From Bacillus sp. ISL-34 (lineage in GTDB: Bacteria > Bacillota > Bacilli > Bacillales > DSM-1321), in contig NZ_JAGGQJ010000005.1 of NCBI RefSeq assembly GCF_018613325.1, positions 1 through 64,000 on the forward strand: a stretch of DNA of 64,000 nt, given 5' to 3'. The position numbers were made by a program, and so were the translations under genes. Of this stretch, positions 1 to 64,000 are shown in pieces; within the stretch, counting starts at the first letter, position 1, and each line of letters opens with the position of its first letter. The notes below the pieces were generated by a model. The model ran no database searches. It saw only the letters and a list, made by a program, of their open reading frames with translations, and was not told the origin of the DNA.

Positions 1-290
1 GAACCGTTTACTCGTGAATTTGCCCCTTTTACTCGTGAGTTTGGTGCGTTTACTCGTGAGTTTGCGCCGTTTACTCGTATGTTTGGTGCTTTTACTCGTG
101 AATTCGCCCCTTTTACTCGTGAATTTGGTGCTTTTACTCGTGAGTTTGCGCCTTACTCGTATGTTTGGTGCATTTACTAAATTTGCGCTTTACTCGTGAA
201 TTCACGCCGTTTACTCGTGAGTTTGGTGCATTTACTCGTAAGTTGCGATTTAGTCGTGAATTCGTGCTGTTTTCTGTGAGATGCATTTAC
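1..290. repeat. 21-bp tandem repeat, decaying rightward
   Basis: About a dozen copies of a 21-bp unit built on TTTACTCGTGARTTTG plus a variable five-base tail (alternating GCCCC/GCGCC-like and GTGC-like). The first seven or so copies keep exact 21-bp phasing; from about 150 onward units lose bases and diverge. Because 21 is a multiple of three, two frames read as heptapeptide repeats (FTREFAP/FTREFGA and LLLVSLV-like). I see no ribosome binding site and the frames break where the repeat decays, so I treat it as intergenic repeat DNA. The repeat runs off the left edge of the window. Confidence 0.8.
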
Positions 291-302
291 TCTTTATAAG
301 GT

Positions 303-330
303 CAAAAAAGGACGCCATAATTGGCGTCCT
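303..330 (-). terminator. Rho-independent terminator of the SpoIID/LytB-domain gene
   Basis: A 9-bp perfect stem (309-317 with 322-330) with a 4-nt loop, followed on the minus strand by six U residues (A-run 304-309). It lies just past the stop codon at 337. Confidence 0.85.
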
Positions 331-336
331 ACTCCT

Positions 337-2406
337 TCATTTTTTTACATGTTTTTTTAATACATACCCAATTGGGCTTCCCTTTTTCACTTTATACCAT
401 TCATCTTGTTGAGCCAGAATCGTTACAGATTGGTCCCTGTATAGGTTCCCGACTGTTTCAGAAGATTCATTTCTACTTTCTTTAATAGATAATTCGCTTG
501 CTGTCACTATTCCCGTCGTCTTCCTAATCGAGATTTTCGTTGAAAAGGTTTTCTGATTTTCACTCTCATCCTTAGCGGAGATTTTCACCATAAATATCCC
601 GTTGGACATATTTTTGAAATCCCAGGTTGCCGATTGCCTGCCTTTATTGAACTGCCTTTCAGAAAGTATGCCGACAACCTTTCCTTTACTGTTTCTGATT
701 TCCACGGTTACATTAGCGTTTTCATTAATTGTATACGTTATGTTCGCTTTCTCGGTACTGTAATCACCCGATGTGTTGACATCGGTGATTTTCGGTGCCG
801 ACGTATCTCTGCTGATCTTTAGCGCCATTGTTGCCAAACCTTCATTCCCGCCCCGGTCCATTGCTGATATTTCTGCTTCATATGTACCGTTACTTACATT
901 TTTTGTGTTCCAGATTGCTGAATGGGTACCCTTTTTCATTGTTTGATCACGGACTGGGGTAGCTATGGCTTTACCTTTACTATCTTTAATCATGAGCGTT
1001 ACCACAGCATCTTCTTTTAGGGAGTATGTGATTCCAACCTCATCATTTAAATGATCCGTCTTCGCTTTCAAGTTTACTGAATTCGGTTCCGCCTTTACGA
1101 CAAGATCCGTTTTAGATCCAGCACCTGGTCCATATTCCTTTTCTATAGTTGTGTCAGGATAATAAAACCCCAAAATATCTTGATATGATTGTCCTGCTTC
1201 CGCTCTGTTTTTCGCTCCAAACTGACTTAGCCCGACCCCATGCCCATATCCTGATCCTTCGATAGTAATTTTGGAAGAATCGGAAGAAGAATGGTCAACC
1301 AGATAGCTTTTCATCACTTCTTGCCCCACCATGCCCCTGATTTTGGAAGCCGCTACATTTGTAAGCTTAACCGTTTGCTGCAAAAGTTTTCCCCTGTCAT
1401 CAACGAGATCCCTTACATAGAAATTCAGTTGGATGGAGCCTTTCGTAACACGGCCTCCCGTTTTTTCATCTGTAAATGTTAACAAGGGAATCTCCGTTAT
1501 TTTAATATCTTTCTTCGCATATCCATTATTCTTCAGCCAAGCCTTCAGCTTCGGCACAACCGTTTTATCTTTTTCCTCTACACTTGTCCACCATTCTTCC
1601 GGTTTGGATAAGTCTATTTTTGACAGGTCGATTTGCTGCTTGTCCAGCGTTATCGCCCAATTGGTTTTCGGATCATATAAATCTTCTTTTATAGATAAAT
1701 ATGCAAGGGGGTTCCCACTTGACCAAACATTTGAATTCGATTCGGTCATTCCTCCATTGCTTGAGGAAAAGAACGCTTCGATTATTTCGCCATCATGTTT
1801 GATTACCATGCCCTTTGTCTGTACAATGGCTGAATTAGTTCGATAGTGGCCGGCAGCCCCGCCATATACTTGGTAAGAAACCGTGTCATCAATTATTGTC
1901 GATTGATGGCGAAGTGCATAAGTCCGGGCGGCAATCGCCTGTGCTTTTAAGGCTTCGGCATGCCATAGTGCGGGCATCTCCAGCGGGACAACGCCCTTTA
2001 GATAATCTTCAATGTAAACAGTATTGATTGGCCTGATGTAACCGTCCTCCGCTTTAAATGAAAATGAACCTTGATACGGACGGCCGTTTATGGACAATGA
2101 AGCATCAGGTTTAACTGGCATTACCTTAAGGGAAGCATAAGACCCCGTTTTCATAGAACCTTTGTAAACGGCAAGTTTAGCCGACTCCACTTTCAAAGCC
2201 AGCTTTTCACCAGCCTTGATGAATATCTCTCCCCCTGAAGTACGGTAGTCCGCTGTTGCCGTTATTTTAACGCTTGTTCTATTCCCCAAATAATTCTTCA
2301 GTTTCACTTCCATCGTTGTTTTCTCTTCCGCTGCCGTTTCTTCATGAGAAGGAAATGTAAAAAAAATGATAAAGCAAGCGATAAACAGATACTTTAAACT
2401 TCTCAT
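337..2406 (-). CDS. Secreted SpoIID/LytB-domain protein with Ig-like and SH3b modules
   Basis: A 689-residue protein with an N-terminal export signal (hydrophobic residues about 6-20). A SpoIID/LytB domain spans about 75-430; it carries the family hallmark of an EDYLKGVVPLEMP segment followed by EALKAQAIAARTYAL, and the late GYGHGVGLSQFGA motif. Two FlgD-like Ig modules follow (each with an S-x-G-x-Y/F-x-x-x-I-S-A-x-D pattern), and the last 50 or so residues look like a bacterial SH3 (SH3b) wall-binding domain. SpoIID proteins are lytic transglycosylases acting on denuded glycan; LytB is the amidase-modifier relative. This is a second paralogue beside the true SpoIID at 36.6 kb, with a different C terminus, so a vegetative or spore-wall remodelling role is inferred. 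GAGG lies about 10 nt before the ATG. Confidence 0.85.
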   Translation of the reverse strand: MRSLKYLFIACFIIFFTFPSHEETAAEEKTTMEVKLKNYLGNRTSVKITATADYRTSGGEIFIKAGEKLALKVESAKLAVYKGSMKTGSYASLKVMPVKPDASLSINGRPYQGSFSFKAEDGYIRPINTVYIEDYLKGVVPLEMPALWHAEALKAQAIAARTYALRHQSTIIDDTVSYQVYGGAAGHYRTNSAIVQTKGMVIKHDGEIIEAFFSSSNGGMTESNSNVWSSGNPLAYLSIKEDLYDPKTNWAITLDKQQIDLSKIDLSKPEEWWTSVEEKDKTVVPKLKAWLKNNGYAKKDIKITEIPLLTFTDEKTGGRVTKGSIQLNFYVRDLVDDRGKLLQQTVKLTNVAASKIRGMVGQEVMKSYLVDHSSSDSSKITIEGSGYGHGVGLSQFGAKNRAEAGQSYQDILGFYYPDTTIEKEYGPGAGSKTDLVVKAEPNSVNLKAKTDHLNDEVGITYSLKEDAVVTLMIKDSKGKAIATPVRDQTMKKGTHSAIWNTKNVSNGTYEAEISAMDRGGNEGLATMALKISRDTSAPKITDVNTSGDYSTEKANITYTINENANVTVEIRNSKGKVVGILSERQFNKGRQSATWDFKNMSNGIFMVKISAKDESENQKTFSTKISIRKTTGIVTASELSIKESRNESSETVGNLYRDQSVTILAQQDEWYKVKKGSPIGYVLKKHVKK

Positions 2407-2429
2407 TCCTTTTCATCCTCATTCCTTTT

Positions 2430-2687
2430 CTATTTATCTTTCAAAGATTTTTGAATTAATCCTGTTGAATCCATTGGCATGAGAAAACATAACGGCCTGG
2501 ATGAGGTCACTGCTGCAGAAATCATGATTTCAGGACATTGGGATCGCGGGTTTACTTGTAGGTTACTGAACTCTCTTTTTACATTCTGTATGTACGACTC
2601 ATTATCCTTCTCTTCCAGCTTTATTGACGTAACAAATTGGAATCCATCATGTGTAAGAAAATAAAAACAGGACATGGAAGAATCCAT
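2430..2687 (-). CDS. Doubtful small ORF, 85 codons
   Basis: Encodes a mixed-charge 85-residue sequence that I do not recognise. Against it: the start codon lies inside the apparent pbpC terminator stem (2668-2693), and no convincing Shine-Dalgarno sequence precedes it. In favour: it sits in the same orientation in the 320-bp gap between pbpC and the SpoIID/LytB gene, ends 23 bp before that gene, and its composition is protein-like. It could be a remnant of a former gene. Confidence 0.3.
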   Translation of the reverse strand: MDSSMSCFYFLTHDGFQFVTSIKLEEKDNESYIQNVKREFSNLQVNPRSQCPEIMISAAVTSSRPLCFLMPMDSTGLIQKSLKDK

Positions 2688-2693
2688 ATCCTG
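2661..2693 (-). terminator. Terminator of pbpC
   Basis: An 11-bp stem (2668-2678 with 2683-2693). The single mismatch becomes a G-U pair in the minus-strand transcript, and a U-rich tract follows (AAAAA at 2663-2667). It lies 37 bp past the pbpC stop codon. Confidence 0.7.
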
Positions 2694-2729
2694 CTTTCTG
2701 ACCCATTTCTGATGTAGTGACTTTTTTCT

Positions 2730-4736
2730 TTACTTCAAATACTTCTTCAACACCGGTTTCATATAATCGACAACGACATGGCTGCCGCCTCTTCCTTTTA
2801 CATCTTCAATCATCCATGCCATCAGAAGTTCCGGGTCTTCTGTGTCCATGGCAACAAACCAGCCATTTTCTGTTCCGTCAGCATTTTTGGATGCCTTGAT
2901 TTCAGCAGTTCCCGTTTTGGCAGCGATTTTGATGCCAAGATCATTTATTCCATGTCCACTTCCCTTAGGATGTTCCACTACTTGTGTCAGCATCTTGGTG
3001 ACCTGATTTGCTTGGTCTGCTGATATCGCATTTTCTTTCCATATTTTCTTTTCTATTTTATCTCCAGTTATTAACGAAGGTGCCAGGATGTTTCCTTCAT
3101 TCAAGAAGGCTGAATAGGTCATGGCGAGATGGAGCGTGCTCATTTGGACTTGCGCCTGACCATATCCAGCGTCTGCCAAGCGTCCCTCACTGTCGACCTT
3201 ACCGATGCTCGATGCTTTGATCGGATAATCGTAATTCAAAGACTCATCAAATCCGAATGCCTTGAGTCCATTTGTGAATTTTTCCTTTCCTAGCCCCAAA
3301 GCTTTTTGGGCAAAGTAAATATTGTCTGAATAAATTAATGCCTTTTCCATATCGATTGGAACACCGGGGTCCGAAACCCTTGTAATGGAATGATCTTTCC
3401 ATGTCGATTTGGCCCACGTTTTCCCTTGGATATTGATCGACTCTTTCGGATCCACACCATTTTTCAAAGCGATTGCCGCAGTGATGGCCTTAATGGTTGA
3501 ACCAGGTGCAAACGTCGAACTGAAGCGGTTCAAAAGTGGTTTTTTCGGGTCTTCTTCAAGCGCTTTTTGTTCCGCTTTTGTTATCCCGAATATATATTTA
3601 TTAGGATCGAATGACGGACTTGAAACAAGTGCAAGCGTTTCGCCTGTCTTCGGATCAAGTGCGGATGCCGATCCTGCTTCGTTCTTATATTGCTCGAAGA
3701 TATCCTTTTGAAGCTCGGCGTCGATGGTCAATGTAATTGTTTCTCCCTCTTCAGCGGGCTTTTCAGCAATCACCTTTTCTTCGCCATCTTCTGTTTTAAT
3801 AAAGATTTTACCGCCAGGTTCACCTTTAAGCCGAGGTTCCAACACTTGCTCAAGACCTCGCTTGCCAATAACGTCACTTGCGGTATAACCTTTTCCTTTC
3901 AATTTCTCCAGATCTTCGGCCGATGCCTCACCGACATATCCAATTAGATGGGCTGCTGACTCCTTATATGGATATATACGTTCTTCCGTATTATTGACAG
4001 ATACACCAGCAATGCTCAATAGCTTTTCCAAGGTTGCCGTATTATCATTTGACATTTTCTTGATGGGCACAAAATAACTTGGCTTTACCCATGATTGTTT
4101 TAATTTCTGATTCACTTCGTCGGTGGACATATTGAGGATTCCAGCGACTTTTTTAACCGTTTCGGATTCGTTGGCCATTTTCTCTGGCACGATTCCCACT
4201 TCTGCTACCGTTCCATTCATGGCAAGGCCGCGTTCATTTCGATCGACAATTTCCCCGCGAATGGCTGGATACGATTCAACCGATACCTTCTCTCCAGCTT
4301 CCAATTGAGGGAATATATAGCTTTCATCCCAGTTTATGTACCAATTTTCTTCCTCGCCTTCCCCTTCCTTGACAAGTGTCGCTTTATGGTCGGAGCTGAC
4401 GGCACCCGCCATAGTGGACATATCAACGGTATATGAAAGGCTTACCTTTTCCCCATCTTTATGGTCTTTCTCTTCTTTTGGCTGTTTATAGTCCACCTTT
4501 AATTGGTCGGCCTCTATGCCCGTATAGATTTTTTCATAACGCTCCGCAAATTCATCCGCACTGATTTTCTTCTTTGTCTCAGGTGACAGATACTCGTACA
4601 TCTTCGCAAAATCCTGTTTATTCCAAAGCTTCGTATATGCCGCAAAGCGATCTTCCGGACTTGGCCCATCCGAGCATCCGGCCAGAAACAATACGCTCAT
4701 CAACAATAAGCTGGAAACTAAAGCTAGTTTCTTCAT
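2730..4736 (-). CDS. pbpC: Penicillin-binding protein 3, class B transpeptidase lipoprotein
   Basis: A 668-residue lipoprotein, the same length as B. subtilis PbpC. The lipobox LAGC places the acylated Cys at residue 21. An NTF2-like MecA-N domain covers about 25-145, the PBP dimerisation domain about 150-315, and the transpeptidase domain about 350-665. The three active-site motifs are intact: STIK at 413-416 with nucleophile Ser413, SDN at 470-472, and KTGT at 607-610. The enzyme cross-links peptidoglycan on the outer face of the membrane. MecA-N class B enzymes include the low-affinity, beta-lactam-tolerant PBP2a and Bacillus PBP3, so low beta-lactam affinity is plausible but inferred. TAGGAGG precedes the ATG. 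Monocistronic, with its own terminator. Confidence 0.95.
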   Translation of the reverse strand: MKKLALVSSLLLMSVLFLAGCSDGPSPEDRFAAYTKLWNKQDFAKMYEYLSPETKKKISADEFAERYEKIYTGIEADQLKVDYKQPKEEKDHKDGEKVSLSYTVDMSTMAGAVSSDHKATLVKEGEGEEENWYINWDESYIFPQLEAGEKVSVESYPAIRGEIVDRNERGLAMNGTVAEVGIVPEKMANESETVKKVAGILNMSTDEVNQKLKQSWVKPSYFVPIKKMSNDNTATLEKLLSIAGVSVNNTEERIYPYKESAAHLIGYVGEASAEDLEKLKGKGYTASDVIGKRGLEQVLEPRLKGEPGGKIFIKTEDGEEKVIAEKPAEEGETITLTIDAELQKDIFEQYKNEAGSASALDPKTGETLALVSSPSFDPNKYIFGITKAEQKALEEDPKKPLLNRFSSTFAPGSTIKAITAAIALKNGVDPKESINIQGKTWAKSTWKDHSITRVSDPGVPIDMEKALIYSDNIYFAQKALGLGKEKFTNGLKAFGFDESLNYDYPIKASSIGKVDSEGRLADAGYGQAQVQMSTLHLAMTYSAFLNEGNILAPSLITGDKIEKKIWKENAISADQANQVTKMLTQVVEHPKGSGHGINDLGIKIAAKTGTAEIKASKNADGTENGWFVAMDTEDPELLMAWMIEDVKGRGGSHVVVDYMKPVLKKYLK

Positions 4737-4845
4737 GATTTCCTCCTAAAGAATAGTTAGAATGATATACCTATAGTTTAGCAAAATATTAGGGGAATGG
4801 GGGATTTTGTATGCCGAATTTCTTCATTTTTCTAATTAACCATGT

Positions 4846-4900
4846 TTTTTCTAAAACAAAAGTCCTGTACATAGTGTACAGAACTTTTGTTTTAGAAAAA
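4846..4900. repeat. Long hairpin, 26-bp arms
   Basis: Arms 4846-4871 and 4875-4900 are complementary over 26 bp with one mismatch and a 3-nt loop. The mismatch becomes a G-U pair only in the minus-strand RNA. The arms end in T and A runs, so it could terminate transcription from either side, for example of the upstream minus-strand CorA-like gene. It abuts a copy of a dispersed repeat. Confidence 0.7.
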
Positions 4901-4933
4901 TTAGAAGAAGGACCAGTCTGCAAAAAAGATCCG

Positions 4934-5090
4934 GTTGATTTCAGAAATCCGCTCCCTTTACGCCGGTCTGCCTGCCTCCTCGCCGCGGGGATCTAGCGGG
5001 TCTCGGCGAGGAGGCAGGAGAGTCGCAAATTTCTTTAACAAGAAAACCCCGCGAACGGAAAGCGACTGCCTGGAGGCAACATTCAAATTG
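4934..5090. repeat. Dispersed intergenic repeat, copy A
   Basis: Begins GTTGATTTCAGAAATCCGCT and ends near GTCGCAAATTTCTT (about 5039). The layout matches copies at 17475-17591 and 17669-17787. Inside is a perfect 15-bp inverted repeat (4971-4985 with 5004-5018). The right flank 5056-5085 matches the reverse complement of 9095-9122. No coding potential. With the hairpin at 4846-4900 it fills the gap between pbpC and the CorA-like gene. Confidence 0.75.
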
Positions 5091-5173
5091 TGCTAACCCC
5101 AAAATAACGTAGACCAACTAGATTTTCATCGAGTTGGTCTGCAGTCTGGGTCCTGAACATAATGTACTGGACT

Positions 5174-6610
5174 CTAAAGCATTCTTTTTTTTCGGCTTTT
5201 TTTCTCTTGCAGCCATTTTTTCAAGAAGAAAAAGCCCATGATACCCGAAATGATTAGGCCGCTTGTCGTCACCATGACAGCTACCCATTCGTATAAGGTG
5301 TAATTCATATAAGCTTTCCACGGAAACTTCCCTTTCCAATCTTCAATATATAGATTCATTCCGAATATCCCGGAGACAACCGTATAAATCGTTAGTATTT
5401 GCAAGAGATAATTACTGCTTTTCCCAGACAGTTTATCCTGATTTTGATAAAGGTAGGAAAGTGTTTCCTTCACTTCTCCATAGAGAGGCGCAATCCTGAA
5501 GGTTTCATCCGTTTTTTTGAATAACTCCTTACCGACTGCCGTACTATTGACTTCAGTAAATAAGTACTTTGCAGAAAACTCAGTGATCATGAAAATCAGC
5601 TGTTCCGTATCCGATTGATCTTTTTCCACATCTATCCGTGAATGTTCATGAGCCAATTTGAGCAGTACGATTTTATAATAAAAGAAAAGCAACACTGTAT
5701 AAAAATGCTGGCCGTACATTTCTCTTGCCAGTTCCTGTTCCAGTTTACCTGTCGCTTTCGTGACACATGCGAAATGATACATGCTTGTTACATAATAGGT
5801 TTCCTTGCCCCACCTGTCATATACCCTTTCTTGATAGTACTTTTCGATATAATCAGGGTTTAATGCGCCTATATACGGCTCACCATCATTGTCATAACCG
5901 TTCAGCTCACTGATCCTGAATAAGTCATTTTTTGAAATATCACGATTCTCAGGGAATGCAGTAAAACTGATCACGTACATTCTTTCATCGATGAAGAAGG
6001 GTAAACTGCCAAAATATGTCGGGTCCGCTTGTTCTTCATCCATATATTCTTCCATTGGCGGCAATAGTTCATTGAAGATGAAATCCTTCACTTGTTCATA
6101 CTGATTTTTCCTATAGCCGACTTTCGTTTTTACCTCATCATCAGCAATCGGTTCGAGGATTCGGAATGTATCGCTAAAATAGAGCACATCATCATGCGAA
6201 AGCCCTTCAGGCAAAGTGACACGAAGATTCATCATGCCAATATGAAATGGGCATATGAAGATATCTATAGAGTTGATAATAAATGGGGTATTTAGATAGG
6301 GTGATTCGAAGGTACAATCAATATCCAGTTTTTTTGTAAAACGCCGTAAGCCTTCCTTCTGTTTTGCATTACCCGGAAATAAAATCGGCTCGATGTAAGG
6401 CATGAAATACTTTTCCAGTTTACGGTGCGAAACTTTATGGCCACCATAATATTGGCTTTGTTGTTCCATATCTTTCAAATTCAAAAAAACGAAATCGTTC
6501 TCAAACAACTTTTCCACAAATTTTTCAATCTTATTTCCTTCAAGCGTAAATGGAAAAATGTACTGTTGAAAAGCTCGCTTCGTGGGATCATTCTTTACTT
6601 TCACATCCAT
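5174..6610 (-). CDS. CorA-like divalent cation transporter
   Basis: A 478-residue protein with a long cytosolic N-terminal part and two C-terminal membrane segments (about 405-420 and 440-460). The pore signature GMN of the CorA/Mrs2/ZntB superfamily is present at about 417-419, followed by a short acidic and aromatic periplasmic-type loop and a Lys/Arg-rich C-terminal tail. The topology fits a pentameric Mg2+ or Co2+ channel. The N-terminal region is longer than in typical CorA (about 315 residues) and I see little other resemblance, so the substrate is uncertain. A poor Shine-Dalgarno region precedes the ATG; downstream lies the dispersed repeat and long hairpin. Confidence 0.75.
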   Translation of the reverse strand: MDVKVKNDPTKRAFQQYIFPFTLEGNKIEKFVEKLFENDFVFLNLKDMEQQSQYYGGHKVSHRKLEKYFMPYIEPILFPGNAKQKEGLRRFTKKLDIDCTFESPYLNTPFIINSIDIFICPFHIGMMNLRVTLPEGLSHDDVLYFSDTFRILEPIADDEVKTKVGYRKNQYEQVKDFIFNELLPPMEEYMDEEQADPTYFGSLPFFIDERMYVISFTAFPENRDISKNDLFRISELNGYDNDGEPYIGALNPDYIEKYYQERVYDRWGKETYYVTSMYHFACVTKATGKLEQELAREMYGQHFYTVLLFFYYKIVLLKLAHEHSRIDVEKDQSDTEQLIFMITEFSAKYLFTEVNSTAVGKELFKKTDETFRIAPLYGEVKETLSYLYQNQDKLSGKSSNYLLQILTIYTVVSGIFGMNLYIEDWKGKFPWKAYMNYTLYEWVAVMVTTSGLIISGIMGFFFLKKWLQEKKSRKKRML

Positions 6611-7064
6611 AAAATATATCCTCCGATTAAACTGCGATGAACACAGGATTTATTCATCTTGTTTCTTATATTTACCCATGTATATACAAACAAAACGAAA
6701 CATATTATAGAAATAAAGTGGACAAATTATCCAAAGAAAAAAATCCCCCAAGCACATGCTCGGGGGCCATCGAAAAGAGTTCTTCAACCCTCTTCACTTT
6801 AGGGTACTAGAAACTGATGTTTCTAATGAAAAATCCGATATTCGGACCATTTTAGCATTTATTTTATGTAAGATAAAACACGGAATTCCTCCATATTTGG
6901 GCTTTACCTCTTATTATCATCCAATAAACCCTTATATGCAGGAATTCACAGAAGAAAATATAACTATAGGAATAATCCCAAGATCTTTTTGTTCATCACT
7001 TTATATTAAAATCACGTTTTAACTAAGAAAAAGTGGGTAAATAAAAAAGCAAAGGAGAGACAGC
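6611..7064. other. Gene-poor gap with one hairpin
   Basis: No convincing gene. The only clear structure is a hairpin at 6745-6766 (CCCCCAAGCA with TGCTCGGGGG, G-U paired in minus-strand RNA) beside an A-run at 6736-6743. It reads as a minus-strand terminator, yet no minus-strand gene is visible immediately upstream. A plus-strand ORF from 6756 begins inside this hairpin and has no ribosome site. Confidence 0.5.
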
Positions 7065-7208
7065 ATGAAAACCGATAGCTATAAACAACACTTTAAATTT
7101 TTTGAAAGAACAAATAACGCTAAACCAAGTGAACGGAAACAAATGAGCGATTTCATCAAAAAGAAAATGAATGCTCAAAACAGTCATTTAAATGGTAAAA
7201 ACTCATAA
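7065..7208 (+). CDS. Small hypothetical basic protein, 47 aa
   Basis: An ATG preceded by AAAGGAGAG at 7051-7059 (spacing about 6) opens a 47-codon frame ending TAA at 7206-7208. The product is hydrophilic and Lys/Asn-rich (begins MKTDSYKQHF and contains KPSERKQMSDF), with no signal or membrane segment. The stop codon sits in the left arm of a terminator hairpin. I do not recognise the family. The good ribosome site and terminator support a real gene. Confidence 0.65.
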   Translation: MKTDSYKQHFKFFERTNNAKPSERKQMSDFIKKKMNAQNSHLNGKNS

Positions 7209-7231
7209 CATATGGGATGTCATGAGTTTTT
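7197..7231. terminator. Bidirectional terminator between convergent small genes
   Basis: AAAAACTCAT (7197-7206) pairs with ATGAGTTTTT (7222-7231). It serves the 47-residue gene on the plus strand and can also serve the converging 105-residue gene, whose stop is at 7237. Confidence 0.75.
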
Positions 7232-7236
7232 ATCGT

Positions 7237-7554
7237 TTAAAATGCGATTTCATTTCCCTGAAGGTTGTGCTTCACACATTTCTTGATACCGATTACATTC
7301 AAAAAATGTTGAATTTTCTTCATCGAGGTCGCCTGATATTCATCTACAATGGAAAACTCTTTAAGATAAGCGATTTTTTCTTGTACATCTGTATCTATAT
7401 GATCTTGGCTGGATTCTTTTTCATCTGATTTTTTGCATGTGTACACCACAGCTTCACCAATTCTCCTGGTTGCCTTATCAAAATAAAAAGAAAACACAAT
7501 GGCACATTCATCATCGTAAAAAGAGGGTTGAACTTTCATATTAATATCAATCAT
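7237..7554 (-). CDS. Hypothetical protein, 105 aa
   Basis: An acidic, soluble 105-residue protein without signal peptide or membrane segment. GGAGAGAGGTG lies about 9 nt before the ATG. It converges on the 47-residue gene and shares its terminator. I do not recognise a family. One Cys pair region (YTCKK and IKKCVKH) is visible but does not define a metal motif. Confidence 0.6.
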   Translation of the reverse strand: MIDINMKVQPSFYDDECAIVFSFYFDKATRRIGEAVVYTCKKSDEKESSQDHIDTDVQEKIAYLKEFSIVDEYQATSMKKIQHFLNVIGIKKCVKHNLQGNEIAF

Positions 7555-7732
7555 TAACCTTACACCTCTCTCCGTTTTGTTATTTATACTATAACAAAAT
7601 CATTAAAAGGAAATAGGCGTTACAAACTACGCTCACGTTTCTTCCACACCTACCAAATGGACCTTACACTCCCCATTCATAGCTAATTATAACTACAGGA
7701 ATATGCGCAAAAGAATATTCATTTAATATTAA

Positions 7733-7759
7733 TAAAAAAACATCTTCAATTGAAGATGC
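7733..7759 (-). terminator. Terminator of the pheromone-like peptide gene
   Basis: The palindrome CATCTTCAA/TTGAAGATG (7741-7758) is followed on the minus strand by seven U residues (A-run 7734-7740). It lies 30 bp past the peptide stop codon, marking it as a discrete transcription unit. Confidence 0.8.
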
Positions 7760-7788
7760 TTGAATGATTAATAGGAAGCTTCATTTAC

Positions 7789-7902
7789 TTATTTATATAA
7801 ACCTGGAAGTTCTGCGTAAAGGCCTGGTAATTCGCTTGGGACAATAACGAAAGCAGCGATGATAAGAAAAGATACGACTAATGCTTTAGTACTTTTTTTC
7901 AT
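7789..7902 (-). CDS. Candidate PapR-like pheromone precursor, 37 aa
   Basis: The ATG at 7900-7902 is preceded by AAAAGGAGG (core at 7911-7915, spacing 8) and the frame ends TAA at 7789. The product is 37 residues: a Lys-led hydrophobic export segment (about 1-22) and then PSELPGLYAELPGLYK, a tandem heptapeptide (SELPGLY, AELPGLY) plus a terminal Lys. B. cereus PapR is a 48-residue Sec-exported precursor whose active C-terminal heptapeptide is ADLPFEF; the A/S-acidic-L-P-x-x-aromatic pattern is shared. The gene is divergent from the PlcR-like regulator at 8099. Inference: the secreted precursor is trimmed to one or two signalling heptapeptides and re-imported. It has its own terminator. Confidence 0.8.
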   Translation of the reverse strand: MKKSTKALVVSFLIIAAFVIVPSELPGLYAELPGLYK

Positions 7903-7934
7903 AGGTCATTCCTCCTTTTCTTCTAAAAAAATAT

Positions 7935-7974
7935 TGGTTAAAATAGAAAAAAATTCTATAGTTATATTTAACCA
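7935..7974. promoter_or_regulatory. Inverted repeat, candidate operator of the PlcR-like regulator
   Basis: TGGTTAAA (7935-7942) and TTTAACCA (7967-7974) form an 8-bp perfect inverted repeat. Inside it ATAGAA (7943-7948) pairs with TTCTAT (7954-7959). It sits 33 bp upstream of the peptide start codon and 125 bp from the regulator start, a suitable position for control of the peptide gene or of both. Confidence 0.5.
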
Positions 7975-8098
7975 CAATTCTTAAAACCATATATTTCGAC
8001 TAAAGAATCTATTTAAACCGTTCAGGACCTGTACATACCGCTTTCACCGATTTTTCATAACAAAATATAACTCTAGGCATATTTTAAGGAGAATCAAA

Positions 8099-8992
8099 AT
8101 GGATTTTTTTGCAGTTGGACAAAAGATCAAAGAGCTACGTAAACAAATCGGGCTTTCCCAGGAAGAGTTGGCAACCGGTATTTGTACACAAGCACAGATC
8201 AGTAAGATTGAAAAGGGCGATGTCTATCCATATGCATCCACTCTCTACTTAATTTCCCAACGTTTAGGCGTTGATGTGAACTATTTTTTCGATATTGGAA
8301 TGACCCCTAGGCTGGATTACGTGGAGGAAGTGATTTATCAATTAAAAATAGCCAGAAGAACCCGAAATTATGAGGAAATGCAGCAAATTGTGAAGGCTGA
8401 GGAAAACAGTCCCCTCTTTCTTCAGAATAAAAAGAATCATCAATTGATTCTTTGGCACAAGGGAATATACGAATATGAAAAAAATAAAGATTTAGATAAA
8501 GCCATAGAATTCATCAATCAGGCCATCTCCATTACTCATACGACCGATAAAATTTATTCGGAACGGGAGCTTGAAATCTTAAGCAGTCTTGGTGTAATGT
8601 ATGTTGCCGAAGAACAGTACGAAAATGCATTTGCCTTGTTAAGGAAAGCTTTAGATCACTTGAAAGCCCTGCCCTTTTTGACGGATAAAACGCTAAAGAC
8701 GCGCCTATCCTATAATTTTGGTAGAGTGTTAACACGCCTGGGCCGATACGAAGATTCCATTGCTTGCTGTCAAGATGCCATAAAGTGGTGCCTCGAACAT
8801 GACCAATTATATGCTTTAGCAGATTTACATTACCATTTAGGTTACAATTTTGAACTCGTAGGTAACTTCGAAGAGGCAAAGGAGTACTTGGAAAAATCTG
8901 CGTTTCTATTCAACTTACAAAAAAACCATACCTTTGTTTCATTCATCAACAAAAAGCTGGACAGTTGGAAGAACGGATTGAAAATAAACTAA
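8099..8992 (+). CDS. PlcR-like HTH-TPR transcriptional regulator (RRNPP family)
   Basis: A 297-residue protein. An XRE-type helix-turn-helix occupies about 5-60 (IKELRKQIGLSQEELA, then QISKIEKGDVYPYASTL); the remainder to about 290 is helical and TPR-like, with repeats such as ERELEILSSLGVMY, LSYNFGRVLTRLGRYEDSI and LHYHLGYNFELVGNFEEAK. Length and order match B. cereus PlcR (285 residues) and NprR-type regulators, in which the TPR domain binds a re-imported peptide. AAGGAG lies 7 nt before the ATG. The gene is divergent from the 37-residue peptide gene and ends at tandem hairpins. A phage repressor is less likely because of the TPR array and the peptide partner. The targets are not evident from this window. 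Confidence 0.85.
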   Translation: MDFFAVGQKIKELRKQIGLSQEELATGICTQAQISKIEKGDVYPYASTLYLISQRLGVDVNYFFDIGMTPRLDYVEEVIYQLKIARRTRNYEEMQQIVKAEENSPLFLQNKKNHQLILWHKGIYEYEKNKDLDKAIEFINQAISITHTTDKIYSERELEILSSLGVMYVAEEQYENAFALLRKALDHLKALPFLTDKTLKTRLSYNFGRVLTRLGRYEDSIACCQDAIKWCLEHDQLYALADLHYHLGYNFELVGNFEEAKEYLEKSAFLFNLQKNHTFVSFINKKLDSWKNGLKIN

Positions 8993-9006
8993 TTCCATAT
9001 TTTATA

Positions 9007-9077
9007 GCCATTCCCCACGGGAATGGCTCCAGATTGTAGACAAACCCGATGCAAATTGAGTTTGTCTACAATTTTTT
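9007..9077 (+). terminator. Tandem hairpins terminating the regulator gene
   Basis: The first stem GCCATTCCC/GGGAATGGC is at 9007-9027. The second has 13-bp arms at 9033-9045 and 9060-9072 and is followed by TTTTT. Degraded relatives of the second stem occur at 17408-17455. Confidence 0.8.
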
Positions 9078-9696
9078 AAGGTTTGTATTTGAATATTGCC
9101 TCCAGGCACTCTCTTTCCGCAGGAGTCCTGCACACCTGTTCCAATCTACTTTGTATTAACTTTTTATATAGAACCCCATTTGTCTACAAACTGAGTCATT
9201 CACCGGGAGTATATAAAATCTCACACTCATCTTTTCCAAAACCTCTAATCTACATTTTAAATTCCAAGCCAAAATGAAGTATAATAAAGAGATGCTTCAA
9301 AAAAGCAATTTAAAAAAAGGTTCCTGCCCTCATCACTTGGTTTTGTGAAGCGTGATGAGGATGAAGGATTTGAGGCATGTTAACGTGATTGCCAGTTATT
9401 CCTGTTTATATCCGAACCGCTTATATTCAAGGGGATTTTTGACGATATTGACTTTTACAGGGTTTTTATAAATATACGGCTAGAAGCAGTGATGGTTTGT
9501 TCGGTTACATGGATTAGAACGGACAAAGAACGGCCATAATCCAGCATTTGAGTTCGGGATGTAACATTTGCACGGCCCAAGAATGTAAATCCTCGGTAAA
9601 CCGGGGCAGGATTACGATAAGTTAAAAAACTGATGATTCATGATCAGACAAAAATATAATTTTGTTAAACAGGGCTTGTCCCTGAAGGAGGAGAGT
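9078..9696 (+). other. 600-bp gene-free region upstream of ywqB
   Basis: 9095-9145 carries a fragment of a dispersed repeat (TTGCCTCCAGGCACTCTCTT). From about 9290 there is AT-balanced sequence with several potential hairpins, for example CCCTCATCAC with GTGATGAGG near 9330-9360, and a long imperfect stem at about 9585-9615 just upstream of ywqB. I could not assign it to a known riboswitch or ncRNA family, and no ORF is convincing. Confidence 0.4.
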
Positions 9697-11322
9697 ATGG
9701 AGCGGGAGTTGTTGTTAGTTGGGGAGCGGCTGGCGGAATTTTTGGAGGCCGGGGATCCGGAAGATTCGGATGTGGTGAATCAAGGGCTCCAGTTATACCG
9801 TCAGGGGCTCGTTGATATTAAAGAAGAAGCGGTGGATACGATTGTGGCAGAGGTACAGGATGAGACACGCTTTAAGGCCAGGCTGAATCTGCTCTTCCCT
9901 CAGGATGGAAGCTGTACATGTGATTCAAGGTTCATTTGCCGGCATCAAATGGCCGTTTTCTTTTCAGCGTATTCAGAACACGCTAGTGTTTCCGAATGGC
10001 TGAGCGAATGGAAAGCACCAAAAAACACCTCTACCGCCCAAGCACTGCAGCAAGTGAAACGGGCAAGTGAATTACTGAAACAGGCGGCGGAGAAACCCAT
10101 CACCTTAGATAAAAGCTATCCATCATGGAAGCAATTCGTGAATGATGCCTTTGCGGAACATGTTGAGCCTCATATAGGCGAGCCTACGTATATGGTTGAA
10201 AATCATATACAAACTTACTTTAAACGCCTAAGCTCAAAAGCTCCAATGGAAAGGGAATGGAAATTGCTTTATCATTTCGTTACGCAATTTTGCACGATGC
10301 AGCAGACACTGAGAATGATTCAGCTGCATAAAAGTGAGACGCAAACGATCAGGGTCTTTTATGCACTTGCCGTCGACCTGGCAGAAGAGCTGCATGAAAC
10401 GGTACAGCCGCTTAGCCGGCAAGCGAGGCCCTTCGCCTTTGATCCCTTCGTTTTCAGCATCAAGGAAGATGTAGCTAAACTACTCGATGGAGGAGAAGGT
10501 CTTGAATACGAAAAGGTCGACCTCTACCGGGAGATATGGAGCTACTTATTCTCCAACTCCTCATGGCGTAAAGAGGAACTGGAACGAATCAATAATGAAC
10601 TTCCCGAGAAGTATATGGGCACCACTGAGAGAACGTCCTATTCCCTTGCGGCCATTCACCTATCCCTTTTGGAGAATCATGATAAACAAGCGATCGAGCT
10701 TCTTCAGGAATTGAAGAAGGAAGCCTGTCCATACATTTTTTATTGGCTGAATCTCCTGGCTGAATCTGACAACCGGTCACGGGCCATCCCTTTCATTGAA
10801 TTCATCAATCATAATGTCCAGGAGTTCCTTGCCGGTTTGTCCGATTATTATAAGCGGGTAGATTTCGTCCGGACATTTACGACATTAATTAACAGTTGCT
10901 GTTATAAATTAAAACGGACAGATTTGCTTGAGAAATTTTACAGGGCCACCCTTCCGCACAGCTATTGGAACTATGCAAATTTCCTTTTTGAACAAGGACA
11001 ATATAAAAAATGGGTGGAGATGCATATTTACTCAGAAATCAGCATTGACTTAATCAGCAGTGAATCCATCAAAGAAGTGGTCTCAAAAGAACCGGAACTA
11101 ATCCTGCCCCTTTATTATCATGCAGTCCAGGAAAAAGTATCTTTGAAAAATCGGCCTGCTTATAAGCAAGCTGTCCGTTATTTGAAAAGGATGCGCACCA
11201 TCTATAAAAAGAGCAAAAAGGAAGACGTATTCGAACGTTATATACTTTATGTAGCAGATTCGACTAAACGGCTTCGCGCTTTCCAAGAAGAACTAAAAAG
11301 GGGTAAGCTTATCGATGTTTAA
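9697..11322 (+). CDS. ywqB: SWIM zinc-finger protein YwqB
   Basis: 541 residues from the ATG at 9697, chosen because AAGGAGGAG lies directly upstream; an ATG at 9640 lacks a ribosome site. The SWIM signature CxCx(n)CxH is seen as C73, C75, C81 and H83 (CTCDSRFICRH); SWIM domains bind Zn2+ and nucleic acid or protein. The remaining 450 residues are helical without an obvious enzyme motif. The gene overlaps ywqA by 8 nt, so the two are co-translated. The SWIM-SNF2 pair suggests the SWIM protein targets or regulates the helicase, by inference. Confidence 0.85.
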   Translation: MERELLLVGERLAEFLEAGDPEDSDVVNQGLQLYRQGLVDIKEEAVDTIVAEVQDETRFKARLNLLFPQDGSCTCDSRFICRHQMAVFFSAYSEHASVSEWLSEWKAPKNTSTAQALQQVKRASELLKQAAEKPITLDKSYPSWKQFVNDAFAEHVEPHIGEPTYMVENHIQTYFKRLSSKAPMEREWKLLYHFVTQFCTMQQTLRMIQLHKSETQTIRVFYALAVDLAEELHETVQPLSRQARPFAFDPFVFSIKEDVAKLLDGGEGLEYEKVDLYREIWSYLFSNSSWRKEELERINNELPEKYMGTTERTSYSLAAIHLSLLENHDKQAIELLQELKKEACPYIFYWLNLLAESDNRSRAIPFIEFINHNVQEFLAGLSDYYKRVDFVRTFTTLINSCCYKLKRTDLLEKFYRATLPHSYWNYANFLFEQGQYKKWVEMHIYSEISIDLISSESIKEVVSKEPELILPLYYHAVQEKVSLKNRPAYKQAVRYLKRMRTIYKKSKKEDVFERYILYVADSTKRLRAFQEELKRGKLIDV

Positions 11323-14287
11323 TCCAGGGAAATTAAAAATCAAAATAGCGGCTCTCGAAAACGGAACTTACGCCCTTGGCGTCGTCAATGAAGAGAATAC
11401 CTTCCTCACTACGAATTATATACGAAGACTGTTATTCAACTGGGATGACACAAGCTTTTATGGTACGAAAATGACTACGGATATAGTGGATGGAAATCAA
11501 GTATTCATTCTTGATGCTTGGGGACTTCTCAACTTTTTTGCGAGGGAAAGCTTTAACTCCTTCATAGAATGGGAATGGTCCGAGATATCCTCCCTTTGCC
11601 TGTCAGCAGCGCCCGTTCTTCATGAATCCATTGAAGCGGGAATCCCTGTACCGGATTTCACTAATCTTCAGTTGGATTCCGTCGGCTGGAAGCTTCCGGA
11701 AGAAGTGGAAGAGGAATTCGTCCCTTCTTTTTGGGAAGAAGAAATATCTTTGGATCTCCCTTCACCTGAACTGGAAACAAATCGTACTTTCATCGAAAAG
11801 TGGTATAACGGTGCCGCTAATATGTATTTAAAAAAATATTCACCCATGCAGCATAAATGGAGTGAAGCCGTCGGGGCATTAAAGGATACACGACTTTCTC
11901 CCGAAGAATTGCAGGCCTTTTTTGACAAAGACAGCTGGCAGGAATGGCTCGGTGTCCAGCCCGATCCCAAACCATTCACTATAGGTCTCCGTTTAACTGA
12001 GCCTCCTGATGGCAATGGGCCTTGGATACTCGATGTTACCCTTCGCTCTAAAAGGGATGAGAATATCATTGAAACATATACAGGAAAAAAACTGCCGCGC
12101 GGCTGGAATAAGTATGCAAGTGAAGTGGTGCGTGCTACAAAACGCTGGCAGCTCGTCGTGCCATGGCTTGGGGAGAATGGCCGTCTGAAAAGGGAGATTT
12201 CAGAAACGGATGCTTGGGAGTTCTTGACCGATGCAAGCGAAAAACTCCTGTTTCTTGGCGTCGAAATTCTCCTTCCATCGTGGTGGCTTGCCTTGAAGGA
12301 GTCCTCATTGAAGGTCAAGGCGAAAGTGAAGAGCCAATCGAACCGTGGCCCTTCTTATGTCGGGTTAAAAGCTTTAATGGACTTTGATTGGCGATTCTCA
12401 TTAAATGGCAAGGAGCTCACTGAGGCGGAGTTCGAGGAGCTCGTCAATGAAAAAAGGCGGCTTGTCTTCATCCGCGGCCAATGGGTCAAGCTTGACCCTG
12501 CTTTCATTAAGCAAATTCAGGATCTGATGGAAACAGCTAATGAAAAAGGAATCCAACTTACTGACTTGCTGCAGCAGGAACTGTTGAATGGCGTAAATGA
12601 AGATGGCGATATCGATTCTGAAAACGACGATATGCTTCGGATTCAATTTGAATTGAACCAGGAGCTCCGTAAAATGGTGGGAAGACTCCGGGAAACCAAA
12701 AATATATCCATCCTGCCCGTCCCTAATGCACTTCAAGGTGATTTACGCCCCTACCAAAAACTGGGCATGAGCTGGCTCCTTTTTTTAAGGGAGCATGGTT
12801 TTGGTGCCTGTCTAGCCGACGACATGGGACTTGGAAAAACCGTCCAGATGATTGCCTACCTACTTCATGTGAAAGGCAAAGAAGGAGCCGGTAAAGAGCT
12901 GCCCACTGCCCTCAGGGACGAACAAAAGAGTGAACCGATCATCGTCGAAGAGGAAAGTAACGTTGAGAGCAGTGATGAGGCTGAGGTCATTACCTCTGCC
13001 CCGGAATCCGTCTCTGTACAATCAGCGCTCATCGTCTGCCCGACATCGGTCCTAGGCAACTGGCAAAAGGAATTGGAAAAATTCGCACCATCACTTAAAG
13101 TTCACCTTCATTACGGATCGAATCGTGCTAAAGGTGAAGCATTTACTAAACTGGCAGCAGATCATGATATTGTCTTAACATCATATGGCCTGACTCACCA
13201 AGATGTGGCTGAACTGGCCTCCATCCATTGGAGCAGCGTAATCCTTGATGAAGCACAAAACATCAAGAATGCCCAAACGAAGCAATCCAAAGCGGTACGC
13301 AAGCTAAATGGCAGACATCATATCGCCTTATCGGGTACGCCGATGGAAAACCGTTTAAGTGAGCTATGGGCGATTTTCGACTTCATCAATAAAGGTTATC
13401 TCGGAACGCTAGGTCAGTTTCAGGAAAAATATGTGGCGACCATCGAGCGTGATGAACAGAAGGATAAAATCAAGGAATTGCAGCGTTTGATACAGCCATT
13501 TTTGCTTCGCCGTACTAAGCGCGATAAAGAAGTCGCTCTTAATCTTCCGGATAAGCAAGAACAAAAGGAATTCGTACCGCTTACCACCGAGCAAGCATCG
13601 TTGTATGAACAACTGATAAAAGATACATTCACTGATATCGAACAACTGTCTGCCTTTGAAAGAAAAGGCATCATCCTTCAGATGCTGAATAAGCTCAAGC
13701 AACTTTGCAATCATCCAGCTCTTTACTTAAAAGAGACGGAAAAGGAAAACATCATGAAGGCGCCTAACCGATCAGGCAAACTCGAGAAGCTGACCGAGCT
13801 TATCGATGCTGTCCGAGAACAGGAGGAAAGCTGTCTCATTTTCACACAATATATCGGGATGGGCAATATGATTAAAGAATTGCTGGAAAAACGATATGGC
13901 TTTGAAGTGCCATTCCTGAACGGGAGTGCGAACAAGAAGCAGCGTGATGAAATGATCACCCGATTCCAAGATGGGGAATTCCCTATTTTCATACTCTCTT
14001 TGAAAGCAGGCGGCACTGGTCTTAATCTTACAGAAGCAAACCACGTGATTCACTATGACCGCTGGTGGAACCCAGCTGTTGAAAATCAAGCCACCGACCG
14101 TGCTTACCGAATTGGGCAACAGCGTTTCGTTCACGTTCATAAGCTAATCTGCACAGGGACCCTGGAAGAAAAAATCGACCAGATGCTTGATAAAAAGCAA
14201 GCCCTGAACGACGAGATCATCAGCAGTGACAACTGGATCACCGAACTTTCCACAGAGGAAATCAAGGACTTGGTTGCTCTTCAATAG
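11315..14287 (+). CDS. ywqA: SNF2-family DNA helicase/translocase YwqA
   Basis: A 990-residue superfamily 2 ATPase. An N-terminal SNF2-associated region (about 1-440) precedes the ATPase core: Walker A DDMGLGKTVQM near 510, motif II DEAQ near 645, LSGTPMENR near 675, and the C-terminal lobe motifs SLKAGGTGLNL and QATDRAYRIGQ (arginine finger) near 890-940. An acidic Glu/Ser-rich insertion separates Walker A from motif Ia (about 530-570). These proteins translocate on duplex DNA to remodel protein-DNA complexes; the bacterial substrate is not established. The gene overlaps ywqB and ends at a strong terminator. Confidence 0.9.
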   Translation: MFNPGKLKIKIAALENGTYALGVVNEENTFLTTNYIRRLLFNWDDTSFYGTKMTTDIVDGNQVFILDAWGLLNFFARESFNSFIEWEWSEISSLCLSAAPVLHESIEAGIPVPDFTNLQLDSVGWKLPEEVEEEFVPSFWEEEISLDLPSPELETNRTFIEKWYNGAANMYLKKYSPMQHKWSEAVGALKDTRLSPEELQAFFDKDSWQEWLGVQPDPKPFTIGLRLTEPPDGNGPWILDVTLRSKRDENIIETYTGKKLPRGWNKYASEVVRATKRWQLVVPWLGENGRLKREISETDAWEFLTDASEKLLFLGVEILLPSWWLALKESSLKVKAKVKSQSNRGPSYVGLKALMDFDWRFSLNGKELTEAEFEELVNEKRRLVFIRGQWVKLDPAFIKQIQDLMETANEKGIQLTDLLQQELLNGVNEDGDIDSENDDMLRIQFELNQELRKMVGRLRETKNISILPVPNALQGDLRPYQKLGMSWLLFLREHGFGACLADDMGLGKTVQMIAYLLHVKGKEGAGKELPTALRDEQKSEPIIVEEESNVESSDEAEVITSAPESVSVQSALIVCPTSVLGNWQKELEKFAPSLKVHLHYGSNRAKGEAFTKLAADHDIVLTSYGLTHQDVAELASIHWSSVILDEAQNIKNAQTKQSKAVRKLNGRHHIALSGTPMENRLSELWAIFDFINKGYLGTLGQFQEKYVATIERDEQKDKIKELQRLIQPFLLRRTKRDKEVALNLPDKQEQKEFVPLTTEQASLYEQLIKDTFTDIEQLSAFERKGIILQMLNKLKQLCNHPALYLKETEKENIMKAPNRSGKLEKLTELIDAVREQEESCLIFTQYIGMGNMIKELLEKRYGFEVPFLNGSANKKQRDEMITRFQDGEFPIFILSLKAGGTGLNLTEANHVIHYDRWWNPAVENQATDRAYRIGQQRFVHVHKLICTGTLEEKIDQMLDKKQALNDEIISSDNWITELSTEEIKDLVALQ

Positions 14288-14340
14288 CCCGCTCTCACGA
14301 TATGAAGATGAATGAGTGCAGGTTGTTAACTTATAAGGAA

Positions 14341-14381
14341 AAAAAGGGGGAATGCATATTCGATATGCATTCCCCTTTTTT
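14341..14381 (+). terminator. Terminator of ywqB-ywqA
   Basis: A 13-bp perfect stem (14347-14359 with 14363-14375), extended by the A5 and T6 flanks, lies 60 bp past the ywqA stop. The U-run at 14376-14381 makes it efficient for the plus strand; the A-run lets it work from the lysE side too. Confidence 0.9.
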
Positions 14382-14454
14382 ATACATAAGCGTCCTGTAA
14401 CTTTCTTGAATACCTGGCATAGCCAGGTCCGATTACAGATGAATTTTTATCTGA

Positions 14455-15058
14455 TTAAAAAATTGATTTAACCATATAAAGAGCTGTGATCCAGATGATG
14501 ATTGCAGAAATTTTATTTAATATACCAAGGAATTTTCCAGATGTATCAACCTTTTTCAGCAATCGTCCCGCAAAACATAATCCATGGAACCAGCACCATG
14601 ACACAAAGATGCACGTTACGGTGAAAATCATTTTATCTTTTCCTGAATAAACAAGTGAGCTCGAACCGATTACACCTATCGTATCCAAGATTGCATGTGG
14701 GTAATGATACGGATAGAGCAAATACAATTTGTTTTTTGGTGGACATCTGCATAGATTGGGCACCTGACTGCGAGTTCGATTTGGCAAACCAAATCTGAAA
14801 ACCCATATACAATAAAAATATAACTCCGATTATGATTAATGTAAGGCGCAACCAATCATATTGCATGACAATCAACGAAACACCTAATATAGCTAACAGA
14901 ATGAGCACTGTATCACAAATGGCAGCTGTAATCGTTGCTGGCAATGCTTTTTTTATGGTAGGTTGGATTGCTCCTTGATTAAAAATGAATACATTTTGCA
15001 CTCCCAATGGAAGTATCAGCCCTAATGCCAATAATAATCCATGAAAAAATGGTCCCAT
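14455..15058 (-). pseudogene. Frameshifted LysE-family amino acid exporter
   Basis: Reading from the ATG at 15058 (preceded by AGGGGAGGGGG), the first 119 or so codons give a LysE/ArgO-like membrane protein (LALGLILPLGVQNVFIFNQG, ITAAICDTVLILLAILG). The frame is lost near 14701: the sequence TCATTACCCACATGCA would read S-L-N-P-H-A if two bases were restored. The second frame resumes as PHAILDTIGVIG and continues to 14455, giving a combined length of about 201, normal for the family. So a 2-bp deletion (or 1-bp gain) inactivates an otherwise well-preserved gene, or it is a sequencing error. It faces an intact MocR regulator that probably controlled it. Confidence 0.8.
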
Positions 15059-15119
15059 GCGAATACCCCCTCCCCTCATATTCAGTATAATTAAAAATAC
15101 AAACGAATGTACCATCCAA

Positions 15120-15143
15120 TTGGTTGGTTTTCAAACCAACCAA
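15120..15143. promoter_or_regulatory. Palindromic operator candidate for the MocR regulator
   Basis: A perfect inverted repeat with 11-bp arms (TTGGTTGGTTT at 15120-15130, AAACCAACCAA at 15133-15143) and a 2-nt spacer. Each arm is itself a direct repeat of TTGG. It sits 40 bp upstream of the regulator start and 62 bp upstream of lysE, in the divergent promoter region. Confidence 0.7.
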
Positions 15144-15182
15144 TCTGTAATGAATATAGAACATGAAAGGAGTGGTTTTCGT

Positions 15183-16628
15183 ATGTTTATCGAATGGAGA
15201 CCAAACCGAACTTCCAACCAATCACTTCACCTGCAAATAGTAGATTGGATCAAACAACAAATTACCCGAGGAGAATGGCCAGTAGGTACTAAGCTTCCAT
15301 CACAACGCTCATTGTCCGATTCTTTTGGCGTAAACCGAAGTACCATCATCACCGCCATCGATGAGTTGATTGCAGTAGGATTATTGGAAACAAAGGTTGG
15401 GTCCGGCACATTCGTTTCGAATAACACATGGAATGTGCTCGTCTCCAGCAAACAGCCCGACTGGAATAACTATATCCTGAATGGCCTTCATGAACCTAAT
15501 TTAAAAACGATTCAGGACATTAATCAGTATGAAACGGACACTTCCATCATCAGATTAGGCACAGGCGAACTATCTCCATCTCTATTGCCTGCAAAACAAA
15601 TCGAAAAGACGTTGCAATCCACTTCTTTTGATGCCCATTCATTAGGTTATTCCGAACCCAAGGGTGATAGGAGGCTTCGCCATTGCATAAGTGATTATTT
15701 AGCAGCAAAAGGGATCAACGCAAGTCCCGGCTCCCTCATGATCGTTTCCGGCGGGCTTCAGGCACTCCAGTTGATTTCAGTTGGTTTACTTCAAAAGGGA
15801 TCGATGATTTTACATGAATCCCCTTCCTATTTAAATTCCGTTCACCCTTTTCAATCTGCGGGTATGCATTTAGTAGGTTTATCCATACAAGGCCGGGAAA
15901 GTATCCCGGTACAAATAAAGCGCATCAACGGAAGGAAGAAAGCGTCACTTTTGTATACTGTTCCAACGTTTAACAATCCAACAAATACTACATGGACAAA
16001 AGAAGAAAGACTAAACCTCTTATCACTATGCAAAAAAGAACAGATCCCGATTATTGAAGATGACGTATATAGTGATCTATGGTTTGAAAAGGAACCGCCG
16101 CCACCTTTAAAATCCCTTGATGCAGATGGCCTTGTATTGCACATTGGCAGTATGTCAAAAACATTAAGCCCCGGATTGCGTATTGGATGGATTGCTGGCC
16201 CGGTAACTGTGATTGAACGTTTAGCGGACATAAAAATGCAAATGGATTACGGTTCCAGTGCACTTTCCCAACACCTTGTGGCAGAATGGTTAGCAAATGG
16301 TCAATATTCAAAGCATTTAGAGTGGCTAAGGCATGAGTTGATAGAACGCAGAGATTTTACATTAACTCTTCTCAATCAATATTTTAAGGGACTGGCTGAA
16401 TGGCAAATACCTCAAGGGGGATTTTATATATGGTTAAAATTATGCAAGCCCATCGTGAATCCAAACCTTTTCAAGCAGGCGATAAAGGAGAACATACTTA
16501 TTAATCCGGGGTACATATACGAACCAAATAACCATACACATCTACGGCTTTCATATTCATACGCCTCGGAGGAACAATTGGCTTATGGCATCCAAACCCT
16601 TTCAAGAATCATTCGGCGGTTGGTTTGA
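15183..16628 (+). CDS. MocR/PdxR-type GntR-aminotransferase fusion regulator
   Basis: 481 residues from the ATG at 15183 (AAAGGAG at 15166-15172). A GntR winged-helix domain covers about 5-75 (IKQQITRGEWPVGTKLPSQR, FGVNRSTIITAIDELI). A linker leads to a fold type I aminotransferase domain from about 110 to the end, with the PLP Schiff-base lysine in GSMSKTLSPGLRIGW. MocR regulators sense an amine or PLP aldimine and usually control an adjacent gene. Here that gene is the divergent LysE exporter, suggesting control of amino acid efflux, but the exporter is broken. The effector is unknown. Confidence 0.9.
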   Translation: MFIEWRPNRTSNQSLHLQIVDWIKQQITRGEWPVGTKLPSQRSLSDSFGVNRSTIITAIDELIAVGLLETKVGSGTFVSNNTWNVLVSSKQPDWNNYILNGLHEPNLKTIQDINQYETDTSIIRLGTGELSPSLLPAKQIEKTLQSTSFDAHSLGYSEPKGDRRLRHCISDYLAAKGINASPGSLMIVSGGLQALQLISVGLLQKGSMILHESPSYLNSVHPFQSAGMHLVGLSIQGRESIPVQIKRINGRKKASLLYTVPTFNNPTNTTWTKEERLNLLSLCKKEQIPIIEDDVYSDLWFEKEPPPPLKSLDADGLVLHIGSMSKTLSPGLRIGWIAGPVTVIERLADIKMQMDYGSSALSQHLVAEWLANGQYSKHLEWLRHELIERRDFTLTLLNQYFKGLAEWQIPQGGFYIWLKLCKPIVNPNLFKQAIKENILINPGYIYEPNNHTHLRLSYSYASEEQLAYGIQTLSRIIRRLV

Positions 16629-16779
16629 CTTCTTGAAGGTTTGGAGACCATCATGTCAAAACATTAATGGAGCTGCCGTGGCAGCCCCATCCTTATTGAG
16701 TAAAGTAACTTTCGGATTACCTTTCACTGAAGTTTCATACCTTACAATTTCCTGCCTATGAAGGTTTTAATGGGTGATT

Positions 16780-17196
16780 TCACGGAGCTGCGGCTTTCAT
16801 TTTTACGTTCCGCTCTATATGCTGGATGATGAAAAAAGAATGGTGATGGCCATGATTGATCATGATATGATCGAGGATTGCGGTAAGCGCCTCACCCTTA
16901 TTCGTCCGATATGTCTCTGAAGTTTCCTCAATTATGATTTTTTCTTGGTGGGGGTCATAATTAATAGATGTTTTAGCACCTTCTTCAAAAAAAGAAAGGG
17001 TTACCTCCTGACATAGAGGAAAATCCTGATAGGGTGAATCTGAGCGGGGATTCTTTTCAAAGGGAGAATGGACGTGCTGAAGTGCATCAAAGAAACTCGG
17101 TTTTTTAAGATATGACCTATCGCTTCCTCTCCTTTCAAATTTCACTGTAATTCCAAGACTACTTACTTTATTGCTAGATTTCTTCTTAAAATTCAT
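16780..17196 (-). CDS. Hypothetical protein, 138 aa
   Basis: A strong AAAGGAGGG lies 6 nt before the ATG. The product is a soluble basic-to-neutral protein starting MNFKKKSSNKVSS, with a patch of His residues near the C terminus (NHGHHHSFF). No signal peptide or membrane segment. I do not recognise the family. It is isolated, with converging MocR on one side and repeat-rich DNA on the other. Confidence 0.65.
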   Translation of the reverse strand: MNFKKKSSNKVSSLGITVKFERRGSDRSYLKKPSFFDALQHVHSPFEKNPRSDSPYQDFPLCQEVTLSFFEEGAKTSINYDPHQEKIIIEETSETYRTNKGEALTAILDHIMINHGHHHSFFIIQHIERNVKMKAAAP

Positions 17197-17384
17197 AGAT
17201 ACCCTCCTTTAATAGGTTCTTTATACCTAATTCTTTTATCGCGTCCGATATACCTGCCGGATAATGAAAATACTTCCTCACTACTAGATTTCCATATTAG
17301 CATGGTGAAAACGCAGCAAATTACTCCAAAATCCATCGAAAGAATTCATACTTAAAATCCATAATCGCAAATCCTATTACGTAA

Positions 17385-17455
17385 AACAGCCCTCTTCGAT
17401 AAGAGGCACAAACTATAGACAAACTCGATAATAATTGATTTTGCCAACAATTTTT
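17385..17455. repeat. Degraded terminator/hairpin copies
   Basis: 17386-17406 repeats the core of the protease terminator at 18038-18061 (CAGCCCTCTTCGATAAGAGG) but lacks the outer stem. 17408-17455 resembles the TAGACAAACTC...TTTTTT hairpin at 9033-9077 with a decayed right arm. Confidence 0.6.
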
Positions 17456-17474
17456 TTCTTTGAAAAACGTTCCT

Positions 17475-17591
17475 GTTGATTTCAGAAACCCGCTCCCTTT
17501 CCGCCGACTGTCTGCCAAGTCCTCGCCACAAGCGGCTGTGGGGTCTCGACTAGCCAGTTATTCGGCAGGAGTGTCGCAAATTTCTTCAATC
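17475..17591. repeat. Dispersed intergenic repeat, copy B
   Basis: Runs from GTTGATTTCAGAAACCCGCT to GTGTCGCAAATTTCTTCAAT. Closely similar to copy C 80 bp away and to copy A at 4934. The reverse strand carries an open frame shared with copy C, which I regard as repeat-derived. Confidence 0.75.
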
Positions 17592-17668
17592 TATTAGGGG
17601 TTTCATAAAACAATATAAAACCATAAAGAGCAAGTTTGCCAACAGTTTTTTCTTTAAAAAACGTTCCT

Positions 17669-17787
17669 GTTGATTTCAGAAATCCGCTCCCTTTCCGCCA
17701 ACTGTCAGCCGATCCTCCTCGCCGCAAGCGCCTGCGGGGTCTCGGCTAGCCAGTTATTCGGCAGGAGTGTCGCAAATTTCTTCAATC
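17669..17787. repeat. Dispersed intergenic repeat, copy C
   Basis: Same architecture as copy B, with about 15 differences and a better preserved GCCGCAAGCGCCTGCGGGGTCTCGGC centre. It is preceded by CAACAGTTTTTTCTTT, paralleling CAACAATTTTTTTCTTT before copy B, so the flank is part of the repeated unit. Confidence 0.75.
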
Positions 17788-17910
17788 CAATGAGGGTTTC
17801 TTTCCATATTAGAAAAAATTCATGAAGAATAAACAAGTCTTCTTTTTATAATCATGGTTCGGGGTAGTATATTCCGAACCCCAGTATGCATTTTTTTTAA
17901 AAACATTCCA

Positions 17911-17980
17911 GTTGATTGGAGCGGGTGTTCAAGACTACTGCGGGAAAAGCGAGTGTCCTACGTTCCAATCAACGTTCCGA
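17911..17980. repeat. GTTGATTGGAGCG-type intergenic repeat, copy D
   Basis: Starts GTTGATTGGAGCGGGTG and ends CGTTCCAATCAAC, so its ends are inverted repeats. The interior ACTACTGCGGGAAAAGCGAGTGTC resembles a repeat common in intergenic DNA of Bacillaceae. It is the fourth element in the 17.4-18.0 kb cluster. Confidence 0.65.
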
Positions 17981-18031
17981 ATAGTACTTAACTCATAAAA
18001 AAACTGTAGGTATAAAATCAAATATGTCTAC

Positions 18032-18061
18032 AAAAAACAGCCCTCTTCGATAAGAGGGCTG
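18032..18061 (-). terminator. Terminator of the large S8 protease gene
   Basis: A 9-10-bp stem AGCCCTCTT/AAGAGGGCT (18039-18060) with loop CGAT is followed on the minus strand by U6 (A-run 18032-18037), 8 bp past the stop codon at 18069. Confidence 0.9.
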
Positions 18062-18068
18062 CCTTTCG

Positions 18069-21000
18069 TTATTTTTTTGCTTTATTGATGTTAAAGGATT
18101 TCTTCGATTCATTTCCCGCAAGATCGGTCACCTTAAATTCAATCTTGTTGTTGCCTGTTTTAAGCGGCAGCTCCAAATCCTCTATCTTCTTCTTATAGGC
18201 ACGCATTTTGTATGGTTCCTTGAATTCATGATAGAATACTTCGCTTCCGTTAAGGTAAAGGCGGATTTCATCGAAATTATCTTCTACCGTCACGTCCACT
18301 TTTGGATTTTTGCCTTTGACTCCCACAATTTTCGGTACACCTTTAACTTTCAAACCTGGCTTTGTTGCATCGACCATAATCGTCCGTTTAAAGGAAACCT
18401 TGTTATCCCATTTATCTGTTGCTTTAACCGTAAAGCTTTGAACACCTTCTTCAAATTTCGTTTCATATGAGAATTCATATTTGTTATTCGTCTTGTTATA
18501 CGTTACAGGTACCGTTTTATTGTCGATTTTAAATTCCTTTATTTCCGACGCTTCTTCAATTTCTCCTGTTATTTTGATTTTATTTTTATTGTTCACACTC
18601 AAAGCTTCAGGACTCTTGATCTTTACAGCTGGTGCATGATTATCGATTGGAGCTGAATCACTGGCTAATTCAGTTTCCGCCGTTTTTTCATTACCTGCAT
18701 AGTCAATTGCAACAACCTGAACCTTTTCCCCTTTTACATCAGGTAGGGTGAATTGCTTCGCATTCGCCGGGAGCGGCTCTTCCATGATGGATGCCCCATC
18801 GACTTGTACATCGTAATAAGCAAGTCCTGAACCATTCAAATTATCCTTGCCTTGGATGGTTAATACATTGCCTTTTTTCGAAATCTTGACTGTTGGCTTT
18901 ACCGTATCGATTTTGATAGGCATTTTAAACGTCTGCCATTTTACACCCTCGTAATCTATCATCGCTTTGATTTCAAAATAATAGACCCCATCCTTAGCGA
19001 GTTCATTATTGATTTTACCGTCCCATTTACGGGCCGGATCAAGAGTGTATGCGGTCCCTTGTCCGCCATCATAATAGTCCTTACGTACATTATTCTCTGT
19101 ACGAAGTTTCCGGACTGATTTGTTTTCACCATTCAATATATTATATTCTACCTTTTTCGCATTCCTTAAGAATGATAGGACAGGCACGAAGTCATCCTGG
19201 GCACCATCGCCATTTGGGGAAATTGCAATATTTTTGCCATTGAATGTTTTCCCCGCAGGGTCATAGCCAAGATAAGTGAAATCTTCACCTGCTGTCGATA
19301 CTCCTCCTGCCATGCCATAGAAGGACTCTTTATCATATTTAGTGCCATCCAGAATCGGGGCTTTGTCCCACTCCCCTTTAAATCCTACATACGGTACATT
19401 CAGTTCTGGATTCGTATCCGCTGGATCCTTCAATGAAATGAACCCTTCGACGAAATATCCGTTTGGAAAGACCTTGTCAATGTCTACAAGAGTCTGAAGG
19501 TCATCACCAAGTACCTTTGCATCGGATATGTCCACTTTCACTTCGAATGTAACCGATTTTTTTGCAGGAACGGTAATCTTATTTGTACTTTTATTATTGA
19601 TTTTAATCGAAGCGTTCTTAATTTCCTGTGCTTCCAGCTCGTTAGCGGAATAACCGAGTTGTCCCTGGATTGCATAGTCTGTTTGGATATTTCCTTTTAC
19701 ATCATACTTAACTGCTTTATTGCTGAAGTTTTCAACCTTCAAAGTGAAGGCGAACTTATTGCCGATCTCCTTCATTGCAACCTTCGCTTCTTTCGTGAAT
19801 GCCTCGGTCACGACAGCAGGTGTGGACAATGCGGAATTCAGCTGCATGACCCCGGCTCCCTGCCTGCGAGGCGAATAAGGGTTTTCCCAGTCAAAGGCTT
19901 TATTGACGACACCCTGATCCGTTAATGGTTTTGAAGTATTCATCATCAGGTTCTTCGCTAAATTTGCCCGGGCAGATCCGTCTAATTTAAATTCTTTATC
20001 CACTCTTTCAAGAACCAGCGCCGAGCCGCCGGAAACATGTGGTGCCGCCATCGAAGTACCGCTCATCATACCATATTCATCGTTGTTCAGCGTCGAATAA
20101 ATTTGTCCGCCCGGAGCAGTGATTTCCGGTTTGAAATCCAGGTTCGGTGCAACTCCCCATGAACTGAATGAGCTCATTTTCCCTGCTTCTGGATTTACAG
20201 CTTTTGTTTTATCACCATTAAAGGTAATCTTCACCTTTTCTCCGTCCGTTAAGGCACTTTTCAGCATTGCACCATCCGATTTCAACATGAACAGCTGAGG
20301 AATGGTGATGCTTGGATCTGTGGCCATGGAAATATATCCGTCAGCATTATTGTAAATAATGACTCCTGTCGCTCCTGCTGCCTGGGCATTTTGCGCCTTT
20401 TCTATAAAAGAAAGCGTGCCACGCTCGATGAGGGCGAACTTGCCTTTAACATCCACTTTGGAAAGCTCCTCTGGCGTCCCAAGACCTGCAGCCACCAAGT
20501 CATGCGTTTTTTCCTTTAAAGCATTGGGATGTACGCTTGAAGCCGACATGAACGGAGCTTTTCCTGCTTGTCCGTTTATATCATAAGTCGCTGCATCCAA
20601 ATCCATATAGTTATTCTCTACCGATGCCACTTGTACGGAATCGTAAGCAAGTCCAGGTGAACCTGAAACGCCAATGTCCGGGTTCGAGGCTGATGGGTTT
20701 GCAAACCCATTTCCAAAGTGTGCCGAGTTTCCTGCTGAAATCGACATGAGGATCCCATTATCAACAGCCCTGGATACCGCCTGCTGCTCCGGATCTTCTG
20801 CAGATACAAAACCTGCAGTGGAGCCAAGGCTCATATTCAACACATCCGCCCCAAGGATGATAGCATCGTCAATCGCCTTGATATATATATCGCCCCATGT
20901 TGTCTGCATGTCGGGATCATTCCCGAAGACCTTTAAAGCAAGAAGCTGGGCTTCTGGAGCAACCCCTTTAATGCCGCCATTCTCTTCATCTCCATTGGCA

Positions 21001-21806
21001 CCAGCCGTACCTGCTACATGCATTCCATGCATGGATGCACCTTCACCAAGATCAAGGATTTCTTCATTTTCATCCATGTAATTGTATCCATAAGGAACCT
21101 TCGCCGTATAATAATTGCCTAATAGATGGTTAGATTCCTTCATCCCGCTAATTTCACTTTCAGTCAGTTCTGCCTTATTCTCATTATTCAGGACCATATC
21201 ACGGTGAGATGGGTCGATTCCAGTATCGATAATCCCGACGACCATCCCTTCCCCTTTATATCCATATTCCCGCCAAGCTTCCTGGGCTTGGACTAGTTCT
21301 TTACTATAAAGCATCTCGGGTTTTTCAACAGGACGTTCATATTCATTCGCTATATGTACTTCAGCAACTTCAGGCATGGCTTCCACCTTTTTGATTTCAC
21401 CATACTGAAGTTCACCGCTGAACCCATTGACGACTGTCGTAAAACTTTCAAGTTCCTTGAAAGCTATTTTTTTCTCTTTCACCTTTTTTTTCAATTTCTT
21501 CTGATTAGCTAGCTTTTCGGACTTTAATTGTTGTTTCTTATTTTTCGATAGCTGTTTAAAAAGTTTCCCTTCTTTCGAAGCTGTTTCTATTGCCGGGGCT
21601 TCCTTCATCTCTACGATGACCCTGACCTTCTCGTTGCTTTTGTATTCCTTACTCAAATCATTTTTCTTCAGCTTTATAATACTTTCCTGATTCTTCTTAC
21701 CTGCACCGCCCGAACCTGTCGGGGGATCTGGGAGCTTGGCTGCGGAAACGCTTGCAGTAAATACTAATAGAAAGATTGCTAGAATGGACAAGCTACGTTT
21801 AATCAA
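18069..21806 (-). CDS. Large secreted subtilisin-like serine protease (S8), Ig repeats
   Basis: 1245 residues from a TTG start at 21804-21806, chosen because AGAGGAGG lies 8 nt upstream and the product then starts with a clean signal peptide (LIKRSLSILAIFLLVFTASV). An I9-type propeptide (about 60-150) precedes a Vpr-like S8 catalytic domain with Asp in GIIDTGID, His in MHGMHVAGT and Ser in GTSMAAPHVSG. A protease-associated (PA) insertion lies before the Ser motif. After about residue 700 come Fn3/C5a-peptidase-like domains and then two or three Ig-like modules to the C terminus. B. subtilis Vpr has 806 residues, so about 440 are extra. Secreted degradation of proteins or peptides; monocistronic. 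Confidence 0.92.
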   Translation of the reverse strand: MIKRSLSILAIFLLVFTASVSAAKLPDPPTGSGGAGKKNQESIIKLKKNDLSKEYKSNEKVRVIVEMKEAPAIETASKEGKLFKQLSKNKKQQLKSEKLANQKKLKKKVKEKKIAFKELESFTTVVNGFSGELQYGEIKKVEAMPEVAEVHIANEYERPVEKPEMLYSKELVQAQEAWREYGYKGEGMVVGIIDTGIDPSHRDMVLNNENKAELTESEISGMKESNHLLGNYYTAKVPYGYNYMDENEEILDLGEGASMHGMHVAGTAGANGDEENGGIKGVAPEAQLLALKVFGNDPDMQTTWGDIYIKAIDDAIILGADVLNMSLGSTAGFVSAEDPEQQAVSRAVDNGILMSISAGNSAHFGNGFANPSASNPDIGVSGSPGLAYDSVQVASVENNYMDLDAATYDINGQAGKAPFMSASSVHPNALKEKTHDLVAAGLGTPEELSKVDVKGKFALIERGTLSFIEKAQNAQAAGATGVIIYNNADGYISMATDPSITIPQLFMLKSDGAMLKSALTDGEKVKITFNGDKTKAVNPEAGKMSSFSSWGVAPNLDFKPEITAPGGQIYSTLNNDEYGMMSGTSMAAPHVSGGSALVLERVDKEFKLDGSARANLAKNLMMNTSKPLTDQGVVNKAFDWENPYSPRRQGAGVMQLNSALSTPAVVTEAFTKEAKVAMKEIGNKFAFTLKVENFSNKAVKYDVKGNIQTDYAIQGQLGYSANELEAQEIKNASIKINNKSTNKITVPAKKSVTFEVKVDISDAKVLGDDLQTLVDIDKVFPNGYFVEGFISLKDPADTNPELNVPYVGFKGEWDKAPILDGTKYDKESFYGMAGGVSTAGEDFTYLGYDPAGKTFNGKNIAISPNGDGAQDDFVPVLSFLRNAKKVEYNILNGENKSVRKLRTENNVRKDYYDGGQGTAYTLDPARKWDGKINNELAKDGVYYFEIKAMIDYEGVKWQTFKMPIKIDTVKPTVKISKKGNVLTIQGKDNLNGSGLAYYDVQVDGASIMEEPLPANAKQFTLPDVKGEKVQVVAIDYAGNEKTAETELASDSAPIDNHAPAVKIKSPEALSVNNKNKIKITGEIEEASEIKEFKIDNKTVPVTYNKTNNKYEFSYETKFEEGVQSFTVKATDKWDNKVSFKRTIMVDATKPGLKVKGVPKIVGVKGKNPKVDVTVEDNFDEIRLYLNGSEVFYHEFKEPYKMRAYKKKIEDLELPLKTGNNKIEFKVTDLAGNESKKSFNINKAKK

Positions 21807-21974
21807 TGAACTTTCCTCCTCTAAAATAAGCAATTTTTGGAATATTCTCACTGAGTATAAAAGTATCACAACTTTTGGGGTGATTTTAAGAGGTAATAGT
21901 CACTATTTTCCTATTCCGAACTAGGATTTTGTTATTATTTTTCATATTTTAATAGATTACAAGATAAAAGACAA

Positions 21975-22003
21975 AAAGATGGTGATGTTAAACTAACATC
22001 ACC
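21975..22003 (-). terminator. Terminator of the dpp operon
   Basis: A 10-bp perfect stem GGTGATGTTA/TAACATCACC (21981-21990 with 21994-22003), followed by a U-rich tail on the minus strand, lies just past the dppC stop. Confidence 0.85.
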
Positions 22004-22011
22004 CTTTACAC

Positions 22012-22914
22012 CTAGTTTTTCATTCTTGGATCCATTGCATCGCGCAGCCCATCCCCCATAAGATTAAAGCCGAGTACCGTTAGCATGATTGCAAGGCCAG
22101 GGAAAAGAACCGTCCATGGTGCTTGAATGATGAACGACCTGGAATCGGCGAGCATTTTCCCCCACTCTGGTGCTGGCGGCTGTGCACCGAGACCGAGAAA
22201 TCCAAGTGCTGCACACTCAATTATGGCAGTTGCAATCGCCAAGGTGCCTTGAACGATAATCGGGGCAAAGCTATTCGGAAGGACGTGGTGTAGGAGAATC
22301 CGTCCATCCCCCATTCCAATTGCCTTCGCAGCCGTTACATATTCCTCTTCTTTCACCGTTAAGACCCGTGAACGTAAAAGCCTGCCGAATATCGGGACAT
22401 TGACGATGGCAATGGCAATAAGAGCGTTGCGAAGGGAGGGTCCCAAAACGGCTACGACAGCAATGGCAAGCAAGATACTTGGAAAGGCCAGAATGATGTC
22501 AAATACCCTCGATATGATCGTATCTATCCATCTGCCGTAATAACCTGCAATGATTCCCAAAAAAGACCCGACCACAACAGATCCGGCAACAGATAAGAAG
22601 CCGACCCCTATTGATATGCGCGAGCCATAAATGACCCTGCTCAAAATATCACGGCCAAATTCATCCGTTCCGAACCAATGCTCCGCAGACGGGGCTAAAT
22701 GTTTATCACTTAGCTTTTGCCCATCAAATGAATAAGGTGCTATTAGGGGCGCGAAGATGGCGATTAGGATGAAAAATGAAACAATCCCCAGACCCACAAT
22801 GGCTACCTTGTTTTTCCTAAAGCTTTTCCAGCCTTCCTTCCAGGGAGAGATGACTTTTTCCTCTGCCTCTTTTGGAGGAAGGATTGGCGAAGTATTCGTT
22901 GCTATTTCAGGCAT
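22012..22914 (-). CDS. dppC: Dipeptide/oligopeptide ABC transporter permease DppC
   Basis: A 300-residue inner-membrane permease. The OppC-type N-terminal TM segment (about 35-55) is followed by the BPD_transp_1 domain; the EAA loop reads TAAKAIGMGDGRILLHHVLPN. It ends with the usual five to six TM helices and a GDGLRDAMDPRMKN tail typical of DppC. GGGAGGG precedes the ATG. It pairs with DppB to form the channel. Last gene of the operon. Confidence 0.93.
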   Translation of the reverse strand: MPEIATNTSPILPPKEAEEKVISPWKEGWKSFRKNKVAIVGLGIVSFFILIAIFAPLIAPYSFDGQKLSDKHLAPSAEHWFGTDEFGRDILSRVIYGSRISIGVGFLSVAGSVVVGSFLGIIAGYYGRWIDTIISRVFDIILAFPSILLAIAVVAVLGPSLRNALIAIAIVNVPIFGRLLRSRVLTVKEEEYVTAAKAIGMGDGRILLHHVLPNSFAPIIVQGTLAIATAIIECAALGFLGLGAQPPAPEWGKMLADSRSFIIQAPWTVLFPGLAIMLTVLGFNLMGDGLRDAMDPRMKN

Positions 22915-22926
22915 GGGTTTCCCTCC

Positions 22927-23940
22927 CTATTTATACTTAATCCTAGGATCGATAGCTGCATACAACAAGTCCACAACTAGATTTATCATGACAAACAAAA
23001 AGGCGATGACGAGAATTCCGGACTGTATCACCGGATAATCCCGAGATAGTATTGCATCATAAATATATGTACCGATACCTGGCCACCCAAAAATGTTTTC
23101 CGTCAATATGGCGCCGCCTAAAAGTAATCCTGTTTGCAGTCCGATAACCGTCACCACTGGAATCAGGGCATTCTTAAAGGAATGCTTGTAAACAACCCAA
23201 AACATTCTCATTCCTTTAGCACGAGCCGTACGAATGAAATCCGATCTCATAACTTCCAGCATGGACGAACGTGTCATCCTTGCAATAATGGCCATCGGAA
23301 TGGTCGCCAGCGCAATTCCCGGCAAAATGAGATGTTTGATCACTTCGAAAAACTGATCAACCCTGCCAGCCATGAGTGTATCTATCAAATACAGGCCGGT
23401 TATGGCCTCAACGGGATCCCTGATATTGTCCCGCCCTGTCGTCGGAAGTAGATCCCATTGAATTGAAATGATATATTGCTCCATTAATCCCAGCCAGAAA
23501 ATAGGCATCGACAAACCAATCAACGCAATCACCATGGCGATATAATCAAACCATGAGTTTTGGAACCAAGCTGATATTATCCCTGCATTAACGCCTATGA
23601 CCACGGCGATGATCATGGCGATCAAGGCCAGTTCTATCGTAGCCATTAGGTATGGCCCAATTTCTTCAGAAACCGGACTATTCGTTTTTAACGAAACTCC
23701 CAGGTCTCCCTTTAACAGGCCTGATAAGTAATCCCAAAATTGAATGAACCAAGGTTTATCCAGACCAAGTTCCTTTGTCATTGCAGCGACTGCCTCTTCC
23801 GTTGCTTGCTGCCCTAAAATCACCTGTGCTGGATTTCCAGGAATCGCCCGAATCATCATGAATACAATAAACGCCATTCCGAGTAACACTGGAATGAGAG
23901 ATCCTAAACGTCGTACGGTATAGGAAAACAAAACAACCAC
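22927..23940 (-). CDS. dppB: Dipeptide/oligopeptide ABC transporter permease DppB
   Basis: A 337-residue permease with the OppB/DppB opening YTVRRLGSLIPVLLGMAFIVF and the conserved ARAKGMRMFWVVYKHSFKNALIPVVT loop that contacts the ATPase. It ends in DPRIKYK as in family members. The GTG at 23940 directly abuts AAGGCGG, so an in-frame TTG nine bases later (334 residues) is the better spaced start. 12 bp separate it from dppC. Confidence 0.92.
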   Translation of the reverse strand: MVVLFSYTVRRLGSLIPVLLGMAFIVFMMIRAIPGNPAQVILGQQATEEAVAAMTKELGLDKPWFIQFWDYLSGLLKGDLGVSLKTNSPVSEEIGPYLMATIELALIAMIIAVVIGVNAGIISAWFQNSWFDYIAMVIALIGLSMPIFWLGLMEQYIISIQWDLLPTTGRDNIRDPVEAITGLYLIDTLMAGRVDQFFEVIKHLILPGIALATIPMAIIARMTRSSMLEVMRSDFIRTARAKGMRMFWVVYKHSFKNALIPVVTVIGLQTGLLLGGAILTENIFGWPGIGTYIYDAILSRDYPVIQSGILVIAFLFVMINLVVDLLYAAIDPRIKYK

Positions 23941-24002
23941 CCGCCTTTTAAATAAGGGTCCTCGAAGCGCCCTCGATCATTTTGAAATGCATTCCATAAC
24001 AA

Positions 24003-24038
24003 AACCGGGAAGCATGCAAGATTCCATACTACCCGGTT
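24003..24038 (-). terminator. Intra-operon stem-loop after the binding-protein gene
   Basis: AACCGGG (24003-24009) pairs with CCCGGTT (24032-24038), with further pairing inside and no U-run. It sits 8 bp past the substrate-binding-protein stop. Such hairpins commonly limit read-through or stabilise the mRNA for the more abundant binding protein; that role is inferred. Confidence 0.6.
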
Positions 24039-24045
24039 CGTACGG

Positions 24046-25662
24046 TTAATTTTCTAAAGAAACATTAACAAGGGATTGTGAACCAGTTGGATGTGGAACA
24101 AACCCTTTGACCGTCTTAGATCCGGCTAACTGAGGTAAAGAGTGGACAAGCGGTACCCACGGAGCTTCATCATGGATGATTTCCTGCGCTTTTCCATACA
24201 ACTCATTACGCTTGGCCTCTTCTGCCGTGGACTGAGCTTCGATCAGCAGTTTATGGACTTCATCGTTTGCATAACGGGCATAGTTGTTGGAGCCGATATT
24301 ATCTTTATCCAATAATGTATAAAGGAAGTTATCCGCATCCCCATTATCGCCTGTCCAGCCCATCATGAAGGATTGGGCTTCACCAGCCTGCACTTTCTCT
24401 AAATATGCAGCCCATTCGTACGAAACGATATTCGCTTCGATGCCGACTTGTTTTAGGCTTGCTTGAATGGCTTCAGCCACTTTTTGACCATCCGGCATAT
24501 ATGGGCGCGGTACCGGCATTGCCCAAAGGTCCATTTTAAATCCATCTTCAAGTCCAGCTTTTTTCAGCAGTTCTTTCGCTTTTTCCACATCGTAATCATA
24601 GTCTTCGACTTTATCATTGTAGCCAGAAACCGATGGCGGCATAGGATTCTTGGCAGGCTCTGCTGTACCTTCATAAAAATTATCAATGATTTCCTTTTTG
24701 TTGATCAAATGTGAGATGGCTTGACGCACTTCTTTCTTGTCGAATGGTGCTTTCTCAACATTGAAAGCAAAGTACCCGACATTCATGGATGCACGTTCGA
24801 ATATTTGCAGGTTTTCATCTCCTGTAACCTTACTGATATCACTTGGGTTCAACCCGTCCATCAGGTCGATTTCACCTTTGATTACAGCATTTAAACGCGC
24901 AGAGTTATCTTTAATGACCTTAAACGTGATTCCATCAAGTTTCGGCAGTCCATCTTGCCAATAGTCATCGTTTTTCACCACTTCAATCGTATCGCCAGGC
25001 TTCCATGATTTAAATTTGAAAGGACCTGTTCCAGATGGATTTTTAGTGAAGCCGTCTCCTTCTTTTTCAATTCCAGCCGGACTGGCTATTGCAAATGTAG
25101 GCATGGCAAGGTTTTTCAGGAACGGCGCCTGCGGACGGTTCAAAGTGAATTCCACCGTGCTGGCATCGATCGCTTTTACTTCTTTGATAACATGGCCTTC
25201 ATCACCTTCAAATCCTCCGAACATGGAGGCATAGTAAGCAAATTTCCCCTCATCCTTACTTTGTGCCCAACGTTGAAAGTTTTTTACGACCGCATCTGCA
25301 TTGAAATCCGTACCATCATGGAACTTGATTCCGTTTTTCAATTTGAATGTGTATGTTTTTGCATCATCTGACACTTCCCATGATTCTGCAAGACCCGATT
25401 TGATTTCCGTATTATCTTCCCCATATTTCACAAGCGTTTCAAAAATCTGCTGTGTGACGATGAATGATTCCCCATCGGTCACGATGGCTGGGTCAAGGCC
25501 TACAGCATCTCCGCCTTTACCGTATATCAATACGCCGCCCTTCGCTTCACTCGATCCCCCTTTACCATCATCTTTCTCATTTGATGTAGACGAGGAGCAT
25601 CCCGCAAGCGCCAGCGAAAGAGCCAGGATACCAGTCAGCAATAATGCCAATGTTTTCTTCAT
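24046..25662 (-). CDS. Peptide-binding lipoprotein of the ABC importer (DppA/OppA type)
   Basis: A 538-residue SBP_bac_5 lipoprotein with lipobox LAGC (Cys at about residue 22). The family features GLAESWEVSDDAKTYTFKLKNGIKFHDGT and GWTGDNGDADNFLYTLLD are closer to E. coli DppA than to OppA, suggesting dipeptides or short peptides. AAGGGGG precedes the ATG. It lies between the ATPases and the permeases, an order (D-F-A-B-C) common in Bacillaceae. Ligand specificity cannot be read from the sequence. Confidence 0.92.
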   Translation of the reverse strand: MKKTLALLLTGILALSLALAGCSSSTSNEKDDGKGGSSEAKGGVLIYGKGGDAVGLDPAIVTDGESFIVTQQIFETLVKYGEDNTEIKSGLAESWEVSDDAKTYTFKLKNGIKFHDGTDFNADAVVKNFQRWAQSKDEGKFAYYASMFGGFEGDEGHVIKEVKAIDASTVEFTLNRPQAPFLKNLAMPTFAIASPAGIEKEGDGFTKNPSGTGPFKFKSWKPGDTIEVVKNDDYWQDGLPKLDGITFKVIKDNSARLNAVIKGEIDLMDGLNPSDISKVTGDENLQIFERASMNVGYFAFNVEKAPFDKKEVRQAISHLINKKEIIDNFYEGTAEPAKNPMPPSVSGYNDKVEDYDYDVEKAKELLKKAGLEDGFKMDLWAMPVPRPYMPDGQKVAEAIQASLKQVGIEANIVSYEWAAYLEKVQAGEAQSFMMGWTGDNGDADNFLYTLLDKDNIGSNNYARYANDEVHKLLIEAQSTAEEAKRNELYGKAQEIIHDEAPWVPLVHSLPQLAGSKTVKGFVPHPTGSQSLVNVSLEN

Positions 25663-25704
25663 ATTCTTCCCCCTTATTATTTGCGAATTTATGTATACGT
25701 CGTG

Positions 25705-26673
25705 TCAATTGTATAAATGACAAGCAACGTAGTGACCAGGTTTATGTTCATTCAGGATTGGCTTTTCCGTTTTACATTCTGCCATCGCCTTCGGACACCT
25801 CGTATGGAATGGACAGCCTCCGGGCGGTTTTGATGGGCTTGGAACATCTCCCTGCAGGATTACCCTATCCCCCTTGTATTCAACATCCGGGATCGGCACG
25901 GCTGATAATAAAGCCTGCGTATATGGGTGAAGCGGCTCTTCATAAAGTCCTTCACTTTCCGTCAATTCAACTATATGTCCAAGATACATGACACCGACAC
26001 GGTCGGAGATATGCCTTACCACTCCAAGATCATGGGCAATGAACAAGTAGGTCAAATCAAAATCTTCCTGCAAATCCTGTAACAGATTCAAGACCTGGGC
26101 CTGAATCGACACATCCAGTGCAGATACCGGCTCATCGGCAATGATCAGTTTGGGGTTGACTGCAAGTGCCCTCGCGATGCCAATACGCTGCCGCTGGCCC
26201 CCGCTGAATTGGTGCGGATACCTTTTAGCATGGTAACTGCTTAAGCCAACAACCTTAAGAAGTTCCTGTACACGGGCCTTTCGCGCCCTTTTATCTTTAA
26301 CCCCATGAACGATGAGCGGTTCTTCCAATATTTTTTCAATAGTATGCCTGGGATTGAGGGAAGCGAATGGGTCCTGGAAGACCATCTGCATTTCACGGCG
26401 CATCTTTCTCATTTCACCGGCAGATAAAGCCGTCAGGTCCTTTCCTTCGAAATAAACATTACCCTCACTTGGCTCAAGCAATCGAAGCAATAATCTTCCC
26501 GTCGTCGACTTTCCGCAACCGCTTTCACCGACAAGTCCTAAGGTTTCCCCTTTATAAATGGAAAAAGATAAACCATCAACTGCCTTGACCTCGCCAATGG
26601 TCTTTCCCAGAACCCCTCCTTTAATCGGAAAATGCTTCTTTAGGTTTTCTACCTTAACCAATGTTTGACTCAT
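25705..26673 (-). CDS. dppF: Peptide ABC transporter ATPase DppF/OppF
   Basis: 322 residues from the ATG at 26673 (AAAGGAG upstream); the longer frame to 26730 lies within dppD and has no ribosome site. Walker [10 protein letters not shown], signature [15 protein letters not shown], Walker [13 protein letters not shown] and switch His in AHDLG are all intact. The C-terminal oligopeptide-type domain with [10 protein letters not shown] supplies the Cys residues usual for this family. The gene overlaps the end of dppD by 20 bp. Confidence 0.93.
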
Positions 26674-27658
26674 GCAAGGCAGCTCCTTTCCCATCTTCAT
26701 AAAGCCAGCAACGAACATGCTGACCCTCATCGAATTTCAAAAGAGACGGGGTCTCATTTATACATTGCTCCATGGCATGGGAGCACCGAGGGGCAAACTG
26801 GCACCCGAGGTTGCTTGTCCCAGGTTTTGGCACATTACCCGGTATCGAGTAAAGGCGCTCTTTCTTTATTCGCATATCCGGAATCGACTGAAGTAAACCG
26901 ACCGTATAAGGGTGCTTAGGATTTTGGAAAATCGTTTGCACATTTCCTTCCTCTATTACCTTGCCGGCATACATAACAATGACACGTTCACACATTTGCG
27001 CCACTACTCCAAGATCATGTGTAATCATCATGATTGCCGTGTCTGTTTCTTTATTTAAATTCTTCATTAATTCCAGGATTTGTGCCTGGATCGTCACATC
27101 CAAAGCCGTTGTCGGTTCATCGGCTATAAGGAGTTTCGGCTCACAAATCATGGCCATTGCTATCATGACCCTTTGTCTCATTCCACCGGAAAGCTGATGC
27201 GGATATTCATTGAGCAATTCCTCGGCACGGCCAAGCCCAACCAGCTTCAACATTTCCACCGCTCTTTGGCGGGCCTGTTTTTTGTTCCACTTTTTATGTA
27301 TCCGAAGCGTCTCCACCAACTGCTCGCCAATAGTGAACACAGGATTCAAGCTTGTCATCGGTTCCTGAAATATCATCGCTATATCATTTCCGCGAATTTT
27401 TCTCATTTTCGCTTCAGAGGCATTTGCGATGTTCTCCCCTTTAAAAAGGATTTCTCCCTCCACCTTACCAGCAGGTGAAGAAACCAGACCCATGATGGAC
27501 AAAGAAGTTACGCTTTTTCCGCATCCCGATTCTCCTACAATCCCTAAAACCTCACCAGGATTGACATGAAAATCGATTGAATTCACGACAGGAATCACCC
27601 CATCGTCAGTACGAAAACTGGTTCGCAGCCCATTCACCTTAATAATTGGTTCGTCCAT
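26654..27658 (-). CDS. dppD: Peptide ABC transporter ATPase DppD/OppD
   Basis: 334 residues from the ATG at 27658, reading [19 protein letters not shown] lies upstream, whereas the in-frame start at 27691 lacks one. Walker [10 protein letters not shown], signature [15 protein letters not shown], Walker [13 protein letters not shown] and the H-switch THDLG are present. The C-terminal [15 protein letters not shown] segment is the family Cys motif. First gene of the five-gene operon, behind a SigA-like promoter with an adjacent CodY-box candidate. Confidence 0.93.
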
Positions 27659-27707
27659 CAAATCACTTCCTATATATAACTTTTTTTCCATTTATATTAT
27701 TGGGTTT

Positions 27708-27736
27708 ATTATTGCATCAAAATTAAGATATTACAA
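27708..27736 (-). promoter_or_regulatory. Candidate SigA promoter of the dpp operon
   Basis: TTGTAA (27736-27731, 4 of 6) and AATAAT (27713-27708, 5 of 6) are separated by 17 bp, about 50 bp upstream of dppD. Confidence 0.45.
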
Positions 27737-27738
27737 TA

Positions 27739-27753
27739 TATTTTCTAAAAATT
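27739..27753. promoter_or_regulatory. CodY-box candidate upstream of dpp
   Basis: TATTTTCTAAAAATT matches the CodY consensus AATTTTCWGAAAATT at 13 of 15 positions. It sits next to the putative -35 element of the dpp promoter. B. subtilis dpp is a classical CodY target, so nutrient repression here is a reasonable inference, although the region is AT-rich. Confidence 0.55.
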
Positions 27754-27806
27754 CTAATTTAACAGAATTATTTTTTATTTTTTTCTATTCACACACTTTT
27801 TGGCAC

Positions 27807-27832
27807 AAAAAAAAGACTGCAAATTTGCAGTC
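27807..27832 (-). terminator. Terminator downstream of ssbB
   Basis: The perfect palindrome GACTGCAAATTTGCAGTC (27815-27832) is followed by U8 on the minus strand (A-run 27807-27814). It lies 330 bp past the ssbB stop, implying a long 3' transcript that includes the small ORF at 27985-28146. Confidence 0.8.
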
Positions 27833-27984
27833 ATTACAAAAGGGGAAACAGATAAATCGATTTTATTAAGGGTAAATCGGGGTTTCCAGCGAGGAAGAAG
27901 CTATATTAGCTTTGGGGAATGAATGGATGAAAATGAATTCTATATACTACTGTCATGTTTTACTAATTAGTGCTGAAATTCTGT

Positions 27985-28146
27985 TCACTTATTTTTCATT
28001 ATGGTCATATAAATACTTTTTTTGTTTCCAATGTAGTAAGCATCAAATTGAGCAATCCTAATATTGACGGAATGATCACTAATGGTTTTTCCGCTACTAC
28101 TTTTTCTTAATAACAACCATGCTTCTGTCCTGAGGCGAGCCATCAT
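27985..28146 (-). CDS. Doubtful small ORF in frame behind ssbB
   Basis: After the ssbB TAG at 28165-28167, six sense codons lead to ATG-ATG at 28141-28146 and a 53-residue frame ending TGA at 27985-27987. It is in the same frame as ssbB. The predicted sequence is basic and protein-like (contains HSVNIRIAQFDAYYIGNKKS), but no ribosome site is visible. It could be a remnant of a formerly separate gene or a chance frame. Confidence 0.3.
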   Translation of the reverse strand: MMARLRTEAWLLLRKSSSGKTISDHSVNIRIAQFDAYYIGNKKSIYMTIMKNK

Positions 28147-28164
28147 GCCCGACTCTACGTAAAA

Positions 28165-28527
28165 CTATAAACCAATATGTTCAAAATCCTTCGGCTTGAC
28201 ATCATTTTGTTTAGACCCAATGAATTGAACCCTCTCGGCGACCACTTCAGTTACATATACATATTTACCCTCCTGATTTTCGTATCTCCTTGTTTGTATC
28301 CTGCCAGTTATGCCAATTATGGCACCTTTTTTACAATACTGAGCAGTATTTTCAGCCGACTTTTTCCATATGATACACTGTACAAAGTCTGCCTCATAGT
28401 TACCGACAGTATTACGAAAGTTCCGGTTTACCGCTAACGTGATATTGGAAACAGCCTTGCCATCGGGTGTGTATCTTAATTCGGGATCCTTCGTAAGCCT
28501 GCCGACGAGGGTAACTTGGTTAATCAT
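28165..28527 (-). CDS. ssbB: Single-stranded DNA-binding protein, SsbB type
   Basis: A 120-residue OB-fold SSB. It starts [23 protein letters not shown] and contains [20 protein letters not shown] and the [21 protein letters not shown] segment. It lacks the long flexible tail and the DDDLPF-like acidic tip of SsbA, so it is the short SsbB paralogue that in B. subtilis coats incoming DNA during transformation. AGGAAGGAG precedes the ATG. It is divergent from ywpF, as in B. subtilis where the ywp genes neighbour ssbB. A possible ComK box lies upstream. Confidence 0.93.
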
Positions 28528-28625
28528 ATTTTCACTCCTTCCTCTTTAATATGCTTTAATCATACTCCTTCTTCCTTCGATTAAAAAATGGAGGAAATGG
28601 TCTGATTACACCAATTTTCTTCATA

Positions 28626-28659
28626 AAAAACCGTTTGAATCGATGCAAAATCATTTTTT
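28626..28659. promoter_or_regulatory. Possible ComK box between ssbB and ywpF
   Basis: AAAA-N5-TTGA (28626-28638), an 8-bp spacer, and AAAA-N5-TTTT (28647-28659) fit the ComK pattern AAAAN5TTTT-N8-AAAAN5TTTT at 14 of 16 defined bases, 100-130 bp upstream of ssbB. The region is AT-rich, so chance matches are not rare; the known ComK control of ssbB in B. subtilis raises the prior. Confidence 0.4.
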
Positions 28660-28887
28660 ATTGGTTAAAATCAGTTGAAAAGCGAAAAGTTAACAAAATT
28701 AAATATTTTGCAAATTTTTATTCTATCCTTCATAATTTAGACAAATGTTGGGTATTCATTTCATTAAGGGACTTTTTTTTAGTATGATATAATTACCTTT
28801 AAAAGGATTAATCGATATGTACCATTTCAAAATTTACGTTTAAGAGAGGTAATTACCGCTCTTTCTTGCAAGAAACGGAGGAATTAG

Positions 28888-29322
28888 ATGAAATCATTTA
28901 AATTAATCTCGTTGCAAATTGTAACTGAAAATTTTAACTTGATTGATATTGCATTAACAGATGGATTGATTATAAATAAAGAAAACGATGCTAGATCATG
29001 GTTACTGGAAGCCTTTGTGGAAGAAAATCAGTTCAAAGAGCTTGAACCTTCACTTCCCGATATAGACGGAGAGGTGTATATCCAGGCCATCATTACCAAC
29101 AAGGATAATGAACCGGCTTTGTTTCACACTGTACTACGCACAATAAGAAAGGTAGGCAGCCATTATAGCCTTCTATTCGTTGGTCACATCCAAAAAACAC
29201 GGAGCAAATATGCAGAACTCCTTCTTGAAGATTTGGTCCAAAAAGGTCTCGTCGGCGATGAATTAATAAAAGAATTCAAGCAAAAAATCCGCTCAAAGCC
29301 TAAATTAGCAACCAATAAATAA
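28888..29322 (+). CDS. ywpF: YwpF-like conserved hypothetical protein
   Basis: A 144-residue soluble protein starting MKSFKLISLQIVTEN, preceded by AACGGAGG. The internal IDIALTDGLIINKENDARSWLLEAFV and the basic tail resemble B. subtilis YwpF, whose function is not established. The genomic position next to ssbB supports the assignment. No membrane segment. Followed by a long bidirectional hairpin. Confidence 0.75.
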   Translation: MKSFKLISLQIVTENFNLIDIALTDGLIINKENDARSWLLEAFVEENQFKELEPSLPDIDGEVYIQAIITNKDNEPALFHTVLRTIRKVGSHYSLLFVGHIQKTRSKYAELLLEDLVQKGLVGDELIKEFKQKIRSKPKLATNK

Positions 29323-29365
29323 AAAACCCTTCCCTTAATTCCCATCCCCTAATCGAATGCACATA

Positions 29366-29424
29366 AAAAAGACTGACTTAGATGAAGAAGGATATCGATC
29401 CCCTTCTTACCTAAGCCAGTCTTT
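29366..29424. terminator. Bidirectional terminator between ywpF and the Asn/Asp-rich lipoprotein
   Basis: A 23-24-bp imperfect stem pairs AAAGACTGACTTAG... (from 29368) with ...CTAAGCCAGTCTTT (to 29424). It lies between convergent genes. Confidence 0.85.
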
Positions 29425-29439
29425 GTCATTCTGTGCTAA

Positions 29440-29739
29440 TTACTTATTGTTGTCGCCATTTTTATCAGCGTCTTCAATCAAGTCATCGGCATCATTATCG
29501 ACGTTATTATCGTCGTTTTCAAGCAATCCATCATCATTACCGTTCATGCCGTTATCATCCGTGCCGTTGTTATCATTTGTACCGTTGTTATCATTTCCAC
29601 CATTGTTATCATCTTCCATGATGTTGTTATCTTCTTCTGGTGCGGGATTGTTGTTGTCATTATTATCCGTTCCACATCCAGCAAGGAACATAATAGATAA
29701 TAAAGATCCCCCAATTAGTGCAAAAATTTTCTTCATCAT
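29440..29739 (-). CDS. Asn/Asp/Gly-rich low-complexity lipoprotein
   Basis: 99 residues from the ATG at 29739 (GGGAGG 9 nt upstream). The signal peptide has lipobox LAGC, and nearly all of the mature chain is Asn, Asp, Gly and Glu with repeats such as NDNNGTNDNNGTDDNG. The coding DNA is a degenerate trinucleotide/18-bp repeat, so length may vary between strains. The mature protein should be strongly acidic and disordered on the outer membrane face. Function unknown; cation binding is only a guess. Confidence 0.75.
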   Translation of the reverse strand: MMKKIFALIGGSLLSIMFLAGCGTDNNDNNNPAPEEDNNIMEDDNNGGNDNNGTNDNNGTDDNGMNGNDDGLLENDDNNVDNDADDLIEDADKNGDNNK

Positions 29740-29849
29740 TTTTGGCAACCTCCCTTCTTTCTTTATCATTAGCTATTTTGCCCGAATGTGAAAATAACTT
29801 GCGTCCTATTTTAAATTTAAAAAGAAAATCCGCTTGGAATTTAATCAAT

Positions 29850-29880
29850 AAAAAATGCCGGACATAAAAATGTCCGGCAT
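29850..29880 (-). terminator. Terminator downstream of fabZ
   Basis: The 10-bp perfect stem ATGCCGGACA/TGTCCGGCAT (29855-29864 with 29871-29880) is followed by U6 on the minus strand. It lies 150 bp past the fabZ stop. Confidence 0.85.
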
Positions 29881-30030
29881 TCAAAGGGAGAATAGATAGT
29901 TCGTAAAACCGCTTGCTTTAAAAAAGCAATGCAGTGCTATTTATATACACCGCTTCACGACTTCTTAAACCATTTTTTTGAAAAATACAGTTAAATTAGT
30001 CCATTTCCCTTACGAAAATGAATGAATTTC

Positions 30031-30459
30031 TTATTTGTCACCAAAAGCAAACATGATATCGGCTTCACATGCTGTTTCTCCATCAACCGTTGCCACTGCT
30101 TTCCCTTTACCCATTGACCCTCTCATACGTACTATTTCCACTTCCAGACGCAGCTGATCACCTGGTTTTACTTGCTTTTTAAAACGGCAATTATCAATCC
30201 CAGCAAAAAATGCAAGCCGTCCTTTGTATTCTTCCTGTTTCAAGACGGCTACAGCGCCAACTTGCGCTAATGCCTCTACAATTAAAACACCAGGCATAAC
30301 TGGATAATCGGGGAAATGGCCATTAAAGAATTCTTCATTTGCTGAGACATTCTTCAATCCAACCGCTCTTTTCCCTTCATCTATTTCAATGATCCTGTCG
30401 ACTAATAAGAATGGGTAACGATGCGGAATAATTTCCTTTATTTGTGTGATATCAAGCAT
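30031..30459 (-). CDS. fabZ: 3-hydroxyacyl-ACP dehydratase FabZ
   Basis: A 142-residue hot-dog fold enzyme that dehydrates 3-hydroxyacyl-ACP to trans-2-enoyl-ACP in fatty acid elongation. The catalytic pair is His48 in [13 protein letters not shown] and Glu62 in [21 protein letters not shown] precedes the ATG. In B. subtilis fabZ (ywpB) lies in the same neighbourhood, near flhO-flhP. Cytosolic. Confidence 0.95.
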
Positions 30460-30500
30460 ACTTGTTCCTCCTATGACTTAAATATTTCAAACATAACGTA

Positions 30501-30534
30501 AACTCGCCCCTGTCATGATGACAGAGGCGTAGTT
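30501..30534 (-). terminator. Hairpin downstream of the EpuA-like gene
   Basis: An 11-bp stem CGCCCCTGTCA/TGACAGAGGCG (30505-30515 with 30519-30529) extended by AACT/AGTT. No U-run follows, so terminator strength is uncertain. Confidence 0.5.
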
Positions 30535-30587
30535 GCCATGTAATATAAATCCGCTAACGACAGCAACTACTTCAAAAAAACATGGAA

Positions 30588-30842
30588 CTACGCGCCCTTG
30601 TTCACTATATCAATAATATGGGTCCATGTGGATTTTTGGAAAACATCCATTGCATGTCCTCCACCAATCACACTGTATCCTAATAGTGCCCCGGATAATA
30701 CAGCAATGAAAATCAATCCGATAACAATGAGTAAACGAAGCCAAATCGGCAAAAGACGGACCTTGATTCTACGATTCGGTTTCGCCTCAACTTCCTTTAT
30801 CTCTTCTTCAATTTGTTGTCTCATTACACGATTTTGTTCCAT
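30588..30842 (-). CDS. Small EpuA-like membrane protein
   Basis: 84 residues: a charged N-terminal half (MEQNRVMRQQIEEEIKEVEA, then RRIKVRLLPIW) and one TM segment (about 35-57). The pattern fits the EpuA family, often annotated as DNA-directed RNA polymerase subunit beta through its Pfam name. That label should not be taken as evidence of polymerase function; it is more likely a small membrane-anchored protein of unknown role. GGAG lies 14 nt upstream, a long spacing. Confidence 0.65.
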   Translation of the reverse strand: MEQNRVMRQQIEEEIKEVEAKPNRRIKVRLLPIWLRLLIVIGLIFIAVLSGALLGYSVIGGGHAMDVFQKSTWTHIIDIVNKGA

Positions 30843-31010
30843 ATAGAATGTGAAAGCTCCTTTTAAGAAAACTCGCCGGCTGATTTTCCCTATAAACCAG
30901 AAATTCAGCAGCTATGCAAAATGATCGGCACGAACGATTCCCTTTGTTATGAATTCATTATAACCGATTTGCTCTAATTCCGCAGGGAGACATTTTATTT
31001 ACCAGATACC

Positions 31011-31853
31011 TTAACGGATTCCATTGACTAATCCGCTCATTTGATCGGCCATCGTTACCGCCCGGGACTGAAATTGGTAAGACCGCTGAACATTGATTAG
31101 ATCCGTCATTTCTTTGGAAAGATCGACATTTGAGGACTCCAGAGTGCCTTGACGGACTGCTGCCTGGTTGCGGGAATCCCCTGTTAGTGCGGTCATGATA
31201 TCTTCTTCAGTAACACCCAAGGCATTGAAGTTTTTGGGCAGGCCAAGTAAATTTCCGCCTAGCCGGTCAAGAAATTGCGGTTTCTTTACCGAAACGATCC
31301 CGAGCCCAAAACTCTTTTCACCATATTCTTCCGTATCCACTATCAATAAGCCATTTTCCGAAATCTTAATGTCTTTAATATTTCCCTCTATGAGGATCGG
31401 TTCACCATTTTCATCAAGGACTTTATGTCCAGCAGAGGTAACGAGCATCATTTGGTCGTTAGCATTAGGAGATAAATAAAAGGCCCCATCCCTTGTAAGC
31501 CTTGTATTGATCCCATTGCCGTCCTGAACGCTTACGGTGAAGAATTGGTCCTCCCGGGTGAATGCAGCATCAAGATTGCGGTCCGTCGTCTTTAAGGCTC
31601 CCTGTGAAAGCGCCAATTGAGATTGGCTTATCATGGCACCTGTTCCCTGACGGATGCCAGGTGTGGTCAACCTTCCTTTTTCCTTGGTCTCACTCGGTTG
31701 ATTATTGAAACTCTGTGTCAATAAGTCATTGAAACTCGTTTGGGTCTTTTTGTAGGCAGTCGTGTCCACATTCGCGATATTATTACTTATTTGATCGATT
31801 TTACTTTGAAGTTGGTTCAGCGTATTCGTCGCCGTCATCATCGTCCGATTCAT
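31011..31853 (-). CDS. flhP: Flagellar rod protein FlhP
   Basis: A 280-residue FlgF/FlgG-type axial protein. The N-terminal rod motif QSKIDQISNNIANVDTTAYKKTQTSF and the C-terminal SNVDLSKEMTDLINVQRSYQFQSRAV form the characteristic coiled-coil ends. In B. subtilis FlhO and FlhP are distal rod components. The gene is 54 bp downstream of flhO and co-transcribed from the SigD-like promoter at 32802. AAGGGG precedes the ATG. Confidence 0.92.
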   Translation of the reverse strand: MNRTMMTATNTLNQLQSKIDQISNNIANVDTTAYKKTQTSFNDLLTQSFNNQPSETKEKGRLTTPGIRQGTGAMISQSQLALSQGALKTTDRNLDAAFTREDQFFTVSVQDGNGINTRLTRDGAFYLSPNANDQMMLVTSAGHKVLDENGEPILIEGNIKDIKISENGLLIVDTEEYGEKSFGLGIVSVKKPQFLDRLGGNLLGLPKNFNALGVTEEDIMTALTGDSRNQAAVRQGTLESSNVDLSKEMTDLINVQRSYQFQSRAVTMADQMSGLVNGIR

Positions 31854-31907
31854 GGTTTTTCCCCTTACATGTTCAAATTTCCAAGATCATTTTTCCCTAC
31901 TGTTCAA

Positions 31908-32747
31908 TTAAAGCCTGCCAACCTCATTGACTGCTTTATCCAAACTTTTATCATAGGCTTGAAGAACCTTCTGACTCGCTTCAAAAGAGCGGTATGCCGA
32001 CATCATTTCTGTCATCGTCCTCGATTGGTCAACATTGGAGCCTTCAAGAAAGCCTTGCTTAGTAGAAAAACCGACATCTGCAGCCGCGTATGCGCTAGGT
32101 AAACCCCCATCATTCACAGCCTTATATAGGCCTTCCCCATCCTTCATGAGCTGTAATGACGGATCATCCGAATAACCGATGCCCATACGTGCGGTTTGAA
32201 CATTTCCTTCTAAAATAACACCGTTTTCCGCTACTGTGAACTGATCGCTATCAAGCTTGATCTTTTCATTATTTTCGTTCAATACATAATGACCCGAAGG
32301 CGTGGTCAGATAACCTTGCCCATCCAGGGTGAAACTGCCGTTACGCGTATAACGGATAGCACCATCACCATCCTGGACAGTAAAAAACACCGATCCTTGC
32401 CGACCCGTTTCTTCATTGACCGGAAGATTTTCATCAACCAAGGAAATATCCGTATTAAGCTGAGTTTCCTCCAATGTACCCTGGGTAAATAAAGGATTCG
32501 CCTCCTGTACGTAAACACCCGTACTGAGCCCTCCAACCTGGGATACGTTAAACATGCTCAATTTGTTCTCCGTAGGAACCGTTTTACCGCCCATGTTGCT
32601 TATGAGCATTTCCGGAAAAGACCTTACACTCATTTGATCCGCTTTATACCCTGTTGTATTCGCATTGGACATATTGTTTGTGAGCAATTCTGTGCGCCTT
32701 TGCTGTGTAAGCATTCCGGAAGCAGCCGTATAAAAACCTCTTAACAT
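31908..32747 (-). CDS. flhO: Flagellar rod protein FlhO
   Basis: 279 residues from the ATG at 32747; a GTG three codons earlier overlaps the GAGGAG ribosome site. The N terminus MLRGFYTAASGMLTQQRRTELLTNNMSN and the C-terminal GSNVDQSRTMTEMMSAYRSFEASQKV are the family rod/hook motifs. It pairs with FlhP to complete the flagellar rod outside the membrane. Confidence 0.92.
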   Translation of the reverse strand: MLRGFYTAASGMLTQQRRTELLTNNMSNANTTGYKADQMSVRSFPEMLISNMGGKTVPTENKLSMFNVSQVGGLSTGVYVQEANPLFTQGTLEETQLNTDISLVDENLPVNEETGRQGSVFFTVQDGDGAIRYTRNGSFTLDGQGYLTTPSGHYVLNENNEKIKLDSDQFTVAENGVILEGNVQTARMGIGYSDDPSLQLMKDGEGLYKAVNDGGLPSAYAAADVGFSTKQGFLEGSNVDQSRTMTEMMSAYRSFEASQKVLQAYDKSLDKAVNEVGRL

Positions 32748-32801
32748 CTTCTTCACTCCTCAATCTACATAACTTATCCCGTTCAATTTCCCATATCTAT
32801 C

Positions 32802-32828
32802 TTATCGGACATGAACATCAGTATCTTA
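32802..32828 (-). promoter_or_regulatory. SigD-type promoter of flhO-flhP
   Basis: TAAG (32828-32825), 15 bp, and TCCGATAA (32809-32802) match the SigD consensus TAAA-N15-GCCGATAA at 10 of 12 positions with exact spacing, 55 bp upstream of flhO. The rest of the 32748-33025 gap shows no gene. Confidence 0.7.
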
Positions 32829-33025
32829 AGGAAAAGGAAAAGCATTAGGCAGAAGAATTTGTCTGTATCGTAGGCTAGGTCAGATTTAAAGGAATGGTGT
32901 TAAATTTTCGACTATAAGAAGAGGGCCTATGCTCATCAGTACTAGAACTGCACGCACTTTCACTATGCCTCACGTTTGTCTGAACCTTAGACCCCTATCT
33001 TATGATGCGGATTTCCAGCCGCTTT

Positions 33026-34027
33026 TTAGTTGAATTTGTGCCGTGGCAATTTATCCATATTATCAAGCATGATGCCTGTTCCGATTGCTACACAATCCAT
33101 TGGCTGCTCGGCAACGAGTACTGGGACCTTAAGTTCTTCAGCAAGGAGTAAATCAATCCCGTGAAGCAATGCTCCCCCACCTGTTAAAATGACGCCGCGG
33201 TCGATGATATCAGCAGAAAGTTCTGGGGGCGTCCGCTCAAGTACGCTTTTTGCAGCTTGTACAATGATGGAAACCTGCTCGCGAAGAGCCTCCTCAATTT
33301 CTTCGGAATTGACCGAAATGGTTCTAGGCAAGCCCGATACCATATCGCGCCCACGGATATCGATGACTTCATTACGCGATCCAGGGAAGACGGTTGCAAC
33401 CTGGATTTTAATGTTTTCCGCAGTACGTTCACCAATCAGGAGCTTATACTTCCGCTTGATATAATGTAAAATTTCATTATCGAATTTGTCACCGGCCATT
33501 TTGATAGAAGAAGATGTAACGATATCCCCCATTGAAAGAACGGCAATATCCGTTGTACCCCCGCCAATGTCTACGACCATATTGCCGCTTGGTTGAAAAA
33601 TATCCATGCCGGCACCGATTGCAGCAACTTTTGGTTCTTCTTCAAGAAATACTTTTTTCCCGCCGCTTTTTTCAGCAGCTTCTTTAATCGCCTTTTGTTC
33701 GACACTTGTTATATTGGTCGGGCAGCAGATTAAAATTCTAGGCTTTGAAAGGAAACCTTTCACATTCAATGTATTGATAAAATGCTTAAGCATCGATTCC
33801 GTTACATCAAAATCCGCAATGACACCGTCTTTTAAAGGACGGATTGCGATGATGTTTCCTGGAGTACGGCCTACCATTTTACGAGCTTCCTCCCCGACGG
33901 CAAGAACACGGTTCGTATTCTTATCAATCGCAACTACCGAAGGCTCATTTAACACAATTCCTTTACCTTTGACATGTATAAGAACATTGGCTGTTCCAAG
34001 ATCTATCCCAATATCTCTAGCAAACAT
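33026..34027 (-). CDS. mbl: MreB-like actin Mbl
   Basis: A 333-residue bacterial actin that guides cell-wall elongation. Phosphate 1 motif DIGIDLGTANVLIH, phosphate 2 VVDIGGGTTDIAVLS and the adenosine motif ILTGGGALLHGID are intact. The adjacent flhO-flhP and spoIIID match the B. subtilis mbl locus rather than mreB (linked to mreCD), which supports Mbl. Membrane-associated filaments. No partner gene in the transcription unit is evident. Confidence 0.93.
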   Translation of the reverse strand: MFARDIGIDLGTANVLIHVKGKGIVLNEPSVVAIDKNTNRVLAVGEEARKMVGRTPGNIIAIRPLKDGVIADFDVTESMLKHFINTLNVKGFLSKPRILICCPTNITSVEQKAIKEAAEKSGGKKVFLEEEPKVAAIGAGMDIFQPSGNMVVDIGGGTTDIAVLSMGDIVTSSSIKMAGDKFDNEILHYIKRKYKLLIGERTAENIKIQVATVFPGSRNEVIDIRGRDMVSGLPRTISVNSEEIEEALREQVSIIVQAAKSVLERTPPELSADIIDRGVILTGGGALLHGIDLLLAEELKVPVLVAEQPMDCVAIGTGIMLDNMDKLPRHKFN

Positions 34028-34335
34028 TTCTTAAATCCTCCTTGAATATCCTCACATATAACCTACTTCTGTCCTAATTGTTTATTTTACCATATTGCAT
34101 TGACACAAGTAAGTATGAATTATAAATAAACGCTAATACAGACTATTATTTCCTATTTTGCCAATATGTAATAAAATTAAGTGCTATATGCACTACACTT
34201 CCTCATTTTCCCATAAAAAAAATCCCGGCATGGAACCGCAATCAAGGTTAAAAAAAAGCTGACACTCACTTTCATGTCCCCTTATTCATTCCCCGATTGC
34301 CCGATTCACTTCCAATTGCCGGTATGATCCAAGTA
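34028..34335. other. Gap between mbl and spoIIID
   Basis: 308 bp without a gene. An A-rich stretch at 34217-34230, followed by short GGTT/AACC pairings, may be a weak end signal for spoIIID. Upstream of mbl I see no clear promoter. Confidence 0.3.
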
Positions 34336-34608
34336 TCATTTAACGATTTCTTCTTCTCTTTCAGAACGTTTATATTTTAATTTTGTCGCTTCTCCACCTC
34401 TAAGGTGACGAATGGATTTATGATAATCCAATATATCCTTCACTTCGTTAGCCAAATCAGGATTAATTTCTGGCAGCCTCTCAGTTAAGTCTTTATGCAC
34501 TGTGCTTTTAGAGACTCCGAACTCTTTTGCAATGACGCGGACTGTTTTTCTAGTTTCCACGATATACTTTCCTATCTTGATAGTTCTTTCTTTGATGTAA
34601 TCGTGCAC
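34336..34608 (-). CDS. spoIIID: Sporulation transcription factor SpoIIID
   Basis: 90 residues from the GTG at 34608, with GGGGAGG 7 nt upstream; this gives (M)HDYIKERTIKIGKYIVETR, as in B. subtilis SpoIIID. The helix-turn-helix TVRVIAKEFGVSKSTVHKDL is followed by the basic C-terminal helix. SpoIIID switches mother-cell gene expression from SigE to SigK. The apparent longer N terminus from a TTG at 34626 overlaps the ribosome site and is not used. The tail differs from B. subtilis. Confidence 0.95.
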   Translation of the reverse strand: MHDYIKERTIKIGKYIVETRKTVRVIAKEFGVSKSTVHKDLTERLPEINPDLANEVKDILDYHKSIRHLRGGEATKLKYKRSEREEEIVK

Positions 34609-35044
34609 ACCACTCGACCTCCCCAAATTGGATGTGAGAAGTGTGAAATGAGATTCGTATTTTTCGAATCGAATACCGCTGCCCTATAAACAATGAAAGA
34701 TAGAATTATTCACCTATTAGATAATTTGTAATAAACGATTCCTCACCTCAAACACTCTCTTTGCATGGTTTATAACATCTTATTAGCTTGGTTAAGAATA
34801 TATGCCTAATGGGACAGGAGGTTTGGGTTTATTTCTGATTTTCATCTGTTTCTTTTCCTTAAGATCAAATTATTTCCCAAGAAATTTGTCAGAAATTCGA
34901 AGGTTTCAGCATATTGTCCAATATTTCCTCGAAAGAAAAAAAAGAAAGCCGTTCAAAGTGAACGGCTTCCTTTTACCAAATTTTCAGTTGTTGTCATTCG
35001 TAACGCTCTAGGTTTTTGTTTTGATTTTATTAAAAATCTTAATC
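34609..35044. other. Gap between spoIIID and spoIIQ
   Basis: Contains the spoIIQ terminator (34940-34968) and the unassigned spoIIID promoter region. Plus-strand frames here lack ribosome sites. No gene seen. Confidence 0.4.
34940..34968 (-). terminator. Terminator of spoIIQ
   Basis: AAGCCGTTCA (34946-34955) pairs with TGAACGGCTT (34959-34968); the minus strand continues into a U-rich tract (A-rich 34936-34947). Confidence 0.85.
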
Positions 35045-35983
35045 TTAATTAGATTGATTTAACGAATCTTTTAAGGAATCGCTTTCTTCAGTTGTATCTT
35101 CACCAGGGACAGAGCCTTCCTCATCAGTGCCATTCTCTAAATCAGTGCCCTCGTCAGTTTCGTCAACTGCAGGCGCTTCTTCCGTGCCAGTTTCAGATTC
35201 TTCGACTGCTGGTGTTTCTTCTTTATCAGCTTCAGATCCTTCGACTGCAGGCGTTTCTTCTTTATTAGCTGAATCTTCAAGTTCGCTGCCTTCGGCTTCA
35301 GTTGCCGATTGGATCGCAGAAGCTTGTTTATCAACAAAATCAAGTGGGTTTAACGCAATGTTATCTTTTCTGATTTCGAAGTGGACATGTACGCCAGCCT
35401 CTTCATTGATTTGGCTTTTTCCAGCTGTAGCAATTGCTTGTCCTTGTTTCACTTTGTCACCGACTGCAACCTTAATGTCTTTAACAGATTGATAACGAGT
35501 AACGACGCCATCTTCATGCTCAACTTCAACTAAATTTCCGAGTAACGCATCATCTTGAACTTTCGTTACATTTCCACTTAAGGAAGCTTTTACATCGAAA
35601 GACTTTCCATCTTCCATTGCAATGTCTATACCTTTATTTTGCTCATATCTATTGTTGTAGAAAACCAATGCTTCTTCTTGTGCCTTTTCATCCGCATTCA
35701 CATCATAAAACTGTTTCTTGATAACCGTTTTGTCTGCATCGGCTACAGGCATCTTGATTGTCTCAAGATTACTATTAACCTCTACAGAAGGCTGATCATA
35801 GTTTTTTCCTGTTTCAGCTGATTCCTCTTTGCCATCTTTAGCTGAATCATCAAAACTATTTTGTAATAAGAAGGCCGCGGCTAAGATTATGGCTGCACTT
35901 GCGATATAGATTGCTGATAATGCCCAACGTTGTTTTAGTATACGTCGGATTGTGGAAGTTGGTTTCTTTTCTTCCTCTCTCAT
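35045..35983 (-). CDS. spoIIQ: Stage II sporulation protein SpoIIQ
   Basis: 312 residues from the ATG at 35983 (GAGGTG upstream); an earlier in-frame start lacks a ribosome site. One TM segment (about 28-45) precedes a LytM/M23-like domain at about 110-230 that retains VHVHFEIRK. The usual H-x-G-x-D metal motif reads NKGIDIA, so the first His is replaced, a degenerate site as known for Bacillus SpoIIQ. SpoIIQ (forespore) binds SpoIIIAH (mother cell) in the feeding-tube channel. The C-terminal 75 residues are an acidic repeat (EETPAVE-like units), longer than in B. subtilis (283 residues in total). Confidence 0.93.
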   Translation of the reverse strand: MREEEKKPTSTIRRILKQRWALSAIYIASAAIILAAAFLLQNSFDDSAKDGKEESAETGKNYDQPSVEVNSNLETIKMPVADADKTVIKKQFYDVNADEKAQEEALVFYNNRYEQNKGIDIAMEDGKSFDVKASLSGNVTKVQDDALLGNLVEVEHEDGVVTRYQSVKDIKVAVGDKVKQGQAIATAGKSQINEEAGVHVHFEIRKDNIALNPLDFVDKQASAIQSATEAEGSELEDSANKEETPAVEGSEADKEETPAVEESETGTEEAPAVDETDEGTDLENGTDEEGSVPGEDTTEESDSLKDSLNQSN

Positions 35984-36135
35984 ATTAATCACCTCAGCAA
36001 TCATTCTGAACATTTTGTTAAGATTATATACATTCGGGAAAAAATTTTTTTAGATTTATTTTGTGGAAATGAAACCGATTTTATTCGCAGAATGGTAAAA
36101 TGTTTGGTATCTTACTGTTGAAGGATGTTTAAATC

Positions 36136-36561
36136 ATGAAAAAAGCTTTTAAACTTGTGTTAACGTTATTGCCTTTCCTATATATGATTGCCATTTGGAT
36201 AATGTCGAGCAACCCCGATGATATGATTCTTGATCTTCCCTCATCCTCAATTGACCGATTTATCAAAGAGGCACTTCATCTGGTCGAATTTGCCCTTTTG
36301 TATATATTATTAGTTTCGGCCCTTGCCGCTAACCAAAAACTGAAACCTGGTTTAAGCTTGATAGCGGCCCTTGTAGCTTGCCTTTACGGAGTTATTGATG
36401 AGTACCACCAATCTTTCGTCCCATACCGCTCCTCTACCTTAATAGATGTCATTAAAGATATCATCGGAGTAGCTGCAGTCTATTTTCATGTCCAATTTCA
36501 TTATTTCAAGCGTAAACGGGGCTTTTTGACGATTATAGAAAAATTAAACGAAAAAAAATGA
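36136..36561 (+). CDS. VanZ-family membrane protein
   Basis: A 141-residue protein with four hydrophobic segments. The VanZ motif is present: SSIDRFIKEALHLVEFALLY, then YGVIDEYHQSFVPYRSSTLIDVIKDIIG. VanZ relatives affect teicoplanin susceptibility or envelope polymers in some bacteria; this copy is not linked to a van cluster, so the role is unknown. AAGGATG precedes the ATG. It converges on spoIID with a shared terminator. Confidence 0.85.
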   Translation: MKKAFKLVLTLLPFLYMIAIWIMSSNPDDMILDLPSSSIDRFIKEALHLVEFALLYILLVSALAANQKLKPGLSLIAALVACLYGVIDEYHQSFVPYRSSTLIDVIKDIIGVAAVYFHVQFHYFKRKRGFLTIIEKLNEKK

Positions 36562-36592
36562 GAGATAGGAATCCCCATCTCTCATTTTTTTG
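36551..36592. terminator. Bidirectional terminator between vanZ-like gene and spoIID
   Basis: ATGAGAGAT (36558-36566) pairs with ATCTCTCAT (36577-36585), flanked by A8 and T7. It overlaps both stop codons. Confidence 0.9.
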
Positions 36593-37619
36593 CCGTCATC
36601 GTATTCAGCCACTTACTTGAAGACTGAACTTTGACGCCTTTATAATAATATTTAACGATGTCTTCATAGGTTTTCCCTTCCCTGGCCATGCCATTAGCAC
36701 CGTACTGGCTCATTCCGACTCCGTGTCCGGATCCTTTTGTCGTGATGACAATCTGGTTGCCTTGTCGCTCCCAGTCAAAATCAGATGATGTCAGCCCGAG
36801 CTTCTCACGAATCTGTTTTCCTGTCATTTTCTTTCCTCCGATTTCCACTACACCTACGCGATTACCCGATGTCCTTTCAATGACAGTCCCTATTGATGTT
36901 CCCGAAGAAAGACTTACACCCAGCTTTTTTTCAAAATCTGCAGTATCGACAACAACTTTATTATAAAATTTTGGTGATTCTTCTTTATCCCACGGACTGG
37001 ATACACTTTTTAAGTAGGGGAATTCAGCTTGCCAATAGTCTTCGGAATTCTCCGTATAGCCATTGCTGGTCGAAAAAAAAGTGGCAGTAATCGGTTTTCC
37101 TTCATAGGTTAAGATTTGACCCGCCGTTTCCTGTATAGCTTTGTTGATTTTTTGCATCTTCGATTTATAATCAGAGCCCCACTGTTTTTTCAGCTCATCA
37201 TTATTCTTATAAACTTGGTGCATGACCGTATCGCTTACATCGGCACCATCCGGCAAGCCTAATCGACTTTCGCTTATGAGCTGATTGACAATGTAGGTTC
37301 TCGCTGTCAATGCTTGTGCCTTCAGCGCTTCTTCTTCGAAATCAGCTGGCATTTCAGCTGCAACCACACCAGTTAAGTACGATTCAAGCGGCAGTTTTTC
37401 AATCTTTTTTGCAGATGTGCGGTAAACGGCAACTTCTACGGAACTCATTTCATTTGCAGCTACCTCTTTACCCTCATTCTTCTCTTTTTTTTCCAATTGC
37501 TCGGTCAATTGCCCACTTGTCTTATCATTTGAAAATGGAAGCACAAGCACTGCTGGAATCATGATAATTACGAATGCTACTGCTATGAATAGTACGATCA
37601 TCGGTTTGATTGCTTTCAA
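36582..37619 (-). CDS. spoIID: Stage II sporulation protein D, peptidoglycan lytic transglycosylase
   Basis: 345 residues from the TTG at 37617-37619, chosen for GGGAGG 9 nt upstream; B. subtilis SpoIID has 343. One N-terminal TM segment anchors it. The SpoIID domain contains GVVAAEMPADFEEEALKAQALTARTYIV with the conserved catalytic Glu, and GSGHGVGMSQYGANGMA near the C terminus. It cleaves denuded glycan during engulfment together with SpoIIM and SpoIIP. It is expressed in the mother cell under SigE, consistent with the promoter at 37688-37716. Confidence 0.95.
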   Translation of the reverse strand: MKAIKPMIVLFIAVAFVIIMIPAVLVLPFSNDKTSGQLTEQLEKKEKNEGKEVAANEMSSVEVAVYRTSAKKIEKLPLESYLTGVVAAEMPADFEEEALKAQALTARTYIVNQLISESRLGLPDGADVSDTVMHQVYKNNDELKKQWGSDYKSKMQKINKAIQETAGQILTYEGKPITATFFSTSNGYTENSEDYWQAEFPYLKSVSSPWDKEESPKFYNKVVVDTADFEKKLGVSLSSGTSIGTVIERTSGNRVGVVEIGGKKMTGKQIREKLGLTSSDFDWERQGNQIVITTKGSGHGVGMSQYGANGMAREGKTYEDIVKYYYKGVKVQSSSKWLNTMTAKK

Positions 37620-37687
37620 ATTCCTGAGCCTCCCTACACTTGTTTTCTCTGCCGTAAATCGTATCCAGCAGGTATCTTTACATAACA

Positions 37688-37716
37688 AATGTATGTTGAA
37701 GGACAAGCTTTTATGA
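37688..37716 (-). promoter_or_regulatory. SigE-type promoter of spoIID
   Basis: TCATAAA (37716-37710), a 14-bp spacer, and CATACATT (37695-37688) fit the SigE -35 (KMATATW-like) and -10 (CATACAnT) elements, about 70 bp upstream of the TTG start. Confidence 0.65.
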
Positions 37717-37764
37717 ATAGAAAAACGACAACTATTTAACTGTAGGATGAATCACGAACAAGAA

Positions 37765-37806
37765 AAAAACCATTCACGGTTCATTGACTCGAACGTGAAT
37801 GGTTTT
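37765..37806 (-). terminator. Terminator of murAA
   Basis: A 12-bp stem (37766-37777 with 37795-37806) continues after a one-base bulge as GTTC/GAAC. The minus strand runs into U7 (A-run 37763-37769). Confidence 0.85.
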
Positions 37807-37816
37807 ATAAGCTAAC

Positions 37817-39118
37817 TTATGCGTTTAAATCTGCAATTTTTTTTGTTTCAGCAGGCACATCTTCGTTAATACGTTCCACATCAGCGCCTAGAGAGGCCAA
37901 TTTACCATGGAAATTCACGTACCCTCTGTCAAGATGCTTCAATTCTGTAACACGTGTAATGCCATCTGCAACCAATCCAGTCAGGATGAGCGCTGCCGCG
38001 GCACGTAAATCTGTTGCAGCTACTTCAGCACCTTGAATGTTAGTTGGTCCATTAACGATAACGGAACGACCTTCTATTTTAATATTGGCATTCATGCGAC
38101 GGAATTCTTCAACATGCATAAAACGGTTTTCGAAAACGGTCTCCGTAATCATGCTTGTTCCTTCAGCACGAAGTAATAATGCCATCATTTGCGATTGCAT
38201 ATCAGTCGGGAAACCAGGATGCGGCATTGTTTTGATATCAATGGCCTTCAAGGTTTTTGGACCGATAACGCGTAATCCATCTTCTTCTTCAAGAATTTCA
38301 ACACCCATTTCCTCCATTTTGGCAATAAGGGAAGTAAGGTGTTCAGGTACAGCTCCTTGAACAAGAACATTGCCGCCAGTAAGAGCGGCCGCTGTCATGA
38401 ATGTACCAGCTTCGATACGGTCAGGTATAATCGTATGTTCAGTGCCATATAATTTATCGACACCTTCGATTCTCATCGTACCAGTACCGGCACCTCTGAC
38501 TTTGGCACCCATTTTATTAAGGAGATTCGCAAGATCTACAATTTCAGGCTCTTTGGCCACATTTTCAAGAATAGTTATACCTTCAGCAAGTGTTGCTGCC
38601 ATCATGATGTTTTCAGTGGCACCCACACTCGGGAAGTCAAGATACACTCTTGCACCCTTAAGTCTGCCTTCTACCTCGGCATCAATGAAACCATTACCGA
38701 CCTTCACTTTTGCTCCCATCGCTTCAAAGCCCTTTAAATGCTGGTCGATAGGACGTGATCCGATGGCACAGCCACCAGGAAGAGCAACGCGGGCCCGGCC
38801 ATTCCTTGCTAGTAATGAGCCCATCACTAAAACGGAAGCTCTCATTTTACGTACATATTCAAATGGTGCTTCTTCTAATAACTCTCTTGATGCATCTACA
38901 GTTACTTGATTGTCATGAAAGGCAACGTCTGCATTTAAGTTGCGCAATACTTCATTGATTGTATATACATCGGAGAGCGTAGGAACATCTTTAATGATAC
39001 TTTTCCCATCACTTGCTAATAATGTTGCAGCGATAACTGGCAAAACGGCGTTTTTAGCACCTTCTACTTTAACTGTCCCGCTAAGCCTTTTTCCGCCGCG
39101 GACGATGATTTTTTCCAA
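37817..39118 (-). CDS. murAA: UDP-N-acetylglucosamine 1-carboxyvinyltransferase MurA1
   Basis: A 433-residue EPSP-synthase fold enzyme that transfers enolpyruvate from PEP to UDP-GlcNAc, the first committed step of peptidoglycan synthesis. The catalytic, fosfomycin-reactive Cys117 is in [13 protein letters not shown], and the substrate-binding [14 protein letters not shown] is at the N terminus. The location between ywmB and spoIID identifies the murAA copy. Cytosolic. Confidence 0.97.
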
Positions 39119-39150
39119 AAGTATTCCCCTCCGCGTCCATTTTCTCTATA

Positions 39151-39900
39151 TTAATATTCAAACGTTATGATTGGTGTGCCAACTACAAAGTTCGTTCTGT
39201 CACCCAATCCTTCTGTCCGTAGCCCAAACTGCAAATTTAATTTTTCTTTTGTCAAAGGTTGTTTAAACAATGTTGAATGTGCAGATATAGATGTAAAGTT
39301 TGTTTCGTGCACACCCTCAATTTCCCTTGCTTGGAACATATCTAACAGGTCTTCAGTTTTAGAGTTTAAAACCGAATCCATATTATCATTGATAGACCCT
39401 TTAATACAAGAAAAAATTGAAGGAGTTCCTATAAATAGGTCATTCACCCTGTTTTGGAACGTAGCGGTAAAAAATGCCGCATTGGCTTTCTTCCACTTAT
39501 TCCCCTTCACTTCGTAAATAACATAGGTAACTCTATCAAAGTTCTCTTCCGTTGTCATTATTTTGATAGACTCGGTCAGACCTGAATCGACATTGTAAGT
39601 TAACGCCTCAGCCTTCCAGCCGGAAGCATCATCTTTCAGGTGCCATTGAAATTGAGGGTATTTTCTTTTTAAAGCTGTAACTTCGCTTTCAAACTCTTGT
39701 TTAGTTGTAATCTCTTTATTTATTTCTCTAGTGAGTACAGACCAATCCCCTATGTCTAAATCTTTATCTTTTTGTAACAGTCCCACCAATTTAACTATAT
39801 CTGGTTTACTTTCTGCCACAATCGTACTATTCCCAATTAAAATCACCATCAAACCGAGAAATACTATGTATGTTAACATTTTCTTGTTTAAATTAAACAT
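39151..39900 (-). CDS. ywmB: YwmB family protein (TATA-box-binding-like fold, secreted)
   Basis: 249 residues with an N-terminal hydrophobic signal (about 8-28). The region from about 30 to the end fits the YwmB family, including DDASGWKAEALTYNVD and a C-terminal GLGDRTNFVVGTPIITFEY. Family function unknown; despite the name it is extracytoplasmic. GGGGAGGGG lies 6 nt before the ATG. It sits 32 bp upstream of murAA, as in B. subtilis, so the two are probably co-transcribed. Confidence 0.85.
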   Translation of the reverse strand: MFNLNKKMLTYIVFLGLMVILIGNSTIVAESKPDIVKLVGLLQKDKDLDIGDWSVLTREINKEITTKQEFESEVTALKRKYPQFQWHLKDDASGWKAEALTYNVDSGLTESIKIMTTEENFDRVTYVIYEVKGNKWKKANAAFFTATFQNRVNDLFIGTPSIFSCIKGSINDNMDSVLNSKTEDLLDMFQAREIEGVHETNFTSISAHSTLFKQPLTKEKLNLQFGLRTEGLGDRTNFVVGTPIITFEY

Positions 39901-40058
39901 GTTAAACCCCTCCCCTTTTACACATTCTTTCCATAAGGAGAGAGATCATACTTCGAGTTTTCCGACAATTGGTGACAACTTCCCCTTAAACTGGCAGGAA
40001 GCAAAAGCGAATACAAGAGTAGAATCATATTTTGCTATAAGAAAATTCTTACAGCTTA

Positions 40059-40301
40059 TCAGTCATTACTAAACATATACGGAAGTTGGTTTGCAAATCC
40101 CAGGTAGTCGAGGAAGAAATTACTTACAACTGAACCGATGGCAACCGTTAATAAAATATATAAAACCCTGGCCTTGATGACCGAATTGGATCTTAACATT
40201 TTATCAAAATGTAATGCCTGTAGAGCCCACCAGGTAACTGCGATGAAAAACAAGTGTGCAATTATTCCTGTTAAAGCCTGCTGTCCCATTGCTGAAAACA
40301 T
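40059..40301 (-). CDS. ywzB: YwzB family membrane protein (DUF1146)
   Basis: 80 residues from the ATG at 40301, preceded by AGGAGG with 7-nt spacing; the longer frame to 40355 includes the ribosome site. Two TM helices (about 8-26 and 45-65) enclose the family-like ITWWALQALHFDKML loop region. In B. subtilis ywzB is likewise adjacent to ywmB and murAA. Function unknown. Confidence 0.85.
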   Translation of the reverse strand: MFSAMGQQALTGIIAHLFFIAVTWWALQALHFDKMLRSNSVIKARVLYILLTVAIGSVVSNFFLDYLGFANQLPYMFSND

Positions 40302-40406
40302 GTACATACCTCCTAAAAGACACCCGAATTCTATTCTAACACAAAACCCCTTCATATTTGGAATTTAAAAGGAAGAATTGCAAAATATCTTTTTAAAACT
40401 GTAAAT

Positions 40407-40435
40407 AGAGGCTTGATCCAATGGAACAAGCCTCT
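40407..40435 (-). terminator. Hairpin downstream of the nuo operon
   Basis: AGAGGCTTG (40407-40415) pairs with CAAGCCTCT (40427-40435), 15 bp past the nuoN stop. The following minus-strand tract is only moderately U-rich. Confidence 0.7.
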
Positions 40436-40450
40436 GATACAGGCATTATA

Positions 40451-41977
40451 TCATTTACTTGAAATAAAGTCTGTAAATTCGCCAAATTGATCATGAATAA
40501 AATCAAAGGCAATATTTGGCGCCACCCCGAAAAGTATGGTGCCTATTACGCAAATGATCAACACGGTGTAAAGACCCGGACGAATTTTAATGACCTTCTC
40601 TGAATGAATGGGTCGGAAAAAAACCTGCACCAATAATCCGAAATAATACACATAGGACACAATGGTACCAGCAATCATGATTCCCGCAAGGACAAAATGA
40701 CCAGGCTCCGTTATGAATGTTCCAAGAAAAATATTGAGTTTTCCAATGAAACCTGTCGTTCCGGGAATTCCAGCAAGCGACAGGATAAATACGGTGAAGG
40801 CCATGGCAAGATACGGTGATTTCCTCCCCAGTCCTGCAAGAATGCTAATATCTTCTGAACCACTTTGACTGGATAGCAGCTGAATGACTGCGAATGCACC
40901 GATATTCATTAATACATAAGCCATTAGGTAAAACCAGACAGTATCCAGGAGGAAATATCCCCCGCCCAATGTAGCCACCGCTACAAGCAGGTAGCCCGCA
41001 TGGGCGATGCTTGAATAGGCGAACAATCGTTTTAAATTTTGCTGCCTTAACGCAACTACATTTCCAATGATGATCGTCAGCCCCGCTAACGAAGCTATAT
41101 AGATATTATTTTTTTCCAAAAAGTCAAGCGCTCCGAACGTATCACCGGAAGCTGTTAGGAACAACGAGAGAAAAATGCGCAGGATGATGACGAAACCCGC
41201 CATTTTCGAAATTACACTCAAGAAGGCTGCGACCGGTGTCGGTGCCCCCTCATACACATCCGGCGCCCACATATGAAATGGAGCGGCAGCTATCTTGAAG
41301 GCTACACCGACAAACACCATGAAGAAAGCGATGCCCATGATGTATTGCAGCTGGCCGTCCGTCATCGCAGCCATCGTCCGGCTCATTTCGCCTAGATTGA
41401 CGGAACCGGTCACTCCATATAAATAGCTCATCCCGAATAAAGTGATCGCAGTGGAAATGCCCCCGTTTATCACATACTTCATGGACGCTTCGTTGGACTT
41501 CCGATCATGCTTGCGTATTCCGACCAATATATAAGATGAAAGTGAAAGAAGTTCCAGTCCAACGAATAGGGTTATCAAATCACCGCTTGAGGACATGACC
41601 ATCGCTCCAAGCAAAGCGGTCAGGAACAGATAATAAAATTCCCCCCGGTGCTCCCGCATCCCCTCCTGTGGTTCATATCCTTCAGCCAGAAGGATGATCA
41701 GGGCCGCTCCTAATAATAGTAGCAGCTTAAAAGCTTTTGCAAATGAATCTAAACGAAACGTATCGGATAAGATACTGACTGTCTCAAAGGATAGCAGGCT
41801 AATCAGTGACAAACAGGCCAAAATGATTCCGGTTAGCGCGAGCCATGCCAGTTTTCTCCGATTAAAGTGCTTCGGCCAGAATAAATCCAATATCGAAAGA
41901 ATCATGGTCGTTCCAAGGATGATGAATTCCGGCATCATCGCTCCCCAATCATAAGAAAGCATCGTGTTCCAATCCAT
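40451..41977 (-). CDS. nuoN: NADH-quinone oxidoreductase subunit N
   Basis: A 508-residue antiporter-like membrane subunit with about 14 TM helices. The proton-translocation family segments MKYVINGGISTAITLFGMSYLYG, VAFKIAAAPFHMWAPDVYEGAP and AYSSIAHAGYLLVA are present with their conserved Lys and Glu. Last gene of the operon, 3 bp after nuoM. Confidence 0.95.
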   Translation of the reverse strand: MDWNTMLSYDWGAMMPEFIILGTTMILSILDLFWPKHFNRRKLAWLALTGIILACLSLISLLSFETVSILSDTFRLDSFAKAFKLLLLLGAALIILLAEGYEPQEGMREHRGEFYYLFLTALLGAMVMSSSGDLITLFVGLELLSLSSYILVGIRKHDRKSNEASMKYVINGGISTAITLFGMSYLYGVTGSVNLGEMSRTMAAMTDGQLQYIMGIAFFMVFVGVAFKIAAAPFHMWAPDVYEGAPTPVAAFLSVISKMAGFVIILRIFLSLFLTASGDTFGALDFLEKNNIYIASLAGLTIIIGNVVALRQQNLKRLFAYSSIAHAGYLLVAVATLGGGYFLLDTVWFYLMAYVLMNIGAFAVIQLLSSQSGSEDISILAGLGRKSPYLAMAFTVFILSLAGIPGTTGFIGKLNIFLGTFITEPGHFVLAGIMIAGTIVSYVYYFGLLVQVFFRPIHSEKVIKIRPGLYTVLIICVIGTILFGVAPNIAFDFIHDQFGEFTDFISSK

Positions 41978-41980
41978 CCT

Positions 41981-43504
41981 TCATCGCCCCCCTAGAGCTA
42001 GCATCATGGCTTCAATCGTTCCTTGAAGAGGCCCGCCTAACAAATTGGGGTATACCCCAACAGATATTATCAAACCTAGAAGAACCAATGCCGGCACAAA
42101 CTCCCAGCTTCCAAGGTCTCGTCTCTCTTTTTCTACCAAGCTATCATTTTTCCCGAAAGTCATCTGCATGACCGCCCTCAGTACATAGACAGCGGTTAAT
42201 ACGAGCCCGATCACGCCTATTGCCGCAAGCAACGGCTGACTCTTGAATAAGCCAAGAAATACCATGAATTCACTGATGAAGCCGGACATGCCAGGCAAAC
42301 CGAGTGAAGCCATCCCGCAAGCTAGCATAAACCCTGAAAAAATCGGCATCGACTTGGCCAATCCCCCAAGCTTAGGAAGCATGGTGGTTCCCGTCCGCTC
42401 ATACAAAACACCCACCAAGAAAAACAACAAAGCAGCAATTAGCCCATGTGAGATGACTTGAAAGATAGCTCCCTGAATGCCCGCTTCATTCAAGGCTCCC
42501 AGCCCCATCATGACGATGCCCATATGTGAGATCGATGAATAGGCTAAAACGAGCTTGAAATCCGTTTGTACCAACGCTAGAAATGCACCATATAAAAAAC
42601 TTAGGACCCCAAATAGGACAATGGTAAAGGCCAAGCTTTTATATTGTTCAGGAAATATCCCCATTCCAAACCGGATGATTCCATATGCCCCTATTTTCAA
42701 TAGGACACCCGCATGTATCATGACTATGGATGGAGGTGCTTCTGCATGTACCCGCACCATCCAGCTGTGAAAGGGAAAGACGGGCAGCTTTATCGCAAAT
42801 GCAACGAGAAAGGCGAGACATAAACCATATTTCATCGAACCGGATATCGGTGCAAAAAGCGAAACACCCCCCATTGTCATCATCTGTGTCAATGCAGCAA
42901 TGTTGGTCGTACCAGTCCTGGCAAACAAAATCAAAATAGCCACCAATAAAACAGCCGAACCAATGCCATTATAAATCAGAAAAATATAAGAAGCTTTCTC
43001 CCTCTCCAGAAAACCCCATCTACCAATTAAAAAGAAAGCAGGAATCAAAGTCATTTCAAAAAAGATGAAAAAAAGGATCAAATTTTCTGCCGTGAAGACA
43101 CCGAGCATTCCAATCTCCAGGATCAAAAATAACAAATAATACCCTTTCCACTCTTTTTTTATATAAATGGATGCGATTGCGGCCAGTGATGAAATGATTG
43201 TCGTCAGTAAAATGAAGATAAGACTTAATCCATCCAGCCCCAACTCAAAGTCAACCGTGAAGAGCTTGGGATCATACATCTCCAAATTCCCAAACCTGAT
43301 CCAATTTAACTTAATGTCAAATATTGAAAGGGCCACACCCGAATAATATTGGCTGAATAGAAAGAACGATAGGAAAAGGGGAGGCAGTGTTCCGAAAAAG
43401 CCAAATTGTTTAATCGTCCTTTCCTCTTTTTTCGGCATAAGGGCAATCATCACTATGCCCAACAGCGGTGAGAACACTAAAAGCGAGAGCAAATAGACAT
43501 TCAT
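41981..43504 (-). CDS. nuoM: NADH-quinone oxidoreductase subunit M
   Basis: A 507-residue antiporter-like proton-pumping subunit. Key segments are FFIFFEMTLIPAFFLIGRWG, FAIKLPVFPFHSWMVRVHAEAP and AYSSISHMGIVMMGL. The start overlaps the nuoL stop by 4 bp (translational coupling). Confidence 0.95.
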   Translation of the reverse strand: MNVYLLSLLVFSPLLGIVMIALMPKKEERTIKQFGFFGTLPPLFLSFFLFSQYYSGVALSIFDIKLNWIRFGNLEMYDPKLFTVDFELGLDGLSLIFILLTTIISSLAAIASIYIKKEWKGYYLLFLILEIGMLGVFTAENLILFFIFFEMTLIPAFFLIGRWGFLEREKASYIFLIYNGIGSAVLLVAILILFARTGTTNIAALTQMMTMGGVSLFAPISGSMKYGLCLAFLVAFAIKLPVFPFHSWMVRVHAEAPPSIVMIHAGVLLKIGAYGIIRFGMGIFPEQYKSLAFTIVLFGVLSFLYGAFLALVQTDFKLVLAYSSISHMGIVMMGLGALNEAGIQGAIFQVISHGLIAALLFFLVGVLYERTGTTMLPKLGGLAKSMPIFSGFMLACGMASLGLPGMSGFISEFMVFLGLFKSQPLLAAIGVIGLVLTAVYVLRAVMQMTFGKNDSLVEKERRDLGSWEFVPALVLLGLIISVGVYPNLLGGPLQGTIEAMMLALGGR

Positions 43505-45372
43505 CTTAGATACCCCCCAGTTACTGCAAAAATCACCAACAGTACCGCAAGTCCCAGAAAGGCTATCATGCCATATTGCTGTACCTGTCCCGTTTGCAGT
43601 TTAGACCCTATTTTCCCCAACCCTTCTATCGAACTTGTTAGAGTGGAAACCAGGCCACCGACAATGAACCTTTCAATATAAGAAAGGAATATACTAAAGC
43701 CTTTGACTGCATAGCCTGCAGTAAAACGGTAAATTTCATCAATGTAATACTTATTTTCCAAAACCCGATATACCTCGGAGTTTTCTTTGACAAGCCATTC
43801 CCGAGGTAACTTCTTTTTAGCGTATATCATATAAGCAAGGTATATCCCTGCCAGCGATACAAGCACGGCCATCAACATTATCCAAACGGGCCCCTCACTA
43901 TGGCTGGCGCCTAGAAGTGTTTCATTTCCCTCCACAAGCCACTCCCCAAGGAAAGTTCCAAACCACGGTGTTTGGATATACCCGCTGATTACAGCGAGTA
44001 ATGCCAATGCCATCATGGGAATTAACATGATTGAAGGTGATTCCTTGACCTGTTTTACTTGACTGCGCGATTCCCCTGCAAACATCATGAAAAACAGCCG
44101 GAACATATAAAACGCAGTTAAAAAGGAGGTAACCACCGCTAGACCAAACAATAGATAACTATTATTCTCCCAGGCTGCCATTAGAATTTCATCTTTACTG
44201 AAAAAGCCCGAGAGCAATGGAAACCCCGATATCGCCAAAGTGCCAGTCAAGAACAGCGGCCCAGTCCAATTCAACTTCCCCCATAGGCCGCCCATCTTTT
44301 CCATATCCTGTGTATGTATAGCGTGAATAACACTGCCTGCTGCCAAAAACAGCAATGCTTTAAAAAAGGCATGGGTCATTAAATGAAACACCCCGGCCAC
44401 ATATCCCGAAGTACCCAAAGCAAGCATCATAAAGCCAAGCTGAGAGATTGTCGAATAGGCCAATATACGCTTAACATCCTTTTGCACTATGGCAATGCTA
44501 GCGGCAAATATGGCTGTAATTCCACCTGTTATCGCTACGACCTGCATCGCAGCAAAACTAGCCATGAATAACGGAAACATGGCCGCGACCAGGTAAACCC
44601 CTGCAGCAACCATGGTTGCAGCGTGTATCAATGCGGAAACCGGAGTCGGGCCTTCCATTGCATCCGGAAGCCATGTGTGAAGTGGAAATTGTCCAGACTT
44701 CCCAACAGCACCGATAAAAATCAAAATAGCGATTAAAGTCAGTTTTTCACTTGATATCATGCCTGATTGAACGGCTTGAAAGATCTCTCCATATTCAAAG
44801 CTGCCTGTTTCCCAGAATAGCAGAATGATGCCGATTAAGAGCCCTACATCCCCAATCCTGGTCATGATGAATGCCTTCTTCGCTGCAGCTTTAGCTTCAA
44901 GTTTATAAAAGTAAAACCCAATGAGCAGGAAAGAACCCACCCCGACCAATTCCCAGAAGATATAAAGTTGTAATAAATTTGGTGCCATGACAAGTCCAAG
45001 CATGGCAAAGGTGAAGAAGCCCAGATAAGCATAAAAAATGGAGAATCGCACTTCACCCTTCATATACCCCTTCGAATATATCTGGACAAGCAGGCTGACA
45101 AGGGAAACGACCACAAGCATCAAGGCATTAAGCTGATTGATTTCGAATCCTGCTGTAAGTTGCGTCCCTCCGAAGGAAAGCCAATCTATCGATATATTAT
45201 AAGTAGGTTCTTTAAATCGTTCCATCAGGACAAGCAACGATAAAACAAACGAAGCCAACGTACATATTATTCCTATAAAAGCTCCTCGTTCCCGCAACCG
45301 CCCGCCTGATAGAAGCAGAACCAGAAACGTGACGAGTGGAAAGACCGGTATGAGCCATGCGTACTCCATCAT
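43501..45372 (-). CDS. nuoL: NADH-quinone oxidoreductase subunit L
   Basis: A 623-residue distal antiporter-like subunit, about 16 TM. It carries IFWELVGVGSFLLIGFYF, KSGQFPLHTWLPDAMEGPTPVSALIHAATMVAAG and AYSTISQLGFMMLALG. The C-terminal part includes the lateral-helix region and a terminal TM. It overlaps nuoM by 4 bp. Confidence 0.95.
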   Translation of the reverse strand: MMEYAWLIPVFPLVTFLVLLLSGGRLRERGAFIGIICTLASFVLSLLVLMERFKEPTYNISIDWLSFGGTQLTAGFEINQLNALMLVVVSLVSLLVQIYSKGYMKGEVRFSIFYAYLGFFTFAMLGLVMAPNLLQLYIFWELVGVGSFLLIGFYFYKLEAKAAAKKAFIMTRIGDVGLLIGIILLFWETGSFEYGEIFQAVQSGMISSEKLTLIAILIFIGAVGKSGQFPLHTWLPDAMEGPTPVSALIHAATMVAAGVYLVAAMFPLFMASFAAMQVVAITGGITAIFAASIAIVQKDVKRILAYSTISQLGFMMLALGTSGYVAGVFHLMTHAFFKALLFLAAGSVIHAIHTQDMEKMGGLWGKLNWTGPLFLTGTLAISGFPLLSGFFSKDEILMAAWENNSYLLFGLAVVTSFLTAFYMFRLFFMMFAGESRSQVKQVKESPSIMLIPMMALALLAVISGYIQTPWFGTFLGEWLVEGNETLLGASHSEGPVWIMLMAVLVSLAGIYLAYMIYAKKKLPREWLVKENSEVYRVLENKYYIDEIYRFTAGYAVKGFSIFLSYIERFIVGGLVSTLTSSIEGLGKIGSKLQTGQVQQYGMIAFLGLAVLLVIFAVTGGYLR

Positions 45373-45406
45373 CGTATCAAATCCCCTTCTTCATTTATAT
45401 AAACCT

Positions 45407-45721
45407 TCAATGCTTCATAATTTCCATTTCATCGACATTGACCGTCTTCCGATTGCGGTAAAGGGACATTAATATGGCCAGCCCTACAGCTGCCTCGGCC
45501 GCAGCGATCGTAATCGTGAATAAGGAAAAAACTTGACCCGTAATGGAAGGCGTTACCCCGAATTTACTGAAGGCAACTAAATTGATATTCGCTGCGTTCA
45601 GCATCAGCTCGATTGAAATTAAAACAATGACCGCATTTCTTTTCGTCAAGGCTCCATACAGCCCTATGCAAAATAAAACGAGTGCCAATACAAGGTAAGC
45701 CGACAAGGGAACTCCCGTCAT
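45407..45721 (-). CDS. nuoK: NADH-quinone oxidoreductase subunit K
   Basis: A 104-residue, three-TM MrpC-like subunit. The conserved membrane Glu residues are in [17 protein letters not shown] and [13 protein letters not shown]. It overlaps nuoJ by 4 bp. Confidence 0.95.
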
Positions 45722-46236
45722 GATCGATCTCCCTCCTCATCATCTTTTTTAGCCAATACGATGGCACCGACTAAAGCAACAAGCAGGAGTACCGACATCA
45801 CTTCAAATGGAATCACATATTTTGAAAAAAGTTCGATTCCTATTTGTTTTGTATTTTCCTCATGCAAGACCGTTGGCTGAACAGGTATATCCAGATTATA
45901 AATCCCCAGATAAACCGCTACGGCGAATCCAGCAATCGCTGCCAGCAAGGAGAATTTCCCCCAGCCCCCTTTAGCGGGTGCATCATTTTCTTGGTGTTTT
46001 GTCAGCATAATCCCGAATAGCATTACGATCGTAATTGCCCCTGAATAAATAAGGATTTGGACAATGGCGACAAACTCGGCCGAAAGCAACATATAAATCC
46101 CTGCAATGCCCAAGAAAGTAAAAACAAGTGCGATTACCATGTGCACCACTTTTGTTAAGGTAATCAGCAGCACCCCGCCCAATATCGCGACGAGTGCCAA
46201 ACCAATAAAGGCAATTAATTCACCCGACAAACTCAT
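45718..46236 (-). CDS. nuoJ: NADH-quinone oxidoreductase subunit J
   Basis: A 172-residue, five-TM subunit ([46 protein letters not shown]). It lies in the membrane arm next to the quinone cavity and overlaps nuoI by 4 bp. Confidence 0.94.
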
Positions 46237-46652
46237 ACTTTATTCACCTTCCGGATATTTTGATCATTTTCATCCAGCCACTCCAGATTTTTAAATAGAT
46301 GATCACGGCTATACTCGGCCAGCTCGAATTGATTCGTCATCACGATTGCTTCTGTAGGGCAGACCTCCGTACATAAATCACATAAAATACAAATCTCGAA
46401 ATTGATGTCATACGTATCGATGATTTTCCCTTTTTTCGACGGGTCCGGATGTTTCTTACCAGTTAATTGAATGCAATCCGTTGGGCAAATCGTCACGCAT
46501 TGATTGCATACAATACACTTTTCAGGATAGAATTTCTGGATTCCGCGGAATCGGTCAGGAAGTGGAAGCGGCTCATTCGGGTAGTCATAGGTCACTTTTT
46601 TCCTCGTCAAGTTCTTTAATGTATAGGTTAAACCTTTTGCTAAACCAAGCAT
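46233..46652 (-). CDS. nuoI: NADH-quinone oxidoreductase subunit I, 2[4Fe-4S] ferredoxin type
   Basis: A 139-residue protein with two ferredoxin motifs, CIVCNQCVTICPTDC and CILCDLCTEVCP, that ligate clusters N6a and N6b. It links the peripheral and membrane arms. GAGGG precedes the ATG. Confidence 0.95.
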   Translation of the reverse strand: MLGLAKGLTYTLKNLTRKKVTYDYPNEPLPLPDRFRGIQKFYPEKCIVCNQCVTICPTDCIQLTGKKHPDPSKKGKIIDTYDINFEICILCDLCTEVCPTEAIVMTNQFELAEYSRDHLFKNLEWLDENDQNIRKVNKV

Positions 46653-46685
46653 ATAAATCCCTCGCTTTCCGACCAGCTTAAGTTT

Positions 46686-47693
46686 CTAAAAAAGGTTAAT
46701 CAATTCTTTTATTAATGCCGTCAAAAATATATTGGCTAATGCAACCGGAAGCAGCACCTTCCATCCGAATTCCATTAATTGATCGGCCCTTATACGAGGA
46801 AAGGTTACACGAATCCAGACCAATACATAGAATACGGCACTGAACTTCAGACCGAACCAGATGGCTGCCGGAATAAAATCCAAAAACGGAATAGAATTCC
46901 ATCCCCCTAAAAATAATACAGTGGTTAGCGTTGCCATTGCAAACATATACACATATTCGGATAACATAAAGAAGGCCCAGCGAAATCCAGAGTATTCAAC
47001 ATGATAGCCTGCAACAAGTTCGGATTCCGCTTCCGGAAGGTCAAAAGGAACCCTGTTCAACTCGGCAACCGATGCAATAAAAAATACGATAAACGCAATC
47101 GGCTGAAGAAAAATGAACCAAACCCTTTCCTGGGCCGCAACTATATCATTCAAGTTTAAACTGCCTGTTATAAGGACGATTCCCACTAGCGACATCACCA
47201 AAGGAATCTCATAAGATATCATTTGCGCGGCTGCCCTCATTCCGCCAATCAAAGAATATTTATTATTGGATGCCCAACCTGCAGTGACGATGCCGATGGT
47301 CGATATGCCGGAAATCGCCATATAATAAAGCAGTCCGACACCTATATCAGCAAATTGGAAGGCCTCGGTGAACGGCAAGGTGGCAAGGACCATGAAAGCA
47401 GGAGCAAAAGCAATTACGGGAGCTAAAATATATAACGGCTTATCAGCTTTTTTCGGTATCGTATCTTCCTTGATCAGAAGTTTCAAAACATCGGCAACGG
47501 TCTGCAAGAGACCCCATTTCCCCCCAATTTGATTTGGGCCGACACGCATCTGCATGAACCCCATTATTTTTCGCTCAGAAAGGATTCCATAGGTTACAAA
47601 CCCTAATACGACGAACAGGAGCAGGACTGCCAAACCAAAAAAAATGCCAAAATTCAGCAGGCTTGGAGCGGAGTGGAGAAGGTCCTTGATCAT
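46686..47693 (-). CDS. nuoH: NADH-quinone oxidoreductase subunit H
   Basis: A 335-residue, eight-TM subunit forming the quinone-binding chamber. Conserved signatures are GILSERKIMGFMQMRVGPNQ and AELNRVPFDLPEAESELVAGYHVEYSG (acidic E-channel). It abuts the nuoD stop codon. Confidence 0.95.
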   Translation of the reverse strand: MIKDLLHSAPSLLNFGIFFGLAVLLLFVVLGFVTYGILSERKIMGFMQMRVGPNQIGGKWGLLQTVADVLKLLIKEDTIPKKADKPLYILAPVIAFAPAFMVLATLPFTEAFQFADIGVGLLYYMAISGISTIGIVTAGWASNNKYSLIGGMRAAAQMISYEIPLVMSLVGIVLITGSLNLNDIVAAQERVWFIFLQPIAFIVFFIASVAELNRVPFDLPEAESELVAGYHVEYSGFRWAFFMLSEYVYMFAMATLTTVLFLGGWNSIPFLDFIPAAIWFGLKFSAVFYVLVWIRVTFPRIRADQLMEFGWKVLLPVALANIFLTALIKELINLF

Positions 47694-48791
47694 TTATCCA
47701 TCCACCTCCCCTAAAACGATATCGATTGCACCTAATATCGTTATCAAGTTCGCCATATTTTCCCCTTCCAATAATTTCGGTAGTATTTGCAGGTTATAAA
47801 ATGAAGGCCTGCGAAATTTCAAACGGTATGGCTCCTTTTTCCCTTCACTCGCGATATAACAGCCGATTTCCCCTCTTGGTGACTCAATTCGGACAAATGC
47901 TTCACCCTTAGGAACCTTTATTATTTTAGGAACCTTAGCTAGGACCGGCCCTTCTGGAAATTGCTCAACCGCCTGCTCGATGATTTTCAGTGATTCTTCG
48001 ATTTCTTCCATTCTACAGTGATAGCGTGAAAAGGCATCACCCTCTTCCCTTGTAGGAACATCAAATGTGAATCTGTCATAAATCGAATATGGTTCATTTT
48101 TTCGTAAATCCCATTTCACACCTGTACACCTTAAGTTGGCACCGCTAAGTGAATACTGCAACGCTTCTTCCTTCGTATAGATGCCCACCCCTTTAACCCG
48201 ATTCACAAAGATTTCATTCCCTGTCACAAGCTCATGGTAACCGGCAAGCTGCTCCCTCATATAAGGGACAAACTCGGCAACCTTCGCAATCCAGTCTTCA
48301 GGAGCATCCCATTTCACACCTCCGACACGCATATAATTGAATGTAAGGCGTGCCCCTGACAATTCAGTCAATAAATTAACGATCATTTCACGTTCTCGAA
48401 AGGCGTATAGGAAAGGGCTCGTCGCACCTATATCCAGCAAGTAAGTACCCCACCAGACAAGGTGGCTTGCAACTCTGCCCAATTCCATTGCAATAACCCG
48501 CAAATATTCTGCCCTTTCGGGAATCTCCACCCCCATCATTGTCTCAACAGCATGGCAAAGCACATAATTATTTGTCATTGCCGCTAGATAATCGAGCCGA
48601 TCGGTATATGGGATTATTTGTGTATATTGCAGATTTTCCGCTAGTTTTTCCGTACCGCGATGCAGATACCCAATGACAGGTGTAGCCTCTTTTATAATTT
48701 CACCGTCAATCTTGATGACAAGCCGAAAAACACCATGTGTACTCGGATGCTGCGGCCCGACATTTAGAAGCATTTCTTCCGTCCTTAACAT
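47694..48791 (-). CDS. nuoD: NADH-quinone oxidoreductase subunit D
   Basis: A 365-residue 49-kDa-type subunit related to NiFe-hydrogenase large subunits. It contains NVGPQHPSTHGVFRL (quinone-site His) and IESPRGEIGCYIASEG. A separate NuoC precedes it, so no CD fusion. With NuoB it forms the quinone site in the peripheral arm. Confidence 0.95.
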   Translation of the reverse strand: MLRTEEMLLNVGPQHPSTHGVFRLVIKIDGEIIKEATPVIGYLHRGTEKLAENLQYTQIIPYTDRLDYLAAMTNNYVLCHAVETMMGVEIPERAEYLRVIAMELGRVASHLVWWGTYLLDIGATSPFLYAFREREMIVNLLTELSGARLTFNYMRVGGVKWDAPEDWIAKVAEFVPYMREQLAGYHELVTGNEIFVNRVKGVGIYTKEEALQYSLSGANLRCTGVKWDLRKNEPYSIYDRFTFDVPTREEGDAFSRYHCRMEEIEESLKIIEQAVEQFPEGPVLAKVPKIIKVPKGEAFVRIESPRGEIGCYIASEGKKEPYRLKFRRPSFYNLQILPKLLEGENMANLITILGAIDIVLGEVDG

Positions 48792-48796
48792 TGGGC

Positions 48797-49948
48797 TTAC
48801 ACCTCCACATCATAAGGCTGATAATCTTTTCTAAGGGGATACCCTTTCCAATCATCACCTAGTAAAATTCGCTTTAAATCAGGGTGTTCATAAAAGTTAA
48901 TACCTAATAAATCATATGCCTCACATTCTGGCCAATTTGCTCCTGACCATAATGGGACCAATGAATGAATAACGGGAGAATCCCTATCAAGCTTCACCTT
49001 CAAGGCAACTGATTGGTTCATTTTGAATGAATGTACATGCACATAGATTTCCATATGGGATTCAAAATCCGTACCATGAAGTTCCGATAAATACGAAAAG
49101 TTAAGCTGTTCATCGTATCGCAGAAATTTTGCTATTGAGAAATATGTATCTGGATCAGCCACTAAAGTGGGTACATCTTTTGATAACCTATTAATATAGT
49201 GCTCTAATAATGCCCCTTGTCCTAAATGGCTTTCAATAGCAGAAACAATTTGATCGAGTTTAGACTGATTTGGAGGAGGTTCGCTAGAGACGTTAACTTC
49301 CTCGCTTTCCTTTACGGCAGTCCTGTTCTTCGCAGCAGCAGTCGCTTTTGCCTTGGCAGCGGCTGCTGCCTTTGCCTTGGCCGCTGCCGCCGCCTTTTGC
49401 TTCGCTGCATCCATTTCTTCCGGCTTTTCCGCCGCTTCTTCTTTCGCCCGTTTTCGAGCCAGTGCTGCCGCCTTCGCCTTGGACGCGGCTGCCGCTTTTT
49501 GTTTCGCTATTTCCGTTTCTTCTTCCGGCTTTTCCGCACTTTCAGCTTTCGCCTGTTTTCGGGCAAGTGCTGCCGCCTTCGCCTTGGCCGCGGCTGCCGC
49601 TTTTTGTTTCGCTATTTCCGTTTCTTCTTCCGGCTTTTCCGCACTTTCAGCTTTCGCCTGTTTTCGGGCAAGTGCTGCCGCCTTCGCCTTGGCCGCTGCC
49701 GCCGCCTTTTGTTTCGCTATATCCGTTTCTTCTTCCGGCTTTTCCGCACTTTCAGCTTTCGCCTGTTTTCGGGCAAGTGCTACAGCCTTCGCCTTAGCCG
49801 CTGCCGCCGCCTTTTGTTTCGCTATTTCCGTTTCTTCTTCCGGCTTTTCCGTACTCTCAGCCTTCGCCTGTTTTCGGGCCAGTGCTACAGCCTTCGCCTT
49901 GGCCGCTGCCGCTGCTTTTTGTTTCGCTAAGTCTTCCTTTTCACTCAT
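48797..49948 (-). CDS. nuoC: NADH-quinone oxidoreductase subunit C with long Ala/Lys repeat extension
   Basis: 383 residues: the last 155 or so form the normal 30-kDa subunit domain (VALKVKLDRDSPVIHSLVPLWSGANWPECEAYDLLGINFYEHPDLKRILL, and a DWKGYPLRKDY end). The first 220 or so residues are low complexity: five copies of a 35-residue unit (AKQKAAAAAKAKA, then ALARKQAKAES, then AEKPEEETEI-like) and a sixth partial copy. The extension is basic/acidic alternating, probably long helix. In most bacteria NuoC is 150-220 residues, so this nearly doubles it; B. cereus-group NuoC has a shorter tail of similar composition. The ATG follows a GGGTG ribosome site. Confidence 0.93.
   Translation of the reverse strand: MSEKEDLAKQKAAAAAKAKAVALARKQAKAESTEKPEEETEIAKQKAAAAAKAKAVALARKQAKAESAEKPEEETDIAKQKAAAAAKAKAAALARKQAKAESAEKPEEETEIAKQKAAAAAKAKAAALARKQAKAESAEKPEEETEIAKQKAAAASKAKAAALARKRAKEEAAEKPEEMDAAKQKAAAAAKAKAAAAAKAKATAAAKNRTAVKESEEVNVSSEPPPNQSKLDQIVSAIESHLGQGALLEHYINRLSKDVPTLVADPDTYFSIAKFLRYDEQLNFSYLSELHGTDFESHMEIYVHVHSFKMNQSVALKVKLDRDSPVIHSLVPLWSGANWPECEAYDLLGINFYEHPDLKRILLGDDWKGYPLRKDYQPYDVEV
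49353..49945. repeat. 105-bp tandem repeats within nuoC
   Basis: Five near-identical 105-bp units (35 codons) plus a partial copy. Central units 3 and 4 are almost identical at the DNA level, implying recent duplication or gene conversion, and copy number could vary by slippage or recombination. Confidence 0.85.
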
Positions 49949-50461
49949 CTATATCACCCGCTTTCCGGTTTTCGCCTCGTAACGGATTTTTTCTTTTAAT
50001 TTATTGATCCCATAAATAAGTGCAGCTGGGTTTGGAGGACAACCCGGTATATATACATCCACAGGTACAATTTGATCTACCCCTTTGACCACTGAGTAAG
50101 AGTGAACATAAGGCCCGCCAGCAGTTGCACAGGATCCCATTGCAATGACCCATTTCGGTTCGGGCATTTGTTCATATAATCTACTTATTATTGGAGCCAT
50201 TTTTTTCGTTACAGTTCCTGAAACAATCATGACATCCGATTGTCTGGGTGATGTCCGAAAAAATGAACCAAATCGGTCCAAATCATAATGAGAGGAGCCG
50301 ACACCCATCATTTCAATTGCACAACATGCCAAACCGAATGTCATTGGCCAGAGTGAGTTACTTCTAGCCCAGCCTTTTATTTGTTCTAGTGTTGATAAAA
50401 AAATACTGTGTCGCATTTCTTCCATTTCTTCAGGGGTAAGTTCATCCAATTTCAATTCCAC
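49949..50461 (-). CDS. nuoB: NADH-quinone oxidoreductase subunit B
   Basis: 170 residues from the GTG at 50461, reading (M)[20 protein letters not shown], with AAGGTG upstream; a TTG at 50482 is seven codons earlier with no ribosome site. The N2 cluster ligands are visible as the tandem CC in [11 protein letters not shown], Cys in MGSCATAGG and Cys in [11 protein letters not shown]. The gene overlaps the end of nuoA by 10 bp. Confidence 0.94.
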
Positions 50462-50826
50462 TTTAACACCTTCTTTTTCCAAGCGTAGATTAGCCCTAGC
50501 ATAAGGATCAGGACAAAAAATAGCATTTCAATCAATGCAAACAGTCCGAGTTCATCATAGGCAACCGCCCATGGGTAAAGAAAAACGGTTTCTACGTCAA
50601 ATATGACGAACATCAATCCGAATAGATAATACCTGACATTGAATTGAACCCTTGAATCCTGAAAAGGCTCGATTCCGCTTTCATAAGTCGTATATTTCAT
50701 ATCTGTCGGTTTATAAGGCCTTAGCAGTCTACCAAGAAATAAAGCGATCACAGGTAATAAAATGCCGAGACAAAGGAAAACAAATACAATTAAATAATTA
50801 TTTTGGTAAATATGCAGCTGTCCCAT
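50452..50826 (-). CDS. nuoA: NADH-quinone oxidoreductase subunit A
   Basis: 124 residues from the ATG at 50826 (AAAGGGAG, spacing 6); the ATG six bases earlier abuts the ribosome site. A three-TM subunit with [44 protein letters not shown], the family signature. First gene of the nuo operon. The operon lacks nuoE, nuoF and nuoG, so the electron donor module is missing, as in other Bacillus type complex I loci. Confidence 0.95.
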
Positions 50827-50981
50827 GTTCATCTCCCTTTATGGATAAATCATGTTAAATGGGTACAATTTAAATTTGCTTGTCTTCTTTTTGGATACCT
50901 TATAAATATTATGCAGGGTGACATTCTTTTAGAAGCAACGTGACTAGGAGGGGGTATGAAGCAATAAATGTAAGCGTATAC

Positions 50982-51010
50982 ATTATAACATTAGGATAAA
51001 AGCATGTCGA
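50982..51010 (-). promoter_or_regulatory. SigA promoter of the nuo operon
   Basis: TCGACA (51010-51005) and TATAAT (50987-50982) are separated by exactly 17 bp. The predicted start is about 145 nt upstream of nuoA, leaving a long leader. Together with the atp terminator it shows that nuo is transcribed separately from atp. Confidence 0.75.
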
Positions 51011-51117
51011 CGAGTTAAGGTTTAAAATGGAAAATACTTTACACTATAATTCGACTTTTTTTTTCAATCCACAACCTTTTAATTTCGATATTCAATGTCA
51101 CTAATCAACCTTTTGGA

Positions 51118-51164
51118 TAAAAAAAACACCTGATCTTACCACGAATGGCTTAATCAGGTGTTTT
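51118..51164 (-). terminator. Terminator of the atp operon
   Basis: AAAACACCTGAT (51123-51134) pairs with ATCAGGTGTTTT (51153-51164), followed by U8 on the minus strand, 12 bp past the atpC stop. Confidence 0.9.
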
Positions 51165-51176
51165 CATCAATTAATG

Positions 51177-51599
<423 letters not shown>

Positions 51600-51603
51600 T
51601 TAA

Positions 51604-53022
<1,419 letters not shown>

Positions 53023-53089
53023 TTATAACGACTATCGAGTTTATGGAACGGCCAAGCTTCGTCCGGGCCGACCGTCCCCTTTAATGTTT

Positions 53090-53950
<861 letters not shown>

Positions 53951-53989
53951 TCATTCTCACCACCCTTTTATAAATTAGTTAGACCTTTA

Positions 53990-56634
<2,645 letters not shown>

Positions 56635-56744
56635 TTAGAAAACTATGCTCTTAAACTGTATAAAAACAGGATTGTGGACATAAAGGAAAGGCGAAGGTTC
56701 ACATGGAACGAACTTCGCCATTTTTGAACTTTTTGAAGGTTCTA

Positions 56745-56993
<249 letters not shown>

Positions 56994-57030
56994 TCAAAAT
57001 TTATTTTTTTAGTTCTAAATGAACTTATAA

Positions 57031-57726
<696 letters not shown>

Positions 57727-57748
57727 CTATATTCACCTCTCTTCCCCG

Positions 57749-58117
57749 CTATCGACGTATTAATTGGATGAAAAAATCTATAAAAATGACAATATAAGCT
57801 GTCATTAATCCCCATACAACACTTATCAGATGAAAATGCTCCGGAAATTCCAATGCAATGAGTACCGCTAGACCTGCGGATGCCATTCGAGTCATCGTCC
57901 CAAGAGATTTAGTTTTCTTTCCTTCATCGAGCGCCTGACTGAACTTTTTCATTTTCTGATTGATCAGCCATAAATTGTATAAACTCAAACTCGTACCCAG
58001 TATAAGCCCAGCAAAAACGGCTTGATAACTCGTAAGTCCCCATCCAACAACATAAACCGCCAGAAGAAAAATTATATATTTACTCTGCCTGTTGAACATG
58101 ATTTTCATTTCTGGCAT
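57749..58117 (-). CDS. atpI: ATP synthase accessory subunit I
   Basis: 122 residues, four hydrophobic segments, typical AtpI thought to help c-ring assembly or Mg2+ supply. The ATG at 58117 overlaps the end region of the broken atpZ; its ribosome site GGAG lies 12 nt upstream, inside the atpZ tail. An in-frame ATG at codon 4 is an alternative start. Confidence 0.9.
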   Translation of the reverse strand: MPEMKIMFNRQSKYIIFLLAVYVVGWGLTSYQAVFAGLILGTSLSLYNLWLINQKMKKFSQALDEGKKTKSLGTMTRMASAGLAVLIALEFPEHFHLISVVWGLMTAYIVIFIDFFIQLIRR

Positions 58118-58124
58118 TTTTCAT

Positions 58125-58342
58125 TTAATCTCCTGAGAAATATTTTCGTACTGAATGAAGCATTGCTTGTAAACCTAGCAAGTCCACAAAGAAGGCCAAT
58201 TACTAATAGCAGCGGTTCGAATCTTAGGTTCTGACAAGTAAATGAAGATACCGAACAAAACTGATCCGACTATTTGAGAAAGAATCGCTGACATCAAAGT
58301 CATAGCCATTTTAGACGGCAAATCATTTGACGCAAGTTGCAT
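58125..58342 (-). pseudogene. atpZ: Degraded atpZ
   Basis: Reading minus strand from the ATG at 58342, LPSKMAMTLMSAILSQIVGSVLFGIFIYL resembles the start of AtpZ (AtpI-family, two TM). The frame then diverges and stops. The expected second helix and tail are present in other frames: EPLLLVIGLLCGLA, then GLQAMLHSVRKYFSGD ending TAA at 58125. So at least two frameshifts or small deletions, including loss of the GRWLD-type loop, break the gene. It lies between the atp promoter and atpI, where alkaliphile and B. cereus-type operons carry intact atpZ. Confidence 0.7.
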
Positions 58343-58439
58343 CCTCGCGGTTGAATTTGGTGGAGGATAGAAAACATTTCATGCTGTAAAAATCTGCATG
58401 CCGGGCTACTGAAAACCCTCTCATTTTACATCCTTTGTT

Positions 58440-58468
58440 AGCATACAATAGGCTAGAATCATTGTCAA
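58440..58468 (-). promoter_or_regulatory. SigA promoter of the atp operon
   Basis: A perfect TTGACA (58468-58463), 17-bp spacer, and TATGCT (58445-58440). It is the only strong promoter-like sequence upstream of the operon, with the transcript start near 58433. Confidence 0.8.
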
Positions 58469-58476
58469 TGAGTGGT

Positions 58477-58524
58477 TAGTGAAATTTGTCACAGGTTTGT
58501 GATTATTAACGAATTGTTCACAAA
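58477..58524. promoter_or_regulatory. Rex/Fnr-like half-site cluster upstream of the atp promoter
   Basis: 58477-58494 reads TAGTGA-N6-TCACAG, matching TTGTGA-N6-TCACAA (Rex/Fnr-like) at 10 of 12 positions, 8 bp upstream of the -35. Next to it TTTGTGA (58496-58502) and TCACAAA (58518-58524) form another inverted pair with a 15-bp spacer. Binding by a redox regulator is inferred only. Confidence 0.4.
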
Positions 58525-58576
58525 TTATCTTTTTTCTACTATTGACATCCGTTTTATTTTACTTATTGTCCTCTGT

Positions 58577-60805
58577 TCACTCAATAAGTAACGTCTTTTC
58601 TATCCGATCTTCCCTTCCGCCCCTTCTCGCAAAGATTATCGCTTTATAAACTCCTTTAGGCGGCAAGTCCTTTTTCAATACATCTTTTTTGATCAAACCG
58701 GAAGGTGCCGATCTCGACCAATCCAAATATCCAGCGAATTTCAAGGTATCTTCCTCATAAAGGGCAATACCGAATTCTTCGGCCCCCCGCGGAAGGTACA
58801 TTTCGTATCGATATGTGCCTGCCTGGTCCCCTTGGCCAAAATCAAATCCCATTACCCTTGGATAATCAGGCTCTTCTTTTACATATAAATAAGGAAGGGA
58901 TATTCTTTTGGTTCCTTCCATTATAATGAGGTATCCATCAAAGACTCCCTTTTTAAGTTCGGCTGGGTTGACCTGCAGCCCCACTTTAATCTGTTTCTTT
59001 TCCTTCGGATTCAAAGTAAGGGATTTCGGCAATTCCCATGTGAGTCCCGTCTCTTTTAATGGGACCATAAAAGAGTATTTCCTCATTTTCGTTCCGGTAT
59101 TTTCTATGACTATCGTTTCATGATGCTCTTCAATTCCTTCTTTCTTTGTATACATTCCAAAGGACAATGAGCTGGGATTCAAGAGCGTGTCCGCTTTTAG
59201 TGCTTCGTCGACCTGAATGCGTCCTGCCCCCTGTTCATATGTGTGATAAAATTGATTCGCAGATTTCCTCAATGGCTTGGAAGTGCTCATCAATGCAGAT
59301 TTCACTTGATCAGGAGTCCAATCCGGGTGTTTTTGCAGGATTAAAGCGACCGCTCCTGCAACATGCGGTGCGGACATACTTGTTCCATCCAGGGACATAT
59401 ATCCTTTAGGGACGGTGCTTTCAATTTCCACTCCCGGTGCCAATACGTCAGGCTTTATTCCCCATGATACGGTTACCGGGCCCCTGGAGCTAAAATCCGC
59501 GAGCCTATCCTGCTCGTTCTTATAAACAAATTGAACGGTTTTGCTCTGCCCTTGCTCCATGATTTGCTTAAGCCGCAATCCATCTCTTCTATTAATAGAA
59601 GCGGCGGGGATGTTCATTTCCTTTTCCAAGCTTCCAGTAAAGGTCCCGCTCGTATTATTATAAACAATTACCCCCTTTGCACCTGCCTTTTCTGCATTGG
59701 ATACTTTCTGCTGAAAGGTAAGTGTCCCACGTTCCATTAAAACAATCTTATCCCGAACATGTTTCAGGTCTTTTTCATTACCCAGTCCCCCAAATATGAC
59801 ATCCTCGGAAAACGTCAAATTCCATTTTTTAGAGCCTTGAAACAAGGTTAAATGCGATTGATGCTTTTTCGATCCAAGTCCGTAAATCATATACGGAACC
59901 CTTAATGGAGGAGTCGATGCCCCAACGGAAATCGCTTTTTCCGCTGTTCCGGGTGAGCCGACGGTCCATACAGCCGGACCGGAATTCCCGTTTGATGTCA
60001 CGGCAACGATGCCGCTTTCCACAGCCTTATTCAATGCAAGGGAAATAGGTAAATCAGGGCCATTGACGTTATTGCCAAGAGAGAGGTTCAATACATCCAC
60101 CTTATCCTTCATGGCTGACTCAATAGCCGTCAAGACTTGATCCGTATCTCCTGCACCACCTGGTCCCAAAGCTCGATAAGCATATATCTCCGCTTCTGGT
60201 GCGACACCTTTCATTTTTCCATTTGCTGCAATGATGCCTGCCACATGAGTACCGTGTAATGTATTCAGGTCGCCTTGATTTTTTGTTTCCATCGGGTCTT
60301 CATCACCATCAACCAAATCCTTGCCACCTTTATAAGCTCGTTGCAAATCTGGATGTGTATAATCAATGCCAGTATCGATTATCCCTACTTTTACGCCTTT
60401 CCCGGTGATCCGGTGATTCTCCTTATCAAAGAAACCCCTGACCCTGCCTCCTCCTATGTATGGGACACTTTTATCCAGCACGGCTTGATAAACGGATACT
60501 TCCGTTACAGCCTGAATTTCGTCCTCCTTTTTAAGTTCTTCTATCTCATTCATTTTCCCATGAAGGGAAAATCCATTCAGGGCAACCGAATAAACATTCC
60601 GTAATTGAAGGGATGGATACTTTTCAAGAAGTTTTTCGATCTTTTTTCGTTGAAACGCCTTATCCATCGTGACAACAACCGTTACTTCCTTAGATTCAGA
60701 TAGTTTTGGTAAAGGCGGCAGAAGGACGGATGCCAACCCCTTATCATTTTGATAAATAAATACAAATAGGAAAACAAACACTATGAACATTTTTTTTCCC
60801 AACAT
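58577..60805 (-). CDS. Secreted subtilisin-like serine protease, Vpr type
   Basis: 742 residues from the ATG at 60805 (AAGGGG upstream; an ATG two codons earlier abuts it). Signal peptide about 5-25, an I9-type propeptide to about 110, and an S8 domain with catalytic Asp144 in GIIDTGID, His184 in LHGTHVAG and Ser in DGTSMSAPHVAG near 490. A PA domain is inserted (GAKGVIVYNNTSGTF). The C-terminal 200 residues are Fn3-like. Close in architecture to B. subtilis Vpr (806 residues). It is paralogous to the 1245-residue protease at 18-22 kb. No clear terminator seen downstream. Confidence 0.9.
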   Translation of the reverse strand: MLGKKMFIVFVFLFVFIYQNDKGLASVLLPPLPKLSESKEVTVVVTMDKAFQRKKIEKLLEKYPSLQLRNVYSVALNGFSLHGKMNEIEELKKEDEIQAVTEVSVYQAVLDKSVPYIGGGRVRGFFDKENHRITGKGVKVGIIDTGIDYTHPDLQRAYKGGKDLVDGDEDPMETKNQGDLNTLHGTHVAGIIAANGKMKGVAPEAEIYAYRALGPGGAGDTDQVLTAIESAMKDKVDVLNLSLGNNVNGPDLPISLALNKAVESGIVAVTSNGNSGPAVWTVGSPGTAEKAISVGASTPPLRVPYMIYGLGSKKHQSHLTLFQGSKKWNLTFSEDVIFGGLGNEKDLKHVRDKIVLMERGTLTFQQKVSNAEKAGAKGVIVYNNTSGTFTGSLEKEMNIPAASINRRDGLRLKQIMEQGQSKTVQFVYKNEQDRLADFSSRGPVTVSWGIKPDVLAPGVEIESTVPKGYMSLDGTSMSAPHVAGAVALILQKHPDWTPDQVKSALMSTSKPLRKSANQFYHTYEQGAGRIQVDEALKADTLLNPSSLSFGMYTKKEGIEEHHETIVIENTGTKMRKYSFMVPLKETGLTWELPKSLTLNPKEKKQIKVGLQVNPAELKKGVFDGYLIIMEGTKRISLPYLYVKEEPDYPRVMGFDFGQGDQAGTYRYEMYLPRGAEEFGIALYEEDTLKFAGYLDWSRSAPSGLIKKDVLKKDLPPKGVYKAIIFARRGGREDRIEKTLLIE

Positions 60806-60856
60806 AATCATCCCCTTAGCAGTTATCTTTTCTCAACAACCTTGGAGTATGCAAAT

Positions 60857-60890
60857 AAAAAAGGAAAAGCACATGGCTTTTCCTTTTTTT
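60857..60890 (-). terminator. Terminator of mnaA
   Basis: The stem AAAAAAGGAAAAGC/GCTTTTCCTTTTTT (60857-60870 with 60876-60889) overlaps the end of mnaA. The A-rich left arm supplies the U-run on the minus strand. Confidence 0.85.
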
Positions 60891-62031
60891 ATGAGTCAAA
60901 TCTAGTTGGTGGCAAACTTACTTGCTTAAAATAATAACGGATGGCTTCAGCTATTCGGACCGAAGCGTTTCCGTCCCCATATGGATTCGAGGCTTTGGAC
61001 ATTTTTTCGTGCACCTCTTGATCGGTGAGCAACTCATGTGCCAAATTATATATGGTTTGTTCATCAGTACCCGCCAATCTTAAGGTTCCAGCCGCAATCC
61101 CCTCAGGACGTTCGGTCGTATCCCTTAAAACTAGGACAGGTACACCAAGTGACGGTGCCTCTTCCTGGATTCCTCCAGAATCAGTCAAAATCAGATAGGC
61201 CCTTGAAGCGAAGTTATGGAAATCCAAAACATCCAGCGGCTCGATCAAATGAACCCGCGGATCGTCCCCGAGAATATCATTTGCCAACTCCTGAACAAGC
61301 GGATTTAAGTGGACAGGATATACCACTTGAACATCATCATGCTCCGCGATGATTCTCTTCACGGCCCTGAAGATGTTCCTCATGGGTTCCCCTAGATTTT
61401 CCCTGCGATGGGCGGTAAGCAAAATGAGCCTGTCTTCTCCAAGTCCATCTAAAACCGGATGGGAATACGTGGACCGTACAGTCGTTTTTAAAGCATCGGT
61501 TGCCGTATTTCCCGTCACGAAGATATTGCCCTTCTTGTTTTCGTTCAGCAGATTCTCCTCCGCTTTCGAAGTCGGGGCAAAATGCAAATCCGCCATCGTA
61601 CCGGTAAGTTGTCGATTCATCTCTTCCGGATAGGGGGAATACTTATTCCATGTGCGCAGCCCCGCTTCTACATGCCCAATGACAATCTGATTATAAAAAG
61701 CTGCCAGACTTGCAACGAACGTTGTTGTTGTATCTCCATGTACAAGAACAATATCAGGCTTAGCTTCCTTCATTACGGAATCAAGACCATTTAATGCTCT
61801 TGTTGTAATGTCAGCAAGCGTTTGCCTTTCCTTCATTATGTCCAAGTCATAATCCGGCTGAATGGAAAATAGTTCGAGAACTTGATCTAACATTTGGCGA
61901 TGCTGAGCCGTAACAGCAACAATCGGCTTGAAATGTTCTGGGTGTTTTTGAAATTCGAGCACTAAGGGAGCCATTTTGACAGCTTCTGGTCTCGTCCCGA
62001 AAATGGTCATGACTTTTATCGGTATGTTCAT
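60889..62031 (-). CDS. mnaA: UDP-N-acetylglucosamine 2-epimerase
   Basis: 380 residues from the ATG at 62031 (GAGGTG upstream), the same length as B. subtilis MnaA. Interconverts UDP-GlcNAc and UDP-ManNAc for teichoic acid linkage units. N-terminal KVMTIFGTRPEAVKMAPLV; catalytic-site segments VHGDTTTTF, GHVEAGLRT, PEEMNRQLT and LTDSGGIQEEAP are present. It is 23 bp downstream of upp. Confidence 0.96.
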   Translation of the reverse strand: MNIPIKVMTIFGTRPEAVKMAPLVLEFQKHPEHFKPIVAVTAQHRQMLDQVLELFSIQPDYDLDIMKERQTLADITTRALNGLDSVMKEAKPDIVLVHGDTTTTFVASLAAFYNQIVIGHVEAGLRTWNKYSPYPEEMNRQLTGTMADLHFAPTSKAEENLLNENKKGNIFVTGNTATDALKTTVRSTYSHPVLDGLGEDRLILLTAHRRENLGEPMRNIFRAVKRIIAEHDDVQVVYPVHLNPLVQELANDILGDDPRVHLIEPLDVLDFHNFASRAYLILTDSGGIQEEAPSLGVPVLVLRDTTERPEGIAAGTLRLAGTDEQTIYNLAHELLTDQEVHEKMSKASNPYGDGNASVRIAEAIRYYFKQVSLPPTRFDS

Positions 62032-62054
62032 TCGTGACACCTCAGTTTCTTTCC

Positions 62055-62684
62055 TTATTTTGTGCCGAATAAACGATCTCCTGCGTCTCCAAGACCTGGA
62101 ACGATATAACCATGTTCATTCAGTTTTTCGTCAAGGCCGGCAATATAAATATCAACATCAGGATGGGCCTCTTTTAATGCGTCCACACCCTCTGGAGCTG
62201 CAATCAAACACATGAATTTAATATTGACTGCACCGCGCTTTTTAATGGAATGGATCGCTTCGATGGCTGATCCGCCAGTGGCTAACATCGGGTCAACGAC
62301 AATACATTCCCTTTCTGCCAAATCACTTGGCATTTTCGCATAATATTCAACAGGTTTCAATGTTTCAGGATCACGGTAAAGACCAACATGTCCGACCTTT
62401 GCTGCAGGAATCAGCTTAATGATTCCGTCCACCATTCCTATGCCTGCACGTAAAATCGGGACGATTCCCACTTTTTTACCAGAAAGCATTTTCACTTTCG
62501 CCGTGCTTACAGGTGTTTGGATTTCCACCTCTTCCAGCGGCATATCCCTCGTGATTTCAAATGCCATCAATGATGCAACTTCATCCACTAGTTCACGGAA
62601 TTCTTTTGTTCCTGTATTTATATCACGTATATAGGCTAATTTGTGTTGAATTAACGGGTGATCGAAAACATAAACTTTTCCCAT
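62055..62684 (-). CDS. upp: Uracil phosphoribosyltransferase
   Basis: 209 residues. Converts uracil and PRPP to UMP (pyrimidine salvage). The PRPP-binding [15 protein letters not shown] and uracil-binding [17 protein letters not shown] motifs are intact. It sits between glyA and mnaA as in B. subtilis. Confidence 0.97.
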
Positions 62685-62883
62685 TTAGCATCTCTCCAAT
62701 TCCATTGCTTAGTTTTGCGCTTTTTTATGATTTCCCTAATCGAATAGAAAAATTTTCGTGTCTTTTTAAATTCACTTCAACCTATTTTACAGAAAAATGT
62801 TTCAATCTTCAATAAAGGTTTAGATGTCAGACCTATTTTCACTATTCGGATTCTTCTCACATACTGACCTTCCATAAGGTAAA

Positions 62884-62914
62884 CAAAAAAACCGCTCCCT
62901 TTAAAAGGGAGCGG
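62884..62914 (-). terminator. Terminator of glyA
   Basis: The 10-bp perfect stem CCGCTCCCTT/AAGGGAGCGG (62892-62901 with 62905-62914), with U7 following on the minus strand. It lies 14 bp past the glyA stop. Confidence 0.92.
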
Positions 62915-62927
62915 CTTAGATTAGATA

Positions 62928-64000
62928 TTACAATGAAGGATATAATTCAAATTTGTTCGCTAATGATTCAACACGCTGTTTTGCTTCTTCAAGTTTAGCT
63001 GCGTCCTCATTATTTTTCAAAACAAGTCCGATGATTGCAGCTATTTCATCCATGTCTTCCAATCCGAAGCCACGTGATGTCACTGCCGCAGTCCCAATAC
63101 GAATACCACTTGTAACGAATGGTTTTTCCGGATCATAAGGAATCGCATTCTTGTTCACTGTAATGCCGATTTCATCCAAAACATGCTCAGCGATTTTTCC
63201 CGTTAATCCTGTAGAGCGCACATCAAGAAGAATCAAGTGATTGTCCGTTCCATCAGAAACAAGTGTGAACCCTTCTTTCTTCAAACCTTCGCCCAAACGT
63301 TTAGCATTGTCGATGATTTGTTGTGCATACACTTTAAAATCATCTTGAAGCGCTTCGCCGAATGCAACAGCCTTTGCGGATATAACATGCATCAATGGAC
63401 CGCCTTGAATACCAGGGAAGATGGATTTATCGATCTTCTTACCGAACTCTTCTTTACAGATGATCATCCCCCCGCGTGGTCCGCGAAGTGTTTTATGAGT
63501 AGTTGTCGTTACAAAGTCAGCATAAGGAATTGGACTTTGATGTAATCCGGCCGCAACTAAACCTGCGATATGCGCCATATCTACCATTAAATAAGCTCCG
63601 ACTTCATCTGCAATTTCACGGAATCGCTTGAAATCAATTTCCCGTGGATATGCACTTGCACCCGCTACGATCAATTTCGGTTTGTGCTGACGCGCTTTTT
63701 CCAAAACATCATTGTAATCGATACGGTGATCTTTTTCGTCTACACCATATTCGACAAAATTGTAGTTAACACCACTGAAGTTAACTGGACTTCCATGTGT
63801 TAAGTGACCTCCATGCGAAAGGTTCATTCCAAGCACGGTGTCGCCTGTTTGAAGCACTGTAAAGTAAACGGCCATATTGGCTTGTGCTCCAGAGTGAGGC
63901 TGTACGTTCACATACTCCCCGCCGAAAATTTCTTTCGCACGCTCACGTGCTAGATCTTCAACGATGTCTACATACTCACATCCGCCATAGTAACGTTTTC
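62928..64000 (-). CDS. glyA: Serine hydroxymethyltransferase, 5' end beyond the window
   Basis: The frame runs through to the window edge; 357 of about 413 residues are visible. The first visible residues include [44 protein letters not shown], normal SHMT sequence. The PLP lysine is in [13 protein letters not shown]. Interconverts serine and glycine with tetrahydrofolate one-carbon transfer. Cytosolic. Confidence 0.96.

Follow-up and report, generated by a model that had tools for sequence, protein, structure and literature searches.

Do a 37-codon gene ending in a tandem heptapeptide and the HTH-TPR regulator gene transcribed away from it form a quorum-sensing circuit of the PlcR-PapR kind, as the original prediction proposed, and what would such a circuit control? 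We analysed the pair in a stretch of 64,000 nucleotides of the Bacillus sp. ISL-34 genome (the window) and in related genomes. The module reading is supported: PlcR is the best match of the regulator, the divergent pair is conserved, and the peptide has an x-acidic-L-P-x-x-aromatic layout.

The propeptide gene

The features of the divergent pair in the window are as follows.

7789..7902, minus strand: propeptide gene, 37 codons, MKKSTKALVVSFLIIAAFVIVP-SELPGLY-AELPGLY-K
7836-7816 (SELPGLY) and 7815-7795 (AELPGLY), minus strand: two heptapeptide copies in the propeptide gene
7911..7917, minus strand: propeptide ribosome site AAGGAGG, 8 nt 5' of the ATG
7738..7761, minus strand: terminator-like hairpin 3' of the propeptide gene
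8099..8992, plus strand: PlcR-like receptor gene, 297 aa; HTH at residues ~6-65, then a TPR domain

The consensus ribosome site, the hydrophobic segment (residues ~8-22) and the C terminus made of SELPGLY, AELPGLY and a Lys, all described beforehand for this ORF, are indeed found at 7789-7902(-) and its 5' side. By eye, no A-x-A site separates the membrane segment from the repeats in the window precursor. The hairpin comes from the terminator prediction, which alone was retained; a scan for consensus promoters gave fewer sites than in shuffles and was discarded.

Among 18 intact close relatives, the ORF varies at 2, 1 and 11 sites in the first, second and third codon positions, respectively. 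The corresponding numbers are 4/3/37 in four five-copy propeptide genes from Rossellomorea-like loci, and 27/19/32 in four more diverged genes coding for 42-aa propeptides, the bias shrinking with distance. This bias indicates that the propeptide frame is translated and constrained.

The receptor

The prediction of a divergent HTH-TPR regulator of PlcR length holds for the 297-aa protein, in which both HTH_3 and RNPP_C score above the Pfam gathering cut-offs. Its best sequence and structure matches are to PlcR, with a full-length profile match. PlcR is also its closest solved relative over the full length, at 21% identity in the structural alignment and with a high whole-chain rmsd of 6.5-10.5. 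The AlphaFold model (pLDDT 89) shows an HTH part, followed beyond residue 72 by about five pairs of helices. By its N-terminal HTH and its predicted TPR peptide-binding domain, the receptor can be assigned to the RRNPP/RNPP type.

In PlcRa, N205 and K208 of an inner helix contact the peptide main chain according to docking (excerpt of PMC3519770); N206 and R209 of the receptor align with them, a position match made by eye. R209 is near-invariant in 49 representative receptors, and N206 varies between H, N and S. Over the same 49 receptors, pheromone distance correlates with TPR distance (r 0.25). The partial r given HTH distance is 0.19 (2000 permutations, p 0.0005) for relatives that are non-independent, which gives weak support to pheromone distance tracking TPR distance beyond HTH distance.

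Occurrence of the pair among relatives

We searched a genus set of 36 Peribacillus genomes and found receptor orthologues with 57-100% identity in 32 of them. G028 and G035 harbour a sole receptor relative at 38% identity, and the genus genome search detected no receptor in G002 and G003. A divergent peptide gene occupies the same place beside 31 of the 32 orthologues. The exception is G008 (locus L004), where a near-identical peptide sequence has one extra A in an A-run. We discarded this case as a true peptide loss, given a single A-run insertion in an assembly that is 87% complete; error and mutation are both possible.

Genus, family, order and named-contig searches yielded 150 loci (L001-L070 and L094-L173), which were read by script. 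Five of them (L136, L163, L165, L166 and L169) did not pass the orientation test and were left out, and the remaining 145 were reduced to 112 non-redundant loci. Receptors were called operator-bearing if the operator described below occurs with <=3 mismatches 15-60 nt before the receptor gene, as it does in 84 of the 112. Divergent propeptides of the [E/D/P]LPxx type are encoded next to 73 of these 84 receptors, including the more distant receptor of L044 with its YDLPNQH peptide. The named hosts of the divergent pair include Peribacillus, Cytobacillus, Rossellomorea and Pseudoneobacillus. A Shine-Dalgarno match precedes all 73 genes, the script having favoured such starts. The start-to-start gap between propeptide and receptor genes is 156-205 nt; both starts were chosen by script with preference for a ribosome site, and the extreme gaps (156-190 nt) partly reflect this choice.

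The script found no divergent peptide gene at the other 11 operator-bearing receptors, namely those of L004 (frameshift), L045, L162 and a Niallia-containing clade (L150, L151, L153-L157 and L159). L156 has another peptide candidate, on the receptor strand. The receptors of this clade are candidate eavesdroppers, or their peptides may have been relocated.

In a receptor tree of 104 leaves, 51 of the 56 leaves labelled as divergent fall into a single 62-leaf clade (support 0.82), which also includes eight operator-only and three other leaves; several supports in the tree are lower. Five further loci have no operator and show divergent candidate peptides, some of them clearly false (L049, L050).

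Two other sets of loci were noted. Paralogous receptors of the same genus (L047, L053, L051 and L044, 29-38% identity) have divergent NDLPNQH, YELPYEH and YDLPNQH peptides, and at three of these four loci no operator was found at <=3 mismatches. PlcR-like receptors of L048, L050, L052, L184 and L185 have candidate peptide genes downstream (AKLPVQH x2, GLPxQH x4, AGLPPQH x2, LGLPSQH and LGLPNQH). From their sequences, the downstream-peptide loci would represent a sister code with a C-terminal His.

A largely local operator

Alignment of the intergenic regions revealed a near-invariant block beside the receptor gene, AAATATnCCTAnAGTTATATTT, which is an imperfect palindrome. The pattern ATATnCCTAnAGTTATATTT occurs four times in the window at <=3 mismatches, where 0.17 is expected.

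8063..8082, minus strand: operator O1, ATATGCCTAGAGTTATATTT, 5' of the propeptide promoter, ending 16 nt before the receptor ATG
7685..7704, minus strand: operator O2, 130 nt before the start of the gene for a 105-aa protein
6956..6975, minus strand: operator O3, before a structured RNA
7950..7969, plus strand: weaker operator-like match with 3 mismatches, overlapping the propeptide -10

The weaker match is possibly a feedback site, or merely the -10 sequence itself. At <=1 mismatch, the 36 genus genomes contain 65 matches, of which 61 are within 2 kb of the receptor gene; the reversed pattern, used as a control, matches once in the same genomes. None was found at this threshold in the receptor-less G002 and G003. 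Two of the four non-local matches, in G028 and G035, are located ~200 nt before the structured RNA, which keeps its operator in these genomes though the main locus is missing. The other two, G016:C1:3943386 and G035:C8:96395, each with one mismatch, lie away from the system's known parts and are unexplained.

We rejected a genome-wide regulon, as the genome of the window itself has 23 matches at <=3 mismatches versus 27 for the reversed pattern. It has four operator matches with 0-2 mismatches, three of which are local.

Promoters at a fixed distance from the operator

Each of the three operators in the window is followed by an extended -10 element on the same strand.

7966..7974, minus strand: extended -10 (TGG TTAAAT) of the propeptide promoter, 91 bp past O1
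7588..7596, minus strand: extended -10 (TGT TATAGT) of the 105-aa gene, 91 bp past O2
6849..6857, minus strand: extended -10 (TGC TAAAAT) of the RNA promoter, 101 bp past O3

This spacing rule was first noticed by eye in the window, and all loci were then used to test it, counting operators in the direction of transcription alone. On the propeptide strand of 66 of the 73 loci, an extended -10 (TGnTWWART) starts 90-92 bp beyond the operator, for a background of 0.018 per 26 bp. The promoters of the 105-aa gene have the strict -10 at the same distance in 26 of 53 cases, and most others harbour, as judged by eye, TGnTAGGAT or TATGAT variants at the same place. For the RNA promoter, the extended -10 is found 100-101 bp past the operator in 29 of 31 cases. 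Four more distant loci that have the operator and divergent peptides or receptor relatives (L187, L188, L195 and L198) show no strict -10 at 91 bp, L188 having TAAAAT there. The gap between the peptide and receptor genes is constant because the operator spacing to the -10 is fixed.

The operator centre would lie at ~-113 (peptide and 105-aa genes) or ~-124 (RNA) from the predicted starts, which are near 7959, 7581 and 6842, respectively. The two distances differ by about one turn of the helix, the period at which class I activator sites recur. The fixed spacing between operator and extended -10 suggests activation. O1 itself covers TATAAC, a possible -10 of the receptor gene identified by eye. 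Autoregulation of the receptor is therefore probable, and its level is probably held in check via O1.

The position of O1, which ends 16 nt before the receptor start and over TATAAC, is a typical place for repression, and the weaker match overlaps the propeptide -10. Both would suit the opposite sign of regulation, in which the free receptor, acting from the operator, represses the neighbouring genes and the peptide relieves this repression. TprA-PhrA and Rgg3 work in this manner, with repression by the free receptor and relief by the peptide. However, the good operators stand far upstream (~-113/-124) of extended -10s and at a fixed distance, an arrangement that suits activation better, and we consider the opposite sign unlikely.

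Targets and neighbouring genes

The genes and the RNA found on the 3' side of the propeptide gene are the following.

7237..7554, minus strand: gene for a 105-aa protein, co-inherited putative target; GNAT-like model, without Pfam family
6738..6840, minus strand: conserved structured RNA with a terminator hairpin, between O3 and the 478-aa gene
5174-6610, minus strand: gene for a 478-aa protein downstream of the RNA; GMN motif and two C-terminal membrane segments
7065-7208, plus strand: 47-aa ORF with a ribosome site, between the RNA promoter and the 105-aa gene

Among 397 genomes, 33 have the 105-aa gene, each as a single copy located no more than 4 kb from the receptor gene. It is missing from the fetched flanks of 16 of the 84 operator-bearing receptors, and the operator (<=4 mismatches) is missing before it in nine of the 68 loci that carry it. 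A PDB profile search with the protein returned nothing below E 0.5. The acetyl-CoA pyrophosphate loop of GNAT proteins has the motif Q/R-x-x-G-x-G/A; in alignment A2, the 105-aa protein shows no glycine conservation from the fourth strand to the helix. Its predicted model looks GNAT-like.

Within the window, no match to an Rfam family attains the gathering score. Between 6000 and 9300, three matches below threshold (E 0.09-0.15) were dismissed, and the RNA was not retained as a known riboswitch. The 47-aa ORF is conserved at 62-100% where it was found in the genus. We rejected it as the main target of O3, as the -10 at fixed distance and the conserved RNA are on the opposite strand. The 478-aa protein has no Pfam match and appears CorA-like by eye. 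Elsewhere in the window, the gene at 48797-49948(-), in what by eye is an NADH dehydrogenase region, codes for a protein with a long repetitive N-terminal extension of Ala, Lys and Glu.

Putative pheromone copies are conserved as peptides

The two ELPGLY cores of the window precursor differ by six synonymous and no non-synonymous changes over 18 bases, and Tandem Repeats Finder reported nothing for the repeat, even at score 30. With identical protein cores and no DNA repeat detected, the repeat is kept as peptide and not as DNA. Among the 73 propeptides, 39 have one copy, 26 have two, two have three, two have four and four have five, so that 34 of the 73 carry 2-5 copies. We distinguished 31 pheromone signatures, including ELPGLY, ELPSVF, ELPSVY, ELPPML, ELPTQF, ELPSEY, ELPNIH and ELPTTQH.

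The DNA of the two copies differs in 69 of the 70 copy pairs from 20 distinct multi-copy arrays. Between copies, there are 251 synonymous versus four non-synonymous differences, in arrays some of which are related, share history and are not independent. All four non-synonymous differences correspond to one Tyr/His exchange in L020. The signature changes between species, yet both copies bear the new signature. This identity could result from gene conversion with subsequent silent drift, or from parallel selection exerted by the receptor. In either case, every copy is subject to one and the same constraint, which would be expected of copies that are all read by a single receptor.

The longest array is in L174:1537-2229 (genome G141), which codes for a 230-residue propeptide with 14 ELPTMY copies at a 14-residue period. 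Its 14-copy core shows 226 synonymous and no non-synonymous differences, and the whole units without the last one show 368 and 22, respectively. This is more than twice the highest count reported in an excerpt of PMC9765709, which is six. The three genomes of genus g27 have DLPFPPWVF x2 (L175), IPFPPRML x5 (L176) and ELPTMY x14 (L174). L195 has five ELPPVH copies. In L188 (genome G361), two consecutive propeptide genes lie by one receptor gene, the first with ELPSIH x1 and the second with seven ELPPIH/ELPSIH copies.

These data also bear on whether the peptide serves another purpose, being secreted as an antimicrobial or surface peptide while the receptor senses something else. The Niallia-containing clade, with receptor and operator kept without a detectable divergent peptide gene, would fit such a role. 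Against it stand the strong constraint on the 6-residue core in every copy with a signature that changes between species, the peptide-binding PlcR fold of the adjacent receptor and, weakly, the tracking of receptor TPR distance by the pheromone. This makes another purpose very unlikely.

Comparison with known systems

The system resembles PlcR-PapR of the Bacillus cereus group in the HTH and TPR fold of the receptor, in the x-acidic-L-P-x-x-aromatic layout of the peptide (ADLPFEF for PapR; excerpt of PMC3519770) and in its 16-bp operator with TAT...ATA ends. It differs in that the peptide gene is divergent rather than downstream and here encodes two copies. This contrast had been part of the original prediction, and it stands, the pair being divergent across the clade. 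In Bacillales, the rule is a pheromone gene downstream of the receptor gene (excerpt of PMC9765709). The operator TATnCCTAnAGTTATA, aligned by eye, has a C where the PlcR box has A6, and a C at this position of the PlcR box leaves 2% activity (excerpt of PMC2464732). PlcR boxes are found at various distances from 45 scattered genes, according to the same excerpt. The PlcR box TATGnAnnnnTnCATA with its scattered regulon is thus unlike the operators described here, which are almost all local and at a fixed distance. PlcRa-PapRa is also similar, with a PlcR paralogue, a peptide gene upstream of the receptor gene and the heptapeptide CSIPYEY. According to the excerpted account, plcRa is not autoregulated and its targets carry no palindrome (PMC3519770).

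Tandem pheromones have been described for Phr-3T and Phr-105 and in association with NprR, PlcR, Rap and AimR, with up to six copies (excerpt of PMC9765709), and the maturation of tandem Phr peptides has been studied (excerpt of PMC11343458). As in these propeptides, several identical or near-identical pheromones are present per precursor. Unlike them, multi-copy precursors here make up 34 of 73, reach seven (L188) and 14 (L174) copies and belong to a divergent architecture that spans genera. RRNPP_detector, a method based on receptor-propeptide pairs, gave 34 high-confidence clusters (excerpt of PMC10075063); its default precursor limit of 100 aa would miss the 230-aa precursor with 14 copies. 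Judging from excerpts, the clade may already be present, unnamed, in these data or in a later structural tree (PMC12700828). Our literature search, with most subscription journals and all preprints outside its scope, found no account of this system. RRNPP pairs and tandem pheromones are known kinds; as far as we searched, the conserved divergent architecture, the phase-locked operator, the targets and the copy number are new.

A model of the circuit

We favour a PlcR-like autoinducing switch of the RRNPP type with a multi-copy pheromone and a small, mostly local regulon, which we regard as probable. It is built on the genes and their conservation, the constraint on the copies, the operator with its fixed spacing, the co-inheritance of the parts and the PlcR-like fold. 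The 37-residue propeptide would be exported and then yield ELPGLY-type peptides, most likely the S/A-ELPGLY heptapeptide, two per precursor. The mature peptide would be re-imported and bind in the TPR groove of the receptor, and the peptide-bound receptor would bind the operator pattern given above. From ~113 bp upstream of the start, or ~124 bp in the case of the RNA, and on one helix face, it would activate the extended -10 promoters of its own propeptide gene, creating a positive feedback, of the 105-aa GNAT-like gene and of the structured RNA. The main doubts concern the sign of regulation, the release of the peptide from a precursor without a clear cleavage site, and the roles of the outputs.

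In the window precursor, the repeats almost directly follow the membrane segment, with no clear signal-peptidase site by eye. This arrangement might instead reflect a cell-autonomous timer, the short precursor being cut in or near the producer and acting mainly on it. The spacer is longer in other members of the family, and in some of them A-x-A-like sites can be discerned by eye. Export is also established for known RRNPP peptides, and we regard the timer as quite unlikely.

Building on the autoinducing switch, a bolder proposal, to which we give roughly even chances, is that of an ancient RRNPP circuit that occurs in several genera of the Bacillaceae and has an almost private regulon. Three promoters with extended -10s would be served by one type of operator placed 91 or 101 bp before them: those of the multi-copy pheromone gene, of the gene for a degenerate GNAT-like protein and of a regulatory RNA with conserved structure. 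The copy number (1 to 14) would evolve as the gain of a positive loop, with the receptor forcing the copies to remain identical. In a sister genus, the RNA is divergent from a second receptor gene for which no peptide gene was found.

The conservation of a divergent pair across the Bacillus family, with 1 to 14 pheromone copies, points to a cell-to-cell signalling circuit. It provides a natural series in soil bacteria, in which one receptor family is associated with 1 to 14 identical pheromones per precursor. Why a precursor should carry several pheromones, be it for dose, diversification or robustness, is directly testable with this series. The operator at a fixed distance makes a clean prediction for the activation of RNA polymerase by a PlcR-type regulator. 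Lastly, a GNAT-like protein and an RNA as private targets suggest an output unlike the known virulence, sporulation and competence regulons.
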